DNA of 64,000 bases, taken from the NCBI GenBank assembly GCA_022566315.1, contig JADFJC010000006.1, positions 1 to 64,000 on the forward strand, given 5' to 3'. The position numbers were made by a program, and so were the translations under genes. Shown piece after piece: positions 1-64,000 of the stretch. Below the pieces are notes generated by a model. It worked only from the letters and a program-made list of their open reading frames with translations, was not told the origin of the DNA and did not search any database. Every line of letters begins with the position of its first letter. Positions within the stretch are counted from its first letter, which is position 1. The stretch comes from Planctomycetota bacterium. Lineage in GTDB: Bacteria; Planctomycetota; Phycisphaerae; Sedimentisphaerales; Anaerobacaceae.

Positions 1-487
1 AGGCTAGAGAATTTGCTCCGTAGGTATCGGCGGGGCTGTTCATATCGTCAATCTGCTCAGGGCTGTGGTAAAAGGCCATCGAGTAAGCGTAACTGGTGGA
101 CTCGTAATTGTCCCTGGCGGCGTAGTCCTGCGGACAGAACAGGACCGAAGGATTATTCGCATCGATATTGCCGCCCAGATAAGGCTCGACGAGGAATCGC
201 CATCCTCGTCCCATCCACAGCCAGTAGCCCGCCGGCAGAGGGTCCTGGGCACATGGGTACGTGTTATCGTTTTCATTGAGATAGAAGCTCACAGCTAAGT
301 TGATTTGCTTGAGGTTGTGGGCGCACTTGAGGCGCATCGCCATAGACCTGACTTTTCTGAGCGACGGTAAAAGTATGGAAAGCAAAAGGGCGATGATTGC
401 TATGACAACGAGCAGCTCCACAAGGGTAAAGGCGAACCGCCTGCGCTTCTGTTGTACCTTTTCGTTAAGAAAATATTCTCTTGCCAT
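1..487 (-). CDS. Prepilin-like protein, N-terminal part (runs off the left edge)
   Basis: The reading frame opens with ATG at 487 and stays open to base 1, giving 162 residues without a stop. Residues about 19-38 form the class III/type II prepilin signature [19 protein letters not shown], with the glutamate five residues after the Phe that is expected at the cleavage site. The segment after it ([17 protein letters not shown]) matches the start of the helix typical of planctomycete pseudopilins that carry a C-terminal H-X9-DG domain. The later part has Trp and Cys residues but no domain I can name. Such proteins are cut and N-methylated by prepilin peptidase and inserted in the inner membrane. 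The same prepilin segment recurs in the chimeric gene at 1745-2020 with only three mismatches in 61 bases. The C-terminus lies outside the window. Confidence 0.85.
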
Positions 488-690
488 TTTCACTACTTAT
501 TAAACAATACGCTGCGCAATAACAATATAATGGATAACAGAAGAATTGGTATGCCGATTATGCCACCTATGAACCAGAATATCAATATAATTATATCAAT
601 AACGGGCAATTACCTGTTTAGTGTCCATGCCCTCATATCACGATACGCGGAACAGCCTGTCACTAACAAAACGGTGACTGCCGCTGGTTC

Positions 691-1707
691 TCAACAGCTA
701 ACAGCTTTCTTAACAGACCCATAGAGCAGAAATAACCCAGGAAAAATAATAAGCAAGAACGAGAACAGAATCAGAACAATCTCAATGTGGAGTAATTCTC
801 CTATGACTGCTGAAAGCACAAATAACAACAAGAACAAAAAAGGTGTTTTCCAGGAAAAGCCTACTGTTGTTGCGGCCATCTTCTCTTGTCCGGATTTGCG
901 TATGTTATTAATCAACAACCAGATAAGCGCTGCATAGATTGCCCATACAATGAATTGAGGTCCAAATCCAGGCAGTTTATCCCATTGGAGCAATCTGGTA
1001 TAGCCTACATACATTAAGAGAAGAAGGACAATAATTATTTTGCGTGCCTTTGCGCCTGGGAGCAGCTGCCTCATAGAATAGTTGTCTCCGCCCATCTTCT
1101 TCCAGATGACCATCAGGAGAAGCAATAGAGCACCAGAAGAGAATGTAGATAATATCGAGATGAGTGGTGAAGGTGAATTGACAGAAGTAAATAGTCCTGC
1201 CCAGATCAGTAAGAGAGCGAAAAGATACTTGCCTCGTTTTCTGAGCCACTGTGGAAGCAGTCCTACAAGCTCTCTGGACTTTGTAAGATACGTTTCCCCA
1301 ATAAACATCGGAAGCATGAATGCGAGAACTGAGTGCCAGAATAATACCAGCAGAAGTGTTTCAAATAGCGCTATACCTCCTGCGTTGAGTATAGGTCCTT
1401 CTTTGGAGTATGAAATCCAGACAACTTTAGTCAAATATGCCTCATACATTCCAAAGAGCATTCCTGCCGCATACAGCGAACCGAGAGTTGGCTTTCCATA
1501 GGTCCAAACAATGGAAAAGAAAAACAAGGTATGCAAGAAATACAATGGGAAAACAATAAGTATGCCCAATGGTGAGAAAAAGGGGAACGGAGTAGAACCT
1601 GCAATCACTTCTGCGAAAAATGTAGAAAAAGCCCCTAAGATAATCCAGAAAAAAATCTTAAGTCTCCTGGATGGGCAAGTGTTGATGCCATTGTCTATCA
1701 TAATCAT
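691..1707 (-). CDS. Multi-pass inner-membrane protein of unknown function
   Basis: I do not recognise a family. The product is about 338 residues and strongly hydrophobic, with roughly nine or ten probable membrane segments (for example IFFWIILGAFSTFFAEVIA near the start and FLLIIFPGLFLLYGSV near the end) separated by short charged loops such as LLPQWLRKRGKY. I place the start at the ATG at 1707 (MIMIDNG), because a longer frame reaching 1842 would overlap the glmS-derived tail of the next gene in another frame and encodes unlikely sequence. The gene lies 37 bp downstream of the chimeric prepilin/GlmS gene on the same strand, so it may be read through from the arsenosugar operon. No catalytic motif is visible. 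Confidence 0.65.
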   Translation of the reverse strand: MIMIDNGINTCPSRRLKIFFWIILGAFSTFFAEVIAGSTPFPFFSPLGILIVFPLYFLHTLFFFSIVWTYGKPTLGSLYAAGMLFGMYEAYLTKVVWISYSKEGPILNAGGIALFETLLLVLFWHSVLAFMLPMFIGETYLTKSRELVGLLPQWLRKRGKYLFALLLIWAGLFTSVNSPSPLISILSTFSSGALLLLLMVIWKKMGGDNYSMRQLLPGAKARKIIIVLLLLMYVGYTRLLQWDKLPGFGPQFIVWAIYAALIWLLINNIRKSGQEKMAATTVGFSWKTPFLFLLLFVLSAVIGELLHIEIVLILFSFLLIIFPGLFLLYGSVKKAVSC

Positions 1708-1744
1708 TCTCGTATATATTGGTGTTGAAAGCCAAAAATAATTA

Positions 1745-4122
<2,378 letters not shown>

Positions 4123-4136
4123 ATTATCTGCGTTCC

Positions 4137-4832
4137 TCAAACTTTGTTATCTTCAATTTGCAGGAGGTAGGCAAAAGTTTTTGACCTGTTAAAATTTGTA
4201 TTTCTGTTTCTCGCCAGCAGCCCATTTAAATCAGCTAAGGTATCGACATCATACCACTGCGGAAGAATGTGTACTCTATACAAGTGTCGATTTAGAACAT
4301 CCAGAGTTTGCTTAAAGACGCTGTTAGTACTCCATAAGATGTCATCAAAGGCCTCGGGCAAAAAATGGGCTTGCGAAAAACCAATTAAATAATAGCCTCC
4401 ATCGGCGCTGCGTCCGATGACTGCATCGTTCGATTCAAGGGCATGGAGGGCCTGGGTCAGAAAATCTGCCGGCAAATCAGGGCTATCGGAGCCAATGATA
4501 ATAACTCGCCTGAAATTATCGCCAAAGGCGTGTAAGAAGGCGTTTTTCATTCTTTCGCCCAAATTTTCACCGGACTGGGGCGTGTACGAATATTGCCCAC
4601 CCAGCCACTCAATTAGTTTTTCCTTAGCCGAATCAGGATGATAACATATTCTAAATGGCACGTTAAGCTGCTGAAGAGTAGATAGCGTATCGAGAATAAA
4701 TTGTCCGTAAAGCTCGACAACAATATCTGTTCCAAGCTCTGCTGAGAGTCTGGTTTTGACCTGACCTTTGATAGGGTATTTTATAAAGAAGAGTACACAG
4801 CTATCGTTTAGATTATTCATTGGAGGGTTCAT
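4137..4832 (-). CDS. TIGR04282-type (DUF2064) glycosyltransferase of arsenosugar clusters
   Basis: A 231-residue GT-A-fold protein. The N-terminal nucleotide-binding region is FIKYPIKGQVKTRLS, the hallmark of this family. The metal/nucleotide site region IIIGSDSPDLPADFL and the following GRSADGGYYLIGF are also conserved. Family knowledge: these proteins, with the partner encoded at 7817-8536, accompany ArsM and ArsS in clusters proposed to build arsenosugars, where they presumably attach or modify a sugar. The start overlaps the stop of the DUF547 gene by four bases (ATGA at 4829-4832), which indicates translational coupling. The product is cytoplasmic as no leader is seen. The exact donor and acceptor have not been shown. 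Confidence 0.85.
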   Translation of the reverse strand: MNPPMNNLNDSCVLFFIKYPIKGQVKTRLSAELGTDIVVELYGQFILDTLSTLQQLNVPFRICYHPDSAKEKLIEWLGGQYSYTPQSGENLGERMKNAFLHAFGDNFRRVIIIGSDSPDLPADFLTQALHALESNDAVIGRSADGGYYLIGFSQAHFLPEAFDDILWSTNSVFKQTLDVLNRHLYRVHILPQWYDVDTLADLNGLLARNRNTNFNRSKTFAYLLQIEDNKV

Positions 4833-5701
4833 TTCAGCATTTTAACCTGGATTAACTGTTCATTAAGAGACCAGTCATACTTTGAATACCTGATTCTAAA
4901 ATTACCTTTCATAAGATAATCTCTATCATTTTTATCAAGGTGCCGGCTTAAAAAATTTATCACGGCGGTTTCGTTTTTGCTTAGCCCAGGCAGCTTTTTT
5001 GCCAAACCATATTTATTAGTAAAGTCATGACCGAACCACTTAAAAATTGGTGAAAGATTAACTTGTCCAGCTTTTCGATCAATCATGAATTTCTTGGGAT
5101 TGGCAAGAAAACTCCTTGTTTGGTTATCGAATTGCTCTTCAAGCCTATTACCCAGGTATGGTTCATCGCGCAGCGTTGGACAGCCCAGTGCTGCACAAAC
5201 GAGAGCTACATGTATCCCCGGCTCATCGAATTGTTTGCGGAGTATCACATGCTCAATATGTCCAAGCGTCATATCCTTGCCCATTACCTTGAATTTCTTC
5301 TTGTCCCATACGCCTGGAATCTGCCGGATACTGTTTTTTGGATAGTATATGGATTTGAAAAAGGAAGGCTTGATAGGATAGTTATCGATGATGACTTTCA
5401 GCGTTAGGCCATTATAGGCATTAATCCAAAAGGCGACCTTGTCCTCCTTGCTCCATTTTTCGTATGTCTTAGTATCAAGCTCGGAAATTGCCTGGGCAAA
5501 TGCATCCAGCTTCTCACGATGGGCCTTGAGCTGTTTGTAGTTTACCATCCCCATGTTATCAACATAGGTCTTCAGAACTGCGGCATAGTCATCGTAACTA
5601 AAGGCTTTATCATCAACATCAGCCCCCGAGGTATATGAGCAGACAATTGTTGAAACCGCCAGGGCTGATACAAGCACATAAATATTAATCCTAATACACA
5701 T
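4829..5701 (-). CDS. Exported DUF547 protein
   Basis: About 290 residues. An N-terminal hydrophobic stretch (INIYVLVSALAVSTIVCS) looks like a signal peptide, so the protein is probably periplasmic. The core carries the DUF547 signature WINAYNGLTLKVI at about residues 97-109 and the region HVALVCAALGCPTLRDEPY with two conserved Cys residues. ATG at 5701 follows GGAAGG with good spacing; a GTG at 5707 is the alternative. DUF547 proteins have no settled biochemical role, but they recur in arsenosugar-type clusters, and here the gene is translationally coupled to the downstream glycosyltransferase and sits 34 bp after arsS. A fold resembling thiol proteases or transglutaminases has been suggested for the family; I cannot test that here. 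Confidence 0.8.
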   Translation of the reverse strand: MCIRINIYVLVSALAVSTIVCSYTSGADVDDKAFSYDDYAAVLKTYVDNMGMVNYKQLKAHREKLDAFAQAISELDTKTYEKWSKEDKVAFWINAYNGLTLKVIIDNYPIKPSFFKSIYYPKNSIRQIPGVWDKKKFKVMGKDMTLGHIEHVILRKQFDEPGIHVALVCAALGCPTLRDEPYLGNRLEEQFDNQTRSFLANPKKFMIDRKAGQVNLSPIFKWFGHDFTNKYGLAKKLPGLSKNETAVINFLSRHLDKNDRDYLMKGNFRIRYSKYDWSLNEQLIQVKMLK

Positions 5702-5735
5702 ATCCACACCTTCCTTTGGCCATACACGAATTTAC

Positions 5736-6716
5736 TTACACGCCCAAAGGCTTATTCACAAGTGAGCCGGTACAGCTTGACCCGGCGCCGGCGGTACAGC
5801 AAAAACAATGCTCTGAAGTTATTATCTCAAGATTTCCTGAGAGAATATCCTCCAGCTGCTCTATTGTGGCAGGGATTCCTTTTGAATCAATAATTGGCAG
5901 TCTCAGTGCCTGATTAAAATCGCAGTTGTATAACACACCCCTATAGTCAACGCTCACAAGACTGCGGCACATAATGTTTTCGGCAGCATCCGGGTTGAAA
6001 TTCTCCACAAGAAGCTGTTGATACTTTTCGAGCCTGCCGTTTACCTCAAGATACTGTCTGAACCGCCCGATAGGTGCGTTGGTTATAGTAAAAAGCTTAT
6101 TGAACCGAATTCCATATTTTTCGCCAAGCTCTCTCTTGTAATCCGCCTCAAGCTGTTCCTGTGGCCCCGGCAAAAAGTCCGCACCCGGGTTATAAACGAG
6201 ATTCAATTCGAGCTCCTCTTCATACCCATAGCCTAATTCATTTAGTATCCTCAATGCCGCTATGCTCTTTTCAAAAACACTCTTGCCACGTTGTTTATCA
6301 ACATTCTCCTTTGTATAGCACGGCAGTGAAGCTACCAAAACCACACCACGTTCCCTATACCATTTGGCAGCCCAATCCAGACCCGGCTCAAGAAGGACAG
6401 TCAGGTTTGTCCGCACCATTAGTCGTGAAGTCAGCTCACAGACATTATCAATAAAAAACTTGAAATTGCTATTGAGCTCCGGGCAGCCACCTGTTATGTC
6501 GATGCAAAGATTAGGGTGATTTCGCAGGAAATCAATGATCTTTTGCATGATAGCCCTTGGCATCATCTTTTTGCCGGTTGGCCCGGCCTGCATGTGACAA
6601 TGCGTGCAGCTTTGATTGCACTTATTACCAAGGTTTAGCTGCAACGTTCGAAGTTCGTCAAATCGCAGGATGCTGGGATTCAAGTTTTCAATTACGTCTC
6701 TAAACTCCGTCGTCAT
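5736..6716 (-). CDS. arsS: ArsS, radical SAM protein of arsenosugar biosynthesis
   Basis: The 326-residue product has the radical SAM 4Fe-4S motif CNQSCTHCHMQAG (CxxxCxxC) at about residues 33-45, followed by the SAM-binding region around DITGGCPELN. The C-terminal third holds extra cysteines: MCRSLVSVDYRGVLYNCDFN and CFCCTAGAGSSC, as in ArsS-type enzymes. Family knowledge: ArsS acts on dimethylarsenate made by ArsM and adds the 5'-deoxyadenosyl group of SAM to arsenic, the first arsenosugar-forming step. The gene follows arsM by 24 bp, with the ribosome site GAGAGG before ATG. Full length, cytoplasmic, no signs of decay. Confidence 0.92.
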   Translation of the reverse strand: MTTEFRDVIENLNPSILRFDELRTLQLNLGNKCNQSCTHCHMQAGPTGKKMMPRAIMQKIIDFLRNHPNLCIDITGGCPELNSNFKFFIDNVCELTSRLMVRTNLTVLLEPGLDWAAKWYRERGVVLVASLPCYTKENVDKQRGKSVFEKSIAALRILNELGYGYEEELELNLVYNPGADFLPGPQEQLEADYKRELGEKYGIRFNKLFTITNAPIGRFRQYLEVNGRLEKYQQLLVENFNPDAAENIMCRSLVSVDYRGVLYNCDFNQALRLPIIDSKGIPATIEQLEDILSGNLEIITSEHCFCCTAGAGSSCTGSLVNKPLGV

Positions 6717-6740
6717 TCGACCTCTCTAAATTTTTGCCTG

Positions 6741-7817
6741 TCACGAGCAACAGCTCGAGCTTGCATTGTCAGTCGTATTATCCGAGCTGACATTGGCACA
6801 ATCTTCAAATGCTCCAAAATGCCGCTCGAAATCGCCAACAACCGCGAAATATTTTTTGAACCTGGTCTGAGACAGCATAAGGGCGGTATTGCCGCATACC
6901 TTCTCGGGCTTGTTTTTGCAAAATACATGCTGATTGTCAAGGGCAAACTCAAAAGGTGAATCGGGAATTTGGTCTGTGTAAGTTGCAATGTGTCCATAGT
7001 CTTCACAGGCATCTTCCAATCCTCGAATTTTCCATAAACGATACGTAACCGAGCAAAAATTCACGTTGCCCACGAGGCTGCGGATTTGCTCGTCATCTAT
7101 ATTAAGGACTCTCTTCGAAACAATACGCGGATCTGCAAATCCAATCTTACTCGCCATTCTTTGAAAATCCCTGTAATACATGGCGCCGCCAAGGCACTCT
7201 CCCTGAAGGATTGGGTCATCTATAATCTCCTTAGGCACCCTCCTGTCGGCATATATATCCGAAAAATACAATTCTCCCCCAAACTTCAAGACATCATAAA
7301 CCTGTCGAAAAACAACATCCTTGTCCTCAGTTAGATTGATAACGCAATTCGACGTTATGACGTCCAGGGATTCTTTTTCAAAGTGTTTATTTAAATTCTC
7401 GATGTAGTCAAAAACAAATTTCACATTCGGCTTATTGTAACCGAAAGCGGCGGTCAGTTGGTCGACATATTTTTCGGCCACTGTTATTTGATTTTTCGTC
7501 ATATCGATGCCGGAAACGAAACCATCTGTGCCGACGAGCTTCGACATAATGTAACAGTCCCTGCCGGTGCCGCAGCCAACGTCGAGAATCTTCAAACCTT
7601 CCAGAGCCAGCGGTATCGGCGAGCCGCAACCGTAGTATTTGTCCTTGATCTCGGCAGGCAACAGTGGCAGAACTTTCCTGATATGAGCGGGAAGTGCATC
7701 ATGGGTACAGCAGGCGTCCGTTTTCAAATCGGAGGTTTTCTGCAGCACTTCTCCATAGTATTCCTTGACATTATCGTATCTCCGGTCCGATCGCAATTCG
7801 TCCGCTTGTTTTTCCAT
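6741..7817 (-). CDS. arsM: ArsM, arsenite S-adenosylmethionine methyltransferase
   Basis: A 358-residue class I methyltransferase. The SAM-binding motif is LDVGCGTGRDCYIM (about residues 75-88). Cysteines expected to bind As(III) are visible: the pair in DACCTHD near residue 36, SNCVINL near 161, and GECLGGA near 207. The C-terminus ends in SSCCS, a further Cys pair common in ArsM. It methylates trivalent arsenic stepwise, giving the substrate for ArsS. The start overlaps the stop of the upstream glycosyltransferase (TAATG). The long C-terminal domain after residue 240 is that of the arsenosugar-cluster type of ArsM rather than the shortest detoxification type. Confidence 0.92.
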   Translation of the reverse strand: MEKQADELRSDRRYDNVKEYYGEVLQKTSDLKTDACCTHDALPAHIRKVLPLLPAEIKDKYYGCGSPIPLALEGLKILDVGCGTGRDCYIMSKLVGTDGFVSGIDMTKNQITVAEKYVDQLTAAFGYNKPNVKFVFDYIENLNKHFEKESLDVITSNCVINLTEDKDVVFRQVYDVLKFGGELYFSDIYADRRVPKEIIDDPILQGECLGGAMYYRDFQRMASKIGFADPRIVSKRVLNIDDEQIRSLVGNVNFCSVTYRLWKIRGLEDACEDYGHIATYTDQIPDSPFEFALDNQHVFCKNKPEKVCGNTALMLSQTRFKKYFAVVGDFERHFGAFEDCANVSSDNTTDNASSSCCS

Positions 7818-8536
7818 TACGAATGACTCCTATAGTATTTTGCAAGCCTGTCAGGACTAACACCCAAATAGTACAAGCCCACCAATACTCGATTTCTAAG
7901 TGTTGTATAAAAAATTCCCTCCTTCTCCCATCTACGAGGCGAAGTTTTTACTCTGTCGGGCAAAATAAAGATTTTATCCCCCTCTTTTTTTATCCGCCTC
8001 ATCAGGTCAACATCTTCCATCAAAGGGATTTCTTTGAAATGGCCTATCTTATCGAAATAACTTTTTCTTACGAAAATGGCCTGGTCGCCATAGGGGATTT
8101 TGCTCTTGCGTGAGCGCCTGCTGGTACAAGCCGAGATGTATTTCAAGAACAGCTTTTCAGAGTCAATTTTCAAAGTAAAGGCCCCCGCTACGAATTTTTC
8201 GTCTTCCATGACCCTGCCGATTTTTTTCAAGGCGTCGGGCGGCAATTCGGTGTCAGCGTGCAGGAAGATAAGGATTTGGCCGCGCGCGACAGCGGCACCG
8301 GCATTCATCTGGCAGGCTCGACCCTTTGCGGAAGTCAGGGAGATGACGTCTTTGTCCCGAATGACTTTGATAGTCCGGCCTTGCCGGTCGCCATCAACGA
8401 CAATTATTTCGCAACTGTGGCCGCAGATTTGACCTCGCAGGCGTTCTATGAGGGGATTGATAAGCTCCTGTTCGTTGAGTACAGGAATTATAATTGAAAA
8501 TCCACACTGGTTCACTGTCCGCTCAGTATGCTGCAT
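7817..8536 (-). CDS. TIGR04283-type family 2 glycosyltransferase of arsenosugar clusters
   Basis: About 239 residues from the ATG at 8536, which follows the purine-rich AAAGGCGAAG; an upstream ATG at 8683 would add an unlikely 49-residue leader. The GT2 core shows FSIIIPVLNEQELI at the N-terminus, the DxD-like metal site in FLHADTELP, and the acceptor region PLMEDVDLMRR. Basic residues dominate the C-terminus. The family accompanies ArsM/ArsS and the TIGR04282 protein; the four genes together argue for making a glycosylated organoarsenical rather than only volatile methylarsines. This is the first gene of the tightly spaced operon; glmS lies 165 bp upstream on the same strand and may be co-transcribed. 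Confidence 0.85.
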   Translation of the reverse strand: MQHTERTVNQCGFSIIIPVLNEQELINPLIERLRGQICGHSCEIIVVDGDRQGRTIKVIRDKDVISLTSAKGRACQMNAGAAVARGQILIFLHADTELPPDALKKIGRVMEDEKFVAGAFTLKIDSEKLFLKYISACTSRRSRKSKIPYGDQAIFVRKSYFDKIGHFKEIPLMEDVDLMRRIKKEGDKIFILPDRVKTSPRRWEKEGIFYTTLRNRVLVGLYYLGVSPDRLAKYYRSHS

Positions 8537-8701
8537 AACTTCGCCTTTGTCTTTTTGGTGTGCTTTGCTGCTGTAACAAGGTGTCTGCATTTTAGTCCCT
8601 AAACGGCAGCTCTCAAACTGAAGCGGTGCTCTTTTTAAGATTGAAAATTGAAGATTGAAAATTCCATTATTAATATACAACATTCAATATTTAATCATCC
8701 G

Positions 8702-8841
8702 CTACTCAACTGTGACGCTTTTGGCAAGGTTACGGGGTTTATCGACATCGTGGTCGCGAAGCACAGCGGCGTGATAGGCCAACAGTTGCAGCGGCACGAC
8801 GGTCAGCATCGGCTGCAAAAACTCCGGAACATCGGGTATGG
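8702..8841 (-). repeat. glmS 3' end, proximal copy of the direct repeat
   Basis: This is the intact copy of the 140-base segment also found at 1745-1884. The word GTATGG (plus strand) at 8836-8841 marks the point where similarity between the copies stops. Confidence 0.9.
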
Positions 8842-10570
8842 TAATTAAATGGTCGGCGTGTTGTTTGATATTCTCATCGCCCTCGGTTGCGACAACAATG
8901 GTTTTGCCGCCGCGTGCCCTGACTTCTGCAATGTTGCCCATAATCTTGTTATACTGCGGCCCGGCTGTGGCAATGAAAACCACAGGCATACCATCAACAA
9001 TCAAAGCGATTGGGCCATGCTTCATCTCCGCAGCGGGCAGACCTTCAGCGTGAATATAACTTATCTCCTTGAGCTTCAATGCCCCTTCGAGAGCAACCGG
9101 ATAATTAAAACCTCTGCCTAAGAAAAGCCAATTGTCCTGGTCGATATTTGCCGAAGCGATTTGTTTGATATGGTCGGATTGGTTTAGTATTTGGCTTATC
9201 TTATCCGGTATTTGGGAAAGTTCATCGATGTATTTGCTTGCCTGGTCGCTGCGGATGTGCCTTCTTCTGCCTAATTCGATTGCCAGCATTGTCAGGACCG
9301 CCACCTGTGCGGTAAAGGCCTTCGTACTGGCAACGCCGATTTCAGGGCCTGCGTGCAAATATATCCCTGTGTCGGTGGTTCTGGCGATGGAAGAACCGAC
9401 GACGTTGACAATACCAAGCACCGTTGCTCCCCGCTCTTTGGCTTCCTCTACTGCTGCGAGAGTATCGATAGTCTCTCCGGACTGGCTTATCGATATAACG
9501 ACGGTGCCATCCTCGATGATTGGGTTGCGATATCGGAATTCACTGGCGTACTCGGTTTCCGCCGGGATACGTGCCAACTGTTCAAACAAAAATTCACCGA
9601 CCAAACCGGCGTGGAACGCTGTTCCGCAGGCGATCAGGATGAGCCTTTTAGTGCGTGTCAACTCGCGCAGATAAGAATCTATACCGCCAAGTTTAATCCT
9701 GTTATTGCGGCTGTCGATTCGACCGCCCATACAGGTGCTCAGTGCCTTGGGCTGCTCGAAGATCTCTTTGAGCATGTGGTGCGGGAAATCGCCTAATTCG
9801 ATTTGTTCTAATGAAAATTCAATCTGCTTTAGCTCTTTGCTGATGGTGATGTTATCAATTGTTTTGGTGTGGAATCCTTCCGGGTTGATGGTAACCATCT
9901 CGTTGTCGGCAAGATATATTGCCTGAGTGGTATGCTCTACAATTGCAGCGGCATCCGAGGCTAAGATATACTCGTTATCACCAACGCCCAGAATCAAAGG
10001 ACTGCCCCTTTTGGCGCCAATGATTGTATCGGGAAAATCTGAGCAGACAATCGCCAGGCCGAAGGTGCCGTGCATCTCCTGAAGTGCCCGCTGGACCGAC
10101 CATTCAAATTTATTCTGTCCGTCGGACTTCTTTTGCTCTTCTTCGCTGTCGCCTTTGGCATAGAAATAGCCGATTAAGTTTGCTATCACCTCGGTATCGG
10201 TTTCGCTGGCAAAGGCGGCCCCTTCATTTTGGAGCCAGGTCTTCAATGTACCGTAGTTTTCGATAATGCCGTTATGAACGACTGCGATTTTGCCGGTATA
10301 GTCCAGATGCGGATGTGCATTTATGGTGCTTGGTTTTCCGTGTGTGGCCCAGCGTGTATGACCGATACCGAGAGTCTCGGCGGCATCAGGCTCATCTAAA
10401 ATCTTTTCCAGTGCGCTAATTCTGCCGCTGGTTTTTTTGATTCTTATCGCACCACTGCCTAATAGGGCCACACCAGCCGAATCGTAACCACGATATTCAA
10501 GCCGTTTTAGGGCTTCTATGAGGATTGGCTGTGCAACTTTTTTACCCAGATAAGCTATTATGCCGCACAT
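8702..10570 (-). CDS. glmS: Glutamine-fructose-6-phosphate aminotransferase
   Basis: A 622-residue enzyme that makes glucosamine-6-phosphate from fructose-6-phosphate and glutamine, the entry step to peptidoglycan and amino-sugar synthesis. The N-terminal glutaminase domain starts MCGIIAYLG with the catalytic Cys2, followed by RLEYRGYDSAG and GHTRWATHG. Two SIS sugar-isomerase domains follow (CGTAFHAG, ISQSGETIDT, GRGFNYPVALEGALK). The C-terminus is the standard LAKSVTVE. Length is normal. The last 140 bases are duplicated at 1745-1884. The 3' end of glmS is a well-known integration target for mobile DNA, which bears on how the downstream cluster arrived. Confidence 0.97.
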   Translation of the reverse strand: MCGIIAYLGKKVAQPILIEALKRLEYRGYDSAGVALLGSGAIRIKKTSGRISALEKILDEPDAAETLGIGHTRWATHGKPSTINAHPHLDYTGKIAVVHNGIIENYGTLKTWLQNEGAAFASETDTEVIANLIGYFYAKGDSEEEQKKSDGQNKFEWSVQRALQEMHGTFGLAIVCSDFPDTIIGAKRGSPLILGVGDNEYILASDAAAIVEHTTQAIYLADNEMVTINPEGFHTKTIDNITISKELKQIEFSLEQIELGDFPHHMLKEIFEQPKALSTCMGGRIDSRNNRIKLGGIDSYLRELTRTKRLILIACGTAFHAGLVGEFLFEQLARIPAETEYASEFRYRNPIIEDGTVVISISQSGETIDTLAAVEEAKERGATVLGIVNVVGSSIARTTDTGIYLHAGPEIGVASTKAFTAQVAVLTMLAIELGRRRHIRSDQASKYIDELSQIPDKISQILNQSDHIKQIASANIDQDNWLFLGRGFNYPVALEGALKLKEISYIHAEGLPAAEMKHGPIALIVDGMPVVFIATAGPQYNKIMGNIAEVRARGGKTIVVATEGDENIKQHADHLITIPDVPEFLQPMLTVVPLQLLAYHAAVLRDHDVDKPRNLAKSVTVE

Positions 10571-10667
10571 TTGTCATTTACTATTTACAATTTATTATTT
10601 ACTATTATTTTGTGCCTTCGTGGCCAACTATTATCTTATCTCGGTAGTAAACAGTCAATAGTAAATT

Positions 10668-11282
10668 ATGATAGTTGTTATCGACTACAATATAGGAAAT
10701 GTCAAGAGTGTGTGTAACGCCTTTCGGCATATCGGCTGTGAAGTAGAGCTTAGCTGTGAGCCACAGGCCGTTAAAGATGCCGACGGTATCGTTTTGCCTG
10801 GAGTTGCCGCCTTTGGTTATGCCGTCAGGGCCTTAGGCTCTCTTGCTGAACTGGTAAAAGAAGTTACCCTGAGCGGCAAACCGCTTCTTGGTATTTGTGT
10901 AGGCTACCAGATGCTTTTCGATAAAAGCAGCGAATATGGCCAACACAACGGCCTTGGATTAGTCCGCGGAAACGTTGTTCCCATCCCGCCCGGCCGAGTG
11001 ATTCCGCATATGGGCTGGAATTTGGTAAAGCTGCCGGAAGATATGGATTTATTCGCCGGGCTCGGAAGTGAAAAACATTTCTATTTCGCACACTCTTTCT
11101 ATGCCGAGGTTGCGGACAGCCAGGCCAGAGTAGCATTTACCGACTATGGCTTTGATTTACCCGCATCGGTCCAGAAGGCAAATATATACGGTACGCAATT
11201 TCACCCCGAAAAAAGCGGGGAAACCGGATTGAAAATCCTGGAAAATTTCGCCCAAATTTGCCGGCAGAAAAACCCCACGTGA
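10668..11282 (+). CDS. hisH: Imidazole glycerol phosphate synthase, glutaminase subunit
   Basis: A 204-residue class I glutamine amidotransferase that feeds ammonia to HisF in histidine synthesis. The nucleophile is the Cys in LLGICVGYQMLF, and the catalytic His and Glu lie in QFHPEKSG near the C-terminus. The oxyanion-loop region reads VLPGVAAFG. The stop codon TGA lies inside the palindromic repeat at 11268-11327, so the last residues (KNPT) are encoded by the repeat. hisF follows 61 bp later on the same strand and the products act as a heterodimer. The other his genes seen here (hisB, hisC) are 27 kb away on the opposite strand. Confidence 0.95.
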   Translation: MIVVIDYNIGNVKSVCNAFRHIGCEVELSCEPQAVKDADGIVLPGVAAFGYAVRALGSLAELVKEVTLSGKPLLGICVGYQMLFDKSSEYGQHNGLGLVRGNVVPIPPGRVIPHMGWNLVKLPEDMDLFAGLGSEKHFYFAHSFYAEVADSQARVAFTDYGFDLPASVQKANIYGTQFHPEKSGETGLKILENFAQICRQKNPT

Positions 11283-11327
11283 AACGTGGGGCTAAATATT
11301 TAGCCCCGCCTTTAAGGCGGGGTTTTA
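11268..11327. repeat. Two head-to-head copies of a small palindromic repeat family
   Basis: The first hairpin is CCCCACG-TGAAA-CGTGGGG followed by CTAAATA; the second, on the opposite strand, is CCCCGCCTTAAAGGCGGGG followed by the same CTAAATA. The two conserved flanks meet in a palindrome around 11289-11306. Related copies are at 43846-43880, 52561-52594 and 63779-63812. With the following TTTT it could also weaken transcription between hisH and hisF. Confidence 0.8.
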
Positions 11328-11343
11328 TGTACAGAAATGGAAA

Positions 11344-12108
11344 ATGCTGACGAAAAGAATTATTCCCTGTCTCGATGTTAAAGACAACCGCGTGGTTAAG
11401 GGTGTCAATTTTCTGAATCTTCGCGACGCGGGCGACCCCGTGGAATTAGGTGCAAGGTATAGTGACTCCGGCGCCGATGAGCTGGTGTTTCTGGATATTA
11501 CCGCCACCATTCGCTCACGCAAAACGATTGTCGAGCTTGTCGAAAAGGTTGCCGAAAACGTTTTCATACCGTTTACCGTGGGCGGGGGCATACAGACAGT
11601 CGAACAAATCGACGAGCTTCTGCGAAGTGGAGCTGAAAAGGTTTCAGTAAATACCGCTGCAGTTGGAAACCCGAACCTGCTTGCCGAAGCTGCCCAGCGT
11701 TTTGGAAATCAATGTATTGTCCTTGCCATTGATGCCCGCCGGTCGAAAGAGCGCCCCGGCAAATGGCAGGTCTGTATTAAGGCCGGCTCGGAACCGACCA
11801 ATATTGACGTGGTTGAATGGGCTGCCAAAGGCGAAAAATTGGGTGTGGGCGAGATATTGCTGACCAGTATGGACGCCGACGGCACTAAAGCAGGTTATGA
11901 TAACGAACTCAACAAAGCTGTTACCGATGCGGTCAATATCCCTGTAATCGCCTCCGGCGGAGCAGGAACACTCGAACACCTTTACGATGCTATCGTTGAC
12001 GGCGGCGCGGATGCGGTGCTTATGGCTTCAATAACACACTTCGGAAATTACACCATAAAACAAATAAAAGAATACCTTGCCAGTCGTGGAATTGCTGTAA
12101 ATCTATAA
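11344..12108 (+). CDS. hisF: Imidazole glycerol phosphate synthase, cyclase subunit
   Basis: A 254-residue (beta/alpha)8 barrel that closes the imidazole ring, giving imidazole glycerol phosphate and AICAR. The start [20 protein letters not shown] is characteristic, with the catalytic Asp in CLDVK. The second catalytic Asp is in [16 protein letters not shown]. Phosphate-binding loops read TVGGGIQ and PVIASGGAG. Length is standard. It pairs with HisH encoded directly upstream. Confidence 0.96.
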
Positions 12109-12139
12109 AACCCTGTAAACAGCAAACTGCACAGCAGGC

Positions 12140-12168
12140 TTGACTCCAGAAAGTAGTTGTGCTATAGA
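12140..12168 (+). promoter_or_regulatory. Sigma-70-type promoter of the mntA-hepT pair
   Basis: TTGACT at 12140-12145 and TATAGA at 12163-12168 are separated by 17 bases. The predicted transcript starts near 12175, ahead of the ribosome site AGGAGA at 12193-12198. This also rules out an ATG at 12157 as the start of the next gene. Confidence 0.6.
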
Positions 12169-12204
12169 GATAGAGCAAGAACTAATATAAGCAGGAGAAT
12201 AATA

Positions 12205-12510
12205 GTGAAGTTTCAGAGGATTGATCTGCCGGAAGAGAAAATCGCGGAGTTTTGTCGGCAGTGGAAGATAACCGAATTTGCTTTGTTTGGTTCTGTGCTG
12301 CGGGATGATTTTCGGCCGGACAGCGATATTGATGTATTGGTAACTTTCGCTGACGATTGTGGGCATAGCCTGTTCGATTTGGTACAGATGCAGGAGCAGT
12401 TGAAAACCATTCTGGCTCACGAAGTGGATCTGGTGGAAAAAGCTGGTCTTCGAAATCCCTTCCGCAGACATAATATCCTGAACAATATGGAGGTTATCTA
12501 TGCAGCCTGA
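12205..12510 (+). CDS. mntA: MntA-type minimal nucleotidyltransferase (antitoxin)
   Basis: About 101 residues from the GTG at 12205, which has AGGAGA six bases upstream. The nucleotidyltransferase motif GSX10DXD is complete: GSVLRDDFRPDSDID. A third acidic residue is in HEVDLVEK. In characterised MntA/HepT pairs the nucleotidyltransferase AMPylates a tyrosine of the HEPN toxin and silences it. The downstream hepT start lies inside this gene (11-base overlap at 12500-12510), the usual arrangement. Other minimal nucleotidyltransferases exist with unknown roles, but the partner makes this assignment firm. Confidence 0.88.
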   Translation: MKFQRIDLPEEKIAEFCRQWKITEFALFGSVLRDDFRPDSDIDVLVTFADDCGHSLFDLVQMQEQLKTILAHEVDLVEKAGLRNPFRRHNILNNMEVIYAA

Positions 12511-12859
12511 GGAACGAGATGCCGCCCTGCTGTGGGACATGCGAGAGGCAGCTTGCGAAATAGCTCAATTCATAAAGGGTGTAAGCTACGAGGAATTTGA
12601 ATCTAACAAAGTCCTTCGTTATGCCGTTGAGAGGCAAATACTGGTAATTGGAGAAGCTGCCGGGCGTGTTTCTTCGACCCTAAGAGATGCTCATCCGGAA
12701 ATCCAGTGGCGTTCAATTGTTGCCCAGCGTAATATCCTTGCTCATGAGTACGGTGAGATACTCGTAGAACGAATATGGCGTGTGGCCTCGGAACATATTC
12801 CGGAGCTTATCAAGCTCCTCAAGCCCCTAATACCTGAACCTCCTGAACAAGACGTCTAA
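12500..12859 (+). CDS. hepT: HepT-type HEPN RNase toxin (DUF86)
   Basis: A 119-residue all-helical HEPN protein. The catalytic/modified motif RX4HXY is RNILAHEY at about residues 76-83. The preceding helix VERQILVIGEAAGRVS is typical of DUF86. ATG at 12500 follows GGAGG. HepT forms dimers that cleave tRNA or mRNA unless modified by MntA. The pair lies between hisF and a convergent rhamnosidase gene, a compact two-gene cassette with its own promoter, as expected for a mobile stabilising or defence module. Confidence 0.88.
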   Translation: MQPEERDAALLWDMREAACEIAQFIKGVSYEEFESNKVLRYAVERQILVIGEAAGRVSSTLRDAHPEIQWRSIVAQRNILAHEYGEILVERIWRVASEHIPELIKLLKPLIPEPPEQDV

Positions 12860-12881
12860 TCACACTTGTTTATCTCTCCAA

Positions 12882-15800
12882 CTAACGCTTATGAAGTTCG
12901 AAAGGTTTAAGTAGTCCATAGCCGACGTTGTGATACTGTCCGCCGGGTGGCGGGCCGGGGCTGGGAGCGCGGTGGAACATGCTCGGCCAGGCGGTGCCCA
13001 GAGATGGATTGCCGTGATGAGGACCGAGGGTGTTCTTCAACGTGCCAATGACCACAACTTCGATAGTATTCATTCCCGCAGTCATTAATCCGGTTACATC
13101 AGACTCCCAGGGCTGATGGTAGATGTATCCGGCGGATTTGCCATTAACGAGGACTTCTGCGACACTGCCGTACCAGGCGGGCAGGGAAACAGAGTATCGC
13201 CCTGAGAGCTGTTGGATATTGAAATTCTGATTGTATGAAACACCGGCTGCATAGAACGGACAGCCCTGCTCATTCCAGTGTCCCAGCTTCAGCGACATCT
13301 CTGGAACGATAGTAAAGCCTGAATCCGCGGCCTTGAGCGCAAAGTTACCGAGCACATAAGCCGACTCAAGCTCATGATAGATGGTCATTGGAGAGGCCTT
13401 GATTGTAACGGCGTTCTCGCCCACGCCGGCGGCTGAGGTGATATCAATCTTCCCGAATGCCTTATCGAGCCACCATGAACCTTTCTTAGCTGAAACTTCT
13501 GTGCCGTTGCATGTAATCGTGTACAGGTCAGGCCGTTCGATAACAATGTACAGCGGCTCCGGCACACGTTCTTCAATAGTGAACCGATAGGTCGCCTCGA
13601 AGCCGCTGTCCGGTGGGAATTTCTTAGTGATCAATTCGTCACGAAATTGCACTGCACTATCCCAGGGATTGCGATTCATTCCATTTTTCTGAAAGGCGAA
13701 TTGAGATGCCTGATAGAAGTAGATGTTTTCTTTTGTTTGCTCACCAGCCGAAATATCGACATAGTCTATCGTCAGAACGTTCCAGTCAATGCGCTTAATA
13801 TTCAGTTGTCCTGTGTGCTTGACTTTCGAGGTTTCTGAGAAATCGGGCGGTGCCGGCCGGCTGCGCTCCTTGGATAGAAACAGCAGCAGACTCCCGCAAG
13901 GAGCAAGTTTGAACGGGACCCTGATGCCACGCGGAGCGTTGACGAACGAGAAGGGTGCGATAGTTCCGGTTTCAAGATTCCATTGTTCAGCCCCTCTCAT
14001 TGGCGATTCTATCCAGCCGGAACTGGGAGAATCAATACTGGTGTTGACCAAAAAGAGAATCTCGCCGTCTTCCAGCCGGCGGCGATGGTGAAATAAAATT
14101 CCATTGTCTTCGTTACTGTGGCGTATGGCAAATCTATCTTTTTGTTGGTTTGCCAGCATTTCAGGCACAGCGGCCGGCTCAATTTGCTTCCAGGAGGGAT
14201 TCTGTGAAGCCACCCTGGCCCGTTCCGACGGTAGGCCATCTACAAGGCTCGGCGGCGAGCCACAGCAAAGAACGGTGCCTCCGTTTTTGAGGTAGGCTTC
14301 GAGCAGATTCATTGTCTTTGCGTTGAGGTTTTCTGTTAACGGTGGTATGACGATAGTATCGTATTGGCGTTGACCAATTGTGAACAGCGTCCCTTCGACC
14401 GAGCCGTGCCGGGCGATAATATCCTCGCAGCCAATATCATACTCAACCTGGGCCTTGGACATTGCCACGACCATTTCTTGAAATTCGTTCCCGATTTTAT
14501 TGAGACGGTCGCGATGGCTCGGGTCGGGCTGGTACATCCAAGTCGTAGTTGTCGGTTCGATAAGCAGGATAGTATTGATCTGTTGGCCTTGCGAGAGTAC
14601 CGCGGACAACCGGGTAAAGTACGAGGCCATAACGTGGTAGGCCTGCCACCAGGGTTCATGGTAAGAGAAGGATTGGGGGTGGTCGCGTTTCCGGGCCCCG
14701 CGAATCGTAATATAAGAAAGGTGTTCGTTGAGGGTATTGACGCCAAGAACGTATAGCCAGTCCCCAATTCGCTTCATGTCCTCGAAACGGAGGTCCCAGC
14801 CGCCCGCTCCGTATGCTTCGCACAGAGTTCGTTTGCGGCCGAGCTGATTGGCGACGCTGGACAATTCCTTGACCGCGCGGACGTTGCCGAACTGGGCGTG
14901 CGTGTCCTCGCGATACTGGTTCATAAGCGTGTCGATTGCCGGCCGGTGGTGCCAGGCGTACATTGCCATATTGTCGCCCCCATGGCCTGCGCCCGGCCAG
15001 CCGTGCTCCCAGTAGTGGCCGGTGAATTCGAGATTGTGCTTGTCGCAAAACTCGTAACACGGCTTGGCCCAGCGTTCTATGAACAGTTCGAGCAGGAGCT
15101 GGAAGAAGTTGTGGCGGACTTTCTTGTAGTCGCCGAGCGGGCGGACGAGGCTGGGCAGGTGGTCCATCAGGTCGTATCCCCAGCGTTCTTTGAAGTCGTT
15201 CGGCAGGCGCTGCGACCAGTGTATTCCGCCGGCTGGTGTCAAGTGCGGCTCGTCGGTGAAGACGCCGGGGATGCGCTTGCCGAAATGTTCGCCCAGCTCT
15301 CTGCGATATGCCTCCAGGGTGATTTCGATGAATTTCTCGGTTACGCCTGGAGCGAGGAGATCGACGTAATACTTGCCGCCAAACCACCCACTGGAGGGCG
15401 CCAGGCGGATCGAGGCTATGAGGTATCGCCCCTCGGGCAGCGGTTGGGTCGCCTTAGCCTTTTCGGTAACATTCTCGAAGCCGTCGTCGGTCAAACGATA
15501 GACGGCCAGGGTGTCCTCACCTGGCTTTGGCGGAAGCTTGGCCTCTGCAAAGTGGAGTCCGCGACCTCGCGACTCGGGCATCGCATCAGGAACGAGCCCC
15601 CCGGCGAAGCCCGATGGGTAGGAGTTCTCGTCGTAAATCCATACGTTCATGTCGAGCCGTTCAGCCTCTTCCAGAGCGACTTTCCAGAGTCGAAACCAGT
15701 CATCCGAGAGGTATGGCGTCATCAGGCCAGGTCGAGGATGTACGAAGACCTGCTTTACCTTCTGGCCAGCCAGGTCACGCATGGTGGAAATGATTTGCTC

Positions 15801-16010
15801 TTCGGTCAGCATATCGTTCCATACCCAGAGCGGGGCGGAACTGTACTCGCGAGGCGGGTCGGTGAACAGAGCTTTGACGCCGGCCGAGTCGATAGCCTCC
15901 GCTTGCTCAGTGGTGCCCGGTGATTGTGTGGTCTGCTGCTCGACACAGGAGTTCAAAAACGCAATTATACACGCTAATAAAACTACTGGTACTGCTTTGC
16001 CTTTATTCAT
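12882..16010 (-). CDS. Secreted GH106-like glycoside hydrolase (probable alpha-L-rhamnosidase), lipoprotein
   Basis: About 1042 residues from the ATG at 16010. The N-terminus MNKGKAVPVVLLACIIAFLNSC is a lipoprotein leader with the lipobox LNSC, so it should be anchored in a membrane facing the periplasm or outside. Next come LFTDPPREYSSAPLWVWND and a large catalytic barrel with GVFTDEPHLTPAGG and EFTGHYWEHGWPG, which resemble the acidic sites of GH106 alpha-L-rhamnosidases. A GATase-like domain (TIVIPPLTENL) and C-terminal beta-sandwich domains (WNEQGCPFYAAGVSYNQ) follow. A rhamnose/H+ symporter gene is 26 kb away (41947-42993). Family assignment rests on overall layout; the precise substrate is inference. 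Confidence 0.75.
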   Translation of the reverse strand: MNKGKAVPVVLLACIIAFLNSCVEQQTTQSPGTTEQAEAIDSAGVKALFTDPPREYSSAPLWVWNDMLTEEQIISTMRDLAGQKVKQVFVHPRPGLMTPYLSDDWFRLWKVALEEAERLDMNVWIYDENSYPSGFAGGLVPDAMPESRGRGLHFAEAKLPPKPGEDTLAVYRLTDDGFENVTEKAKATQPLPEGRYLIASIRLAPSSGWFGGKYYVDLLAPGVTEKFIEITLEAYRRELGEHFGKRIPGVFTDEPHLTPAGGIHWSQRLPNDFKERWGYDLMDHLPSLVRPLGDYKKVRHNFFQLLLELFIERWAKPCYEFCDKHNLEFTGHYWEHGWPGAGHGGDNMAMYAWHHRPAIDTLMNQYREDTHAQFGNVRAVKELSSVANQLGRKRTLCEAYGAGGWDLRFEDMKRIGDWLYVLGVNTLNEHLSYITIRGARKRDHPQSFSYHEPWWQAYHVMASYFTRLSAVLSQGQQINTILLIEPTTTTWMYQPDPSHRDRLNKIGNEFQEMVVAMSKAQVEYDIGCEDIIARHGSVEGTLFTIGQRQYDTIVIPPLTENLNAKTMNLLEAYLKNGGTVLCCGSPPSLVDGLPSERARVASQNPSWKQIEPAAVPEMLANQQKDRFAIRHSNEDNGILFHHRRRLEDGEILFLVNTSIDSPSSGWIESPMRGAEQWNLETGTIAPFSFVNAPRGIRVPFKLAPCGSLLLFLSKERSRPAPPDFSETSKVKHTGQLNIKRIDWNVLTIDYVDISAGEQTKENIYFYQASQFAFQKNGMNRNPWDSAVQFRDELITKKFPPDSGFEATYRFTIEERVPEPLYIVIERPDLYTITCNGTEVSAKKGSWWLDKAFGKIDITSAAGVGENAVTIKASPMTIYHELESAYVLGNFALKAADSGFTIVPEMSLKLGHWNEQGCPFYAAGVSYNQNFNIQQLSGRYSVSLPAWYGSVAEVLVNGKSAGYIYHQPWESDVTGLMTAGMNTIEVVVIGTLKNTLGPHHGNPSLGTAWPSMFHRAPSPGPPPGGQYHNVGYGLLKPFELHKR

Positions 16011-16073
16011 TTTATTTCTCCTCAATGATATAGCCAATATCTACTCCATAATATCAGCATAAACATCTAATGC

Positions 16074-16237
16074 TTAGGACTTGTAAATAAATTATCTTCC
16101 ATTTTTGGCTGGCTGCGGCTTCGGCTGGCGGCCTCAGCAAAACTCGGACTATCAACCAGTAGGCCTGCGTTTTGCTTCCTTGCCAGCCTTGTCCTCGCTC
16201 AGCCAAAAACGAAACCTAATTTCTTTACCAGTCCTTA
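16074..16237. repeat. MITE-like element: long imperfect terminal inverted repeats
   Basis: The two arms read TTAGGACTTGTAAATAAATT (left) and, on the other strand, TAAGGACTGGTAAAGAAATT (right). Pairing continues inward through TTTTTGGCTG, GGCTGGC and AGCAAAAC on both sides, leaving a centre of about 25 bases. The element lies wholly between the GNAT gene and the rhamnosidase gene and encodes no protein. It has the size and symmetry of a non-autonomous DNA element, with TA at both ends. Confidence 0.7.
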
Positions 16238-16243
16238 TATTAT

Positions 16244-16693
16244 TTACTTGAGCCATTCGTAAAGCTCGTAGTGGTGCTTGTTCATACCCAGTTTTTCATA
16301 TACTTTTTGTGCTGATTTATTTTGCTTGTCCACGTAAAGACGTATCCCTGCCAGCTCCGTTGATTGCTCCACCTGCTTTTCCAAATTCAAGTACAACTTT
16401 TTGAACACCCCTTGTCCGCGCGCCTCTGGAATGACATAAAGTGAATGTATCCACAGCACCGTTGCGTTCCGCCAGTCGCTCCATTCCGGTATTGTCAAAA
16501 GCACTCCCATGACCTTGCCTTTTTCCTCCGCAATCCAATAGGTCCCTCTTGCCGGTTCCTCGAAAACGCCGCGTACTCCCTTGCGTACCACATTCCTGTC
16601 GAGCTGAAGGCCCTCCGTCTCCTGTGCCATCCGTAGCTGCAGCTCGACGATATTCTCCAAATCACTCAACTTTCCTTTGCGAATCTCAATCAT
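16244..16693 (-). CDS. GNAT-family N-acetyltransferase
   Basis: A 149-residue single-domain acetyltransferase. The acetyl-CoA pyrophosphate loop is in YVIPEARGQGVFKKLY (RGQGVF) at about residues 88-103, with the preceding beta strand LWIHSLYVIPE. The C-terminal motif YEKLGMNKHHYELYEW is typical of the fold. The acceptor substrate cannot be predicted. It lies 60 bp downstream of glnA on the same strand; its stop is seven bases from the MITE-like repeat. The start codon has only a weak ribosome site. Confidence 0.8.
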   Translation of the reverse strand: MIEIRKGKLSDLENIVELQLRMAQETEGLQLDRNVVRKGVRGVFEEPARGTYWIAEEKGKVMGVLLTIPEWSDWRNATVLWIHSLYVIPEARGQGVFKKLYLNLEKQVEQSTELAGIRLYVDKQNKSAQKVYEKLGMNKHHYELYEWLK

Positions 16694-16755
16694 CCCGGCG
16701 TGCCTATTATCGTGCCAATAATTACCCGCTCTCCTATCTTGCTCTCACAGAACAC

Positions 16756-18084
16756 TTAGAAAGTATCTAAATACGTTTCAATTTCCCAGGGTGTAACCTG
16801 TTTTTTGAACTCGTCACATTCTTTTGTCTTTACGTCAATGTATCTTTCAAACAAATGCTCTCCAAGAACCTTCTGCAAAACTTTGTCCTTTTTCAAGGCA
16901 TCCAGAGCTTCCTGTAAGGACGTCGGCAGAAGGTCAATGTTTTTCTGGAGCAGGCTTTCATCATCAAGACTGTATATATCTTCTTCAACCGGCTCAGGTG
17001 GTGTCAGGTCATTTTTAATTCCGTCCATGCCCGCTTTTAGCATAACAGCAAATGCCAGATATGGATTGCAGGCAGGGTCCGGACATCGCAGCTCGATTCT
17101 TGCGGCTTCGCTTTTGGCCTTGAACCACTTCGGTATTCTCAAAAGAGCTGAACGGTTCATAGCGGCCCAGGTAACATATACAGGCGCCTCGAATCCGGAA
17201 ACCAGTCTCTTATAGGAGTTGACGGTAGGACAAAGAATAGCGCACATTGCATTTATGTGTTTTATCTGGCCTGCAATAAAACTAAAAGCGATTTTCGACA
17301 AATTGTACTTATGGTCCTTGTCGTAAAAGGCGTTCGTTTTTGATTTAGTATCAAACAGACTTTGATGAACGTGCATTCCGGAGCCGGGCTTTCCCATCTC
17401 CGGCTTCGGCATAAATGTCGCATGCAAATCGTGCATCTGAGCGATTTTCTTTGCGGTGTATTTCAGTGTGAGTACCTTGTCGGCCACGTCCAGACATTGT
17501 CCGTAATTGAAATCTATTTCGTATTGCCCAAAGCCGACCTCGTGATGAGATGTTTCAACCTTAATCCCAAAACTTTCAAGTGCCGCTATTATCTTTTTTA
17601 TGGTTTTGTATCCTTCATGAGAAGAAAGGTCGAAATAGCCGTCATAGTCTATGGGCGATGTTCTGTTTTGGCCGTCGGCTTTGAACAAATAGAATTCCGG
17701 CTCAGGCCCGACATTATATTCAAAACCTTCTTTTGCAACTTCGGCGGCTGCCTGTTTGAGAATAAATCTGGGGTCTCCTTCGAAGGGATCGCCGTCTGCG
17801 CGGTATATATCACATATCAGCCTTGCGGTTTTGCCGTCTTCGGTCAGCCAGGGTACAACAGCGTAAGTTGCCATATCCGGCTTCAAAAACAGGTCGCTTT
17901 CCTGTATTCGAGCAAAGCCCTCTACCGAAGAGCCGTCAAACCAAACACCGTGGCGAGATGCTCCCTCCAATTCTTCAACCGGTATAATGACTTCCTTTAT
18001 AACGCCTAATAAATCGGTAAATTGCAGGGTGATAAATTTTATATCGTCTTTTTCTACTTGTTTCAAAACCTTCTGAACTTCCAT
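16756..18084 (-). CDS. glnA: Glutamine synthetase type I (alpha subtype)
   Basis: A 442-residue enzyme joining ammonia to glutamate with ATP. Motifs in order: VWFDGSSVEGFA (beta-grasp latch), PEPEFYLF-type site as VGPEPEFYLF, SHHEVGFGQYEID, GSGMHVHQSLF, and NRSALLRIP with the Arg that binds glutamate. The length and the lack of the tyrosine adenylylation loop point to GSI-alpha, which is not controlled by adenylylation. The ribosome site AGGAGAAAGGA precedes ATG. Confidence 0.95.
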   Translation of the reverse strand: MEVQKVLKQVEKDDIKFITLQFTDLLGVIKEVIIPVEELEGASRHGVWFDGSSVEGFARIQESDLFLKPDMATYAVVPWLTEDGKTARLICDIYRADGDPFEGDPRFILKQAAAEVAKEGFEYNVGPEPEFYLFKADGQNRTSPIDYDGYFDLSSHEGYKTIKKIIAALESFGIKVETSHHEVGFGQYEIDFNYGQCLDVADKVLTLKYTAKKIAQMHDLHATFMPKPEMGKPGSGMHVHQSLFDTKSKTNAFYDKDHKYNLSKIAFSFIAGQIKHINAMCAILCPTVNSYKRLVSGFEAPVYVTWAAMNRSALLRIPKWFKAKSEAARIELRCPDPACNPYLAFAVMLKAGMDGIKNDLTPPEPVEEDIYSLDDESLLQKNIDLLPTSLQEALDALKKDKVLQKVLGEHLFERYIDVKTKECDEFKKQVTPWEIETYLDTF

Positions 18085-18233
18085 TTGGATTCCTTTCTCC
18101 TATGTCGGATTGCCGGCATCGTAATCTGTGTTAATCTGTGCAATCTGTGTTTTCGTATTTCGTATCGAATTATTCTGGCCTTTGTGGAGAAAACTGCAAG
18201 ATAAATTTCAAAAATGCAGGTTTTTTGCGGTAA

Positions 18234-18668
18234 TCAAAGAACATAATCAGAAACAAAATCAAGATAACCCCTCGCGCCTGGTATTAAGCTGGAGTGCCTA
18301 TGAGCGGATTGTAAGACGGTTCGCAGCCCGTCCCGCCATATATCATCCGAGATGTCGGAACGAATCTCGCGAACTTCTTCCAGGCCCTCGTTCAAAGATT
18401 GAGTGCGGGCATCCTCCGGTATATCATCAAGGATGGCTGCTTTCAAAGCATCCGCAACGATGCGGTCATCGATGCTACGGTCGTTGCGATACTCCGAGAC
18501 CAGAATGAACTCGATGTTTTGAAGCACATCTTGATGATCTCTGGTCATCCGTTTCAACAACGCATGAGGCCCCAGTGTTGCTCTCAATTCCTTTTTCAAT
18601 GCCATCTGACGGATATTGGTTTTTTTTTGCAAGGTCCGTTTTCGCTTCAATCGCTTTACCTTTGACAT
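18234..18668 (-). CDS. Conserved hypothetical protein, basic N-terminus
   Basis: About 144 residues from the ATG at 18668 (ribosome site AAAGGAG). Residues 1-30 are very basic (MSKVKRLKRKRTLQKK), the rest is acidic and helical, with DHQDVLQNIEFILV and a C-terminal HSSLIPGARGYLDFVSDYVL. I recognise no named domain. It begins 13 bp after the sulfatase stop and may be read from the same transcript, but nothing in it suggests sulfate-ester chemistry. The basic start suggests nucleic-acid or ribosome contact, a guess only. Confidence 0.7.
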   Translation of the reverse strand: MSKVKRLKRKRTLQKKTNIRQMALKKELRATLGPHALLKRMTRDHQDVLQNIEFILVSEYRNDRSIDDRIVADALKAAILDDIPEDARTQSLNEGLEEVREIRSDISDDIWRDGLRTVLQSAHRHSSLIPGARGYLDFVSDYVL

Positions 18669-18681
18669 ACGAAGACTCCTT

Positions 18682-20151
18682 TCAGTCAATCGTTATCATT
18701 CCGAACGATATCAAGCTTAATCTTTTTGATTTTTTGGCCTTTTGTGGATCATAGTTGGGATTCGGCGTTAGCATTTGTGCGTTTACTTTGTTTCGCCAGT
18801 TTGTCAGCAACTCTCTTAGTTCTCTGGTCTTTCTCGGCATCTTTTTAGCCAGGTTGTTTTGCTCGCCGATGTCCTGTTTTAGATTGTAAAGCTCGAATTT
18901 GTTATCGGGGCCGCAAATAGTCTCGTCAAACCATTCGAGCAGCTTATAATCGCCTTTGCGAACGGCTCCGCAGGGGCCGATACTGCTGCTGTGATAATGT
19001 GGATAGTGCCAGTAAATGGCCTCGCGATTAAGTGTGCCGCTTTGCGTCAGAAGCGGCAGCAAGCTTACCCCGTCGATTGGCTTTTTCGCCTTGTTCTCTA
19101 AGCCGAGGGTTCTTAGAAAGGTCGGGAAAAAATCTACACTGATGACAGGTTCGCTGCAAATACTGTCTGGTTGTACCACTCCGGGCCAGCGCACGATTAG
19201 AGGTTCCCTTATGCCGCCTTCATACAAATTCGCTTTGCCGCCGCGCAAAGGAGTCTGTTTAGCCGACTTTTCTAATCCGCCGTTGTCACCGAAGAAAACA
19301 ACAATGGTATTGTCGGCAATTTTTAGTTCGTCGAGCTTATTAAGTAATTGGCCTACGCTGTCGTCCAACTCCTCAATCATCGCTGCGATTACCGGATTGT
19401 TCTGCGGTAAATCGGTGCCGGGCTTGTTCTTATATTTTTCAACCAGCTTTTTCTTTCCGAGAACTGGGCCGTGGATGGTGTTGTGCGTAACATACAGGAA
19501 AAACGGTCTGTCTTTATTTTTTTCCAGAAAGCCTAATGATTTTTCGGTAATTATTTCTACATTGTGAGCGTCGCTTTCAGGGTCGCGATTCGAAGCCGGT
19601 TTGTATGTAACGATTGATTCATCGAAACCCTGCTTGTCGGGATTGTAGGGCAGGGACTCAGGCGGTTTTTTGGCGATGCTAAGATGCCACTTTCCGAAAC
19701 TGGCGGTAGCGTAGCCCGCTGTCTTGAGGACCTCTGCAATCGTTATTTCTTCCAACGGCAGGTATTTTTGCCATTTAGGTTGTTTGAGTTTCTCGTATGG
19801 ATAGGTTCCGCCTGCGATAAAATCGGTCAGGTGCAGACGGGCTGGGTACCGTCCGGTCATAATGCTGGCACGGGTCGGCGAACAAACAGGACACGCGGCA
19901 TAGGCGTCGGTAAATTTCATACCTTCACCGGCCAACCGGTCGATATTTGGAGTTTCATAGAAGCCGCTTCCATAGCAGCCCAATTGAGACCAGCCCAAGT
20001 CATCAGCGAGGATAAAAAGGAGGTTGGGTTTTAGTCTGGTATCTTTTTTGTGAAGTCTAAGCCCGGGCGCTAACGCTTCGGCTCTGAGTTTGCCTATCGC
20101 CAATGCTGCTGTTCCAAAGACTGTTGATTTGACAAATTCCCTGCGATTCAT
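18682..20151 (-). CDS. Sulfatase with twin-arginine leader
   Basis: A 489-residue type I sulfatase. It begins with the twin-arginine leader MNRREFVKSTVFGTAALAIG, so it is exported folded. The metal site starts LLFILADDLGWSQLGCYG. The formylglycine signature is CSPTRASIMTG (CxPxR), with the Cys oxidised by an activating enzyme not seen in this window. Further metal ligands are in FFGDNGGLEKS, and GKWHLS carries a catalytic Lys/His. Planctomycetes use such enzymes on sulfated algal or host glycans; the exact substrate is unknown. ATG follows GAGGA. Confidence 0.93.
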   Translation of the reverse strand: MNRREFVKSTVFGTAALAIGKLRAEALAPGLRLHKKDTRLKPNLLFILADDLGWSQLGCYGSGFYETPNIDRLAGEGMKFTDAYAACPVCSPTRASIMTGRYPARLHLTDFIAGGTYPYEKLKQPKWQKYLPLEEITIAEVLKTAGYATASFGKWHLSIAKKPPESLPYNPDKQGFDESIVTYKPASNRDPESDAHNVEIITEKSLGFLEKNKDRPFFLYVTHNTIHGPVLGKKKLVEKYKNKPGTDLPQNNPVIAAMIEELDDSVGQLLNKLDELKIADNTIVVFFGDNGGLEKSAKQTPLRGGKANLYEGGIREPLIVRWPGVVQPDSICSEPVISVDFFPTFLRTLGLENKAKKPIDGVSLLPLLTQSGTLNREAIYWHYPHYHSSSIGPCGAVRKGDYKLLEWFDETICGPDNKFELYNLKQDIGEQNNLAKKMPRKTRELRELLTNWRNKVNAQMLTPNPNYDPQKAKKSKRLSLISFGMITID

Positions 20152-20328
20152 TATTAGACGTCCTCAACTACAGTAATATATTTTGCTCTGCTTATAGGAT
20201 AAACAATTTGCCGGCTATAGTTAAGAACATTCGTAGAGAAATTTGCCTATACAGTTTCTAATTTCTTAAAAGTGAATTTGTTGTGAATAATTTAACAGTG
20301 GTTGTCTGTATGTGTACTATAGCGATAC

Positions 20329-20357
20329 TTGAAATATTGGCCAAGGGTTGCTATAAT
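20329..20357 (+). promoter_or_regulatory. Sigma-70-type promoter upstream of the 20402 gene
   Basis: TTGAAA at 20329-20334 and a perfect TATAAT at 20352-20357 are separated by 17 bases, predicting a start near 20364, about 38 bases ahead of the ATG. Confidence 0.65.
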
Positions 20358-20401
20358 AAAGAAGCGATGCTTGATTTATCAAGAAAACTGTTGAGTGTAT
20401 T

Positions 20402-20800
20402 ATGAAAAAAGAAACACGGCGAAAATTAGCTTTGCTTGAACGAGAAGTATCCGATGAAAAAGGTGAGTTTTCTCTATTCGGACTGTTTCTCCGAGAAGAT
20501 GCTCAAGACGAGGATAAGTGGGATCTTCTTGTATCGGCACTCTGGCTGGACGCTGATAAGAAGGAAGGATTAGCGTATTTAGCAAAGGAGATTCAGAAAC
20601 GGCTCGAGCCTGACGAGCTTCTGTCTATTTCAAGGATTGTGGTGTTGGAGAGAGGTGATCCGATATTAGAAGCCATCCACAAAGCTGTAAACGTGAAACA
20701 CGGTGAGGTCGAGGTGAAGGATAGTAACTTCTCTGGAGTTCAAATAAATCAAGCTTGCATAAGTACGTCCTTTGCTGCGGACCCAACAGTGAAACATTAA
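20402..20800 (+). CDS. Hypothetical protein with strong own promoter
   Basis: The 132-residue product is not recognised. It is charged, begins MKKETRRKLALLEREV, and contains EFSLFGLFLREDAQDEDKW and LVSALWLDADKKEG. The middle looks helical (YLAKEIQKRLEPDELLSISRIVVLE), the C-terminus polar. No signal peptide, membrane helix or catalytic motif is seen, so it is probably cytoplasmic. It is alone on the plus strand between the sulfatase and convergent clpB, with a near-consensus promoter directly upstream. Codon use is like its neighbours. A role linked to stress or selfish elements is possible but unsupported. Confidence 0.6.
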   Translation: MKKETRRKLALLEREVSDEKGEFSLFGLFLREDAQDEDKWDLLVSALWLDADKKEGLAYLAKEIQKRLEPDELLSISRIVVLERGDPILEAIHKAVNVKHGEVEVKDSNFSGVQINQACISTSFAADPTVKH

Positions 20801-20811
20801 CACATCATTAC

Positions 20812-23394
20812 TTATGCTATTTTCTCGAAAGTGAATTTGTGGGTGTCGGCGTTGATTTTTATTTTGTCGCCGTCGGTGAATTTGCCGGCTAAAAGCTCGG
20901 CGGCAAGCGGGTTCTCCAGGCGCTGCTGAATCGTCCGCTTCAACGGCCTTGCGCCAAAGGCAGGGTCGTAACCCTCATCCATAATTAGCTTGCGTGCGCT
21001 GTCGGTGAATTCGAGCTTTATGTTGCGGCCATTCAGACGCTCAGCTAAGTAATTCAATTGAATATCGACAATCTTTCGCAAATCGTCTTTGCCGAGCATG
21101 TGGAAGACGATTATTTCATCAATCCGGTTCAGGAACTCCGGCCTAAAGAGCTGTTTGAGCGCATCTTTGACGTGTGCCTCGATTTCCCAGTCGGCGCTGG
21201 ATTCCTCGGTCAACTGCTGAATCTGATGGCTGGCGATGTTGCTGGTCATAATTATAACGGTGTTCTTGAAATCGACGGTCCGGCCTTTTCCATCGGTCAA
21301 TCGGCCATCATCGAAGACCTGCAGCAGTACATTGAAGATGTCCGGGTGGGCCTTTTCAATCTCGTCCAACAAAATCACCGAATATGGCTTACGCCGAATG
21401 GCTTCTGTCAATCGTCCGCCTTCTTCGTAGCCGACATAGCCCGGCGGCGAGCCGATAAGCCGGGCAACGGAATGCGGCTCCATAAATTCGCTCATATCAA
21501 TCCGAACCATAGCATGCGGGTCGTTAAACAGAAAATCCGCAAGCGCTTTGGCAAGCTCGGTCTTGCCGACGCCTGTCGGCCCGAGGAATAACAATGTCCC
21601 TATCGGCCGATTCGGGTCTCCCAATCCCGACCGGCTCCTGCGAACCGCATTGCAAAGTGCCGCGACCGCTTCGTCCTGCCCGACTACGCGCTGCCGAATC
21701 GCCTCCTCCATCTTCATTAGTCTTTCACGCTCTCCGCTCAACAGTTTCGCAACCGGTATTCCCGTCCATTTGGAAACAACGTCGGCGATGTGCTCTTCGG
21801 TTACTTCGTTTCGGATTATAGTTTTGTCGGCTTTGGAAAGTTGAGCCTCTCTTTCTTCAAGCTCTTTTTTCAAATTCGTAATGGTTTCATACTTCAGGCG
21901 GGCGGCAGTCTCCAGGTCGCCTTTGCGCTGGGCCTCTTCGAACTGGTTTTGAGCATCTTCAAGTTTTTCTTTCAGAGTTTTTATCTGGTCGATGTCCCCC
22001 CTTTCGCTTTCCCACTGTGCCGTTAGTTTTTTGTCCTGCTGTTGCAGCTCGGCTAACTGCTTTTCGGTATTTTTTAATCGTTCTTTACTTGCTTTATCAG
22101 TTTCTTTTTTTAACGCTTCGCGTTCGATTTGAAGCTGAATAATTTTTCTGCGAATACTATCCAGCTCAGCAGGCAGCGAGTCATTTTCAATCCGCAGTTT
22201 CGAGCCCGACTCGTCTATCAAATCTATTGCCTTGTCCGGCAGCCACCGGTCGGTAATATACCGGTTTGACAAAGTTGCAGCCGCGACAAGTGCCGAGTCG
22301 GTAATCCGAACCCCGTGATGGGTATCATAGCGGCCTTTTAGCCCTCGAAGGATGGCTATGGTTTCTTCAACACTCGGCGGGTCAATCAGAATCGGCTGAA
22401 AACGCCTCTCGAGCGCAGCGTCTTTTTCGATATACTTTCGATACTCGTCAATGGTAGTGGCCCCAATACAACGTAAATCACCCCTCGCAAGCGATGGTTT
22501 TAACAAATTGCCCGCATCAACGGAACCTTCAGCTTTGCCTGCCCCTACGACGGTATGTAATTCGTCAATGAAAAGTATTATTTGCCCTTCAGCGGCGATG
22601 ACCTCTTTGAGCACGGCCTTGAGCCGGTCCTCGAATTCACCTCTGAATTTTGTTCCCGCTATCAATGCCCCCATGTCCAAAGCTATGATTCTTTTGTTCT
22701 TCAAACCAGTAGGGACATCACCTGCAATTATTCGTTGAGCAAGTCCTTCGACAATTGCGGTTTTGCCCACGCCCGGCTCACCGATTAGTACCGGATTATT
22801 TTTCTTTCGGCGGTTGAGGACCTGCATACATCGCCGAATTTCTTCATCTCTGCCGATGACCGGGTCGAGCTTTCCCTTGCGAGCCATCTCCAAAAGGTCG
22901 ATCCCGTAGCGCTCCAGTGCTTTGTATTTGTCCTCCGGATTTTGGTCCGTTATCTTTTCCGGTCCGCGAATCTCTTTTAGGGCGCTCTCAATCTGTTCGG
23001 GCGTAATTGAGTTGAGTCGAAGAATCTCTTTCGCATCACTTTGTACCGAGGCCAGCGCGATGAACAGATGCTCCACGCTCAAGTATTCATCGCCCATCGC
23101 ATCAGCCCGGTTTTGGGCATCCAGAACGATTTGACTGAAAGCCGGGTCAGGCATAAGCTGATTACCACTGCTGCCCTGCGGCAGTCGCCCGAGTTCGCTC
23201 TCGGTCATCTCTTTAATTCGCGGGACATTGGCGCCTATCTTTTTCAAAATCTCAACCGCAATGCCGTTATCGTTGTCACATACAGCGTTTAATAGATGCA
23301 ATGGCGACGTAACAGTATGTGATTTCGCCATCGCAATCTGCTGAGCAGTTGCCAATGCCTCCTGGGCTTTTAATGTGAATTTATCGAATTTCAT
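20812..23394 (-). CDS. clpB: ATP-dependent disaggregase ClpB
   Basis: About 860 residues from the ATG at 23394 (a TTG six bases earlier is the alternative). Order: Clp N-domain ([19 protein letters not shown]), first AAA+ with Walker A GEPGVGKT and Walker [10 protein letters not shown], a long coiled-coil middle domain (about residues 400-520) that sets ClpB apart from ClpA and ClpC, second AAA+ with [14 protein letters not shown] and [12 protein letters not shown], and the C-terminal D2-small domain. With DnaK it rescues aggregated proteins after stress. A TATAAT box is present on the minus strand at 23428-23433, but I see no good -35 and no CIRCE element. Confidence 0.96.
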
Positions 23395-23400
23395 AGCCAA

Positions 23401-23931
23401 CCCTTTTGTTACGCGGACGAAATTTCAATTATATACATTTCCTAACCTTTAATAAGTGCAAACAGCGTGCCCAAACAAACTAAAGTTCTAATTGTTGTTG
23501 TAACAAGCAGTTACAGTTCCGTCAAATTCTGCCTGTGTGCCAATTTGGCAGGTATTTGCCCGCATTCTCACCTGGGCGTTCCGTGCTCGATATTCCTTGT
23601 CGGATTAGCGTATTCAGGTCTAATCGTTTGTGCCGGCGTACCCATAGCATATCTGGATAAAGCAGCAGGTTTATAGTACTCTGTGAGACGTGATTTGTGT
23701 AGTTGTCATTCCACACCCATTCAGCTTTGCACCTTGGGCACAAGCTCAGGGCAGGCTTTGATGCGGAATCCATTGTTTCAATTCTGGATTCCTGCCCATG
23801 CTTCGGCAGGGGTGACAAACTTGCGCAGAAATGACAATCTATTGTTCTATGAAAGAGTACTGGACGGGAATGTTACACCAGGCGGCGTTTTGCGAAAGTG
23901 CTCCTCTCAACTGTTACAGTGTGGCGAGGGA
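23401..23931. other. Gene-free interval with a dispersed-repeat-like stretch
   Basis: I see no convincing gene in these 531 bases. Bases 23728-23846 resemble the scattered intergenic strings common in many bacterial genomes: a CAGGGCAGGC core, then a hairpin CCTGCC-CATGCTTC-GGCAGG at about 23792-23811, then GGGGTGAC and GAAATGAC. The left 60 bases are AT-rich and probably carry the clpB promoter. Confidence 0.5.
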
Positions 23932-24312
23932 TTACTCGTTGCCGACCCAACCAGTTTTCACATTGTAGATGAAGTTGCCTCTCAGGCGACTACTGATGTA
24001 CACAGCATCGCCATTGATGGCGAAAACAGCCTCCAGGTTTTTCTTTACCCTGATTTGTGCTGCTCCTTCTCGAGACAGAGCGCTGTGCAGGTCTGTTCCA
24101 TATTCCAGGATCTGATTATCGGAAAAGCCCGCATGTCGCATCACTCGTACAATGTCATCAGAGCTTAGAGTAAGTACGTCCTGGTTACGCAAAGGTAAGA
24201 TCTCGATCCCGCTATGTGTTGCACAACTAACCACACCAAAAGTCAGAAGCGTCAGCAGCAATGACGCAACAATCACGCCACCATTTCTTGATACCCGGCT
24301 AATCAGCTTCAT
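23932..24312 (-). CDS. Small lipoprotein downstream of the secretin gene
   Basis: A 126-residue protein of no named family. The leader VIVASLLLTLLTFGVVSC ends in a lipobox-like VVSC, so the mature protein would start at a lipidated Cys near residue 30. The rest is short and polar (EILPLRNQDVLTLSSDD, FSDNQILEYGTDLHSAL), ending in a beta-rich stretch. ATG follows AAAGGAGA. The gene begins 30 bp after the secretin gene on the same strand. Many secretins need a small lipoprotein pilotin to reach the outer membrane; position and size fit such a role, but the sequence has no recognisable pilotin signature. Confidence 0.65.
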   Translation of the reverse strand: MKLISRVSRNGGVIVASLLLTLLTFGVVSCATHSGIEILPLRNQDVLTLSSDDIVRVMRHAGFSDNQILEYGTDLHSALSREGAAQIRVKKNLEAVFAINGDAVYISSRLRGNFIYNVKTGWVGNE

Positions 24313-24342
24313 AACTTTTGTCTCCTTTTATCGATATATTTT

Positions 24343-27300
24343 TCATCTGATTGGGCGTGATAAACTGTCCCGAAGCCTCATCCTAAAGTCTCTTTCCAGT
24401 GGTCTGATTGGAGCCTGGGTTATTGTGGGCATGGACGGTTCGACGAATTCGATGGACTGCTGGCCCGGCTCGGGTATAATTGTCGCCGTGACGAAGACAG
24501 CAATCTCCCGCGTGGACTTTTCGTCGTTTGTATTCTTGAACAACGACCCAATAAACGGAAGTTTACTGAGGCCCGGGACCCGCCTCTTATCCGTACGTGT
24601 TCGGTTCTCTGTTAGACCGGCCAGGGCGACCGTCCCACCGTTTTTGATGCGCACAGTGTTCATGGATGTTCGCCGCGTAACAACCGGAAGGTCGCTTTCT
24701 CTGCCGCGAGGTATGCTGTCGCTGACCTCAATGGCCAGTTCCAGTGTAATATCATTATTGTCCCCGATGTAGGGTGTGATATTTAACTTGGTGCCGGACT
24801 CAATCTTTTCCAGTTCGGAACGAGAGTAGAAGCTGGTGGTGACTATCGGCTGGGTCATAAAAAAGTACTCTTCAGTCATGACAGTGATTTCCGCCATCTT
24901 GCCATCTTGAGCCAATATTTGAGGATTGGCTATTATGGTCGCCTCGTCATTCTGAGCAAGAAGATTCAGCGCTAAATCCAGCGAATTGGTGAATGTTGCA
25001 TCTGGCGAATACCCGATTTGGATACCCCACGGCATTTTGCCGCCGAAGTCAACCATACTCGCAATTCCTTTTCCGAAAAGGTCATTGCTAAAAGCTCCGA
25101 CGCGAACCCTGGGGAAACCCCACTCGACACCCAGGTTCAGCAGATTGCCGCGTTCCATCACCACAATACGCGCGTCCAGCAGGACGGCGGGACGAATGTG
25201 GTCGATTTGCTCCAGGTCAGAGATGATACGCTCCAGCAAAGCCGGCGATGCAGTTACAACCACTGTATAGGTATCGGTTCCGGGCCGACCAACTTCGGCC
25301 TGTACGTACTCTCTGAAGGCAGAAGATAGAAGTCCCACTGCCGCATTAGCCGTAATGTAGTTCAGTTTCATCCGGCGTGTTTCGCTCATGAACGGGAACA
25401 TCGTGTCTGTTATGCCTGCTGAAGCAACCAGGTAATAATACGGTGTCTTCTTCCAAATATAAGGAGTTCCGCCCAGGACAATATCGAGCGCCGTTTCGAG
25501 CGGCACATCTTTGAGTGTGACGGTTACCATCGCCATGACGGTCTCATCGGGGATAATGGTAACGTTCGCCAACGATGCGATACTCTGGAGCACATCGATG
25601 ATTTGCTCATCAACCCAGACGTTACTAATAAGCGCTACTGTTGGAACAAGTCCGTTTGGTTCTGCTACTGTTGTAATAACTTTGTCCTTCTTTGCCAAAA
25701 TTTCAGCCAGTGCTCTTTGTATCTCCTCCAAAGGCGATAGCGGTTCGTTAGGCTCAGTAACCGGCGGCAGCGCAGGCGGGATCACCCCAACAAATTCAGG
25801 GCCATCCGGCACAATGGCTCTTGGCCCAACAGGTGTAGGTGTAGGCGTAGTTGTAGGCGTGGTTCTGCGCACGCGAGGAATTGCCGATACTGGCATATCA
25901 TCCTTATAATCTTCCGTAATATTAGTGTATGACTTGTTCGGGAATTGGAACCCTTCTTTTGACAGCGCAATCTCGCCGCTCCAGTTATAGGGCACTTTAA
26001 CACCGAATCTGCCCTTAGAGTCGGTCGCAGCGGTGCCTCCGCCGTTATTTGCTGAGACCTGTACGCCTACGATGGGAGTCCCTCCAACCATCACCGCATC
26101 GGAGATGGTAAACATCCGCACAATCGCTGTGAAAGCCTGATTTGCCTGGTCTTTGGTAATGGACACAGCGTATCGTTTATTTGTCGGCCTGAAGTTATAA
26201 CCTAACCGTGTCGGCGTTACCATGCCGCTCCAGCCGTAATCCACGGTTAGTTCGTACTCGCCATTGGTATTGGTTGTAGCGGAACCTCCGTCTTTGTCTG
26301 CTAATAAGAATATACCTTCGACAGGTTCGCCCCTGTCAGAACGTATTGTACCGGAAATGGTACGCTTCAACAATGCCGCAGTATAGTCCCGATTAACCTC
26401 AGGGCCATAAAGTTCAGGGTATTGTATCTCAGACGGCTCAAAGGTGTAACCTGCCTTTTCCGGCTTAACTGTGCCTTTCCAGGCATATTTGACGACGGCG
26501 CTGTAAGTGCCGTCGCTCTTGCTCATAACGGGCCTGCCAGGCAGACCTTTCAGTGTTACACCACCAACTCCAACAAAACCGTTAATTGTAAAGGTAATCT
26601 CTTTCGCAGTGTAGTTACGATTCTTCTGGTCCGTGGTAATGGCGGCGTGTGGCATATCAGCCGGCGTGAACTCGTAACCGTCCAACATAGGTGTAACCGT
26701 ACCAGTCCAGCCCCAATCAACTTTGGCACTGTACAAGCCGCCTGCACCGGTAACCGGATTACCAGGCAGGCCATCCATTGTTACGCCCTGCTTACCGGCG
26801 GAACCGGAAATGGTTAATATAATCGGGGTCGGAGAGTAAATCTGATTGACCTTGTCGCTCGTAAGTTTAGTGTAGATCATGGTAGCCGGTTTAAATTTGT
26901 AACCTGCCTTTTCCGGCTTGACCGTGCCGCCCCAGCCCCATTCAACACTGGTACTGTAATAGCCGTTCTCATCGGTAAAAATAGCAGTGCCCGGCAGACC
27001 CTTCATTTCTACTCCGTCCATACCGGCCGTGCCGGATACTGTAAAGGTATCCACGAGGGCAGCGTAATCCTGATTAAGATAAGAGCTGATAACATCAGTA
27101 TATGGCATCTCAGCCGGCTCAAAGGTGTGCCCTTGTTTTGTCGGCTTGACTGTGCCGCTCCAGCCGAATTTAACAGTGGCGCTGTACATGCCGTTCCTGC
27201 CGGTCTTCGGATTACCCGGCAGACCATTCATTGTTACGCCCTCTACTTCGGCTGAGCCGGAAATTGTAAAGGTAAGCAGCGCACAAGTGTAGCTCTGATT

Positions 27301-27849
27301 CGGCATATCCCTGATAACGGCAGCGTATGATTTAGTGTTTGGTGTGAATATGTAACCATCCTTTATCGGTGTAGTACTGCCGCTCCAGCCGTAGTCCACA
27401 ATGGCCTTGTAAGTGCCGTCGCTCCCGGTAATCGGATTACCCGGAAGGCCCGCCATTGTCACACCTTCCATTGGTGCACTGTCAATACGAGCTGTACCCG
27501 AAATAGTAAATGTCTTCAGCGTTGCGATGTAGTCCTGATTACTCTGGTCGCTCGTAACTTTTGGATAGGTTCTTTTTTGTGGTTCGAAGGTATAACCTGC
27601 CATTACAGGTGTAACTGTGCCACTCCAGCCGTATTTAACAACGGCGCTGTAGTAACCGTTCTCATCGGTAACTGTGTTCGGCAGACCGTTCATCGTCACG
27701 CCGCTCAGCCCTACTGAACCGGAGATAGTGTAAGTTACCATTTGACCTTCGATTGCTGCCTGGACGCTGACATTCAGCGCGCAGAACACAACAACACAGA
27801 GGACCACAACACCGTCCGATAAAATCCTACCGATATTTTTCCTTGCCAT
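24343..27849 (-). CDS. Secretin-family outer-membrane protein with eight N-terminal repeats
   Basis: A 1168-residue exported protein (signal peptide to about residue 32). Residues 38-658 form eight repeats of 75-84 residues with a YSAVVKYGWSGTVTP-like centre. A Pro/Thr linker (TTTPTPTP) and an acidic region follow to about 735. Then comes an STN-like domain (VTVTLKDVPLETALDIVLGG), an N-type secretin domain, and the secretin core with NPQILAQDGKMAEI and VPGLSKLPFIGSLFK. Secretins form gated outer-membrane channels in type II and III secretion, type IV pili and phages. No ATPase or inner-membrane platform gene is near. The repeats replace the usual N0-N3 stack and may project into the periplasm or outside. 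The PapD-like gene upstream is probably co-transcribed. Confidence 0.88.
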   Translation of the reverse strand: MARKNIGRILSDGVVVLCVVVFCALNVSVQAAIEGQMVTYTISGSVGLSGVTMNGLPNTVTDENGYYSAVVKYGWSGTVTPVMAGYTFEPQKRTYPKVTSDQSNQDYIATLKTFTISGTARIDSAPMEGVTMAGLPGNPITGSDGTYKAIVDYGWSGSTTPIKDGYIFTPNTKSYAAVIRDMPNQSYTCALLTFTISGSAEVEGVTMNGLPGNPKTGRNGMYSATVKFGWSGTVKPTKQGHTFEPAEMPYTDVISSYLNQDYAALVDTFTVSGTAGMDGVEMKGLPGTAIFTDENGYYSTSVEWGWGGTVKPEKAGYKFKPATMIYTKLTSDKVNQIYSPTPIILTISGSAGKQGVTMDGLPGNPVTGAGGLYSAKVDWGWTGTVTPMLDGYEFTPADMPHAAITTDQKNRNYTAKEITFTINGFVGVGGVTLKGLPGRPVMSKSDGTYSAVVKYAWKGTVKPEKAGYTFEPSEIQYPELYGPEVNRDYTAALLKRTISGTIRSDRGEPVEGIFLLADKDGGSATTNTNGEYELTVDYGWSGMVTPTRLGYNFRPTNKRYAVSITKDQANQAFTAIVRMFTISDAVMVGGTPIVGVQVSANNGGGTAATDSKGRFGVKVPYNWSGEIALSKEGFQFPNKSYTNITEDYKDDMPVSAIPRVRRTTPTTTPTPTPVGPRAIVPDGPEFVGVIPPALPPVTEPNEPLSPLEEIQRALAEILAKKDKVITTVAEPNGLVPTVALISNVWVDEQIIDVLQSIASLANVTIIPDETVMAMVTVTLKDVPLETALDIVLGGTPYIWKKTPYYYLVASAGITDTMFPFMSETRRMKLNYITANAAVGLLSSAFREYVQAEVGRPGTDTYTVVVTASPALLERIISDLEQIDHIRPAVLLDARIVVMERGNLLNLGVEWGFPRVRVGAFSNDLFGKGIASMVDFGGKMPWGIQIGYSPDATFTNSLDLALNLLAQNDEATIIANPQILAQDGKMAEITVMTEEYFFMTQPIVTTSFYSRSELEKIESGTKLNITPYIGDNNDITLELAIEVSDSIPRGRESDLPVVTRRTSMNTVRIKNGGTVALAGLTENRTRTDKRRVPGLSKLPFIGSLFKNTNDEKSTREIAVFVTATIIPEPGQQSIEFVEPSMPTITQAPIRPLERDFRMRLRDSLSRPIR
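25876..27738 (-). repeat. Eight tandem protein repeats within the secretin gene
   Basis: Units fall at about residues 38-113, 114-193, 194-268, 269-344, 345-419, 420-495, 496-579 and 580-658. Each has FTISG, GLPGNP, GWSGTVTP, GYxFxP and NQxY positions. Units 7 and 8 are the most diverged. They resemble carboxypeptidase-regulatory-like beta sandwiches. Confidence 0.85.
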
Positions 27850-27956
27850 AAGTCAATGTCCCTTTCTGTAGCCATTAACCGGCAATACTATCGCTCTTTT
27901 GCCTTGTATCGGCAATCCAGCGTCTTTCTTTAGTAGAAAGTCCCTTTGCCGGCGTA

Positions 27957-29639
27957 CTACCATTTAACCTCTATTTTTCCTCCAAGATCCTCTTGTAACT
28001 GCAAAACTTCTATGACCTTCTGCCCTCCCTGGGTCATGACTCGTATACCTATTTGTTTATCTGCCATCTGACCGGTACCGTATTGTAACTCCACCGCGAG
28101 ACGGTACATACCAACGGGAACTCTGGAAAAGTCCATAATTCCGGAGAAATCCCTGGCCTCAAACGGCAGCATCATACCTGTCTTCCTGCTGCTGAGCGAT
28201 GTTATTACCCTGGGCATGCTTGTTGCTGGGTCCACAACAGCGGCCCTGCACCTGATGGGGGTAAAGTGGATGCTGCCGAAATTGCCGAACCTGGCGACAA
28301 TATAATACTCGGACCCATCTTTGAGAGCGGGTCTTAGCGTCATTCCGTAAACAAAAGGTTCGACACTGATATTCTTGTTTGCAACGCAGATGTTTGCAGT
28401 TGTTACGCCGGCCCTCTGCCCATCTGCATAGGTGCTGTACAGACCAAGAAGCGCATAATAACAGGGAAGCGACGCTGATACAGTATCCGGCATCTTTGCA
28501 GTAATGCGTATGCTCTGCTGAGTGTGGCTGCGGAGCGTGAATTTCTGAGGCTCTATCTTCAACCACTCGGTGCAGTCCAAATCGACCCCCTTCAAGTCCC
28601 CGAAAGTAACGCCCTTAAGGGTACGGGGTAACCCGATGGCCATCTGAACATTGACCGGCTCATCCGAAGCGTTATAGACCTTTATCGATGCCATGCGGGT
28701 AGCCCCCGGCAGGCCGCTTATCGAAACAAAACTCGGCAGCAGGTCAAGAGGTGAATCGGTTATCACCTTTGTAACACTCGTGTCGCCGACAAAATCTATC
28801 TCCTTCGTAATCCTTTGTGCGCGCCGGCCATCAACATAGAGCCATCCGGATACCCTGTATTTGGCCGATGGCAGAGGCCGACCGATGTTACTTCTTAATC
28901 TTAATTTGGCCCCCGGGATGATGCGGGTACTACCGAATTCTGTCTCTGTAATTTGTCGCCAGTGCCCATCCAGGAAAGCTTTAACTTGCGCAAAGCCCTT
29001 TAGGTTGGAACGGGTCCCGCCTTTATTATCAATGTTCATCAAGACATGTGTTGTTGCCGGATGTCCTTGACGGGCTTCAATGAGTTCCAGCCCCATATCA
29101 CCAAGTTCTATTTTGTGCCGCAAAGGCCGTCCCTGTACCTCAACAAGCACAGGAACCAAAAATCGCACTGTCACGGCAACATTTCCTTCTAAGTCCGGCC
29201 TGGGTCGTAGGGTCACAAGAATCCCCGCAGCGTAGAATCCACGGGTACGACGCGGCACCCTTACACGTACCTTTATGTAAGCTGAACCCATAAGGGAGAT
29301 TTCAACAGTCTCACGTTCAACGCTTATCCACTTAGTGCACGAAGAAAGCTTTGATGTATCAAAATCAGAATTAGGCTCGATGATTCGCCACTGGCCGTCC
29401 TCCCATTGGGCCATCTCGATAATTGATAGATCTACTATCTGGATCTGGTTCGGGTCGAAACTTTGAAGACCCAGGGCCGTCTCGAATATTCGGCCAGGCA
29501 GGGCCGCAATATCCAGCCTCATCGGTTGGACTACAAACCCCCCCAACTGGCCGAATGCAGACCCCCCAGATACAAATACACTCGCCGCAAATACGACGGC
29601 AAAAAACAGACGGCTATGAGCGACATTTTGCTTCCTCAC
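27957..29639 (-). CDS. Periplasmic protein with two PapD-like (pilus-chaperone-like) modules
   Basis: About 560 residues from a GTG at 29639, which has GGGAGGT seven bases upstream and opens a normal signal peptide (LFFAVVFAASVFVSGGSAFG). Residues about 35-150 (FVVQPMRLDIAALPGRIFE through GFYAAGILVTLRP) and a later stretch (FVSISGLPGATRMASIKVYN through QQSIRITAKMP) look like the immunoglobulin-like folds of pilus chaperones and DUF916-type proteins. Another beta domain lies between them. It has no usher homology. The secretin gene begins 107 bp downstream on the same strand. A role in holding or delivering the small secreted subunits encoded upstream is inference. Confidence 0.65.
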   Translation of the reverse strand: MRKQNVAHSRLFFAVVFAASVFVSGGSAFGQLGGFVVQPMRLDIAALPGRIFETALGLQSFDPNQIQIVDLSIIEMAQWEDGQWRIIEPNSDFDTSKLSSCTKWISVERETVEISLMGSAYIKVRVRVPRRTRGFYAAGILVTLRPRPDLEGNVAVTVRFLVPVLVEVQGRPLRHKIELGDMGLELIEARQGHPATTHVLMNIDNKGGTRSNLKGFAQVKAFLDGHWRQITETEFGSTRIIPGAKLRLRSNIGRPLPSAKYRVSGWLYVDGRRAQRITKEIDFVGDTSVTKVITDSPLDLLPSFVSISGLPGATRMASIKVYNASDEPVNVQMAIGLPRTLKGVTFGDLKGVDLDCTEWLKIEPQKFTLRSHTQQSIRITAKMPDTVSASLPCYYALLGLYSTYADGQRAGVTTANICVANKNISVEPFVYGMTLRPALKDGSEYYIVARFGNFGSIHFTPIRCRAAVVDPATSMPRVITSLSSRKTGMMLPFEARDFSGIMDFSRVPVGMYRLAVELQYGTGQMADKQIGIRVMTQGGQKVIEVLQLQEDLGGKIEVKW

Positions 29640-30031
29640 TTTTTTTACCTCCCAATTACTCAATACACTGATAACTTTGCGGCAAAGTCGAATAATGCCA
29701 ACGGACAATTCCAAAGTTCCTTGTCCGCTTACCATATCTGAGGCTATTATTATTGCACCTTCGTGGCCAATTTCAGGGATTTTACGCCAATGCTGTGGCT
29801 TTTACCTTTTCGGTTATTTAACATCTTTACTTTTTGTAATTACTTCCGAAATCCACATAACGACCGCAAATCCGCAATTATAGTCTCTTAACATCCCCTT
29901 TTGCTCGATAACGATATTGTTTGCACTTATCTTCCTTCCTATACCTGTATTAAACTATTACCAAGTTTATCATTTTCCCACCCCAATGTCAAGTATATTT
30001 TGCCCAAATCTCCCAGATTAACAAAATTGTT
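29640..30031. other. AT-rich gene-free interval upstream of the PapD-like gene
   Basis: No gene is visible. Bases 29755-29775 hold the string TGCACCTTCGTGGCC, close to one at 10610-10625. The interval should carry the promoter of the chaperone-like/secretin transcript, but I cannot pick one box pair with confidence. Confidence 0.4.
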
Positions 30032-30075
30032 TGTAAAAAAATAGAGAGGGCAGATTTAATATCTAGCCCTCTCTA
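30032..30075 (-). terminator. Rho-independent terminator of the 30197-30781 gene
   Basis: A 10-bp perfect stem (TAGAGAGGGC with GCCCTCTCTA, 30042-30051 and 30066-30075) can extend with AGAT/ATCT. On the minus strand it is followed by seven T residues (30035-30041). Confidence 0.85.
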
Positions 30076-30196
30076 TAAAGCCAGTTACAACAAGAAGTAA
30101 GGGATTACGGACCTTTGTCCCAAAAGTTGACTACGGTCCGTCGTCCTCTCGAAGTGATTATACCACTACACACTTCTACTATGGCTGCCCTGAAGC

Positions 30197-30781
30197 TTAG
30201 GGACCTGTGGTGACTACGTCTCCGGGTTTTACAGTTATAGTAATCTGACCAACTTTAACTGAACCAGAAGTTTTTCCAGAATCCCATAGTTTAACTTTCC
30301 AGGCTGTCATACAAATTTTCAAGTCTTCCCACTCACCGTCGCCAAGGATTTCATTATCATCAGTGCTATCCCAGTCAAGAGAGTGATTGCCACCGATGAT
30401 ATCGCTATCGAGATCACTCTCCTCACCGTCAAATGTGGCACCGAAAAAGGCCGGGAAGTTGGCTCTTGCCCTAAAACTCCTGCAGCCTTCGTAGCACGGG
30501 AAGTCGTCGCCGTCCTTACCGATAACGCTGCAGTCTACCTGTTTTAACTTCAGCGCTTCAATATCGCCACAATCCTCTATCTGTACGAAATGACCCACTT
30601 CCAGCTTCACATCAATCGTGCAGATGTTAAAGGTATCGAATGTTATCGTCTGTGTCCATGGCCAGCCGCCAGGATCTGTTTGTGGGTCCAATTTGATGAA
30701 ACCATCAGGTTGTGAAATAGCCTGAACTGTGGTTGCCAGCAGCGCTACAACTGCAATTGCAATTAAACATTTCTTTACCAT
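30197..30781 (-). CDS. Small secreted protein, possible surface subunit
   Basis: A 194-residue exported protein with signal peptide MVKKCLIAIAVVALLATTVQA. The mature part is acidic and beta-rich, with cysteines (FNICTIDVKL, QIEDCGDIEAL, QVDCSVIG, FPCYEGCRSF, LKICMTAW) that could form disulfides, and ends in a beta strand pair SVKVGQITITVKPGD. No family is recognised. ATG follows AAAGGGA. It has its own terminator and a long leader, and lies between another small secreted protein and the PapD-like/secretin genes. An abundant structural subunit of a surface layer or fibre would fit, but this is inference. Confidence 0.7.
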   Translation of the reverse strand: MVKKCLIAIAVVALLATTVQAISQPDGFIKLDPQTDPGGWPWTQTITFDTFNICTIDVKLEVGHFVQIEDCGDIEALKLKQVDCSVIGKDGDDFPCYEGCRSFRARANFPAFFGATFDGEESDLDSDIIGGNHSLDWDSTDDNEILGDGEWEDLKICMTAWKVKLWDSGKTSGSVKVGQITITVKPGDVVTTGP

Positions 30782-31110
30782 TTTAATATCCCTTTCTTAA
30801 CCCTCGCTCCTCGAAAGGCCTACGTTGGCCTGCGGAGCTAACAATAATATTTCTTTAGCTCAAACCCAATGCCTGAGCCATACGTTCAGCGGGACGAAAC
30901 CTCTTTGACCGACCCCTGCGAATATCCCCGCTTTACTGCCCGCCTGAGTCGGGACCCATAAGAACTGCGATTTCCATCCGGGATTCTCGTTCCCGGTGAG
31001 TTAATCGTTTTACCGCCTCAAGAACGGGCCTGCTTCTTCAGGCGTTTCGTAAGCATCTTTACGCTTACGAGTTATCACTTCCTACTACTCATACCTCCTT
31101 TCTCCCCCAA
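30782..31110 (-). promoter_or_regulatory. Candidate structured leader of the 30197-30781 gene
   Basis: Read on the minus strand, about 330 bases upstream of the start fold into several strong hairpins: GTAAGCG/CGCTTAC-type near 31050-31070, CCGGGA-ACGAGAA-TCCCGG near 30977-30996, GCGGG/CCCGC around 30888-30932, GCTCA/TGAGC near 30857-30877, and GCTCC-AGGCC/GGCCT-GGAGC just before the ribosome site (30806-30838). No riboswitch class is matched clearly. Confidence 0.4.
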
Positions 31111-31237
31111 CCCTTATTATTCTAAGAGAAGGGGTTGTTCTATTTGAACAACTTCTATCCACAAACCCTGGGCATTGATAATCGCTTATTATGACGCAGC
31201 AAAATCCTTCTAACTTTTTCATCACCATCTTCTCCAA

Positions 31238-31729
31238 TTAAGGGGGTGGTGGCATTATCGTAAATGTAATAGTTCCCGTGTAGCTTCCCGCATGGTCAGA
31301 GGGATAGATATCCAGCCGGAAATTCAGCTCAATGTCATGTGACCCTATTTCTGGCCTCGATATAACCACTGGCTTTGCCATTGTAACGTATCCGTTCGTT
31401 GTCGGCGCTTTGATGAAAATACGCTCAGGTGGTATGGAGCCGCCTCTGGGGTGTTTCAGCGCTGTAATAGAGGCCACTATCGGCCCGTGCAGATAATTAG
31501 ATTCCACCTTCACTGTTAATGCCGCTGACGACATGAAATAGATGTTTGGAAATATAACACTTCCCGGTCCAAAAGAGGTGTCGCCGTCTGAGAAGAGCGC
31601 AGGCGTTCCAAATTCAAGACTCCCCGACGTGGTAGATATGTTCACGAACGGCCCAGAATCAGCCTGGGCAATTCCAGCCACTCCGAACAATACTACTGCC
31701 GTCAATAATAAAGTTGTTACTATTTTCAT
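31238..31729 (-). CDS. Small secreted pilin/adhesin-like protein
   Basis: About 163 residues from the ATG at 31729 (ribosome site GGGAGG). Signal peptide MKIVTTLLLTAVVLFGVAGIAQA. The mature part is beta-rich, starting FVNISTTSGSLEFGTPALF and ending in the strand AGSYTGTITFTI followed by PPPP. That final motif is common in fimbrial-subunit-like and DUF4402-like folds. No cysteines. Together with the neighbouring 194-residue protein it is a candidate cargo or subunit of the adjacent PapD-like/secretin proteins. The family is not named with confidence. Confidence 0.7.
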   Translation of the reverse strand: MKIVTTLLLTAVVLFGVAGIAQADSGPFVNISTTSGSLEFGTPALFSDGDTSFGPGSVIFPNIYFMSSAALTVKVESNYLHGPIVASITALKHPRGGSIPPERIFIKAPTTNGYVTMAKPVVISRPEIGSHDIELNFRLDIYPSDHAGSYTGTITFTIMPPPP

Positions 31730-32740
31730 TGTTCCCTCCCCCAAAAAAAACCTACTTTCAAATAACAGTTTCTCTGCGCCGCCAACGGTTAACAGCAAGC
31801 CTAATTGCTTTGCCGCTCCATCGGATTTAAGGCGGTCCGTTTTGCTGTCTCGGCACCTGCTACGTTAGTGCCGTCTGTCATTGGTTACGCAGCGTCTCCT
31901 GACCACCTGGCTAAGCTTTGCCAGAGGGCTCGAAAGCGAGGATATAAAGAAATGAAGTATGTGATGTCTTTTCATCTTTCCTCATCATCACCACTCTCCT
32001 CACTTTCACTCTCCATATTCCTGGCCCGGCACCGAAAAAACCGAGTACCGGACGAGCAAGGCCCTACGCATATATGACACGGCCACACTTAGTTATACAC
32101 CTTGCTAACTTATCAAAACTACCAGTTTTCTTTCTCTATGTCAATAGCTAAATTCTAAAATTTAACTTTTTTCCTTTTTAGCCGGTTTTTAGTATTTTAC
32201 CCAAATTACCCCGTGATGTCAATAATTAAATTACCTAAACCACCAAAAAGGTGGCCATTTTTTGTTTTTTTCGGACTCTGACTTCTCCGGGTTATACTCT
32301 GCCCGACAGACCGGCTAATCCATGAGTTTACGTAAAACCTTATAACACAAAGGGATACAATGCGACAGGTATGGTCAGGATAGTGGTTCAGCCGCTGGCG
32401 GAACTCGCGTAGTCTTCCAATAAGTACAGTTGGTCAAGACTTTTTTTTTGGTTCCTGAATATTTATTTTCCCGGATTTAGGAACGTTCTTTGGTGCATTT
32501 ACTGTTTTTTGCCGCAAGACCAAATTCTTGATAACACCGGTTTTTTGTGAGCCGATTTGATACGGTTTTATTTGATTGGCCGACAACGCAGGCATCGGGC
32601 TTCCCTTGGGGATAGAGCGTTTTGGATAGGCTCTTAATCTTCTTGCAATATTGGCCGGTTGGATGTAAAGTGGACGAAAATTTATTGGAACGGCGTTTTT
32701 CGTTTAGAACATTATGAGGTCCTAAAAAAAACAGGGCTTT
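31730..32740. other. Long gene-free interval before tRNA-Arg
   Basis: No convincing protein gene in about 1 kb. Bases 31790-31945, read on the minus strand, form the leader of the 31238 gene and contain hairpins (CTGGC/GCCAG at 31905-31923; GGCACTAACGTAGCAGGTGCC near 31850-31872) plus a GGCAAAGCAATTAGGC word near 31800-31815. At 32240-32270 a short stem CCACC/GGTGG is followed by T-rich DNA on the plus strand. The rest is AT-rich with nothing I can name. Confidence 0.45.
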
Positions 32741-32814
32741 GCGCCCGTAGCTCAGGCGGATAGAGCAACGGATTTCTAATCCGTAGGTCGCAGGTTCGAG
32801 TCCTGCCGGGCGTG
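32741..32814 (+). tRNA. tRNA-Arg (anticodon TCT)
   Basis: A complete 74-nt cloverleaf. Acceptor stem GCGCCCG pairs with CGGGCGT, discriminator G. D arm GCTCAGGCGGATAGAGC, anticodon stem ACGGA/TCCGT with loop TTTCTAA giving anticodon TCT, T arm GCAGG-TTCGAGT-CCTGC. No CCA is encoded. The next gene starts four bases after its end. Confidence 0.97.
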
Positions 32815-32818
32815 GTAT

Positions 32819-34372
32819 ATGAGCAGAGAAATAATCGCCATCCTGGACTTTGGCAGTCAGTACAGTCAACTGATAGCACGGCGGGTTCGTGAACAGAACG
32901 TATATTCCCAAATTTGCCGCGCGGATATAACAGCAGAAGTATTATCACGATTAGGTGTCAAGGGATTGATATTGTCCGGCGGGCCTGCAAGCGTCTATGA
33001 TAAAAATGCGCCAAAATGTGATGAGAAAATCTTTGATTTGGATGTGCCGATTTTGGGTATCTGCTACGGAATGCAGTTAGGCTGTCAGATTTTAGGGGCA
33101 AAGATTGTCGCTGCCCAAAGACGTGAGTACGGGCGGACAACTCTGTCCATTCTTGAGAAGAGTGATTTGTTTGCGAATCTGCCGGATTCAATCACGGCCT
33201 GGGCAAGCCACGGCGACCAGCTCGCCCCCGCCGGTATCAAGGGGGAGGATGATTTTGTCAAATTAGCAACTACCGATACCTGCCCATTCGCTGCGGTAAG
33301 ACACAAGAAAAAGAAATTTTTCGGCGTGCAGTTCCATCCTGAGGTCTCACATACCCCCAAAGGAACACTGATTTTGAAAAACTTCCTGTATGATATTTGC
33401 GGCTGCAGCGGCGACTGGAAAATGAGTGATTTTGTCAGTGAGACTGTAGAAGCGGTTCGCCGTCAGGTCGGCGACGCCAAAGTGATATGTGGCCTGAGCG
33501 GAGGAGTTGATTCGTCCGTTGTGGCTTCGTTGGTCCATAAGGCCATTGGCGAGAAGCTTGTTTGTATTTTCGTTGATAACGGCCTGCTGCGAAGGAACGA
33601 ACGCGAAAATGTCGTCTCTACCTTCCGCAACCATTTTCATATGGACTTGCGGGTTGTCGATTGGTCAGAGCAGTTTTTGGCGGGTCTGGCCGGCGTAACC
33701 GACCCACAGCAAAAACGAAGGATCATCGGCTCTGAGTTTATCAAGGCCTTTGAGTCGCAGGCTTTGAAAATTCCAAATGCTAAGTTTCTGGCACAGGGAA
33801 CGCTGTATCCTGATGTTATTGAGTCAGGCTCGAAGGACGGTAATACAGCGGCGAATATCAAACTGCATCACAATGTGGGGGGGCTGCCGGCCGAGATGAG
33901 CTTTGAACTGATTGAGCCGTTGCGGGATTTGTTTAAGGACGAGGTACGGGTCGTCGGCGAATATCTCGGACTGCCGGAGGATATTGTCTGGCGTCATCCT
34001 TTCCCCGGTCCGGGCCTGGCCGTCAGGATAATCGGAGAGGTTACACCACAAAGGCTGGAAATACTCCGGGCCGCTGATGAAATCTTAATAGATGAAATAA
34101 AATCGGCAAGGCTGTACAGAAAGATATCGCAGGCCCTGGCGGTGCTGGTACCTGTCTTAACGGTTGGGGTGATGGGTGATGAACGAAGCTATGAAAACAT
34201 TATTGCTATTCGTGCGGTTGAGACCGTTGATTTTATGACCGCTGATTTTTCGCAAATCCCCTACGAGGTGCTGGGCATCATATCCAACAGGATTATAAAT
34301 GAGGTCAGGGGCATCAATCGCGTCGTTTATGATATATCCAGCAAGCCGCCGGCGACAATCGAATGGGAATAG
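32819..34372 (+). CDS. guaA: GMP synthase (glutamine-hydrolysing)
   Basis: A 517-residue enzyme converting XMP to GMP. The glutaminase domain has the nucleophile in [11 protein letters not shown] and the His/Glu pair in [10 protein letters not shown]. The ATP pyrophosphatase P-loop is [14 protein letters not shown], and the C-terminal dimerisation domain ends [14 protein letters not shown]. The start [22 protein letters not shown] matches the family start, so ATG 32819 is right although it lies only four bases after the tRNA and has no ribosome site in front. The mRNA is probably released by tRNA 3' processing. Confidence 0.96.
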
Positions 34373-34399
34373 GGTCAAGGACAGAAAACAGAGGTCAAA

Positions 34400-35467
34400 C
34401 TACAAATTCTGGCTTCTTACCTCGTCCTGCTCAAATAGCTCAGGTTGCTCAGGTTTGCGTTTCTCTTTATGGCAGTCTAAGCCTAAATGCTCACAGGCTT
34501 GTTTGGTAACCTCTCTTCCCCTCCTGGTTCGACGCAGAAATCCGATTTGCAAAAGATATGGCTCAACCACATCCTCTAATGTGTCTCTTTCTTCACCGAG
34601 TGTAGCTGCGATCGCCTCGATGCCGGCTGGCCCGCCGTCATAGACGTTAACCAGCGCGCGCAAAACCGCCCTGTCTAATTCATCTAAGCCTAACGTGTCA
34701 ATCTGCTCCATCTTCAGCGCGTTTTCGACAATGTCGGTACTAAGCACTCCTGAGCCTTTTACCTGTGCGTAGTCACGGACTCGTTTTAACAGACGGTTCG
34801 CCACTCGAGGCGTCCCGCGGGACCGGGCCGCTATCAATTCCAGTGTCCCATCATCGCACTGTAAGCCAAGCAGTTCCGCAGATCTACCTAAAATCTCTGT
34901 CAATTCGGCGCTGCTGTAGAAATCCAGATGATACAGCATCCCGAATCGGCTGCGAAGCGGAGCGCTCAGCAGCCCCGCCCGTGTCGTGGCACCAATTAAA
35001 GTAAAACGCTTCAGAGGAAAATTTATCGTCTTTGCGTGCAGACCGCTATCGACGGTGAAATCAACCTTGAAGTCTTCCATCGCCGGATAAATAAACTCTT
35101 CGACCGGCGTGCTTAGCCGGTGAATCTCATCGATAAAAAGCACATCGCCGGTGTTTATGTTGCTCAAGAGACCCATAACATCACCGGCCTTTGTCAGCGC
35201 CGGCCCGGATGAGCAACGTATTCTTGCCCCCATCTCGTTCGCCACGACGTGAGCAAGCGTCGTTTTACCAAGTCCCGGCGGGCCGTAAAACAAAATATGC
35301 TCCAATGGCTCAGACCTTTGCTTGGCCGCTGCTATCGCTATTGCAACTTTTTCTCTGACGTTGCATTGGCCTACACACTCGCCTAAGAACTTTGGCCTGA
35401 GTGAGACGTTAAAACTCTCTTCCGCCTCGTTCAAAGACTGCCCGCTTATGATTCTGCCTATCGCCAT
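34400..35467 (-). CDS. ruvB: Holliday junction branch migration ATPase
   Basis: A 355-residue AAA+ protein. Walker A is GPPGLGKTTLAHVVA, Walker B VLFIDEIHRLS, sensor 1 IGATTRAGLLSAPLRSRFG with the arginine finger. The winged-helix C-terminus contains GRVAT-like RGREVTKQACEHLG. It forms hexamers that drive junction migration with RuvA. It follows ruvA by 108 bp of AT-rich spacer on the same strand. No clear ribosome site. Confidence 0.96.
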   Translation of the reverse strand: MAIGRIISGQSLNEAEESFNVSLRPKFLGECVGQCNVREKVAIAIAAAKQRSEPLEHILFYGPPGLGKTTLAHVVANEMGARIRCSSGPALTKAGDVMGLLSNINTGDVLFIDEIHRLSTPVEEFIYPAMEDFKVDFTVDSGLHAKTINFPLKRFTLIGATTRAGLLSAPLRSRFGMLYHLDFYSSAELTEILGRSAELLGLQCDDGTLELIAARSRGTPRVANRLLKRVRDYAQVKGSGVLSTDIVENALKMEQIDTLGLDELDRAVLRALVNVYDGGPAGIEAIAATLGEERDTLEDVVEPYLLQIGFLRRTRRGREVTKQACEHLGLDCHKEKRKPEQPELFEQDEVRSQNL

Positions 35468-35575
35468 AATATGGAAACTGAAAATTTAAAGTGCAAAATT
35501 AAAAACCATAATTCAAAACTTAAAACCTTTGGATTTTACACTATAGTTTTGCGTTTTGCATTTTAGGTTTTACAT

Positions 35576-36205
35576 TTATACTTCTACTCCCTGCTGTAAC
35601 CTATATACTAAAGGCACAAGTGCCTCAGCCGAATTTATATCGGGATGTTTCCGGGAAGCCAACTCAATCAGCTCCATAGCTTCGTTTCTTTTTTCACCCC
35701 AGGCGATAAGAATCTCTAATGCCTCGGTCTGGAATGGCTTGAATCCGTATTCTGTCGACCTTACTGCTTCGGCGCCGACTGCAAAAGTCTGTAATTTGCC
35801 CTTTAGCTCAGCGATAATTTGCTGAGCCATCCGCTTGCCTATCGAAGGCAGTGACATCAGTATCTTATCGTCGGCGTTCTCTATCGCCGCTGCTATGGTG
35901 GCTATCGGTATGTTCAACGACCGCAGGCCTTTTTTTATACCCACTCCTTTAACGCTGATATATTTGGTGAAAAAATCTCTCTCGCTTGTGTTTAAGAAAC
36001 CAACCATTCTTGGTATCAGATTTCCGCCGCGATGGGTACCCTCATAATATTCCATTGTGCAGAGAGTAATATCCGAGCCGACCTCGCCGGACAGTGCATC
36101 AACGCAATAGCCCGGCAGCATTACCTCATACCCGACCGCCCCGACCTGCACCAGGCAGCAGTCGCTGTCAAGCTTGATGAGTTTTCCTTCAATACTGGCT
36201 ATCAT
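35576..36205 (-). CDS. ruvA: Holliday junction DNA helicase subunit RuvA
   Basis: A 209-residue protein that binds four-way junctions and loads RuvB. The OB-fold N-terminus is MIASIEGKLIKLDSDCCLVQVGAVGYEV. Helix-hairpin-helix region: FTKYISVKGVGIKKGLRSL and LMSLPSIGKRMAQQIIAELKGKL. The C-terminal RuvB-binding helices follow. Slightly longer than usual (about 200). It lies 58 bp after ruvC on the same strand. Confidence 0.95.
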   Translation of the reverse strand: MIASIEGKLIKLDSDCCLVQVGAVGYEVMLPGYCVDALSGEVGSDITLCTMEYYEGTHRGGNLIPRMVGFLNTSERDFFTKYISVKGVGIKKGLRSLNIPIATIAAAIENADDKILMSLPSIGKRMAQQIIAELKGKLQTFAVGAEAVRSTEYGFKPFQTEALEILIAWGEKRNEAMELIELASRKHPDINSAEALVPLVYRLQQGVEV

Positions 36206-36263
36206 AGTTCAATTGATTATTTTCTATTGATTATTTTTAAGGTTTTTTCCCGACCATCGCTTA

Positions 36264-36749
36264 TCAAATAACAACACTGTTAATCGAATTTGCACAGCAC
36301 ATCGCCGTTGCTATGGCATCGGCCACATCGTTCGGCTCCGGTATCTGCGGCAGGGATAAAATCGTTTGAATAGTTTTTTGCACCTGTTCCTTCGATGCCC
36401 TGCCGTTACCGGTAAGTGATTTTTTTATACGTGTTGCGCTAAAGCTTCTGACCTCAATTGCCGCCTGGGCACACTTCTGTAGTATAACACCTCTTGCGTG
36501 TCCCATCAATATCGCTGTTCTCGGATGGGCGTAGTGTGAGTACAATTCTTCCACTGCTACAACGTCGGGCTTGAAACTTTCCAGAAGCGACTGGGTATCT
36601 TCAGCTAATCTATTCAATTTTTGCTCTATAGCCGAGCCGCTCGCTATACGGATAACGCCTGCTTCAATTAGCTTTTCTTTATCCCCGCCCATCTCCAGAC
36701 AGGCATATCCACAGACCTGCAAACCCGGGTCGATACCGAGTATCCTCAT
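36264..36749 (-). CDS. ruvC: Crossover junction endodeoxyribonuclease RuvC
   Basis: A 161-residue resolvase. Catalytic acidic residues are visible in MRILGIDPGLQVCGYA (Asp7), VAVEELYSHYAHPRTAI (Glu), and DVADAIATAMC (two Asp). Family length is 160-175. The start overlaps the cysS stop as ATGA (36746-36749) with GGAG upstream, so the two are coupled. Order cysS-ruvC-ruvA-ruvB. Confidence 0.95.
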   Translation of the reverse strand: MRILGIDPGLQVCGYACLEMGGDKEKLIEAGVIRIASGSAIEQKLNRLAEDTQSLLESFKPDVVAVEELYSHYAHPRTAILMGHARGVILQKCAQAAIEVRSFSATRIKKSLTGNGRASKEQVQKTIQTILSLPQIPEPNDVADAIATAMCCANSINSVVI

Positions 36750-38224
36750 TTCATTCTCCAGGTGGTCATATCCGGCTTATCTTCCAGCAGAATATCCATT
36801 TCATCCAGTTTAGTGCGAAGTTCATCCGCCTTGGCAAAATCCTTGTTTTCGCGAGCTTCGTTTCGCTGCTCAATCAAAACATTGACCAGCTTGTCCATCA
36901 GCTCTTCATCAGCGGCGCCGATTTGCGGATACTCCTCTTTTACAATACCCAGACAATCGCCGCCCAGCCGGTCAAATAGAACATCAACTAAATTAAGGGG
37001 CCCCTGGGTTGTTCGGCTGTCCTCAAGCAGTTTCTGAGCCAGCCGAACAAGTTCAAACATAACTGACAGTGCAACAGAGGTATTCAAATCATCATTCATT
37101 GCGTTTTCAAATTTTTCCCTCATCTGTTTTAGTTGCTCTGCTATCTTCTCGTCGATTGGGCCTTCTTTCGCTGTGTCTATTCTTTTTCGTACTGCTTTGA
37201 CCGTTTCGGTTATTTTTCCGTAACCGCTCTGCGCCGCGAACAGGGCCGCATCTGAAAAATCCAGCGGGCTTCTGTAATGACTGTTCAAAATCAACTGCCT
37301 TACCGCCAGAGGGTCATAGCTCTGCGTTAATCTCTCGTGAGTACCTGAAAAGGCCTGTTTCAATGTAATAAAATTATTCAGACTCTTACCCATCTTTTGC
37401 CCGTCAACGGTGATCATATTATTGTGCAGCCAGTATCGAACAAACTGCACGTCGTTGGCCGCCTCCGACTGGGCAATTTCGCACTCGTGATGCGGGAACT
37501 TGTTTTCCAGTCCGCCGCCGTGAATGTCGATTGTCTTGCCCAGATATTTCATACTCATTACCGAGCATTCCAGATGCCAGCCCGGATAGCCTGGCCCCCA
37601 CGGACTGGGCCATTGCATAATATGGTTCGGCTCAGCTTTCTTCCAGAGCGCGAAATCAACAGGGTTCTTTTTATCCGGCGAGACCTCCACGCGGGTACCG
37701 GCTAACATCTCTTCGACATTTCTGCCGGAGAGTTTCCCGTAGTCCTTGAACTTGGACACATCGAAATACACCGAGCCGTTGGCCGCATACGCATAGCCTT
37801 TTTTCAGAAGTGTCGTTACCTGCCCTATCTGTTCGAGTATATGACCGCTGGCTCGCGGGCTTATATCGGGCCGAACGCAGTTCAACCTGTCCATATCTTC
37901 AAAGTAGCTGCGAGTGTAGTATTCCGCCAGTGCCATTGGATGCTTCTTCTCTTTTTTGGCTGCCTCAGCAACTTTATCCTCACCTTCATCCGCATCGTCG
38001 GTTAGATGACCCACGTCTGTTATGTTCTGCACGTAGGTAACATTGTAATCCAGATAACGAAGATACCTGACTAACACATCAAAGCTCACATAACTTTTCG
38101 CATGCCCAAGATGTGCGTGTCCATATACGGTCGGCCCGCAGACGTATATACCGACCTTGCCTTCTTTCAACGGCTTGAATTCCTCTTTCCTTCTCGTCAT
38201 ACTATTATAAAGATTCAATGTCAT
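36746..38224 (-). CDS. cysS: Cysteinyl-tRNA synthetase
   Basis: A 492-residue class Ia synthetase. Zinc ligand and HIGH motif lie in YVCGPTVYGHAHLGHAKSYV; the KMSKS motif is QKMGKSLNNF. Other zinc ligands are the Cys and His residues in GWHLECSVMS and HHECEIAQSEA. The C-terminal anticodon-binding helices end LDEMDILLEDKPDMTTWRMK. Charges tRNA-Cys. First gene of the cysS-ruvCAB group on the minus strand; an AAAGGG lies 11 bases before ATG. Confidence 0.96.
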   Translation of the reverse strand: MTLNLYNSMTRRKEEFKPLKEGKVGIYVCGPTVYGHAHLGHAKSYVSFDVLVRYLRYLDYNVTYVQNITDVGHLTDDADEGEDKVAEAAKKEKKHPMALAEYYTRSYFEDMDRLNCVRPDISPRASGHILEQIGQVTTLLKKGYAYAANGSVYFDVSKFKDYGKLSGRNVEEMLAGTRVEVSPDKKNPVDFALWKKAEPNHIMQWPSPWGPGYPGWHLECSVMSMKYLGKTIDIHGGGLENKFPHHECEIAQSEAANDVQFVRYWLHNNMITVDGQKMGKSLNNFITLKQAFSGTHERLTQSYDPLAVRQLILNSHYRSPLDFSDAALFAAQSGYGKITETVKAVRKRIDTAKEGPIDEKIAEQLKQMREKFENAMNDDLNTSVALSVMFELVRLAQKLLEDSRTTQGPLNLVDVLFDRLGGDCLGIVKEEYPQIGAADEELMDKLVNVLIEQRNEARENKDFAKADELRTKLDEMDILLEDKPDMTTWRMK

Positions 38225-38319
38225 TTTTTAAAATACCCTTTTCGTTTAAGGTTGTCGATACCAGCTTCTACAACGCCAAACCAGTTTCTACACCTCTGAG
38301 AACCCATTCCGATTATCAT

Positions 38320-38832
38320 TTATAGCGTTCTTTTTCTTTTCTTTTTCAAAAGCGCCGTCGCCGTAGCAGCCATTGCCTCACCGGCCCCTATATCGCCGAG
38401 TCCTTCGTTTGTTTTCGCCTTGACGTTCACCGCCGTAAAATCAATCCCCAAAAGCCCTGCGATACACCTTTTCATTTGCCCTTTGACCTGCTCGAGCCTT
38501 GGCGCTTCTGCGTGTATAATCAAATCGATATTGACCACCTCCCAGCGTTTTTCTTCGAGCTGCTCCTTTACAATAAACAAAAGCTCCTTACTGTCCGCGT
38601 CCTTCCATCGCGGGTCCGTACTGGGAAACAACGTCCCTATATCACCCATCCCGCTTGCTCCAAGCAGGGCGTCGATGACAGCGTGCAGGCCCACATCACC
38701 ATCGCTGTGGCCGGCCAGCCCGGCCGGGTACGGCAGATAAACTCCACAGAGCATCAGCTTCCTGCCCTCGACGAGCCGATGGATATCGGTGCCTATCCCG
38801 CTTCGATATTCACTCTTAGGTTCCTCAATCAC
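38320..38832 (-). CDS. ispF: 2-C-methyl-D-erythritol 2,4-cyclodiphosphate synthase
   Basis: A 170-residue enzyme of the MEP isoprenoid pathway. Metal ligands are in GIGTDIHRLVEG (DxH) and GHSDGDVGLHAVIDALLGA. The substrate loop is FPSTDPRWKDADS. The C-terminus carries KTNEGLGDIGAGEAMAATA, typical of the family. Start overlaps the hisB stop (ATGA, 38829-38832). The basic tail KKKRKRTL is short and probably irrelevant. Confidence 0.95.
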   Translation of the reverse strand: MIEEPKSEYRSGIGTDIHRLVEGRKLMLCGVYLPYPAGLAGHSDGDVGLHAVIDALLGASGMGDIGTLFPSTDPRWKDADSKELLFIVKEQLEEKRWEVVNIDLIIHAEAPRLEQVKGQMKRCIAGLLGIDFTAVNVKAKTNEGLGDIGAGEAMAATATALLKKKRKRTL

Positions 38833-39413
38833 AACGTCCCCTTTGTGCTTGGGACATCCGTTCCGAGAATGCTGACAGCCGTACCAAGCCCCTTACCTAA
38901 TCCCTTGAAAATCGCCTCGGCTATATGATGGCTGTTTGTCCCGTATGGAACATTTATATGCAGATTAAACTTGCCGTTATTCGCGAAACTCCGCAGCATC
39001 TCCTCCAGACACTCGACGTCGAAATCGCCGATTTTATCTGTTCGGTACTCGACATTATACACGCAGGCTGCCCTGCCCGACAAATCAACGGACACGTTCG
39101 CCAAAGCATCCTCCATCGGCACGGAGCTATGCCCGTATCTGGCAATCCCTTTTTTATTTCCAAGAGCTTTCAGTAAGCATTCACCGAGGCATATCGCTAT
39201 ATCTTCGACCGTATGGTGAGCATCGACATCCAGATCGCCTTTGGCTTTGACCACCAGGTCGATTTTGCTGTGCTTGCTCAGGTGAGTGAGCATATGGTCC
39301 AAAAAGCCGATGCCGCTGTCAATCTCGTATTTGCCGACGCCGTCCAGATTAAGCTCGACCGTAACATCGGTTTCTTTTGTCTGCCTGTGAACCTTAGCAG
39401 TTCTCTTACCCAT
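38829..39413 (-). CDS. hisB: Imidazoleglycerol-phosphate dehydratase
   Basis: About 194 residues from the ATG at 39413, preceded by AAGGAT. Monofunctional, without the phosphatase domain of enteric HisB. Di-manganese ligands are in DHMLTHLSKHSKID, DAHHTVEDIAICLG and TNSHHIAEAIFKGLG. It is translationally coupled to ispF, an unusual pairing that ties histidine and isoprenoid genes in one transcript. hisC ends 20 bp upstream. Confidence 0.95.
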   Translation of the reverse strand: MGKRTAKVHRQTKETDVTVELNLDGVGKYEIDSGIGFLDHMLTHLSKHSKIDLVVKAKGDLDVDAHHTVEDIAICLGECLLKALGNKKGIARYGHSSVPMEDALANVSVDLSGRAACVYNVEYRTDKIGDFDVECLEEMLRSFANNGKFNLHINVPYGTNSHHIAEAIFKGLGKGLGTAVSILGTDVPSTKGTL

Positions 39414-39433
39414 AAGAATATCCTTGTACACGT

Positions 39434-40525
39434 TTAGCCGTCGCCGGTAAGCTTGCCCTGAGCGCAGCCGAAGGGGCGACGTTCTGATAAAATTTCTTTC
39501 AAAGCCGAAATAAGTTTATCATTTTGTTCGCCTGTGCCTACGGTTATTCTCAACTTATCGTCGAGCTTGGCCAGGTTGAAGTATCTTACATAAATCCTGC
39601 GCTCTACCAGTTTATCATAAATCTTGCCTGCCTTGCAGTTTTTGCTCTCGGCAAGAACAAAGTTAGTATAGCTTTGAGGCACTTCGAATCCTAAATCACG
39701 CAGTTTTGCGACCAATAAGCCACGGGCCTTCTTTACTTTTTCGGTTGTTTCGCTGAAATACTTTTGGTCTTTTATCGCTGCGGCGGCCACGGCGACGGCA
39801 ACGGCGTCAATGTTATAGGAGTCTTTGACCTTCATCAGGCCCGCTATTAAGTCAGGCTGGGCGATGGCATATCCAAGCCGTATCCCCGCAAGACTATATC
39901 CTTTGCTCATCGACCGAAGTATAATCACATTATCGAATTCTTTAACCAGCTCCGTGCAATTGGCCTCGGCAAAATCCACGTATGCCTCATCAATCAATAA
40001 TATCCCTGAAAGTTCATCGGCCAACGAAGCTAATTCATCGACACTTACGAAGCTGCCGTTCGGTGCATTCGGATTGCAAACGATGGTTAAAGCCGCATTG
40101 GTACTCGCCAATCTGGCCGGCAGATTGAATTCATCATCGAACGGAACTTCAATTGCCTTGCAACTTTGCAATTTGGCTAATACCGGATAGAGCGAATATG
40201 TCGGAACAGGATATGCGACAGGCCGATTTTTATCACAAAACGCACGAAAAGCAATAGTCAGCAAATCATCTCCACCGTTGCAGCACATAATATTCTCGGG
40301 CTGCACGTCATTAACTTCCGCCGCCGCCTGCCGGAATTCATTTCCAATCGGGTCGGGATATCGGCGAAGCTGCTCTGAACTGATTTGTGCTAACACTTTC
40401 ATTACTTGCGGCGAGGGTGGATAGGGATTCTCATTGGTGTTCAGCTTAAGTATGTCTGTTTCCTTCGGCTGAAACCCCGGCTCGTAACCTTTCACCTGTT
40501 CAATATTTTTCCGAAAATAACCCAT
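39434..40525 (-). CDS. hisC: Histidinol-phosphate aminotransferase
   Basis: A 363-residue fold type I PLP enzyme. PLP lysine is in RSMSKGYSLAGIRLGYA, the cofactor-binding Asn/Asp in NPNAPNGSF and LLIDEAYVDFAE. The substrate-binding Arg is near the C-terminus (LRITVGTGEQNDKL). The last 17 residues (RRPFGCAQGKLTGDG) are not part of the normal enzyme: they are encoded by a dispersed intergenic repeat at 39451-39478 that has extended the frame. Function is probably unaffected. Confidence 0.94.
   Translation of the reverse strand: MGYFRKNIEQVKGYEPGFQPKETDILKLNTNENPYPPSPQVMKVLAQISSEQLRRYPDPIGNEFRQAAAEVNDVQPENIMCCNGGDDLLTIAFRAFCDKNRPVAYPVPTYSLYPVLAKLQSCKAIEVPFDDEFNLPARLASTNAALTIVCNPNAPNGSFVSVDELASLADELSGILLIDEAYVDFAEANCTELVKEFDNVIILRSMSKGYSLAGIRLGYAIAQPDLIAGLMKVKDSYNIDAVAVAVAAAAIKDQKYFSETTEKVKKARGLLVAKLRDLGFEVPQSYTNFVLAESKNCKAGKIYDKLVERRIYVRYFNLAKLDDKLRITVGTGEQNDKLISALKEILSERRPFGCAQGKLTGDG
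39451..39478. repeat. Dispersed repeat extending the hisC frame
   Basis: The string GCTTGCCCTGAGCGCAGCC followed by GAAGGGGC resembles a scattered intergenic repeat whose core TGCCCTGAGC also occurs on the minus strand at about 23740-23755. Here it overlaps the hisC 3' end. Confidence 0.55.
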
Positions 40526-40712
40526 TACCTGCTCTGATTAACCACGGATTCCACAGATTTCACTGATTTATGTTTTTAACCACGAATTATCACGAATTTT
40601 CTCTAATTTTTTTCTCTGTGGCCTCTGTGGCTGATTTCTTTTTGGGATTATACAGATATTAGCACAGAAGTGAAAGGGAAGATTTTTGTATTTACAGGAA
40701 CACACTTAATAC
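40526..40712. repeat. Intergenic low-complexity repeat string
   Basis: Contains AACCACGGATTCCACAGATT and CACGAATTATCACGAATTTT followed by CTGTGGCCTCTGTGGCTG. These short near-repeats resemble strings at 18118-18150 (ATCTGTGTTAATCTGTG) and 10610-10625. No gene is seen. Confidence 0.5.
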
Positions 40713-41882
40713 TCAATCATAAAAGCCGAATTCATAGGCCGCATCAAATAAAGCAACGATGTTTTCAGCCGGCACGCCAAACTGGATGTTATGAACGTTG
40801 TTGAACACGTAGCCGCCTCCCGGCTTAAAGACTTCAAGGTTCCTCCGCACGTGCTCCCTGATTTCACCTGGCTCGGCAAAGGCAAGAATGTGCTGGGCGT
40901 CTATACCCCCGCCCCACAGCGAAATCCGTCTTCCAAACATATCTTTTAGTTTTTGAGGCTCCATATTAACCAGGCCGATTTGGACCGGATTAAGAATATC
41001 AATACCATTGTCGATAAGCTCCGGAATGTACTCGAAACAGGAACCGCACGTATGATACCAGATTTTCGCTTTCGTCAGCGATTTGATGTGCCGGACGAGT
41101 TTTTTCTGTCTGGGTTTTACTATTTTGCGGTAAAAATCAGGAGAAAACAGTGGACCGCTTTGACCGGCCAAATCGTCACCTATCATCACTACGTCAACAA
41201 TGTCACCTACTTCACGCATAAACCCGGTATAATAGTCCATCCAGAATTTGAGCGTCTTCTCAAGCAGCGCCTCGCAAAAGGCCGGATTATCTATCGTATC
41301 TATGAACCACCTTTCGAGTCCGCGCATATACCAGCAGTATTCATAGACCACGCCCCCAATGCCCGTTGATATAGCGTATGGAGTCTCACTGCGCATCTGC
41401 AGCGCCGTCTGGCGAACGCCGGTGAAGCGGCTTGGGTCACTGCCGTCGGGAAAAGGATAATCTTCAATGTCTCCAGCACTCGCATCGGCAAGTGGATGAT
41501 GCGAAATATCCATATAAAGCATCTGCTCATCCGGCATCGACCAGACGACGCCAAATTCATCCCTAAGGTCGTGCCAGAGTCTGCCATCCCGGGTATTCTG
41601 TTCGATTTGGCCTTTGAAATCGTCAGGGCCGTGCGCGCATATATAGCGGGTATCAACCCTGAAACGTTTCAGAACTTCTTCGCTCGGCCTGGCAAGCTGC
41701 TGCACGGGGTCGAGAATTGTTATTTCCTCCTCGATACCAAGGTAAGAGAGCAATTCAGCATACGCTCTTTTATGTATCCCCGTTTGAAATCCTCCAAGGT
41801 CAATCGGTACCCTGTCCGGGATTTGGTGATTGAGGGTCTTTAAGAGGCGCTCCCTTGAAGTCATTGTCTCTTTATTCGCCAT
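40713..41882 (-). CDS. Uroporphyrinogen decarboxylase-like (MtaA/CmuA-type) protein
   Basis: About 389 residues from the ATG at 41882 (GGGAGAG upstream). The UroD/methyltransferase barrel is recognised from TSRERLLKTLNHQIPDRVPID at the N-terminus, DVVMIGDDLAGQSGP, and the Zn-type motif WYHTCGSCFEYIPELIDNG (H-x-C). True UroD conserves different residues; the HxC site is that of corrinoid-dependent methyltransferases. Planctomycetes carry many such paralogues next to sugar genes, where their substrate is unknown. The rhamnose symporter gene lies 64 bp upstream on the same strand. Confidence 0.8.
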   Translation of the reverse strand: MANKETMTSRERLLKTLNHQIPDRVPIDLGGFQTGIHKRAYAELLSYLGIEEEITILDPVQQLARPSEEVLKRFRVDTRYICAHGPDDFKGQIEQNTRDGRLWHDLRDEFGVVWSMPDEQMLYMDISHHPLADASAGDIEDYPFPDGSDPSRFTGVRQTALQMRSETPYAISTGIGGVVYEYCWYMRGLERWFIDTIDNPAFCEALLEKTLKFWMDYYTGFMREVGDIVDVVMIGDDLAGQSGPLFSPDFYRKIVKPRQKKLVRHIKSLTKAKIWYHTCGSCFEYIPELIDNGIDILNPVQIGLVNMEPQKLKDMFGRRISLWGGGIDAQHILAFAEPGEIREHVRRNLEVFKPGGGYVFNNVHNIQFGVPAENIVALFDAAYEFGFYD

Positions 41883-41946
41883 TCTCAAACTCTCCCACAA
41901 CGCTTAACCGGTATCGACCTTTTGAATACCTATCAGATTTCAAGTC

Positions 41947-42993
41947 TTATTTTCCGACCGACGCAAGATAGTTTCCCAATCCGACAATGAATGTCGATAG
42001 TATGAGCACAAGTATCCCGGTCAAAACTATCTGATGCGTGCGACGGCTGGTCCCCTTCCATTCGTGGAATATCAGTCCCCATATATTGCTGAAGACGATG
42101 ATAAAGGCCATGTGGATGGTCCAGCTTGAAAAGTCGTACTGACCCATCTTTGTAGTACCCATTCCATAGAACATAAACTGAAAGTACCAGGTAATTCCTG
42201 CCAGTGCAGAAAAGACATAATTGCCGGCAAGTGATGTGTTGCCCCTATCAATGTAATTTTTCGTTGTACGGTTTTTAATATTGAGAAACACGCACCAAAT
42301 GAAATTCGTCGTAAACCCGCCCGCAAGGATACAGACAAAAATCGCGCTGTTCCGCCACAAAGATGGTACGCCTCGCTCGACGGCAAGCTCGGCAATTGGT
42401 TTTCCCGCTGCTATCCCGAATGCCATACACGCACTCATTACACCGGCAAATGTCGCAACCCAGAGTCCTTTGGTGAAGTTGAATTCTTTAATCGTCTCTT
42501 TCTTTTTCTCCTCTGACAGCTCTTTCTCTTTGGACATACCCGCCCAGCCGCAAATTGTGATGCCAACAAGGCAGACAAGCACGCCCCCAAGCGTGGTTAA
42601 ACCTGATGCGTGGCTGATTAAATCACCAAAAGTGCCAAAATATATCGGCGGAATAATTGTTCCAAAAGCAGCACAAAATCCCAGCGCAATTGCATACCCA
42701 AGCGACATCCCGAGATAGCGCATTGACAAGCCGAACGTCAGCCCCCCGATACCCCACAGTAAACCAAAAAGATATGTCCAGAAAATACTGCTTCTCGGCG
42801 CTTCACGCAGAATCGAAATCAACCCCGGCACCGTCAGAAGTGCGATAATCCAGGGCATAATAATCCAGGAGAGAAAACCATTTACCAGCCAGTAGCTCTC
42901 CCACGCCCAGTTCCGAACCTTCTTGAATGGGATGTAAAAACTTCCCGCTGCAAAGCCCCCTATCGAATGCAGAAGAATACCTAATGCTACCAT
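41947..42993 (-). CDS. rhaT: L-rhamnose/proton symporter family protein
   Basis: A 348-residue protein with about ten membrane helices. The start ILLHSIGGFAAGSFYIPFKKV and the segment SYWLVNGFLSWIIMPWI are characteristic of RhaT. Conserved LWGIGGLTFGLSMRYLGMSLG follows, and the C-terminus ends in a helix LTGILVLILSTFIVGLGNYL. It should import L-rhamnose or a related deoxy sugar, which fits the rhamnosidase-like enzyme at 12882-16010. No rhamnose isomerase or kinase gene is present in the window. It begins three bases after the accD stop. Confidence 0.85.
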   Translation of the reverse strand: MVALGILLHSIGGFAAGSFYIPFKKVRNWAWESYWLVNGFLSWIIMPWIIALLTVPGLISILREAPRSSIFWTYLFGLLWGIGGLTFGLSMRYLGMSLGYAIALGFCAAFGTIIPPIYFGTFGDLISHASGLTTLGGVLVCLVGITICGWAGMSKEKELSEEKKKETIKEFNFTKGLWVATFAGVMSACMAFGIAAGKPIAELAVERGVPSLWRNSAIFVCILAGGFTTNFIWCVFLNIKNRTTKNYIDRGNTSLAGNYVFSALAGITWYFQFMFYGMGTTKMGQYDFSSWTIHMAFIIVFSNIWGLIFHEWKGTSRRTHQIVLTGILVLILSTFIVGLGNYLASVGK

Positions 42994-42996
42994 AAT

Positions 42997-43842
42997 TTAT
43001 TTCTGGCAGTAATCTATAAGGCGTGCGATTTCGCTGCGAAGGTCCCTGCGGTTCACAATCATATCCAGAAAGCCGTGCTCTAACATAAACTCAGACGTCT
43101 GGAACCCTTCCGGCAGCTCTATCTTTATCGTTTCAGCAATCGTGCGCGGTCCGGCAAAACCGATTAGTGCGCCCGGCTCAGCTATTAAACAATCACCCAA
43201 CGTTGCAAAGCTCGCCGTGACCCCGCCGGTCGTCGGGTCGGTCAAAACACAGATATAAAGTCCGCCGGCCTCGTCGAATTTCGCTAACGCAGCGGAAGTC
43301 TTGGCCATCTGCCCTAATGACACTACACCCTCGTGCATCCTCGCTCCGCCGGAGCAGCAAACCGCTACTAAAGGCAGTTTCTCGGCCATCGCCATATCAA
43401 TCGCCGCACAAAGTTTCTCGCCGACTACAAAACCCATAGAGCCCATCAGAAAATTCGGCTCCATCACCGCTAAGATAATGCCTCTGCCTTTGATAAAGGC
43501 CTTACCGATTAACATGGCCTCTTTTACACCGGATTTTTTTACATCGTCTTTGATTCGCTGTTTATAAGTGGTGTCCCTGAACTTAAAGCCTAATGGGTCA
43601 TCGGTCGTCAAATCGCCAAGAATCTCCTGAAAAGAATCTTCATCGGCCAGATATTTAATTCGAGTCGCCGCCTCGATGCGAAAGTGATGATTGCATTCCG
43701 GACAGACGTTAAGGTTCTTTTCAACGGCGCTTTTATAGAGCATATGCTCACAGCCCGGACACCGCACCCACAGCCCTTCGGGCATCTCTTTACGAGGCTT
43801 CAACGAGAAACCGTTCCACTTGGATTTCACTTCTTTGCCCAT
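42997..43842 (-). CDS. accD: Acetyl-CoA carboxylase carboxyltransferase subunit beta
   Basis: About 281 residues from the ATG at 43842. The N-terminal zinc ribbon is seen as RCPGCEHMLYK and NVCPECNHHF. The crotonase-like core has AVMEPNFLMGSMGFVVGEKL, VAVCCSGGARMHEG and VLTDPTTGGVTASFA, the last two lining the active site. It works with AccA to carboxylate acetyl-CoA for fatty-acid synthesis. A palindromic repeat lies directly upstream (43846-43880) and would be in the mRNA leader. Confidence 0.95.
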   Translation of the reverse strand: MGKEVKSKWNGFSLKPRKEMPEGLWVRCPGCEHMLYKSAVEKNLNVCPECNHHFRIEAATRIKYLADEDSFQEILGDLTTDDPLGFKFRDTTYKQRIKDDVKKSGVKEAMLIGKAFIKGRGIILAVMEPNFLMGSMGFVVGEKLCAAIDMAMAEKLPLVAVCCSGGARMHEGVVSLGQMAKTSAALAKFDEAGGLYICVLTDPTTGGVTASFATLGDCLIAEPGALIGFAGPRTIAETIKIELPEGFQTSEFMLEHGFLDMIVNRRDLRSEIARLIDYCQK

Positions 43843-43845
43843 ATT

Positions 43846-43880
43846 ATTGTTTAGCCCCCGGACCTGTGCCGGGGGTTGTT
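43846..43880 (-). repeat. Palindromic repeat copy upstream of accD
   Basis: On the minus strand AACCCCCGGCACAGGTCCG is followed by GGGGGCTAAACA. The stem and the GGGGCTAAAYA flank match the family at 11268-11327. Confidence 0.65.
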
Positions 43881-43966
43881 TAGCCGTCGTCGGCACGGCG
43901 ACGCAATACTCAAATGAAAATCAATCGGAGGATTCTACCAAAAATGAACATAAATGGCTACAAAAA

Positions 43967-44632
43967 TTACTTCGCTGCCTCTCGAATAGCGTTTATTGCG
44001 GCAATACGGTCGGTTTTTGCAAATATTGCGTTGCCCGCTACAAGCGTATCGGCACCGTATGAAACTACTATCGGCGTGGTTTGAGCGTCTATCCCGCCAT
44101 CAACTTCGATGCGGATATCGGGGCCGACAATTTCTCTGACTCTGCTGATTTTTTTCGCAGCCTCCGGCATAAATTCCTGTCCGCCGAAACCCGGACGCAC
44201 CGTCATCACCAGGACCATATCGCAAAGCGGCCCAACACCCTCTATTGCTTCAACCGGAGTCTCCGGGTTCAGGCATATCCCGGCACTGCACCCTAACTTG
44301 TGTAATTTGTCGATAAGTCTTTGCGGCTCGTCAGCCACTTCGATGTGAAATGTTATATGGTCGGCGCCGGCCTCGGCAAAATGCTCGGCGTATTTGCCCG
44401 GCTCACTTATCATCAAATGGGTATCGAAAACAAGATTGCTGCACTTGCGGAGCTTGGCAATCACCGGCGGCCCAATAGTAATATTCGGAACAAAGTGGCC
44501 GTCCATAACATCAAGATGCACCATACTAACACCAGCCGAGGCAACCGCAGCTATCTCGTCAGCTAACCTGGCAAAGTCAGCGCTCAGTATCGATGGCACA
44601 ACCTCAATTGTCCCTGCTTTGGGCAGCTTCAT
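43967..44632 (-). CDS. rpe: Ribulose-phosphate 3-epimerase
   Basis: A 221-residue TIM barrel that interconverts ribulose-5-P and xylulose-5-P. Metal ligands and catalytic Asp lie in VPSILSADFARL, MVHLDVMDGHFVPNITIGP and IRIEVDGGIDAQT; the His is in FDTHLMISEP. The MTVRPGFGGQEF loop is conserved. It lies 50 bp downstream of pgk on the same strand. Confidence 0.96.
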   Translation of the reverse strand: MKLPKAGTIEVVPSILSADFARLADEIAAVASAGVSMVHLDVMDGHFVPNITIGPPVIAKLRKCSNLVFDTHLMISEPGKYAEHFAEAGADHITFHIEVADEPQRLIDKLHKLGCSAGICLNPETPVEAIEGVGPLCDMVLVMTVRPGFGGQEFMPEAAKKISRVREIVGPDIRIEVDGGIDAQTTPIVVSYGADTLVAGNAIFAKTDRIAAINAIREAAK

Positions 44633-44682
44633 TTCTAAGTCCGTGTCCGCCAGTGTTATAGTCCGTGTCTGTCAGTGTCCCG

Positions 44683-45930
44683 TCAGTCAGTGTCTTTTTC
44701 ATCCAGAATTTCAAGGCACTTGAATTTTTTACCTTCCAGAAACTCAAGCGAAGCGCCTCCGCCGGTAGAAATATGGCTTATTTTGTCTTCCAGACCAAGT
44801 TTCTTCACTGCCGCTGCACTGTCACCGCCGCCGATTATACTGCGTGCCCCTTTGGCGGTGGCCTCGACAACAGCCAAAGCGACAGCTTTCGTTCCTTCAT
44901 CGAAAGGAGGTATTTCAAAGACACCCATCGGCCCGTTCCAAACGATGGTCTTGGCATCAACAATCTTCTGTGCAAACATCTGGGCTGCAATCGGCCCAAT
45001 ATCGACTGCCTGATAACCCGGATCAATGTCACCCACGGCAATGCGGTGTGGTGCGCCAGGCTTCAGCTCGCGAACCACCTGGTGATCCACAGGCAAGACT
45101 ACCTCACAGCCCACCTCGGCTGCCTGATCCAACAGTTTCTGGCCCTCGTCAATGAAGTCGTTCTCGCACAGGCTCTTACCGATGTTCTTGCCCCTGCCTT
45201 TGAGAAACGTATATGCCATGGCCCCACCGATAATGATGCGATCGACCTTGTCTATCAGATTCTCAATCACACCTATCTTGTCTGAAACCTTCACTCCGCC
45301 CAATATCGCAACGAACGGCCTTTCGGGATTACTTAGGGTTTCGCCCAAGAACTTCAGTTCCTTTTCGATAAGGAAACCGATGACTCGCGGCTTGCCTTCC
45401 ATAAGTGCCGGCACCGTGTACATTGAAGCATTGTCTCTGTGCGCCGTACCGAAGGCATCGTCAACGTAGATATCCGCCAAATCGGCAAGCTGCTTCGCAA
45501 AATCGTCTTTGGCCTGCCGCAGTTGCGCATCTTCTTTTGCCGCTTTGTCCTTTATCGTTTCTTCCTTGTGAAAACGCAGGTTCTCAAGCAGCATACAATC
45601 GCCGCTCGCCAGCGACTGGACCTTTGCCTTTGTCTCAGGACCGATACAATCCTCAGCAAAGCTAACCTCCTGCCCTAAAAGTTCCGAGAGCCTTTTGGTC
45701 ACGGGCGCCAAAGACATCTTTTCATTTCTTTGTCCCTTAGGCCTGCCGAGGTGGCTCATCAGGATCAATGCACCGCCGCCATCTAATATCTTCTTTATCG
45801 TAGGCAGTGCCTTAACGATTCGGTCATCGCTGGTAATGTTGCAGTCCTCATCCATCGGCACATTAAAATCACACCGCATCAGGACCTTCTTACCCTGCAC
45901 ATCGATATCGGCAACAGTCTTCTTAGCCAT
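44683..45930 (-). CDS. pgk: Phosphoglycerate kinase
   Basis: A 415-residue monomeric glycolytic kinase. Start [18 protein letters not shown] with substrate-binding Asp/Asn; [42 protein letters not shown]-terminal [18 protein letters not shown] and [15 protein letters not shown]. Standard length. AAGGGA before ATG. Follows gap with an 81-bp spacer that contains an inverted repeat. Confidence 0.97.
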
Positions 45931-45949
45931 TTTTTTTATCCCTTGGGAA

Positions 45950-46014
45950 TTTAGAATGTAGAACTCAGAATTGAGAAGGTTTCTACATTCTTCATTCTTA
46001 ATTCTAAATTCTCA
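45950..46014 (-). repeat. Inverted repeat in the gap-pgk spacer
   Basis: GAATTTAGAAT at about 45949-45959 is the exact reverse complement of ATTCTAAATTC at about 46004-46014, with GTAG/CTAC pairs inside. The stem lies between the gap stop and the pgk start and could mark an RNA processing or attenuation point. Confidence 0.6.
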
Positions 46015-47028
46015 GCAGCCCTTTGCCATTCTTTCCATAATATCGACGCTGCGGTTCGAGTAACCCCACTCGTTGTCATACCAGCTAACGACCTTAACTA
46101 TCCTGTCAACGACTATTGTGCACAGAGAATCGAAAATGCTCGAAGCAGGGTCGTTAACGATATCACTGCTGACTATCGGCTCATCGCAATAAACCAGGAT
46201 GCCCTTCATTGGCCCTTCCGCTGCTGCCTTCATTGCTGCGTTTACGCTATCGACCGTAACGTCCTTTTTGACGTTAACCACAAGGTCAACGATACTGCCG
46301 ACTGGAATAGGAACCCGGATGGCGAAACCATCGAGCTTGCCTTCAAGTTCGGGAATAACTTTGCCGATGGCCTTTGCTGCGCCGGTGGTGGTGGGGATAA
46401 TGTTCGCCGCCGCTGCACGCGCACGACGCAGGTCCTTATGTATCATATCAGCTACGTTCTGGTCGTTGGTATAAGCGTGAATGGTAGTCATAACCCCCTG
46501 CTCAATACCAAACACATCGTTGAGGGTTTTGGCCAGAGGTGCAAGGCAGTTGGTCGTACAGCTTGCATTCGATACACACTTGACGTCACTGGTCAGCTTC
46601 TCATCATTAACGCCCAGGACGATAGTCGCATCGATATTATCCTTTGCCGGAACACTTAGCATGACCTTACTGGCGCCTGCCTTGATATGGTCTGCATAGC
46701 CGCCCTTCGGCGATTCGGCTGTGCGAAAGATGCCCGTCGATTCCATAACAATCTTCACGCCCATATCTTTCCAGGGCAGTTCAGCAGGATTCCTGATAGC
46801 CAAAACCTTAATAGATTTGCCGTTGATAACTAATTCGCCGTCCTTTGCCTCGACCGTCCCGCCCCATTTGCCCATCACCGTATCATATTTGAACAGGTGC
46901 GCAAGACTCTTTGCGTCCGAGAGGTCATTGATAGCGACCAGGTCCAATTCGCCGTCTCTTTGCATAATAATTCTTGTCACGGCTCTGCCGATTCGGCCGA
47001 ACCCGTTAATTGCCACCTTTGTTGACAT
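46012..47028 (-). CDS. gap: Glyceraldehyde-3-phosphate dehydrogenase, type I
   Basis: A 338-residue enzyme. NAD-binding start VAINGFGRIGRAVTRI; the catalytic Cys is in CVSNASCTTNCLAPLAK; the catalytic His in TTIHAYTNDQN; conserved SWYDNEWGYSNR at the C-terminus. The Asp at NDLSDAKSLAHL suggests NAD preference. AAAAGGAGA precedes ATG. It heads a gap-pgk-rpe group with a promoter at 47118-47146. Confidence 0.97.
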   Translation of the reverse strand: MSTKVAINGFGRIGRAVTRIIMQRDGELDLVAINDLSDAKSLAHLFKYDTVMGKWGGTVEAKDGELVINGKSIKVLAIRNPAELPWKDMGVKIVMESTGIFRTAESPKGGYADHIKAGASKVMLSVPAKDNIDATIVLGVNDEKLTSDVKCVSNASCTTNCLAPLAKTLNDVFGIEQGVMTTIHAYTNDQNVADMIHKDLRRARAAAANIIPTTTGAAKAIGKVIPELEGKLDGFAIRVPIPVGSIVDLVVNVKKDVTVDSVNAAMKAAAEGPMKGILVYCDEPIVSSDIVNDPASSIFDSLCTIVVDRIVKVVSWYDNEWGYSNRSVDIMERMAKGC

Positions 47029-47117
47029 TTCAAAATCTCCTTTTTTAATACTGTAAATAATGTTTTTTTCTGATTTAATCCCCCGCCAATCCCTGCTGCG
47101 GAGTAAATGAAAGAGCT

Positions 47118-47146
47118 ACTTTATGTATTACCCGCCCCATTGTCAA
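47118..47146 (-). promoter_or_regulatory. Sigma-70-type promoter of gap
   Basis: On the minus strand TTGACA (47141-47146) and TAAAGT (47118-47123) are separated by 17 bases, giving a start near 47110 and a leader of about 80 bases. Confidence 0.6.
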
Positions 47147-47281
47147 GAGTTTATTAAACGATTTGAGATTCTGCAAAACGGACCCGCGACTTCCAAAAAC
47201 AGAGCCGTCCCGATGTACATCGGGATAAAGGAGCGGTAATTGGTTTATTATTGGCCTCAAAACGGTCTTTTTTTCAGAACA

Positions 47282-48697
47282 TTAGCGGTTCTTTCTATTC
47301 TTCTTTTTCTGTGAGCTAATAGTCGTGGAAGTTTGCCGCTTTCTCCTGGCTTTACTGAGCTGGGGGGCCATTTGATTCTTCCAGGCTTTGTAAGTCTGCT
47401 GAAGATGTTTGACAATTTCCGGATTTTGTTTTGCAAGGTTGTTTTTTTCGCCGATATCGCCTTCAAGGTCATATAATTCTAAAGACCCTTCTCTATTAAA
47501 AAGTAGTTTCCATTTACCTTCTCGAACGGCCCACTGTTTGACACCATCGTCCCAGAAAAGAGTTTTATGCAGAGGCCCTTTCATTTGGCCGCGAAGGACC
47601 GGCAGCATATTCTTTCCGTCATATACTCGGTCGCCGGGAAGTTTGGCGCCGACAGCAGCGCAGATGGTCGGCATGACATCCAGTGAAATGACAGGCTCAT
47701 CGCAAACTGTTCCTTTCGGTAATTTCCCCGGCCAGCGAACAATAAACGGCACGTGGATTCCACCTTCGTAAACGCTGTGCTTGTAGTCTCGCAAAATACC
47801 GTTATTGGCAAAATTCTTTCTGGCGCCTCCGTTGTCTGAGAAAAATATAAGCAGGGTATTGTCGTCGGCGCCGGTTCGTTTGAGAGCATCTAACACTTTT
47901 CCAATCGCCTCATCCATACTCGTGAGCATTGCCAGGTAGATGTCCCGGTTCTCATCCCCTGTATCGAAGCGCTTTATATACTTCTGCAGCGCCTGCAGTG
48001 GCCAGTGCACGGCGTTAAAAGGCAGGTAAAGGAAAAAGGGCTGTTTCCGATGCCGCTCAATAAATGACACAGCTTCCCGCCCCAGGTTGTCTGTCAGGTA
48101 GCCGGTATCGTTTATCGGTTTGTCATTGCGATAAATCGAATTATGTTCGTTTGTTATCTTGAGATTAAAATAATCATGCGCTCCGTGTCCCAAGAATCCG
48201 TAGAATTCGTCAAAGCCCCGCTTCAAAGGACGATATTCCGGCTCAATACCCACATGCCATTTACCGATAACCGCCGTTGCATAGCCTTGCTTTTTAAGCA
48301 CCTCAGCCACAGTAACTTCATTCAAGGGTAATCCAACCCTCGAATCACCGCCTGTATAGAAGCCGAACCGCTGCTGGTATCTTCCGGTTAAGAGTCCCGC
48401 CCGGGTCGGCGCACAGACATAGGCGCTCGCATAGCCGTTTGTCAATCGCACGCCTTCGGCGGCCAGCCGGTCAATATTGGGCGTATCGACTTCTTTCGGA
48501 TGCTCGTAGCAGCTCGAATCCCCATAGCCCTGGTCGTCGGATACGATGAGAACGATGTTGGGACTGTCGGAATTATTCTGATTGGTTGTTGCAGACCAGA
48601 CCTTCCTGCCAAGGCATATTCCTGACGCAGCTAACACCGATGAACGTAAAAAATCTCTTCGAGTCATTATGTTCTTTGTCATTTTTTCCACAGTCAT
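47282..48697 (-). CDS. Sulfatase with twin-arginine leader (second in window)
   Basis: About 471 residues from the ATG at 48697 (GGAG upstream). The twin-arginine leader is MTRRDFLRSSVLAASGICLG. Metal site IVLIVSDDQGYGDSSCYEH, formylglycine motif CAPTRAGLLTG, GKWHVGIEPEYR, and FFSDNGGARKNF. It ends in a basic tail (KARRKRQTSTTISS). Related to, but clearly distinct from, the sulfatase at 18682-20151. It stands alone on the minus strand upstream of the gap promoter. Substrate unknown. Confidence 0.92.
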   Translation of the reverse strand: MTVEKMTKNIMTRRDFLRSSVLAASGICLGRKVWSATTNQNNSDSPNIVLIVSDDQGYGDSSCYEHPKEVDTPNIDRLAAEGVRLTNGYASAYVCAPTRAGLLTGRYQQRFGFYTGGDSRVGLPLNEVTVAEVLKKQGYATAVIGKWHVGIEPEYRPLKRGFDEFYGFLGHGAHDYFNLKITNEHNSIYRNDKPINDTGYLTDNLGREAVSFIERHRKQPFFLYLPFNAVHWPLQALQKYIKRFDTGDENRDIYLAMLTSMDEAIGKVLDALKRTGADDNTLLIFFSDNGGARKNFANNGILRDYKHSVYEGGIHVPFIVRWPGKLPKGTVCDEPVISLDVMPTICAAVGAKLPGDRVYDGKNMLPVLRGQMKGPLHKTLFWDDGVKQWAVREGKWKLLFNREGSLELYDLEGDIGEKNNLAKQNPEIVKHLQQTYKAWKNQMAPQLSKARRKRQTSTTISSQKKKNRKNR

Positions 48698-49360
48698 ACT
48701 CTCCAGCAATTATTTTATCCGATATTCCTCCCCGGCAAATTTCGTCCATACATATACTCGTGTTGTAACTCGACTCATAACGCAAATATTCCCCTTTACA
48801 GGGTGCTAATAATTGGTCGTTATTTTATAACACATGAATAATGATTTCAATAGCCTTTTTGGTTCCAGGTACGCCGGGGCAGGCTGTTAGAAAAAGTGTT
48901 GTGCGCCAAATGGCCACAGTATCAGTAATGTATAGGGCCGCTTCAAAAATGGTGCCAAATCGTTTTTTATTTGGCGACAGCTTTGATCGGCCCGGCAGCA
49001 GCGAAGCCTTTTAGTTTTAGAATAAGCAATCTCCCTCTTTGGTTCTGGTTCGTCTTGGTTAGGGGACAGTTGTGAATGACGGCTCACTTCTGCCGGGCCT
49101 TTCCAGGCCGAAAACGTATTTTACAGGAATTTTATTGTGATTTTCTGTAACATATTTGACTCCTCGCGCAATGACGGTCTCCAGCTTGATGTATTCTACA
49201 AGGCAAAAGTTCCACAGAAAAATCTCCCTGAAAATAATTTTATTTATATCAAAATGTATTTGGCCATCGTCATAATAATGACGGTCGATTGTGCTGATAT
49301 CAGATGTAGGGTGTCCTATGCACACCATTTTACTGTGAGCCTAATATAAGGAGAACGATT
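48698..49360. other. Gene-free interval
   Basis: No gene can be supported in about 660 bases. A frame at 49059-49328 on the minus strand has no ribosome site and no family resemblance. The last 40 bases lead into the next plus-strand gene and hold its ribosome site AAGGAGAA. Confidence 0.5.
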
Positions 49361-50104
49361 ATGAAAAGCTCAATTACAAAACTGACAGCCGCTGCTGTGG
49401 TCGTTGTCGTAATAATTATTGGAATCCAACATTTAAAGTCGGACGCCTCAACTGCGGAAATTGCCGGTTCACTTGGCCCGGCCTCCACACAAGCTCCCGT
49501 AGCCGCTCCTGAATTGGTTCCGATAGAAATCAAACTGCCAAAACCAATGTTTGTAGGCACTGAGAAAGATATTCGCGTGCCTTATCTCGAACCGCTGGCC
49601 GAATCGTGTCCACCTTTTTTAGCTCCGGTTGGAACGACAAATGTCGCCTTGGGCAAACCGGTCTTCAGCAGCGATGATGAGCCTATCATCGGCGAAATAG
49701 AAATGATTACAGACGGCGACAAAGAAGCCGCCGACGGCAGCTATGTCGAGTTAGGCCCGTTCGCCCAGCATGTTACAATCGACCTGGAGGCTATGCACGA
49801 GATTTACGCTATTGTGATATGGCATTTCCACAAGGAGCCACGCGTTTATTTTGATGTCGTAGTACAGGTCGCTGACGACCCTGATTTTATCACGAACGTC
49901 AGGACTCTGTTCAACAACGACATTGACAACTCCGCCGGCCTTGGCGCCGGCAAAGATAAACATTATGTGGAGACTAATAATAGCAAACTCATCTGCGCCA
50001 GGGGTGTTCAAGCCCGTTATGTCCGCCTTTACAGCAGCGGAAATAACTTCAACGACTTGAACCACTATATCGAAGTAGAGGTGTACGGCAAACCCGTAGA
50101 ATAG
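49361..50104 (+). CDS. Secreted discoidin-like (F5/8 type C) domain protein
   Basis: A 247-residue protein. The N-terminus SSITKLTAAAVVVVVIIIGIQ is a membrane anchor or uncleaved signal. After a Pro/Ala-rich spacer, residues 95-245 look like a galactose-binding discoidin fold: NVALGKPVFSSDDEPIIGE, DLEAMHEIYAIVIWHF, ARYVRLYSSGNNFNDLNHYIEVEVYG. Carbohydrate or cell-surface binding is likely, with no catalytic domain attached. Alone on the plus strand and convergent with the next gene; AAGGAGAA lies before ATG. Confidence 0.75.
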   Translation: MKSSITKLTAAAVVVVVIIIGIQHLKSDASTAEIAGSLGPASTQAPVAAPELVPIEIKLPKPMFVGTEKDIRVPYLEPLAESCPPFLAPVGTTNVALGKPVFSSDDEPIIGEIEMITDGDKEAADGSYVELGPFAQHVTIDLEAMHEIYAIVIWHFHKEPRVYFDVVVQVADDPDFITNVRTLFNNDIDNSAGLGAGKDKHYVETNNSKLICARGVQARYVRLYSSGNNFNDLNHYIEVEVYGKPVE

Positions 50105-50217
50105 AATATGCAAAAATGTTTAAGACCCCTATCAAGGCCGAGCCATTGCGACCGGCCTTTGTATGCGTTTGCTCTGCAAGCAACCCAATCACGGTTCAAA
50201 TCAACGCTTTCTCAAAA

Positions 50218-51030
50218 CTAAAAATACGACCGCAGGTACTCGATGCTCGCCCGGGCAATAGTCTCCGGGTCAGGGTCGTACTTAAAGACCTCTACCGAAA
50301 GCCACTTGTCCCACCCGACGTCCTTTATCGCCTCTGCAATAGGACCATAATCCACGTCTCCCATCCCAGGCCCGTAAAGGTTGGAATCATTAACGTGGAA
50401 GTGCCCAATGTCCTCGCCCCGGACCGAACGGATAATATCAGGCACCGGCGTCGCTTCTGAGCACATCGCCTTGACGTCGAGATGAATCTTCAGGTTCGGA
50501 TGATTGATTTGGCGAACCATCTGCATCCCTTCGGCAACCGTGTTAATAAAATCGGTCTCCACAGGCGACAGCGGCTCAAGGCAGATGGTAAGGCCGGACT
50601 GACTTGCCTTATCCAGAACACTGCTGAGCAATTCCACAGCTCTTTTCCAGGCGCCTTCTTTGGTCTGCCCTTCAACGATACTTCGCTGCTTAGGCGAGCC
50701 GAGCACTAACACTTTGCCGCCCAGGTCGCTGCACAAATCAAGAAGGCAGGACAAGTAATCCCTTGTCCTGCCCCGGATTTTATCATCAGTAGTCGTCATA
50801 TGCAGACCGGTTGGCCCGGCGAAGAGCCAGTGTAAGCCCACGGTCTGAAGACCGTTATCAGCAATAACCTGCCGAACCTCTTTCCGCTGCTCAGCACTGA
50901 TATCTTCCGCCGAAGCCGCTAAGGTAAAGGGCGCTATCTCAATCCCATCGTACCCTAACCGCTTTGCTGTCGAGCAGACCTCGGCCATCGGCCGGTCTTC
51001 AAACATCTCATTGCACAACGCAAACTTCAT
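50218..51030 (-). CDS. Xylose-isomerase-like TIM-barrel sugar isomerase/epimerase
   Basis: A 270-residue AP endonuclease 2-type barrel. It starts MKFALCNEMFEDRPMAEVC; metal ligands are expected in LTICLEPLSPVETDFI (Glu), LKIHLDVKAMCSE (Asp), GHFHVNDSNLYGPGMGDVD (His) and WLSVEVFKYDPDP (Glu). Substrate is an unknown sugar or keto acid. Its start overlaps the stop of the Gfo/Idh gene (TAATG at 51030), so both are made together, which suggests sequential action on one sugar. Confidence 0.85.
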   Translation of the reverse strand: MKFALCNEMFEDRPMAEVCSTAKRLGYDGIEIAPFTLAASAEDISAEQRKEVRQVIADNGLQTVGLHWLFAGPTGLHMTTTDDKIRGRTRDYLSCLLDLCSDLGGKVLVLGSPKQRSIVEGQTKEGAWKRAVELLSSVLDKASQSGLTICLEPLSPVETDFINTVAEGMQMVRQINHPNLKIHLDVKAMCSEATPVPDIIRSVRGEDIGHFHVNDSNLYGPGMGDVDYGPIAEAIKDVGWDKWLSVEVFKYDPDPETIARASIEYLRSYF

Positions 51031-52496
51031 TAGACCCTATCCGGCACAACAAACGGCTCGCGGTAATTTCGTTTCACGTACATATTCGCCCAGTCACTGT
51101 ATTCACCGACAAATTTCTCTTTCCTCGGATCCATCGTCAGCATCGGGCCCATCGTGATGGGCTCTTTCTCCAGGTCCACCTCATTGACCTTGAGATGCTC
51201 GTGCATCCTCTCGAACGAGTCCATCAGGTCGGCGTTGCCGATGGCGTTCTTGATATCACTCACCGACATCTTCTTGCCCAGCCGGTAAGAGATGTTGCCC
51301 ATGTGACATAGTGCGCTGGAGATATGCCCCTTTTCGATGTCAGCGTTAAGATCGCTGACCTTATGGCTGCGAACGGCATCGATGAAGTTCTGATGGTGGC
51401 TGCCGCCGCCTTCACCCTTGAACTGTTTGAGCTTCTTGCCGTTGTTGTCGTAGGTCCAGCCGCCGCCCCCACCGCCCATGAAGTAGCCGTCTTCGCACTG
51501 AACTACGATCCCGACACGCGTCCCGCGGAAATTGTCCATCGAGGTCTCGCCCTTCTTACGCGGCAGACCGCGGACCTCGAAAATCAGTGGAGCCGGTTTG
51601 TAATCGAGGAACACAATCTGCGTATTGGCTGTCTCGCCCGCATCGTTCACTCTGAATCTACCACCGAAGCTCAGCACGCGCGGCGGCAGCTTCGGGGGGT
51701 CTCCCAACGCCCAGCGAGCCAGGTCCATCTCGTGAATGCCCTGATTGCCGAGGTCGCCATTACCTGTGTTCCAGACCCAGTGCCACTTGTAATGCAACTT
51801 CTCTCGCCGCAGCGGTTCCATCTCGGCTGGCCCGCACCACAGATTGTAATCTACACTCTCCGGCACCGGATTCGGCCCGTTGGTCCCATTAACAATCCCG
51901 TTGGTGCCTTCGAAGCGGGCCTTGTAGCAAAAACCACGCGACCACTTGATGGCGCCGAGATTACCTTTCTGTATATAGTCGAATACCTCCATCAAACCAG
52001 GATCCGAGCGCTTCTGTGTACCGGTCTGTACTATCCTATCGTACTTGCGGGCCGCCTCGATCATCTTACGACCTTCCCAGATGTTGTGCGAGACGGGCTT
52101 TTCGATATAGACGTCCTTGCCCGCCTGGCACGCCCATATCGTTATAAGCGAATGCCAGTGGTTGGGCGTCGCAGAGGTAATAGCGTCGATGCTCTTGTCT
52201 TCCAGCAGCTCGCGAACGTCAATATACGTCTTGACCTTTTGTCCGTATTTCTTCTCGAAATCGCGTGCCTGTTTTTTCACCCGGGCCTCATCTGCATCGC
52301 AAAGCGCCACCACGCGCACGCCCTTCTTTCCATTGAAATTCTTGATGTGACCGCCGCCCTGTCCCCCGGTGCCGACCACCGCAAACCGCAGGTCGTTATT
52401 CGCACCGCGGACGCGCGAATTCGGACTCAACAACGCCATCGCCGCACCGGCAGCCATCGTACTTTTCATAAAATTTCTACGACTTAACTTGCTCAT
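51030..52496 (-). CDS. Gfo/Idh/MocA-family oxidoreductase with twin-arginine leader
   Basis: A 488-residue exported NAD(P)-dependent sugar oxidoreductase. The leader is LSRRNFMKSTMAAGAAMAL. The Rossmann motif follows: LRFAVVGTGGQGGGHIKN. The catalytic EKP motif is DVYIEKPVSHN. Gly-rich GGGGGGWTYDNN and a long C-terminal region are typical of planctomycete forms. Probably folded with its cofactor in the cytoplasm and moved by Tat. AGGAGAAA precedes ATG; coupled to the isomerase gene downstream. Confidence 0.9.
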   Translation of the reverse strand: MSKLSRRNFMKSTMAAGAAMALLSPNSRVRGANNDLRFAVVGTGGQGGGHIKNFNGKKGVRVVALCDADEARVKKQARDFEKKYGQKVKTYIDVRELLEDKSIDAITSATPNHWHSLITIWACQAGKDVYIEKPVSHNIWEGRKMIEAARKYDRIVQTGTQKRSDPGLMEVFDYIQKGNLGAIKWSRGFCYKARFEGTNGIVNGTNGPNPVPESVDYNLWCGPAEMEPLRREKLHYKWHWVWNTGNGDLGNQGIHEMDLARWALGDPPKLPPRVLSFGGRFRVNDAGETANTQIVFLDYKPAPLIFEVRGLPRKKGETSMDNFRGTRVGIVVQCEDGYFMGGGGGGWTYDNNGKKLKQFKGEGGGSHHQNFIDAVRSHKVSDLNADIEKGHISSALCHMGNISYRLGKKMSVSDIKNAIGNADLMDSFERMHEHLKVNEVDLEKEPITMGPMLTMDPRKEKFVGEYSDWANMYVKRNYREPFVVPDRV

Positions 52497-52560
52497 AATG
52501 TTTCTCCTATACTGCTTACAAAGGTTTTTTTCAGAGCACTTTCAAATCACTTTCTTTTAC

Positions 52561-52594
52561 TATATTTAGCCCCACATTTCACGTGGGGTTTTTC
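52561..52594 (-). repeat. Palindromic repeat copy between oxidoreductase and TIM/PmoA genes
   Basis: On the minus strand AAAAACCCCACGTGAAATG followed by TGGGGCTAAATA is nearly identical to 11268-11299 (one mismatch across the shared 31 bases or so). Confidence 0.8.
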
Positions 52595-52595
52595 T

Positions 52596-54398
52596 CTATT
52601 TGCTCGTAGCGTACTCACGGTAATGCTGAGCCACCTTAGCCTGCTTCGTATCCCCCTTATGGAAATAGAACCGATACTTAAAAGTCAAACTCTCACCGGC
52701 GCCAATTATAATATCTCCTGTCCCCTTCGGCTTTCCTTCGAAGTTATGCACTCCGAACGGATTGGCCGTAAACAATCCGTAATCACGAACGTGCCACCAC
52801 GTCGGATGTTTCGGATTCTGCGGATGGTCGAAAATGGCAACGCCCACGATTTTATCTTCCACCGGCCCGTAATAATCGCACCACGCCGCACGCTTACCCC
52901 ACGTCTCATTGTCGCGATGACCTTCACTATTGACAATATGTCCCTTTCCGACATCACCTTTGAGTCGCATCGTCGGCGCCAGCCGAATCGCCATTGAGCC
53001 TTCCTTCGTATCACCCAGGACCACCTTGCCCTCTGAGGCGTGAATCGTAATCTCGAAGTCCATTATTTGTCCATCTGCTCGATTGTAGAATTTGTGGGTT
53101 CGCGTATCTGTGCACACAACCTTGCCGTTACGTGCAACCCATTTATTCTGTGACTGAATGACACCACTCTTTCGACCGGAAGTAACCTCAAGAAATTTAT
53201 CGTGAATTATCTTTCCTGACCTGCCGCCCTCGCCCCAGAAATCGTGCCCGTTCATCTCTCCGTGCGCGTACCACAGCGAGCGTTGATGGACGTGGTCCCG
53301 CTTGTCGTCCCCCTCATCCAGACCTTCTTTCATCGGCCAGTGTCGAATAATCGGCACACCCGTCGGCCCAATCACCGGATAGAAGAACGGCTTCGGAACA
53401 TCCTGGTAATTGTACTCCGTAAACAGCTTGCCGTTGATCTCCACTCGCAGTTTTTTGCCCGCTTCAACGATCTTCACCCCGGCCACGCGTTTAATCCTGA
53501 CGGCTTGCGCCTTCGCGACCATTTCCTCAAAGACCTGACGCTGTTCAGCCAGTGCCTTGACACGGTCATCGGGTTTCGTACGTGCTTCGAGAAGTATCCA
53601 GCCGGCGTAGTCCATCGCCACAAACAGGTTCATCAGCTCCTGGTAGGGATAGCTGCCGATGTTCAGCTCGCGGACGTGGACGATATCACTAAACCTGTCC
53701 TTGACCAGGTTGAAGTTAACTCGAAGTCCCTCTCCCTGAAGGTCCTGCGAGTTGGAATTCCAGCAAGCGCCGACATTGGGATGGTCGGCAACGTCCATAA
53801 TCGCCTTTATGATAGGCAGCGGCGAGCATGCCCCGTGGACCTCCAGCCGAATCACCTGTCCATAGTCGGCACCGAATCGGCCTAACTCATTTAGTGATTT
53901 GCCTATCTGCTCTATCGTCTTCTCATGCGGCACACCTTTCGGCAGGTCATTCGGCTTGACCTTCACACCCGAGCCGCCAACATCGCCAGACAGCTTGATA
54001 TACTGCTTTGCCCCCTCAATGTCACTGCGAAGTTTCGCCGGGTCAGTATGATGGAAGGCAAAGTTAGTTCCCAGACCAACGAGCGTAACGGCACTGTTCT
54101 CGAAGCGCTTCTTCACGTTCCGGCGTTGTCGGGCGTTGAGGTCTGATTCGACCCCGTGGTCATGCTGCGTTCGCAGCTCGACGCCGAGCACTCCGCTCTT
54201 TTCGCAGTTGGCTATCAGCGTCGGCAGGTCCCAGTCCTTGCCCCAGAGATAGGTAACCAGCCCCAATTTCATCTTGGAGCCGGGCAGGGCTGGACTCGCT
54301 GCTAACACTTTACCCAACGGCCCGACTGCCGCCAACGAGGCGCCAAAATACATCGATTGTTTAAGAAAATCACGACGTGTGTTATTGAATGTGCTCAT
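52596..54398 (-). CDS. Two-domain protein: TIM-barrel isomerase-like plus PmoA-like (DUF6807) domain, Tat leader
   Basis: A 600-residue exported protein with leader NTRRDFLKQSMYFGASLAAVG. Residues about 40-300 are a xylose-isomerase-like barrel (LGLVTYLWGKDWDLPTLI, VIRLEVHGACSPLPI, DIVHVRELNIG). Residues 310-600 match PmoA-like DUF6807 (DVPKPFFYPVIGPTGVPI, WPMKEGLDEGDDKRDHVHQ, GHDFWGEGGRSG). In planctomycetes each domain is more often a separate gene beside Gfo/Idh enzymes. The fusion suggests the two act on the same sugar derivative. Ribosome site AGAGGAAA before ATG. Confidence 0.85.
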   Translation of the reverse strand: MSTFNNTRRDFLKQSMYFGASLAAVGPLGKVLAASPALPGSKMKLGLVTYLWGKDWDLPTLIANCEKSGVLGVELRTQHDHGVESDLNARQRRNVKKRFENSAVTLVGLGTNFAFHHTDPAKLRSDIEGAKQYIKLSGDVGGSGVKVKPNDLPKGVPHEKTIEQIGKSLNELGRFGADYGQVIRLEVHGACSPLPIIKAIMDVADHPNVGACWNSNSQDLQGEGLRVNFNLVKDRFSDIVHVRELNIGSYPYQELMNLFVAMDYAGWILLEARTKPDDRVKALAEQRQVFEEMVAKAQAVRIKRVAGVKIVEAGKKLRVEINGKLFTEYNYQDVPKPFFYPVIGPTGVPIIRHWPMKEGLDEGDDKRDHVHQRSLWYAHGEMNGHDFWGEGGRSGKIIHDKFLEVTSGRKSGVIQSQNKWVARNGKVVCTDTRTHKFYNRADGQIMDFEITIHASEGKVVLGDTKEGSMAIRLAPTMRLKGDVGKGHIVNSEGHRDNETWGKRAAWCDYYGPVEDKIVGVAIFDHPQNPKHPTWWHVRDYGLFTANPFGVHNFEGKPKGTGDIIIGAGESLTFKYRFYFHKGDTKQAKVAQHYREYATSK

Positions 54399-54585
54399 CT
54401 TTTCCTCTTTCTGTTACCTGCACCAATACAGCAATTCTGTTTCCGAACACTTTCTTAAGAGCATTCACATCAATATCGTAGCCCATCCTCGCTGACGACT
54501 AAGAACTACTATTATTATCGGCCAGGACATTTTTGTCAAGCGGTTTTTGCAAAAAACTACTATTCTGTAACATCTAATTTGATGG

Positions 54586-54600
54586 CACCGTAAGGTGTCC
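54586..54600 (+). repeat. 15-bp repeat, left copy (inverted partner at 60282)
   Basis: CACCGTAAGGTGTCC here is the exact reverse complement of 60282-60296. The inner CACC/GGTG makes it a small hairpin. It lies between the TIM/PmoA gene and murG. Confidence 0.6.
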
Positions 54601-54679
54601 CCAAGGGAGTGGCAGCCTCAAGCGAGCCTCGAAGAATCGGGACGAGATTGGGGATGGCTCGGAGCAAATCCACTATTTA

Positions 54680-55792
54680 CTATCTGCTCATTTCAACTAA
54701 CTTTTCCGCAACTTTCAAGCTGGCGTCCTTCTTTGCAATTGCTTCGCAGCTCCTTTTCATTTTTTGGCGTTTCTTTTCATCTTTCATCAGCTCTTCCAGC
54801 TCTTCCCACAGCCGTTCAGCCCTGCCTTTTTCATCCGGCAAATCATCCACCATAACCGCCGCACCGGCCTCAACCAATTTACCTGCGTTCAGGTACTGAT
54901 GTCTGTCCCTGTGATACGGATAAGGCATACAGATACTCGGCGTCCCTGCCGCCGCGAACTCGGCCACGCTGACCGCTCCACTTCTGCCGATGACCAAATC
55001 CGCAGCAGCCAACAGGTTCGCCATATCATCGAAATACCCTAAAACCGTATGCCCGATTTTGGCATCGCCGTACTCGCTCTTAATTTTTTCGTAATTACTG
55101 ACCCCCGCCAGATGAACTATCTGCCAGTTATCTGCGAAAGCATCCAGCTTTCCTAACAGCGAACATATCGCCCTGTTAATATTCTCAGAGCCGCTCGATG
55201 CGCCGGTTATCAGCAAAGTCTTTTTATCTTTCTCAAGTCTTAATTGTTCTATCGCCTTGTTCGGCTCCGGATTGCCAAAACTGCTTCGCAGCGGACAGCC
55301 GACAACACTGACTTTCGCACTCTTGTGTGCAAAATATTGCATAGTTTCCTCGAACTGTACAAAAATCTCATCCGCCCAGCGGCTTATTATTTTATTTGCA
55401 CGCCCGGGAACAATATCAACATTCAAGAGCATAATGGGAACTTTACACTTATGCGCCGCCAGACAGGCCGGCCCGGAAACAAACCCCCCGACCCCTATCA
55501 CCACAGCATCCTTACTTTTAACAATTACTTCTTTTGCAATCTTGTAGCTGGCCAAAAACGAAATGCAAAAGTCGATTAGTTTACCAGGCCGAACGGAAAA
55601 ACCTTTAGCCGCAAGCTGCGTATATTCGAAGCCGGTTCGCCCTAAGATTTGTTCATCTATACTACGGCTGCTGCAGAAAAAATGTATCTTCGCCCTCGGC
55701 TGGATCTTGACTATCTGCTCTGCCACAGCCACAGCGGGATATATATGTCCCCCTGTTCCCCCGCCGGCAAAGAAAAAATATTTATCGCCCAT
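54680..55792 (-). CDS. murG: UDP-GlcNAc:lipid I N-acetylglucosaminyltransferase
   Basis: About 370 residues from the ATG at 55792 (GGGAGG upstream). It forms lipid II for peptidoglycan at the inner membrane face. N-terminal FFAGGGTGGHIYPAVAVAEQ is the diphosphate-binding G-loop; the second loop VVIGVGGFVSGPACLAAHK and the UDP-GlcNAc site LVIGRSGAVSVAEFAAAGTPSI are present. Its presence means peptidoglycan is probably made. It stands alone, not in a dcw cluster, as often in planctomycetes. Slightly long but normal. Confidence 0.95.
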   Translation of the reverse strand: MGDKYFFFAGGGTGGHIYPAVAVAEQIVKIQPRAKIHFFCSSRSIDEQILGRTGFEYTQLAAKGFSVRPGKLIDFCISFLASYKIAKEVIVKSKDAVVIGVGGFVSGPACLAAHKCKVPIMLLNVDIVPGRANKIISRWADEIFVQFEETMQYFAHKSAKVSVVGCPLRSSFGNPEPNKAIEQLRLEKDKKTLLITGASSGSENINRAICSLLGKLDAFADNWQIVHLAGVSNYEKIKSEYGDAKIGHTVLGYFDDMANLLAAADLVIGRSGAVSVAEFAAAGTPSICMPYPYHRDRHQYLNAGKLVEAGAAVMVDDLPDEKGRAERLWEELEELMKDEKKRQKMKRSCEAIAKKDASLKVAEKLVEMSR

Positions 55793-55851
55793 AATTTGAG
55801 CCTCCCTGCGTAGCAATAAAGAGGACGGAAGACAGAGAACAGAGGACAGAA

Positions 55852-55906
55852 CTGACTTCTGTTTTCTGACTTCTGTTTTCTGACTTCTGTTTTCTGACTT
55901 CTGTTA
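55852..55906. repeat. Tandem repeat, about 3.9 copies of a 14-bp unit
   Basis: Unit CTGACTTCTGTTTT repeated from 55852. A similar CAGAAGACAGAA-type repeat is at 59709-59748. Intergenic, upstream of murG. Confidence 0.85.
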
Positions 55907-56016
55907 TCCGAACCCGGCGATAAATGCAAGTGTTTTTCTTCCTTGTTCACTTAGCATCCAGCATCAAGATACCAATTACCAAATCGACATAGGTATGCCC
56001 TCGCGGGCTTTCCCTG

Positions 56017-56055
56017 TCACACCACCGGGCATACGGGTCCGTACCACGGCGGTTC
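56017..56055 (-). ncRNA. Group II intron domain V
   Basis: GAACCGCCGTGGTACGGACC followed by CGTATGCCCGGTGGTGTGA forms the two-part hairpin of domain V, with the catalytic CGC region near its 5' end. A short domain VI with GCCC-GCGA-GGGC follows toward 55995. Confidence 0.85.
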
Positions 56056-56061
56056 GGCTGG

Positions 56062-56229
56062 TTAAGCTGTTCCCTGTTTTGCCAATAACAAAACAGGTAA
56101 TGCCGGGTCTTCGGGTGTACGCTTCGCCCTGGACACTTCAGTCCCTTTATCCGCAGCCATCGGGGCATCACCCCTACCCTCTGCCATAAAGGCCAGTTCC
56201 AACTGGATTTTCCGCCGCTTTGCGTCCAT
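56062..56229 (-). pseudogene. Remnant of the group II intron reverse transcriptase/maturase
   Basis: A 55-codon frame, MDAKRRKIQLELAF through AKQGTA. The first 40 residues resemble the N-terminus of class C intron proteins (KIQLELAF, then EGRGDAP and KGTEVSRAK). The stop comes within domain IV just before domain V, and no reverse transcriptase motif (YADD) remains. This is an internal deletion rather than a frameshift, as nothing more of the gene follows. Confidence 0.8.
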
Positions 56230-56658
56230 GAGTCGCATATCCTACTAACCGCTCCATTTACCCCTCTTATCGAGGGGGACCGTTCGGGCCTTCCCCACCT
56301 TCGGCGGGTACTATGCCCTCTGCTGACTTCTGCATGGCGGTCAGGAAACCTCACGATTGCCTCAGTCCCGAATCCGGGACACCATGCAGACCTCCCGAGG
56401 TAAGTTCGACAACCTTCACCGCACACCTGCCGAATATACAGCCCTGGACTTTGATGGATATGGACTTTGTTGTCTTTGGCCAACTCGTCCAGCCAGTACT
56501 GCCTCGTATCCGGTTTCTGTTCGTCAGGTCACGGCTTTGCTACACGCTTCCTTAGAACCCTGCCTCACGGCAACGCTCTTGCGCTTCGCTAACACTTCAC
56601 CTCCATCAGGTTGTGTAGAGGACTTACACCTCCAAGTTGCCGAACATGCTCGGCACAC

Positions 56659-56696
56659 CAAAAGGGGCCTATACCGAATGAATCGGTATAGGCCCC
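56659..56696 (-). terminator. Terminator hairpin of the LamG gene, intron target site
   Basis: A 14-bp perfect stem (GGGGCCTATACCGA / TCGGTATAGGCCCC) with a five-base loop is followed on the minus strand by TTTTG. The intron begins at the very next base. Confidence 0.88.
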
Positions 56697-56814
56697 GAAC
56701 CGATGTCCGCCTATGGCGGACTTAGTCTGCGCCAAGCCAACACTATTGTGCCGGCTACCTGAACCGCCACATACATCTTTGGTCCCATCTGCCAGGTTGG
56801 GTTGCGCCCCAACT

Positions 56815-59649
56815 TTACTGATAGCTTATATGCAGCAGCGCCGCGTCGTCCCCTGGCCCAGCCTCGGCAGTTCGAATGCCTACGGAGGGATTGGTTGGGT
56901 CGTCGCTAAAGATCAACACTATCCTGCCGCCGGCCCAGCCATCCTGGTTGACTATCTCCTGGATGATAGAGGCGATGCTCGGGGTCGTCTGGTCAGGACC
57001 CTGCTCACCCACGGTAGTCCAATTCGGCACACTCCACTGCACCTGTGCCGTCGTTGTGGGCCTGCTGCTAATGTCACCTGCAGTTGAACTAATAAAGGTA
57101 GCGGGATTGGGAGACAGTTCACCCTTGATGATAAGATTAACGGCTTCTGTGCCGCCTTTGGTCTCATCGACCTGGAACCGCACCCACGCCTCTGTAATGG
57201 TCGCGCCCTTGGGAACGGGGATACCCGTAAAGCGCACACCTATTATTTGCGGGTCCACCTGACCCGTGTTTTCATAGGGCAATTCGAGGTCGCTGCTGGT
57301 CAAGTCCATGCCGCCCGCAGCGACCGCCTCTTCGGCATCATCACTGCCGTCAGCGATCCTCCACTCGTTAAGAGGCGCAGGAGCCAACACATACAGCCCG
57401 ATATCGTCAAAGTACAATGTGCCACTGGCCCCATTGCCGTCAATCCCAATAGCCAGCGTCGTAACACTCTGCAGGCCCGCGCCAAGCGATGCAAGGTCGA
57501 TATTCCATACTTGCCACGCTGACATCACTAAGCCATCGTACGCGACCTTGGTGCCGTTGACCTTCACATACAACTGCCCGGTGTTCCCCGCAGTGCCGAA
57601 GAACCACAGCGATAGTAGTTTAGCACCATTCGCAGTCCAATCCTGCGGAACGGCAAAGGTGCGTGCGCCTTCTGAATGCGTGGCGCCGCCGGTGTTGCTG
57701 TAAAAGAACGGCATCGCCTGAGAGCCGCCGTGAACAATCGTAGTCTCAACATAATGCTCTCCCTGACTCCAAGCTGGATCAGGATAACCTACAGTGGCGC
57801 CGTTTGTCGGGACGCCGTATCCGTCTATCCACGTATTCCATATCTCGTCGGGCGGATAGTCATTATAATCTTCAAAACCGTCCACGACAATATGGTCGGT
57901 TGTCGTAAAGCTCCAGATATCGCTTTCCCAGGTAGCTGGGGTCTCGGCCTCATTGACCTCATTAATCTTCCAGTAGTAAGTCGTGTTTAATTCGAGGGAT
58001 AAGGGACCATAGCTTGCGTCGGTCACGGTGGTAACAGGGGCATTACCGTCAATCACAGCCTGCTCGTCAGAACTCAAGTACACATCGTGCGTGTCTGCTT
58101 CTCTTCCTGCTCTGAAGCCAAGGACCACATCTACGTCCACATCTGCTGTGCCCGAATCCGGGCTTGGCCTTCTTGCATGCACAGGTATTTGGAAGAAGCG
58201 GACCTCACTGAGACCATATTGCTTCAGGATGCCTCCCCAGTTGCTGTTAGCTGTGAACCTGACGAACTTTGCTGCCGCGTTGCCAAAATCAACCGTGGTA
58301 TTGTGTGCATAATCGACCACACCAGGCGCCCGGGCAAACTCATGAGTAGTACCTAATGTCGTATAGTCGGTGCCGTTGGTCGAATGCTCGATTGTAACAT
58401 CCTTGAGCCCGAAACCGACAAGAGCTTCAATCATTTGATTAGAGTTCCATACCCACATCTCATGCAGTTTGTAAACCTTGTCGAACTCATATTCGATCCA
58501 GGCCCCGTTCGGTTCATCGCCGCTAATCCACATATCCGACGCTTCCACTGAGTGCAGGTCATTAGCATCCAGTCCTGAGCCGTTGATGGTATTTTCAGGG
58601 CCCATACCTGGTTGGCCAGTGCTGGAAGCTGTGACGGTTATGTTCTCGACGGGATAAGCAAGTGGCTCGGTCGTAAAACTCCAGACACTGCTTTCGTGTA
58701 CTGTGAAGTCAGGTGGGCCATTGACCTCATTGACGCGCCAGTAATAAGTCGTGTTCAATTCAAGGCGTTGGGGGGGAACATAGCTGCTGGAACTCTGGGT
58801 GACACCGCCAATGCCGTCGTTGACGTCGTTGAAGTTCTCACTAAGGTAAATTTTGTGCCCATTGACTGGGGGCGTAAATTCTCCCGGCTTCCAGCTAAGG
58901 ACCACCTCCCGCGGCACATCTATCGCCTCATCCTCAGGGCTCGGCTCAGAAGCCGCACCAGGTGGTATCCCTATCATGACCTGTACAATCTCTGCTGCGG
59001 TCAGAGGCCGATTGTAGATTTGGACATCGTCCACTATGCCATCGTATTCGTCGCTCGGGCCACTGTCCCATTCCTGGCCTATCGACCACCGTGCCTGCCC
59101 GGCCGGATTGCCCGTGGGTGTCTCCGTGCCTACCAGTACTCCATCGCTGTATGCGTATGCGGTGGTCCCGTCTCTGACGTACGCTATGTGATGCCACTGG
59201 TTGTCGTTGATTTTAGGGGGGTACTCATTAAGGCCATCAGCTTCCACCAGCAAATTACCGTTAATAACGCCAAAAACGAAATCGTGACCGCCGCCAGTAC
59301 TGTTAGATGCAACCACATTGCCATCATTGGTCTGGGTGGTCTTGATCCATGCACTGACCGAAAAATTGTTGGTTTTTATGTCATCAGCTATAGCGTTAAT
59401 TTCGACATAATCATCGTTCCCGTCCAAATCCAGCGCGCCGCCGAAGTGTCCTGTTACCCACTTCGGGTCGCCTTCGGGACCAAGTGTGCCATGATTGCCA
59501 AGACCGGACGAATCAAGGGCGATGGTGCCTGAACCGTCGTCCAGCTTCCACCAGCCGATAAGACCAGGCGGAGCAGCATTCGCTTCGCTCGTTAGACCCA
59601 CGGCCAGTACCAAAACAAAAGAAATTAAATAAATCAATTTTTGAGACAT
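56815..59649 (-). CDS. Large secreted multi-domain LamG/discoidin surface protein
   Basis: A 944-residue exported protein with signal peptide LIYLISFVLVLAVGLTSEANA. Order: LamG/concanavalin-like domain (about 27-225, GLIGWWKLDDGSGT, NQWHHIAYVRDG, GIVDDVQIYNRPL); Fn3-like strand region with TTYYWRVNEVNG; discoidin-like domain (about 330-490, GMGPENTINGSGLD, FVRFTANSNWGG); a second Fn3-like region with TTYYWKINEVNE; a jelly-roll domain (about 590-760); and a C-terminal domain with VQWSVPNWTTVGEQG and IVLIFSDDP. No catalytic site and no sorting signal are seen. Adhesion or glycan binding is likely. AAGGAGGA precedes ATG. Its terminator hosts the group II intron. Confidence 0.85.
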   Translation of the reverse strand: MSQKLIYLISFVLVLAVGLTSEANAAPPGLIGWWKLDDGSGTIALDSSGLGNHGTLGPEGDPKWVTGHFGGALDLDGNDDYVEINAIADDIKTNNFSVSAWIKTTQTNDGNVVASNSTGGGHDFVFGVINGNLLVEADGLNEYPPKINDNQWHHIAYVRDGTTAYAYSDGVLVGTETPTGNPAGQARWSIGQEWDSGPSDEYDGIVDDVQIYNRPLTAAEIVQVMIGIPPGAASEPSPEDEAIDVPREVVLSWKPGEFTPPVNGHKIYLSENFNDVNDGIGGVTQSSSSYVPPQRLELNTTYYWRVNEVNGPPDFTVHESSVWSFTTEPLAYPVENITVTASSTGQPGMGPENTINGSGLDANDLHSVEASDMWISGDEPNGAWIEYEFDKVYKLHEMWVWNSNQMIEALVGFGLKDVTIEHSTNGTDYTTLGTTHEFARAPGVVDYAHNTTVDFGNAAAKFVRFTANSNWGGILKQYGLSEVRFFQIPVHARRPSPDSGTADVDVDVVLGFRAGREADTHDVYLSSDEQAVIDGNAPVTTVTDASYGPLSLELNTTYYWKINEVNEAETPATWESDIWSFTTTDHIVVDGFEDYNDYPPDEIWNTWIDGYGVPTNGATVGYPDPAWSQGEHYVETTIVHGGSQAMPFFYSNTGGATHSEGARTFAVPQDWTANGAKLLSLWFFGTAGNTGQLYVKVNGTKVAYDGLVMSAWQVWNIDLASLGAGLQSVTTLAIGIDGNGASGTLYFDDIGLYVLAPAPLNEWRIADGSDDAEEAVAAGGMDLTSSDLELPYENTGQVDPQIIGVRFTGIPVPKGATITEAWVRFQVDETKGGTEAVNLIIKGELSPNPATFISSTAGDISSRPTTTAQVQWSVPNWTTVGEQGPDQTTPSIASIIQEIVNQDGWAGGRIVLIFSDDPTNPSVGIRTAEAGPGDDAALLHISYQ

Positions 59650-60281
59650 AATAGTCCTCCTTAAAAAAAGTTAAAATAAACAACTTCGCCTTGGCCACAC
59701 ACCAAAGCAGAATACAGAAGACAGAAGACAGAATACAGAAGACAGAACGTAGAACAATTTTCAATTCTTAATTCTTAATTCTTGTTTTATGCCTGTCTCA
59801 AACACCTGTGCCTGCGAAACCGACAGGTGCAGGCAACTTCAACAAAACGACCGATTCATCCTTCGCAGTCCCGATTTTCTCGGGACGGAGAATTGACGTA
59901 GTAAGACTACTACGAAGAACGGATAATAATTTTCACACTAACTACATTCTATCTATCTCTGCCCAGGACAACTTTTTACGACTTGATACTACCTCCTTCT
60001 TTAAAAAAGCCCAAAAATAAGCTGTTAATTGAAATGTAAAAATCTTGACTACGAAACACCCGTACTCGCGTTACCGCAGGTGCGAGCACTAAGCCCCCAT
60101 TCCCGAGTCTGTGCCTTGCATAATACACAATAACTCCTCCTCTATTCGGAGAACTACCAAGATTCCGTGCAATAGTTGCCGAATAATTCAAAAACTCCAC
60201 CAACACTCACTTTATTTATACTATATTAGCTATCTTGCCGTCAAGTAAAAAATCAATGTTTCAATGTTTTTTTAGTCCCCA
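59650..60281. other. Gene-free leader region with hairpins and a spare ribosome-site-like motif
   Basis: No gene supported. On the minus strand: tandem repeats at 59709-59748; CCTGCACCTG/CAGGCACAGGTG hairpins near 59800-59835; GTCCCGAGAAAATCGGGAC at about 59867-59885; CGTAGTA/TACTACG near 59897-59915; and AAGAAGGAGGTAGTATC at about 59990-60005, which mimics the ribosome site and start of the LamG gene but lacks an ATG. Confidence 0.5.
59709..59748. repeat. Tandem repeat with a 21-bp period
   Basis: About two copies of a unit beginning AGAATACAGAAGACAGA. Related in composition to the 14-bp repeat at 55852-55906, on the complementary strand. Confidence 0.7.
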
Positions 60282-60296
60282 GGACACCTTACGGTG
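60282..60296 (-). repeat. 15-bp repeat, right copy (inverted partner at 54586)
   Basis: Exact reverse complement of 54586-54600. The pair brackets murG, the intron and the LamG gene. Confidence 0.6.
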
Positions 60297-60401
60297 GAAA
60301 ATCACACAGGCCTTTTCCAATAAGTTTGTGCAGATTGAAATATTATAGAAAATTAGACAATTTCTTGGCTGATATTGTCTTGCTCTTTGAACTTATGCCG
60401 A

Positions 60402-60407
60402 TATAAT
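60402..60407 (+). promoter_or_regulatory. TATAAT -10 box upstream of the 60450 gene
   Basis: A perfect TATAAT with a weak TTGCTC -35 at 60380-60385 (16-base spacer). The predicted start is about 40 bases ahead of ATG 60450. Confidence 0.45.
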
Positions 60408-60449
60408 AGTAGTTTAATGGACGTGTTGTAAAATTGAACGGATTCGGCT

Positions 60450-61217
60450 ATGGCGCGAAAACGAGGCAAAAAGGCTCTTTATGAAGTGATGAGCAAGGCT
60501 CGCAATAAGCCCGGCTACGGCAGGACGTTAAAAAAAATGCGATTGGAAAAGCCGGTCGAACAAAAAGGTGAGCCGGTTACGAACCAGAAGTCTGCCGCAG
60601 ATGTAGAAACATCCAAAGCCGCGGCAAAATGGTGGAGAAAGCCGAGAATTGTCCAATTCAATTTCGGCAGAATCGAGTTCTCAATGCCGTATCAGCTCGC
60701 CGTTGCGTTGGTCCTGGGCCTTATTCTGCTGGTTATGGCATCCTTTTGGCTCGGTCAGAAATATTATCTAACCGACCAGAGAGCAACTGGTTCAGCCGAA
60801 GAAATGCCGCAGATTAATCAGGAAAATCTGATAGAGCAGGAGGTGTCCAAAATAATGGAACCGCCTGCGCCGGTTGAAGATAGTACGTTGCCGGATGTTA
60901 AAGAACTTGAGCCGGTTAAGCCTGAGCCGACGGGCAACAATGTTATTGTCATGGTGGAGTTTGGAGCGCATGCGGACTTAGTGCCGGTGCGAGACCATTT
61001 TGCCGAGTACGGTATTGAGACTGAGATTGTGATGGAAAACGGCCGTTACTTTTTACAAACAAAAAATAGATATGATAACCCGGGAACGCTCGGGACTGAT
61101 GGATACAAGGTATTACAAGAAATTATCAAGATTGGAGCCAAATATAAAGCTCCTCCGAATTATGAACCTTTTACGCAACACCTTTTCAGTGATGCTTATG
61201 GCAAGTTAGTAAAGTAA
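60450..61217 (+). CDS. Single-pass membrane protein with SPOR-like C-terminal region
   Basis: A 255-residue protein. Residues 1-85 are basic and cytoplasmic (MARKRGKKALYEVMSKARNK). One helix follows (YQLAVALVLGLILLVMASFWLG, about residues 85-105). An acidic Pro-rich linker leads to a C-terminal domain of about 80 residues (NNVIVMVEFGAHADLVPVRD, FLQTKNRYDNPGTLGTDGY) that resembles SPOR-type peptidoglycan-binding folds in size and strand pattern. Location in the envelope is likely. The small basic protein gene follows 30 bp later, probably in one transcript. Confidence 0.7.
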   Translation: MARKRGKKALYEVMSKARNKPGYGRTLKKMRLEKPVEQKGEPVTNQKSAADVETSKAAAKWWRKPRIVQFNFGRIEFSMPYQLAVALVLGLILLVMASFWLGQKYYLTDQRATGSAEEMPQINQENLIEQEVSKIMEPPAPVEDSTLPDVKELEPVKPEPTGNNVIVMVEFGAHADLVPVRDHFAEYGIETEIVMENGRYFLQTKNRYDNPGTLGTDGYKVLQEIIKIGAKYKAPPNYEPFTQHLFSDAYGKLVK

Positions 61218-61247
61218 AGAAAAGTAGTTTTTTAGGAGAAATGTTGA

Positions 61248-61502
61248 ATGTCTATTGATCGTTCTTTAAAAATCAAAGGCGCCTTGAGCCGACACCGAAA
61301 CGTTCTGACACGTGCTGAACGTATCGAAAAGTTAAAAGAGGAAGAGCGATGGTCTGAGGGTGATTCTTTACTGGGTCTGCTGAAGGTTGCTCATCGCAAG
61401 AGTCACGCAGGCCGAAAAGAAGCTCCCGCTAAAGAAGCTGTAACTGAAGAAGCAGCAGCAGCCGAAGCCGAAACACCCAAAGCCGAAGGAAAAGAAAGTT
61501 AA
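61248..61502 (+). CDS. Small basic protein resembling the PVC-superphylum marker family
   Basis: An 84-residue protein. Residues 1-50 (MSIDRSLKIKGALSRHRNVL, TRAERIEKLKEEERWSEGDS, LLGLLKVAHRK) match my memory of the TIGR04137 small basic protein found in Chlamydiae, Verrucomicrobia and Planctomycetes and thought to bind nucleic acid or ribosomes. The C-terminal 35 residues are an added Ala/Glu-rich tail (EEAAAAEAETPKAEG) that swings the charge from basic to acidic. AGGAGAA precedes ATG. The assignment comes from recall of the family and needs a profile search. Confidence 0.75.
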   Translation: MSIDRSLKIKGALSRHRNVLTRAERIEKLKEEERWSEGDSLLGLLKVAHRKSHAGRKEAPAKEAVTEEAAAAEAETPKAEGKES

Positions 61503-61616
61503 TATCGTATTGCGTATATCGTATGTCGTACGTTGTATATCGTATTTAACATTTTGTCTTTCACATTTCACATCTCATCAGAGCAGGTCGGCAGGGCAGG
61601 GGGGTACTAATTTATT

Positions 61617-61644
61617 ATTGACTATTGACTATTGACTATTGACT
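61617..61644. repeat. Tandem repeat, four copies of ATTGACT
   Basis: Four perfect 7-bp units in the gap before the beta-lactamase-fold gene. The 70 bases before it are also repetitive (TCGTA words near 61505-61545). Confidence 0.85.
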
Positions 61645-61679
61645 AATGATGAATGATTATTGAGGACTTGCTTATCGTT

Positions 61680-63749
61680 ATGAAGGGGTCAATGGGTAGA
61701 AAAACGCTAATCATCATCGTATTGGTTGGAGGGATTGTCGGGTCTGCATACGGTGTCAGTGAAAATGATAGGGGGGCCGTTTGGCCAGGACGTAAGTGGG
61801 AGCAGGCCAGGCCGGAAGAGATGGGGATGGATGCGGCCATATTGCGAAAGGGGCGTGACTATGCGCTCACCGGCGGTGGTTCGGGCTGTGTCATTCGCTA
61901 CGGTCGGTGCGTTATGCAGTGGGGTGACCAAACTCAGCGATACGACCTTAAGTCAACAACAAAAGCAATTGGTATCACCGCTGTGGGTCTGGCTCTGAAA
62001 GACGGTAAAATCAACAGTTTGAGGGACCAAGCCAAAAAATATCATCCAAGCTTTGGTATTCAGCCTGAGTCAAATATCGAGACCGGCTGGCTTGATAAGA
62101 TAACGCTATTTCACCTTGCGACCCAGACCGCAGGTTTCGATAAAAGCGGTGGATATACCAAACTGATGTTCGAGCCGGGGACGAAATGGTCGTATAGCGA
62201 TGGGGGGCCGAACTGGTTGGCTGAGTGTGTTACGTTAGCTTACGGGCAAGACCTGAATCAACTGATGTTTGAGCGTGTCTTTGGTCCGATTGGGATAAGT
62301 ACATCTGATTTAACATGGCGGAACAATGCCTATCGGCCAAAAGAGATTAACGGTATAAAGAGGCTGGAGTTCGGTTCAGGCATCAGTGCTAACGTCGATG
62401 CGATGGCGCGGATAGGATACCTCTATCTGCGGCGCGGTCGCTGGCAGGGTAAGCAAATCATTCCCACCTGGTTTGTAGATATGGTGCGAATCGTACCTCA
62501 AACTGTGCGGGGACTGCCGGTGGTCAAGCGGGAAAGCTACTTCAACGCTTCGGACCATTACGGGCTGTTGTGGTGGAACAACGCCGATGGGACGATGGCT
62601 AAGGTGCCGCGAGATACCTATTGGTCGTGGGGATTGTATGATAGTTTGATTGTGGTGATACCGAGTCTCGATATTGTGGCAGCGAGAGCGGGTAAATCGC
62701 TCAATAAAGCAGGCGATTCCGGCTACAAATCAATCGAGCCATTCATCGAACCAATCGTGCTGTCCGTAATGCAAGAGGGCGGTAGGGCGGCTGCACCGTA
62801 TCCGCCGAGTCCTGTGATAAAGGGTATCGAGTGGGCGCCAGCCGATACGATTACCCGGCGGGCATCCGGCAGCGATAACTGGCCGATTACGTGGGCGGAT
62901 GATGATAATCAATATACAGCTTATGGAGACGGCTGGGGATTTGAGCCAAAGACCAAAAAGAAACTGAGTCTCGGCATTGCGAAAATTATCGGGTCTCCGC
63001 CTGATTTTCGGGGTGTCAACATTCGCACAGATACCGGCGAACGAATAGGGCAGGGGGCTAAAGGTGCGAAGGCAAGTGGGCTTCTGTGCGTCGATGGCGT
63101 GCTTTATATGTTAGTCAGAAATACCGGCAATTCGCAAATAGCATGGTCCACTGACCACGGCAAGAACTGGAAGTGGTGCGATTGGAAATTTACAACGAGT
63201 TTTGGTGCTCCTACATTTTTGAACTTCGGCAAGAATTACGCCGGTGCGCGAGATAATTTCGTTTACCTCTACTCGCACGATAGCGATAGTGCATACAAGC
63301 CGGCTGACAGGATGGTAATGGCACGAGTGCGCAAAGAGCAAATAAGAAATCGCGATGCTTATGAATTCTTCAAGGGTCTTGATGATTGGCGGCAGCCGAT
63401 ATGGACAAAGGATATTCACGATAGGGGGGCTGTGTTTATTAACCCCGGAAGATGTTATCGTTCGGGTATCAGTTACAACGCTGGACTTAAAAGGTATCTG
63501 TGGTCTCAGACTATCTACGGTAAGGATGATATGCGATTCAAAGGGGGATTAGGGATTTTTGACGCATCGGAACCGTGGGGGCCGTGGACAACTGTGTTCT
63601 ACACGGAACAGTGGGACGTCGGGCCGGGGGAGACAAGCTGTTTTCCAACGAAGTGGATGGGCAGCGATGGCAAAACCTGCTATCTGCTTTTTTCGGGGGA
63701 CGATTGTTTCTCTGTACGTAAGGCGGCATTTAATATAAACGACAATTAA
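61680..63749 (+). CDS. Exported beta-lactamase-fold hydrolase with C-terminal beta-propeller-like domain
   Basis: About 689 residues; the start is uncertain between 61680 and 61692. A signal peptide (KTLIIIVLVGGIVGSAYG) is followed by a class C/serine hydrolase domain to about residue 350. The active-site SxxK motif is STTK in LKSTTKAIGI; the second motif is YSD in KWSYSDGG, where YxN is usual. A C-terminal domain of about 330 residues with repeated Trp/Gly strands (QIAWSTDHGKNWKW, FVYLYSHDSDSAY, TCYLLFSGDDCFS) resembles DUF4185-type propellers. Probably periplasmic or surface hydrolase acting on an ester or amide of a sugar; substrate unknown. Confidence 0.8.
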   Translation: MKGSMGRKTLIIIVLVGGIVGSAYGVSENDRGAVWPGRKWEQARPEEMGMDAAILRKGRDYALTGGGSGCVIRYGRCVMQWGDQTQRYDLKSTTKAIGITAVGLALKDGKINSLRDQAKKYHPSFGIQPESNIETGWLDKITLFHLATQTAGFDKSGGYTKLMFEPGTKWSYSDGGPNWLAECVTLAYGQDLNQLMFERVFGPIGISTSDLTWRNNAYRPKEINGIKRLEFGSGISANVDAMARIGYLYLRRGRWQGKQIIPTWFVDMVRIVPQTVRGLPVVKRESYFNASDHYGLLWWNNADGTMAKVPRDTYWSWGLYDSLIVVIPSLDIVAARAGKSLNKAGDSGYKSIEPFIEPIVLSVMQEGGRAAAPYPPSPVIKGIEWAPADTITRRASGSDNWPITWADDDNQYTAYGDGWGFEPKTKKKLSLGIAKIIGSPPDFRGVNIRTDTGERIGQGAKGAKASGLLCVDGVLYMLVRNTGNSQIAWSTDHGKNWKWCDWKFTTSFGAPTFLNFGKNYAGARDNFVYLYSHDSDSAYKPADRMVMARVRKEQIRNRDAYEFFKGLDDWRQPIWTKDIHDRGAVFINPGRCYRSGISYNAGLKRYLWSQTIYGKDDMRFKGGLGIFDASEPWGPWTTVFYTEQWDVGPGETSCFPTKWMGSDGKTCYLLFSGDDCFSVRKAAFNINDN

Positions 63750-63778
63750 ATACATAGATAATCGCCAAATGAATTCGG

Positions 63779-63812
63779 TGCCCCCCCCAACAGTGCTTGG
63801 GGCTAAATAGAG
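63779..63812 (+). repeat. Degenerate palindromic repeat copy
   Basis: CCCCCCCCAACAGTGCTTGG followed by GGCTAAATAG keeps the GGGGCTAAATA flank of the hairpin family; the stem is imperfect. The adjoining 63815-63895 holds dispersed strings with CTCGCAATGAC and CTCGAAATGAC endings. Confidence 0.55.
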
Positions 63813-63940
63813 ATTGCCGCGCACCACTTCGTGATGCTCGCAATGACTTTTCAATAGATTTCTCGACCCTTCAGCTTCGCTCGAAATGACAAATTAGTTT
63901 CCGATTGATTATTCAGGAAATTTGACTATGATACCGACAA

Positions 63941-64000
63941 ATGGAAAGGATAATTGCAGATAGAACAAGTAAAATCGACGCAAGTGGGATACGGAAGGTC
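63941..64000 (+). CDS. PLP-dependent aminotransferase, first 20 codons (cut by right edge)
   Basis: The frame from the ATG at 63941 runs to the last base. It reads ERIIADRTSKIDASGIRKV, closely resembling the N-terminus of aspartate-aminotransferase-like class I/II enzymes (RTKxIDASGIRKVFDLA). No good ribosome site is seen. The rest is beyond the window, so the exact substrate cannot be given. Confidence 0.65.
   Translation, partial: MERIIADRTSKIDASGIRKV

What the first reader, a model, noticed from the sequence alone, without database searches (positions are those of the whole stretch)
23932..31729. Candidate new surface-structure assembly locus: PapD-like protein plus repeat-bearing secretin
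In order on one strand: two small secreted beta-rich proteins, a protein with two pilus-chaperone-like modules, a secretin with eight N-terminal repeats instead of the usual N-domains, and a small lipoprotein in the position of a pilotin. There is no usher, no GspE-like ATPase and no inner-membrane platform nearby. A chaperone-like protein feeding a secretin-type channel would differ from both chaperone-usher and type II systems.
Basis: inference. Interest (0 to 1): 0.7.

Follow-up and report, generated by a model that had tools for sequence, protein, structure and literature searches.

The report
Usherless chaperone–secretin surface-protein assembly locus
Planctomycete bacteria carry a conserved five-gene set that seems to fold small surface proteins with an Ig-type chaperone and pass them through a secretin pore, without the usher or motor that known systems need; the gene set is real and widespread, its function is inferred.

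Summary
Five exported proteins lie on the minus strand in the stated order: small1, small2, an Ig-domain chaperone-like protein, a secretin with eight ~76-aa transthyretin-like repeats, and a lipoprotein. The repeats are added in front of N0/N1 domains; they do not replace them.

The refutation tests were run and failed to refute. Chaperone-like gene and secretin are adjacent in 31/31 informative loci, lipoprotein in 34/35, small2 in 25/26, small1 in 21/26. The AlphaFold model has four Ig-like domains in two duplicated modules; its closest solved protein is Enterococcus WxLIP, then the fimbrial chaperones CfaA and CsuC. It is not in Pfam PapD_N.

In one genome the chaperone-like domains are fused to a small2 domain. 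In another a subunit domain ends a 706-aa adhesin-like protein. The small2 gene carries a structured RNA leader with covariation, absent from Rfam.

No usher occurs in the genome. No GspE-like gene lies near any locus, but ~10 exist elsewhere. Most likely a chaperone–secretin export/assembly route; mechanism untested.

The parts
31238..31729 (-). small1: 163-aa secreted Ig-like protein ending AGSYTGTITFTIMPPPP; putative pilin-like subunit
   Evidence: ORF; homologs in 21 of 26 loci with enough upstream sequence; AF2 pLDDT 83, >95 in the core; weak Foldseek matches, many of them chaperone-usher pilins (CfaB, PapG pilin domain, CsuA/B, FimA; E 1e-3 to 3e-2)
30790..31110 (-). structured RNA leader of small2: invariant GGGAGAAAGGAGGT, five helices, pseudoknot between the helix-2 loop and downstream
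   Evidence: A11: 94.7% of cells paired against 30-42% in slid controls, 11 pairs with both-side changes; pseudoknot in 15/16 with C-G to U-A exchange; no Rfam hit; core 31012-31106 is the only copy in the genome
30197..30781 (-). small2: 194-aa secreted beta-rich protein, duplicated in some relatives; putative subunit
   Evidence: ORF; homologs in 25 of 26 loci; fused to chaperone-like domains in L094; distant similarity to small1 (hhalign prob 84)
30034..30075 (-). probable intrinsic terminator after small2 (AGAGAGGGC...GCCCTCTCT then a T-run)
27957..29735 (-). chaperone-like protein: four Ig-like domains = two tandem WxLIP/PapD-like modules (residues ~62-322 and 323-592)
   Evidence: AF2 pLDDT 83; Foldseek to WxLIP 9i25/9i1y TM 0.59-0.64, CfaA 0.57-0.58, CsuC 0.49; WxLIP_PGBD 3e-4; duplication D1-D3 hhalign 94%
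24343..27849 (-). secretin, 1168 aa, with N-terminal repeats, N0/N1 and secretin domain
   Evidence: Pfam; below the cut-off of every NCBIfam secretin family; own clade
25870..27729 (-). eight transthyretin/CarboxypepD_reg-like repeats of the secretin
25201..25617 (-). N0 (STN) and N1 (Secretin_N) domains of the secretin
   Evidence: STN 17/17 and Secretin_N 7/17 relatives
24475..24960 (-). secretin channel domain
23932..24312 (-). 126-aa lipoprotein, candidate pilotin
   Evidence: lipobox Cys30 invariant in 17 sequences; directly downstream of the secretin in 34 of 35 loci; no Pfam, NCBIfam or convincing PDB match

Best explanation
The locus is a chaperone–secretin cassette. Shown: five exported proteins, conserved as a unit; a tandem Ig-domain protein related to WxLIP and fold-similar to fimbrial chaperones; a distinct secretin; a lipoprotein; two small Ig-like or beta-rich proteins; a structured RNA leader on the small2 gene. 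Inferred: small1 and small2 cross the inner membrane by Sec. In the periplasm they are held by the two modules of the chaperone-like protein, possibly one module per subunit. They are handed to the repeat-bearing periplasmic part of the secretin, which the lipoprotein helps to place in the outer membrane. They are then exported and displayed or polymerised at the surface. The RNA leader sets the dose of the major subunit small2. Energy would come from folding/assembly, as in chaperone-usher systems, or from a motor encoded elsewhere.
For: Co-conservation of all parts. The simpler version keeps the same logic: WxLIP-like protein next to a secretin, flanked by small secreted proteins ending AGxYxATQTLTVxW, and its chaperone is homologous (hhalign 99.8%, 4e-30). 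Fusion of two chaperone-like domains with a small2 domain in L094 (335-439, 2e-9) points to direct interaction. A subunit domain forms the C-terminus of a 706-aa multidomain protein in L105, as an adhesin carrying an assembly domain would. Foldseek places the chaperone with WxLIP, CfaA and CsuC, and small1 weakly with pilins. For WxLIP, AlphaFold2 predicts that a WxLIP strand completes the WxL sandwich (PMC10599100). Secretin without an adjacent GspE in every locus tested, outside all curated secretin families and separate from the genome's other secretins.
Against: No biochemical or genetic data. Complexes could not be modelled, so strand donation is untested. Small1's fold matches are weak (best E 9e-4, TM about 0.4-0.46), and small2 was not modelled. 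WxLIP is an anchoring/binding protein in Gram-positives, not a proven chaperone. The genome has about ten GspE homologs elsewhere, so a motor cannot be excluded. I know of no precedent for folded subunits passing a secretin without a pseudopilus or pilus motor.
Confidence: 0.55

Rival explanations
1. A diderm counterpart of the Gram-positive WxL surface complex. The WxLIP-like protein and small proteins form a permanent cell-wall or outer-surface complex that binds glycans or neighbours, and the secretin only exports or anchors it.
For: Closest sequence and fold relative is WxLIP (the simple-type protein reaches PF06030 at 1.3e-11 and PF11797 at 5e-6). WxL clusters also combine one WxLIP with a short and a long partner, as in L105 with its adhesin-like long subunit.
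Against: No WxL-domain match for any small protein; no transmembrane or LPXTG anchor on the WxLIP-like protein (sequence); WxL clusters as described in PMC10599100 have no secretin.
Confidence: 0.2
2. A specialised outer-membrane part of a type II or type IV pilus machine whose ATPase and platform are encoded elsewhere; the Ig-domain protein is a substrate adaptor.
For: The genome has 12 secretin matches and about ten complete GspE homologs; the secretin keeps N0 and N1 as in PilQ/GspD.
Against: No GspE-like ORF in any of the related loci tested. The secretin scores far below GspD and PilQ cut-offs (140 vs 351; 134 vs 284 bits) and groups away from the genome's other secretins. The small proteins lack a type IV prepilin N-terminus (sequence).
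Confidence: 0.2
3. Chance neighbours, or a MAG assembly artefact.
For: The genes come from metagenome-assembled genomes, and the intergenic gaps are large.
Against: Same order in 31 distinct loci including single-contig chromosomes CP070675, CP070806 and CP070782, plus the fused gene.
Confidence: 0.01

Closest known systems
WxL / WxLIP (DUF916-DUF3324) clusters of Firmicutes (PMC10599100)
   Same: Two-Ig-domain WxLIP-like protein beside short and long small-domain partners; best PDB match 9i25/9i1y; predicted strand completion between partners
   Different: Here the module is duplicated, there is no membrane anchor, the partners are not WxL domains by profile, and a secretin plus lipoprotein are built in
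Chaperone-usher pili, alpha class (CFA/I, CfaA-CfaB-CfaC) and archaic Csu
   Same: Ig-type chaperone fold (CfaA TM 0.58, CsuC 0.49), small Ig-like subunits, and 14/17 secretins match CooC_C, a C-terminal domain of CS1-type pilus formation proteins, in their repeats
   Different: No usher in the genome, no PapD_N match; the outer-membrane pore is a secretin
Type II secretion / type IV pilus secretins (GspD, PilQ)
   Same: N0, N1 and secretin domain; nearby lipoprotein as candidate pilotin
   Different: No adjacent ATPase, platform or pseudopilins; far below family cut-offs; eight beta-repeats in front

Membership tests
Chaperone-usher pathway | outer-membrane usher (PF00577) | tested here: not met
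   no match in the whole genome, E. coli control rings
Chaperone-usher pathway | PapD_N chaperone (PF00345) | tested here: not met
   no match in the genome; fold only similar
Chaperone-usher pathway | donor-strand complementation between chaperone and subunit | not testable with these tools
   complexes cannot be modelled here
Type II secretion system | GspE ATPase and platform in the locus | tested here: not met
   no GspE on contig C180, none in related loci; present elsewhere in the genome. The platform protein GspF was not searched separately
Type II secretion system | GspD equivalog score (TIGR02517 cut-off 351) | tested here: not met
   140 bits
Type IV pilus | PilQ subfamily score (TIGR02515 cut-off 284) | tested here: not met
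   134 bits
Secretin superfamily | PF00263 domain with N0/N1 | tested here: met
   7e-36; STN 17/17
WxL/WxLIP system | WxLIP_PGBD (PF06030) above gathering score | tested here: inconclusive
   window protein 21.2 of 27.3 bits, below; simple-type homolog L102 45 bits, above
WxL/WxLIP system | partner proteins with WxL domain | tested here: not met
   no match in any small protein
Pilotins | lipoprotein that binds the secretin C-terminus | not testable with these tools
   only lipobox and position shown

The most novel reading that the evidence does not exclude
A third kind of chaperone-dependent outer-membrane assembly pathway, the chaperone–secretin pathway. Ig-like subunits are capped by WxLIP-type chaperone modules and exported through a dedicated secretin without an ATPase. 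A widespread simple form and an elaborated form exist, the latter with transthyretin-like repeats, a pilotin-like lipoprotein and a new RNA leader that controls the main subunit.
Probability: 0.38. Interest if true: 0.87.

Novelty: categorically new. Interest (0 to 1): 0.72.

Why it matters
If right, secretins are not tied to pseudopilus/ATPase machines: they can take over the usher's role. It would link the Gram-positive WxL system, fimbrial chaperones and secretins in one evolutionary picture. The loci and their boundaries are now defined, so the question can be tested by co-expression and structure. The RNA leader is a separate, directly testable regulatory element.

Tried and rejected
Small1 as a WxL domain or DUF4402/spore-coat-U protein: suggested by the C-terminal YTGTITFTI motif, but no Pfam match and no WxL chain among the top 50 fold matches. 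Known riboswitch in the small2 leader: no Rfam match even at permissive thresholds. Top Foldseek matches of the chaperone to ciliary central-pair proteins were set aside as long strings of Ig domains with low TM-scores (up to 0.31). Conserved antisense ORFs in the clusters are shadows of the coding strand. Sigma-70-type promoters: 12 found against 11.2 expected, so no claim, although the two best of the minus strand lie upstream of small1 (32222) and of the chaperone gene (29992). The genome-contig scan with the chaperone alignment failed for lack of conserved stretches, so the secretin was used. A first RNA pattern was too strict and missed even the window copy. RNAalifold on the 20-sequence set gave a positive covariation term, probably from misalignment; the 16-sequence set was used. 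Literature searches found no description of this cassette.

Full report
Observation. Between 23932 and 31729 on the minus strand lie, in transcription order, small1 (31729-31238), small2 (30781-30197), a 592-aa chaperone-like protein (29735-27957), a 1168-aa secretin (27849-24343) and a 126-aa lipoprotein (24312-23932). The neighbours are unrelated housekeeping or metabolic genes: ClpB, sulfatase and glutamine synthetase on one side, tRNA-Arg, GMP synthase and RuvB on the other. The secretin domain is unambiguous. The eight repeats are real, 74-84 aa each, with repeats 1-6 at 42-59% pairwise identity, and are transthyretin/CarboxypepD_reg-like. The claim that they stand instead of N-domains is wrong: every one of 17 relatives matches STN (N0), and seven match Secretin_N.

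Conservation. A protein search of 99 relatives and a scan of named GTDB genomes gave 37 distinct loci with the repeat-bearing secretin, all from Planctomycetota MAGs or chromosomes titled Phycisphaerae, Phycisphaerales or Sedimentisphaerales where a class or order is given. Counting only loci whose contig extends far enough (my count), the chaperone gene precedes the secretin in 31/31, the lipoprotein follows in 34/35, small2 is present in 25/26 and small1 in 21/26. Small2 is duplicated in three close relatives. Protein identities to the window fall to 31% (chaperone), 38% (secretin), 28% (lipoprotein), 22% (small1) and 19% (small2). No GspE-like ORF occurs in the flanks of the loci tested. 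The window's own genome has 12 secretin matches, 21 T2SSE-family matches and no usher.

The chaperone-like protein. AlphaFold2 on 19 sequences gives mean pLDDT 83 with four beta-sandwich domains (the division into four domains is my reading of the strand pattern). Domains 1 and 3 are homologous (hhalign 93.7%), and each half aligns to the same part of the simple-type protein (99.4% and 98.0%), so the protein is a tandem duplication of a two-domain module. Foldseek against the PDB puts E. faecium WxLIP first among compact proteins (TM by target 0.59-0.64), then the CFA/I chaperone CfaA (0.57-0.58) and CsuC (0.49). By sequence it is a sub-threshold WxLIP_PGBD match, hits EfmWxLIP1 in the PDB at E 0.04, and no PapD_N match was found in the genome. 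The published WxLIP work reports an AlphaFold2 prediction in which a WxLIP strand fills a gap in the WxL sandwich (PMC10599100); that is the basis for inferring a strand-donating role here.

A simpler, wider version. Secretin relatives without repeats led to 20 loci in which a WxLIP-like protein of about 425-460 aa (580 aa in one, 307 aa cut by a contig end in another) sits directly beside a ~450-580-aa secretin. Most are flanked by one to three small secreted proteins with an AGxYxATQTLTVxW C-terminus. The two chaperone families are homologous (hhalign 99.8%, E 4e-30). One simple-type member, L102, is a full Pfam WxLIP_PGBD member (1.3e-11) with a WxLIP_HBD match (5e-6). They occur in other families of the class and in other families of the phylum, at modest frequency (30 of 396 class genomes, 7 of 392 phylum genomes, counts that include distant matches to the elaborated form). 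L103 and L117 are intermediates: lipoprotein, repeat-less secretin and long chaperone. In the secretin tree the repeat-bearing type is one clade (96), with L103 as nearest outsider and the genome's other secretins apart, though long branches make deep joins unsafe. The repeats were therefore probably added after the cassette had formed (inference).

Two natural fusions. In L094 a 442-aa protein joins two chaperone-like N-domains (16-175, 180-328) to a small2 domain (335-439, E 2e-9). In L105 a subunit domain ends a 706-aa protein whose first 550 residues look like adhesin or repeat domains by eye. The first argues that chaperone module and small2 interact; the second that subunit domains can carry cargo to the surface, as in long WxL proteins or tip adhesins.

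Small proteins. Small1 modelled well (pLDDT 83, above 95 in the core). Its fold matches are weak, but chaperone-usher pilins are prominent among them. Small1 and small2 profiles are distantly alike (hhalign 84%). Small1 and the simple-type subunits share the C-terminal strand (90%). Small2 was not modelled.

RNA leader. The small1-small2 gap is 411-466 nt in every locus except L075 (372), while the small2-chaperone gap varies from about 370 to 1457 nt. The gap contains an invariant GGGAGAAAGGAGGT, five helices with 94.7% of cells paired against 30-42% for slid controls, and 11 pairs with changes on both sides. A loop-downstream pairing GGCC[C/U] with [G/A]GGYC is kept in 15/16 sequences. Nothing in Rfam matches. 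A covariance model finds one copy in this genome and copies in 21 of 99 relatives, including 19 of the 20 genomes with a strong chaperone match. All six further contigs with copies carry a small2 gene beside the element. It is thus a cis-acting leader of small2, function unknown; a role in subunit dosage is inference.

Mechanism. The parts fit a route in which the Ig-domain protein chaperones small1 and small2 in the periplasm and delivers them to the secretin, whose repeat arms reach into the periplasm, with the lipoprotein as pilotin. Shown: composition, conservation, homologies, fusions. Inferred: transient binding, export, surface assembly, pilotin role, absence of a motor. Rivals are a permanent WxL-like surface complex and an outer-membrane module of a motor-driven machine encoded elsewhere.

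Novelty. Tested defining features of chaperone-usher, type II and type IV systems are not met, and WxL membership is only partial. No description was found in the searched literature, which excludes most subscription papers. I rate the system categorically new as a kind, with moderate confidence because function is untested.

Noticed in passing
window 30790-31110 (minus strand): Structured RNA leader with a pseudoknot and an invariant GGGAGAAAGGAGGT (complementary to the 16S rRNA 3' end, from general knowledge), always upstream of small2 genes and not in Rfam; a candidate new RNA family.
   Followed up: partly
window 31733-32200 (minus strand): Another long leader (about 465 nt after a TTGACA-17-TAAAAT promoter-like site) precedes small1; not aligned with relatives.
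   Followed up: no
L095 1589-2969: A flagellin gene and a probable flagellin-chaperone gene (my reading of the translations) lie just upstream of a simple-type chaperone-secretin locus.
   Followed up: no
L105 1818-3938: 706-aa multidomain protein ending in a subunit domain, resembling an adhesin carried by the system.
   Followed up: partly
L118-L123: Small2 genes with the RNA leader outside the cassette; G058 has three small2 copies, each with a leader.
   Followed up: partly
window 56287-56574 (minus strand): Two Rfam group II intron domain matches (RF02001, RF01998); no intron protein examined.
   Followed up: no
L030 2230-5742: The secretin gene is split into several frames in one relative; frameshift or assembly error.
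   Followed up: no
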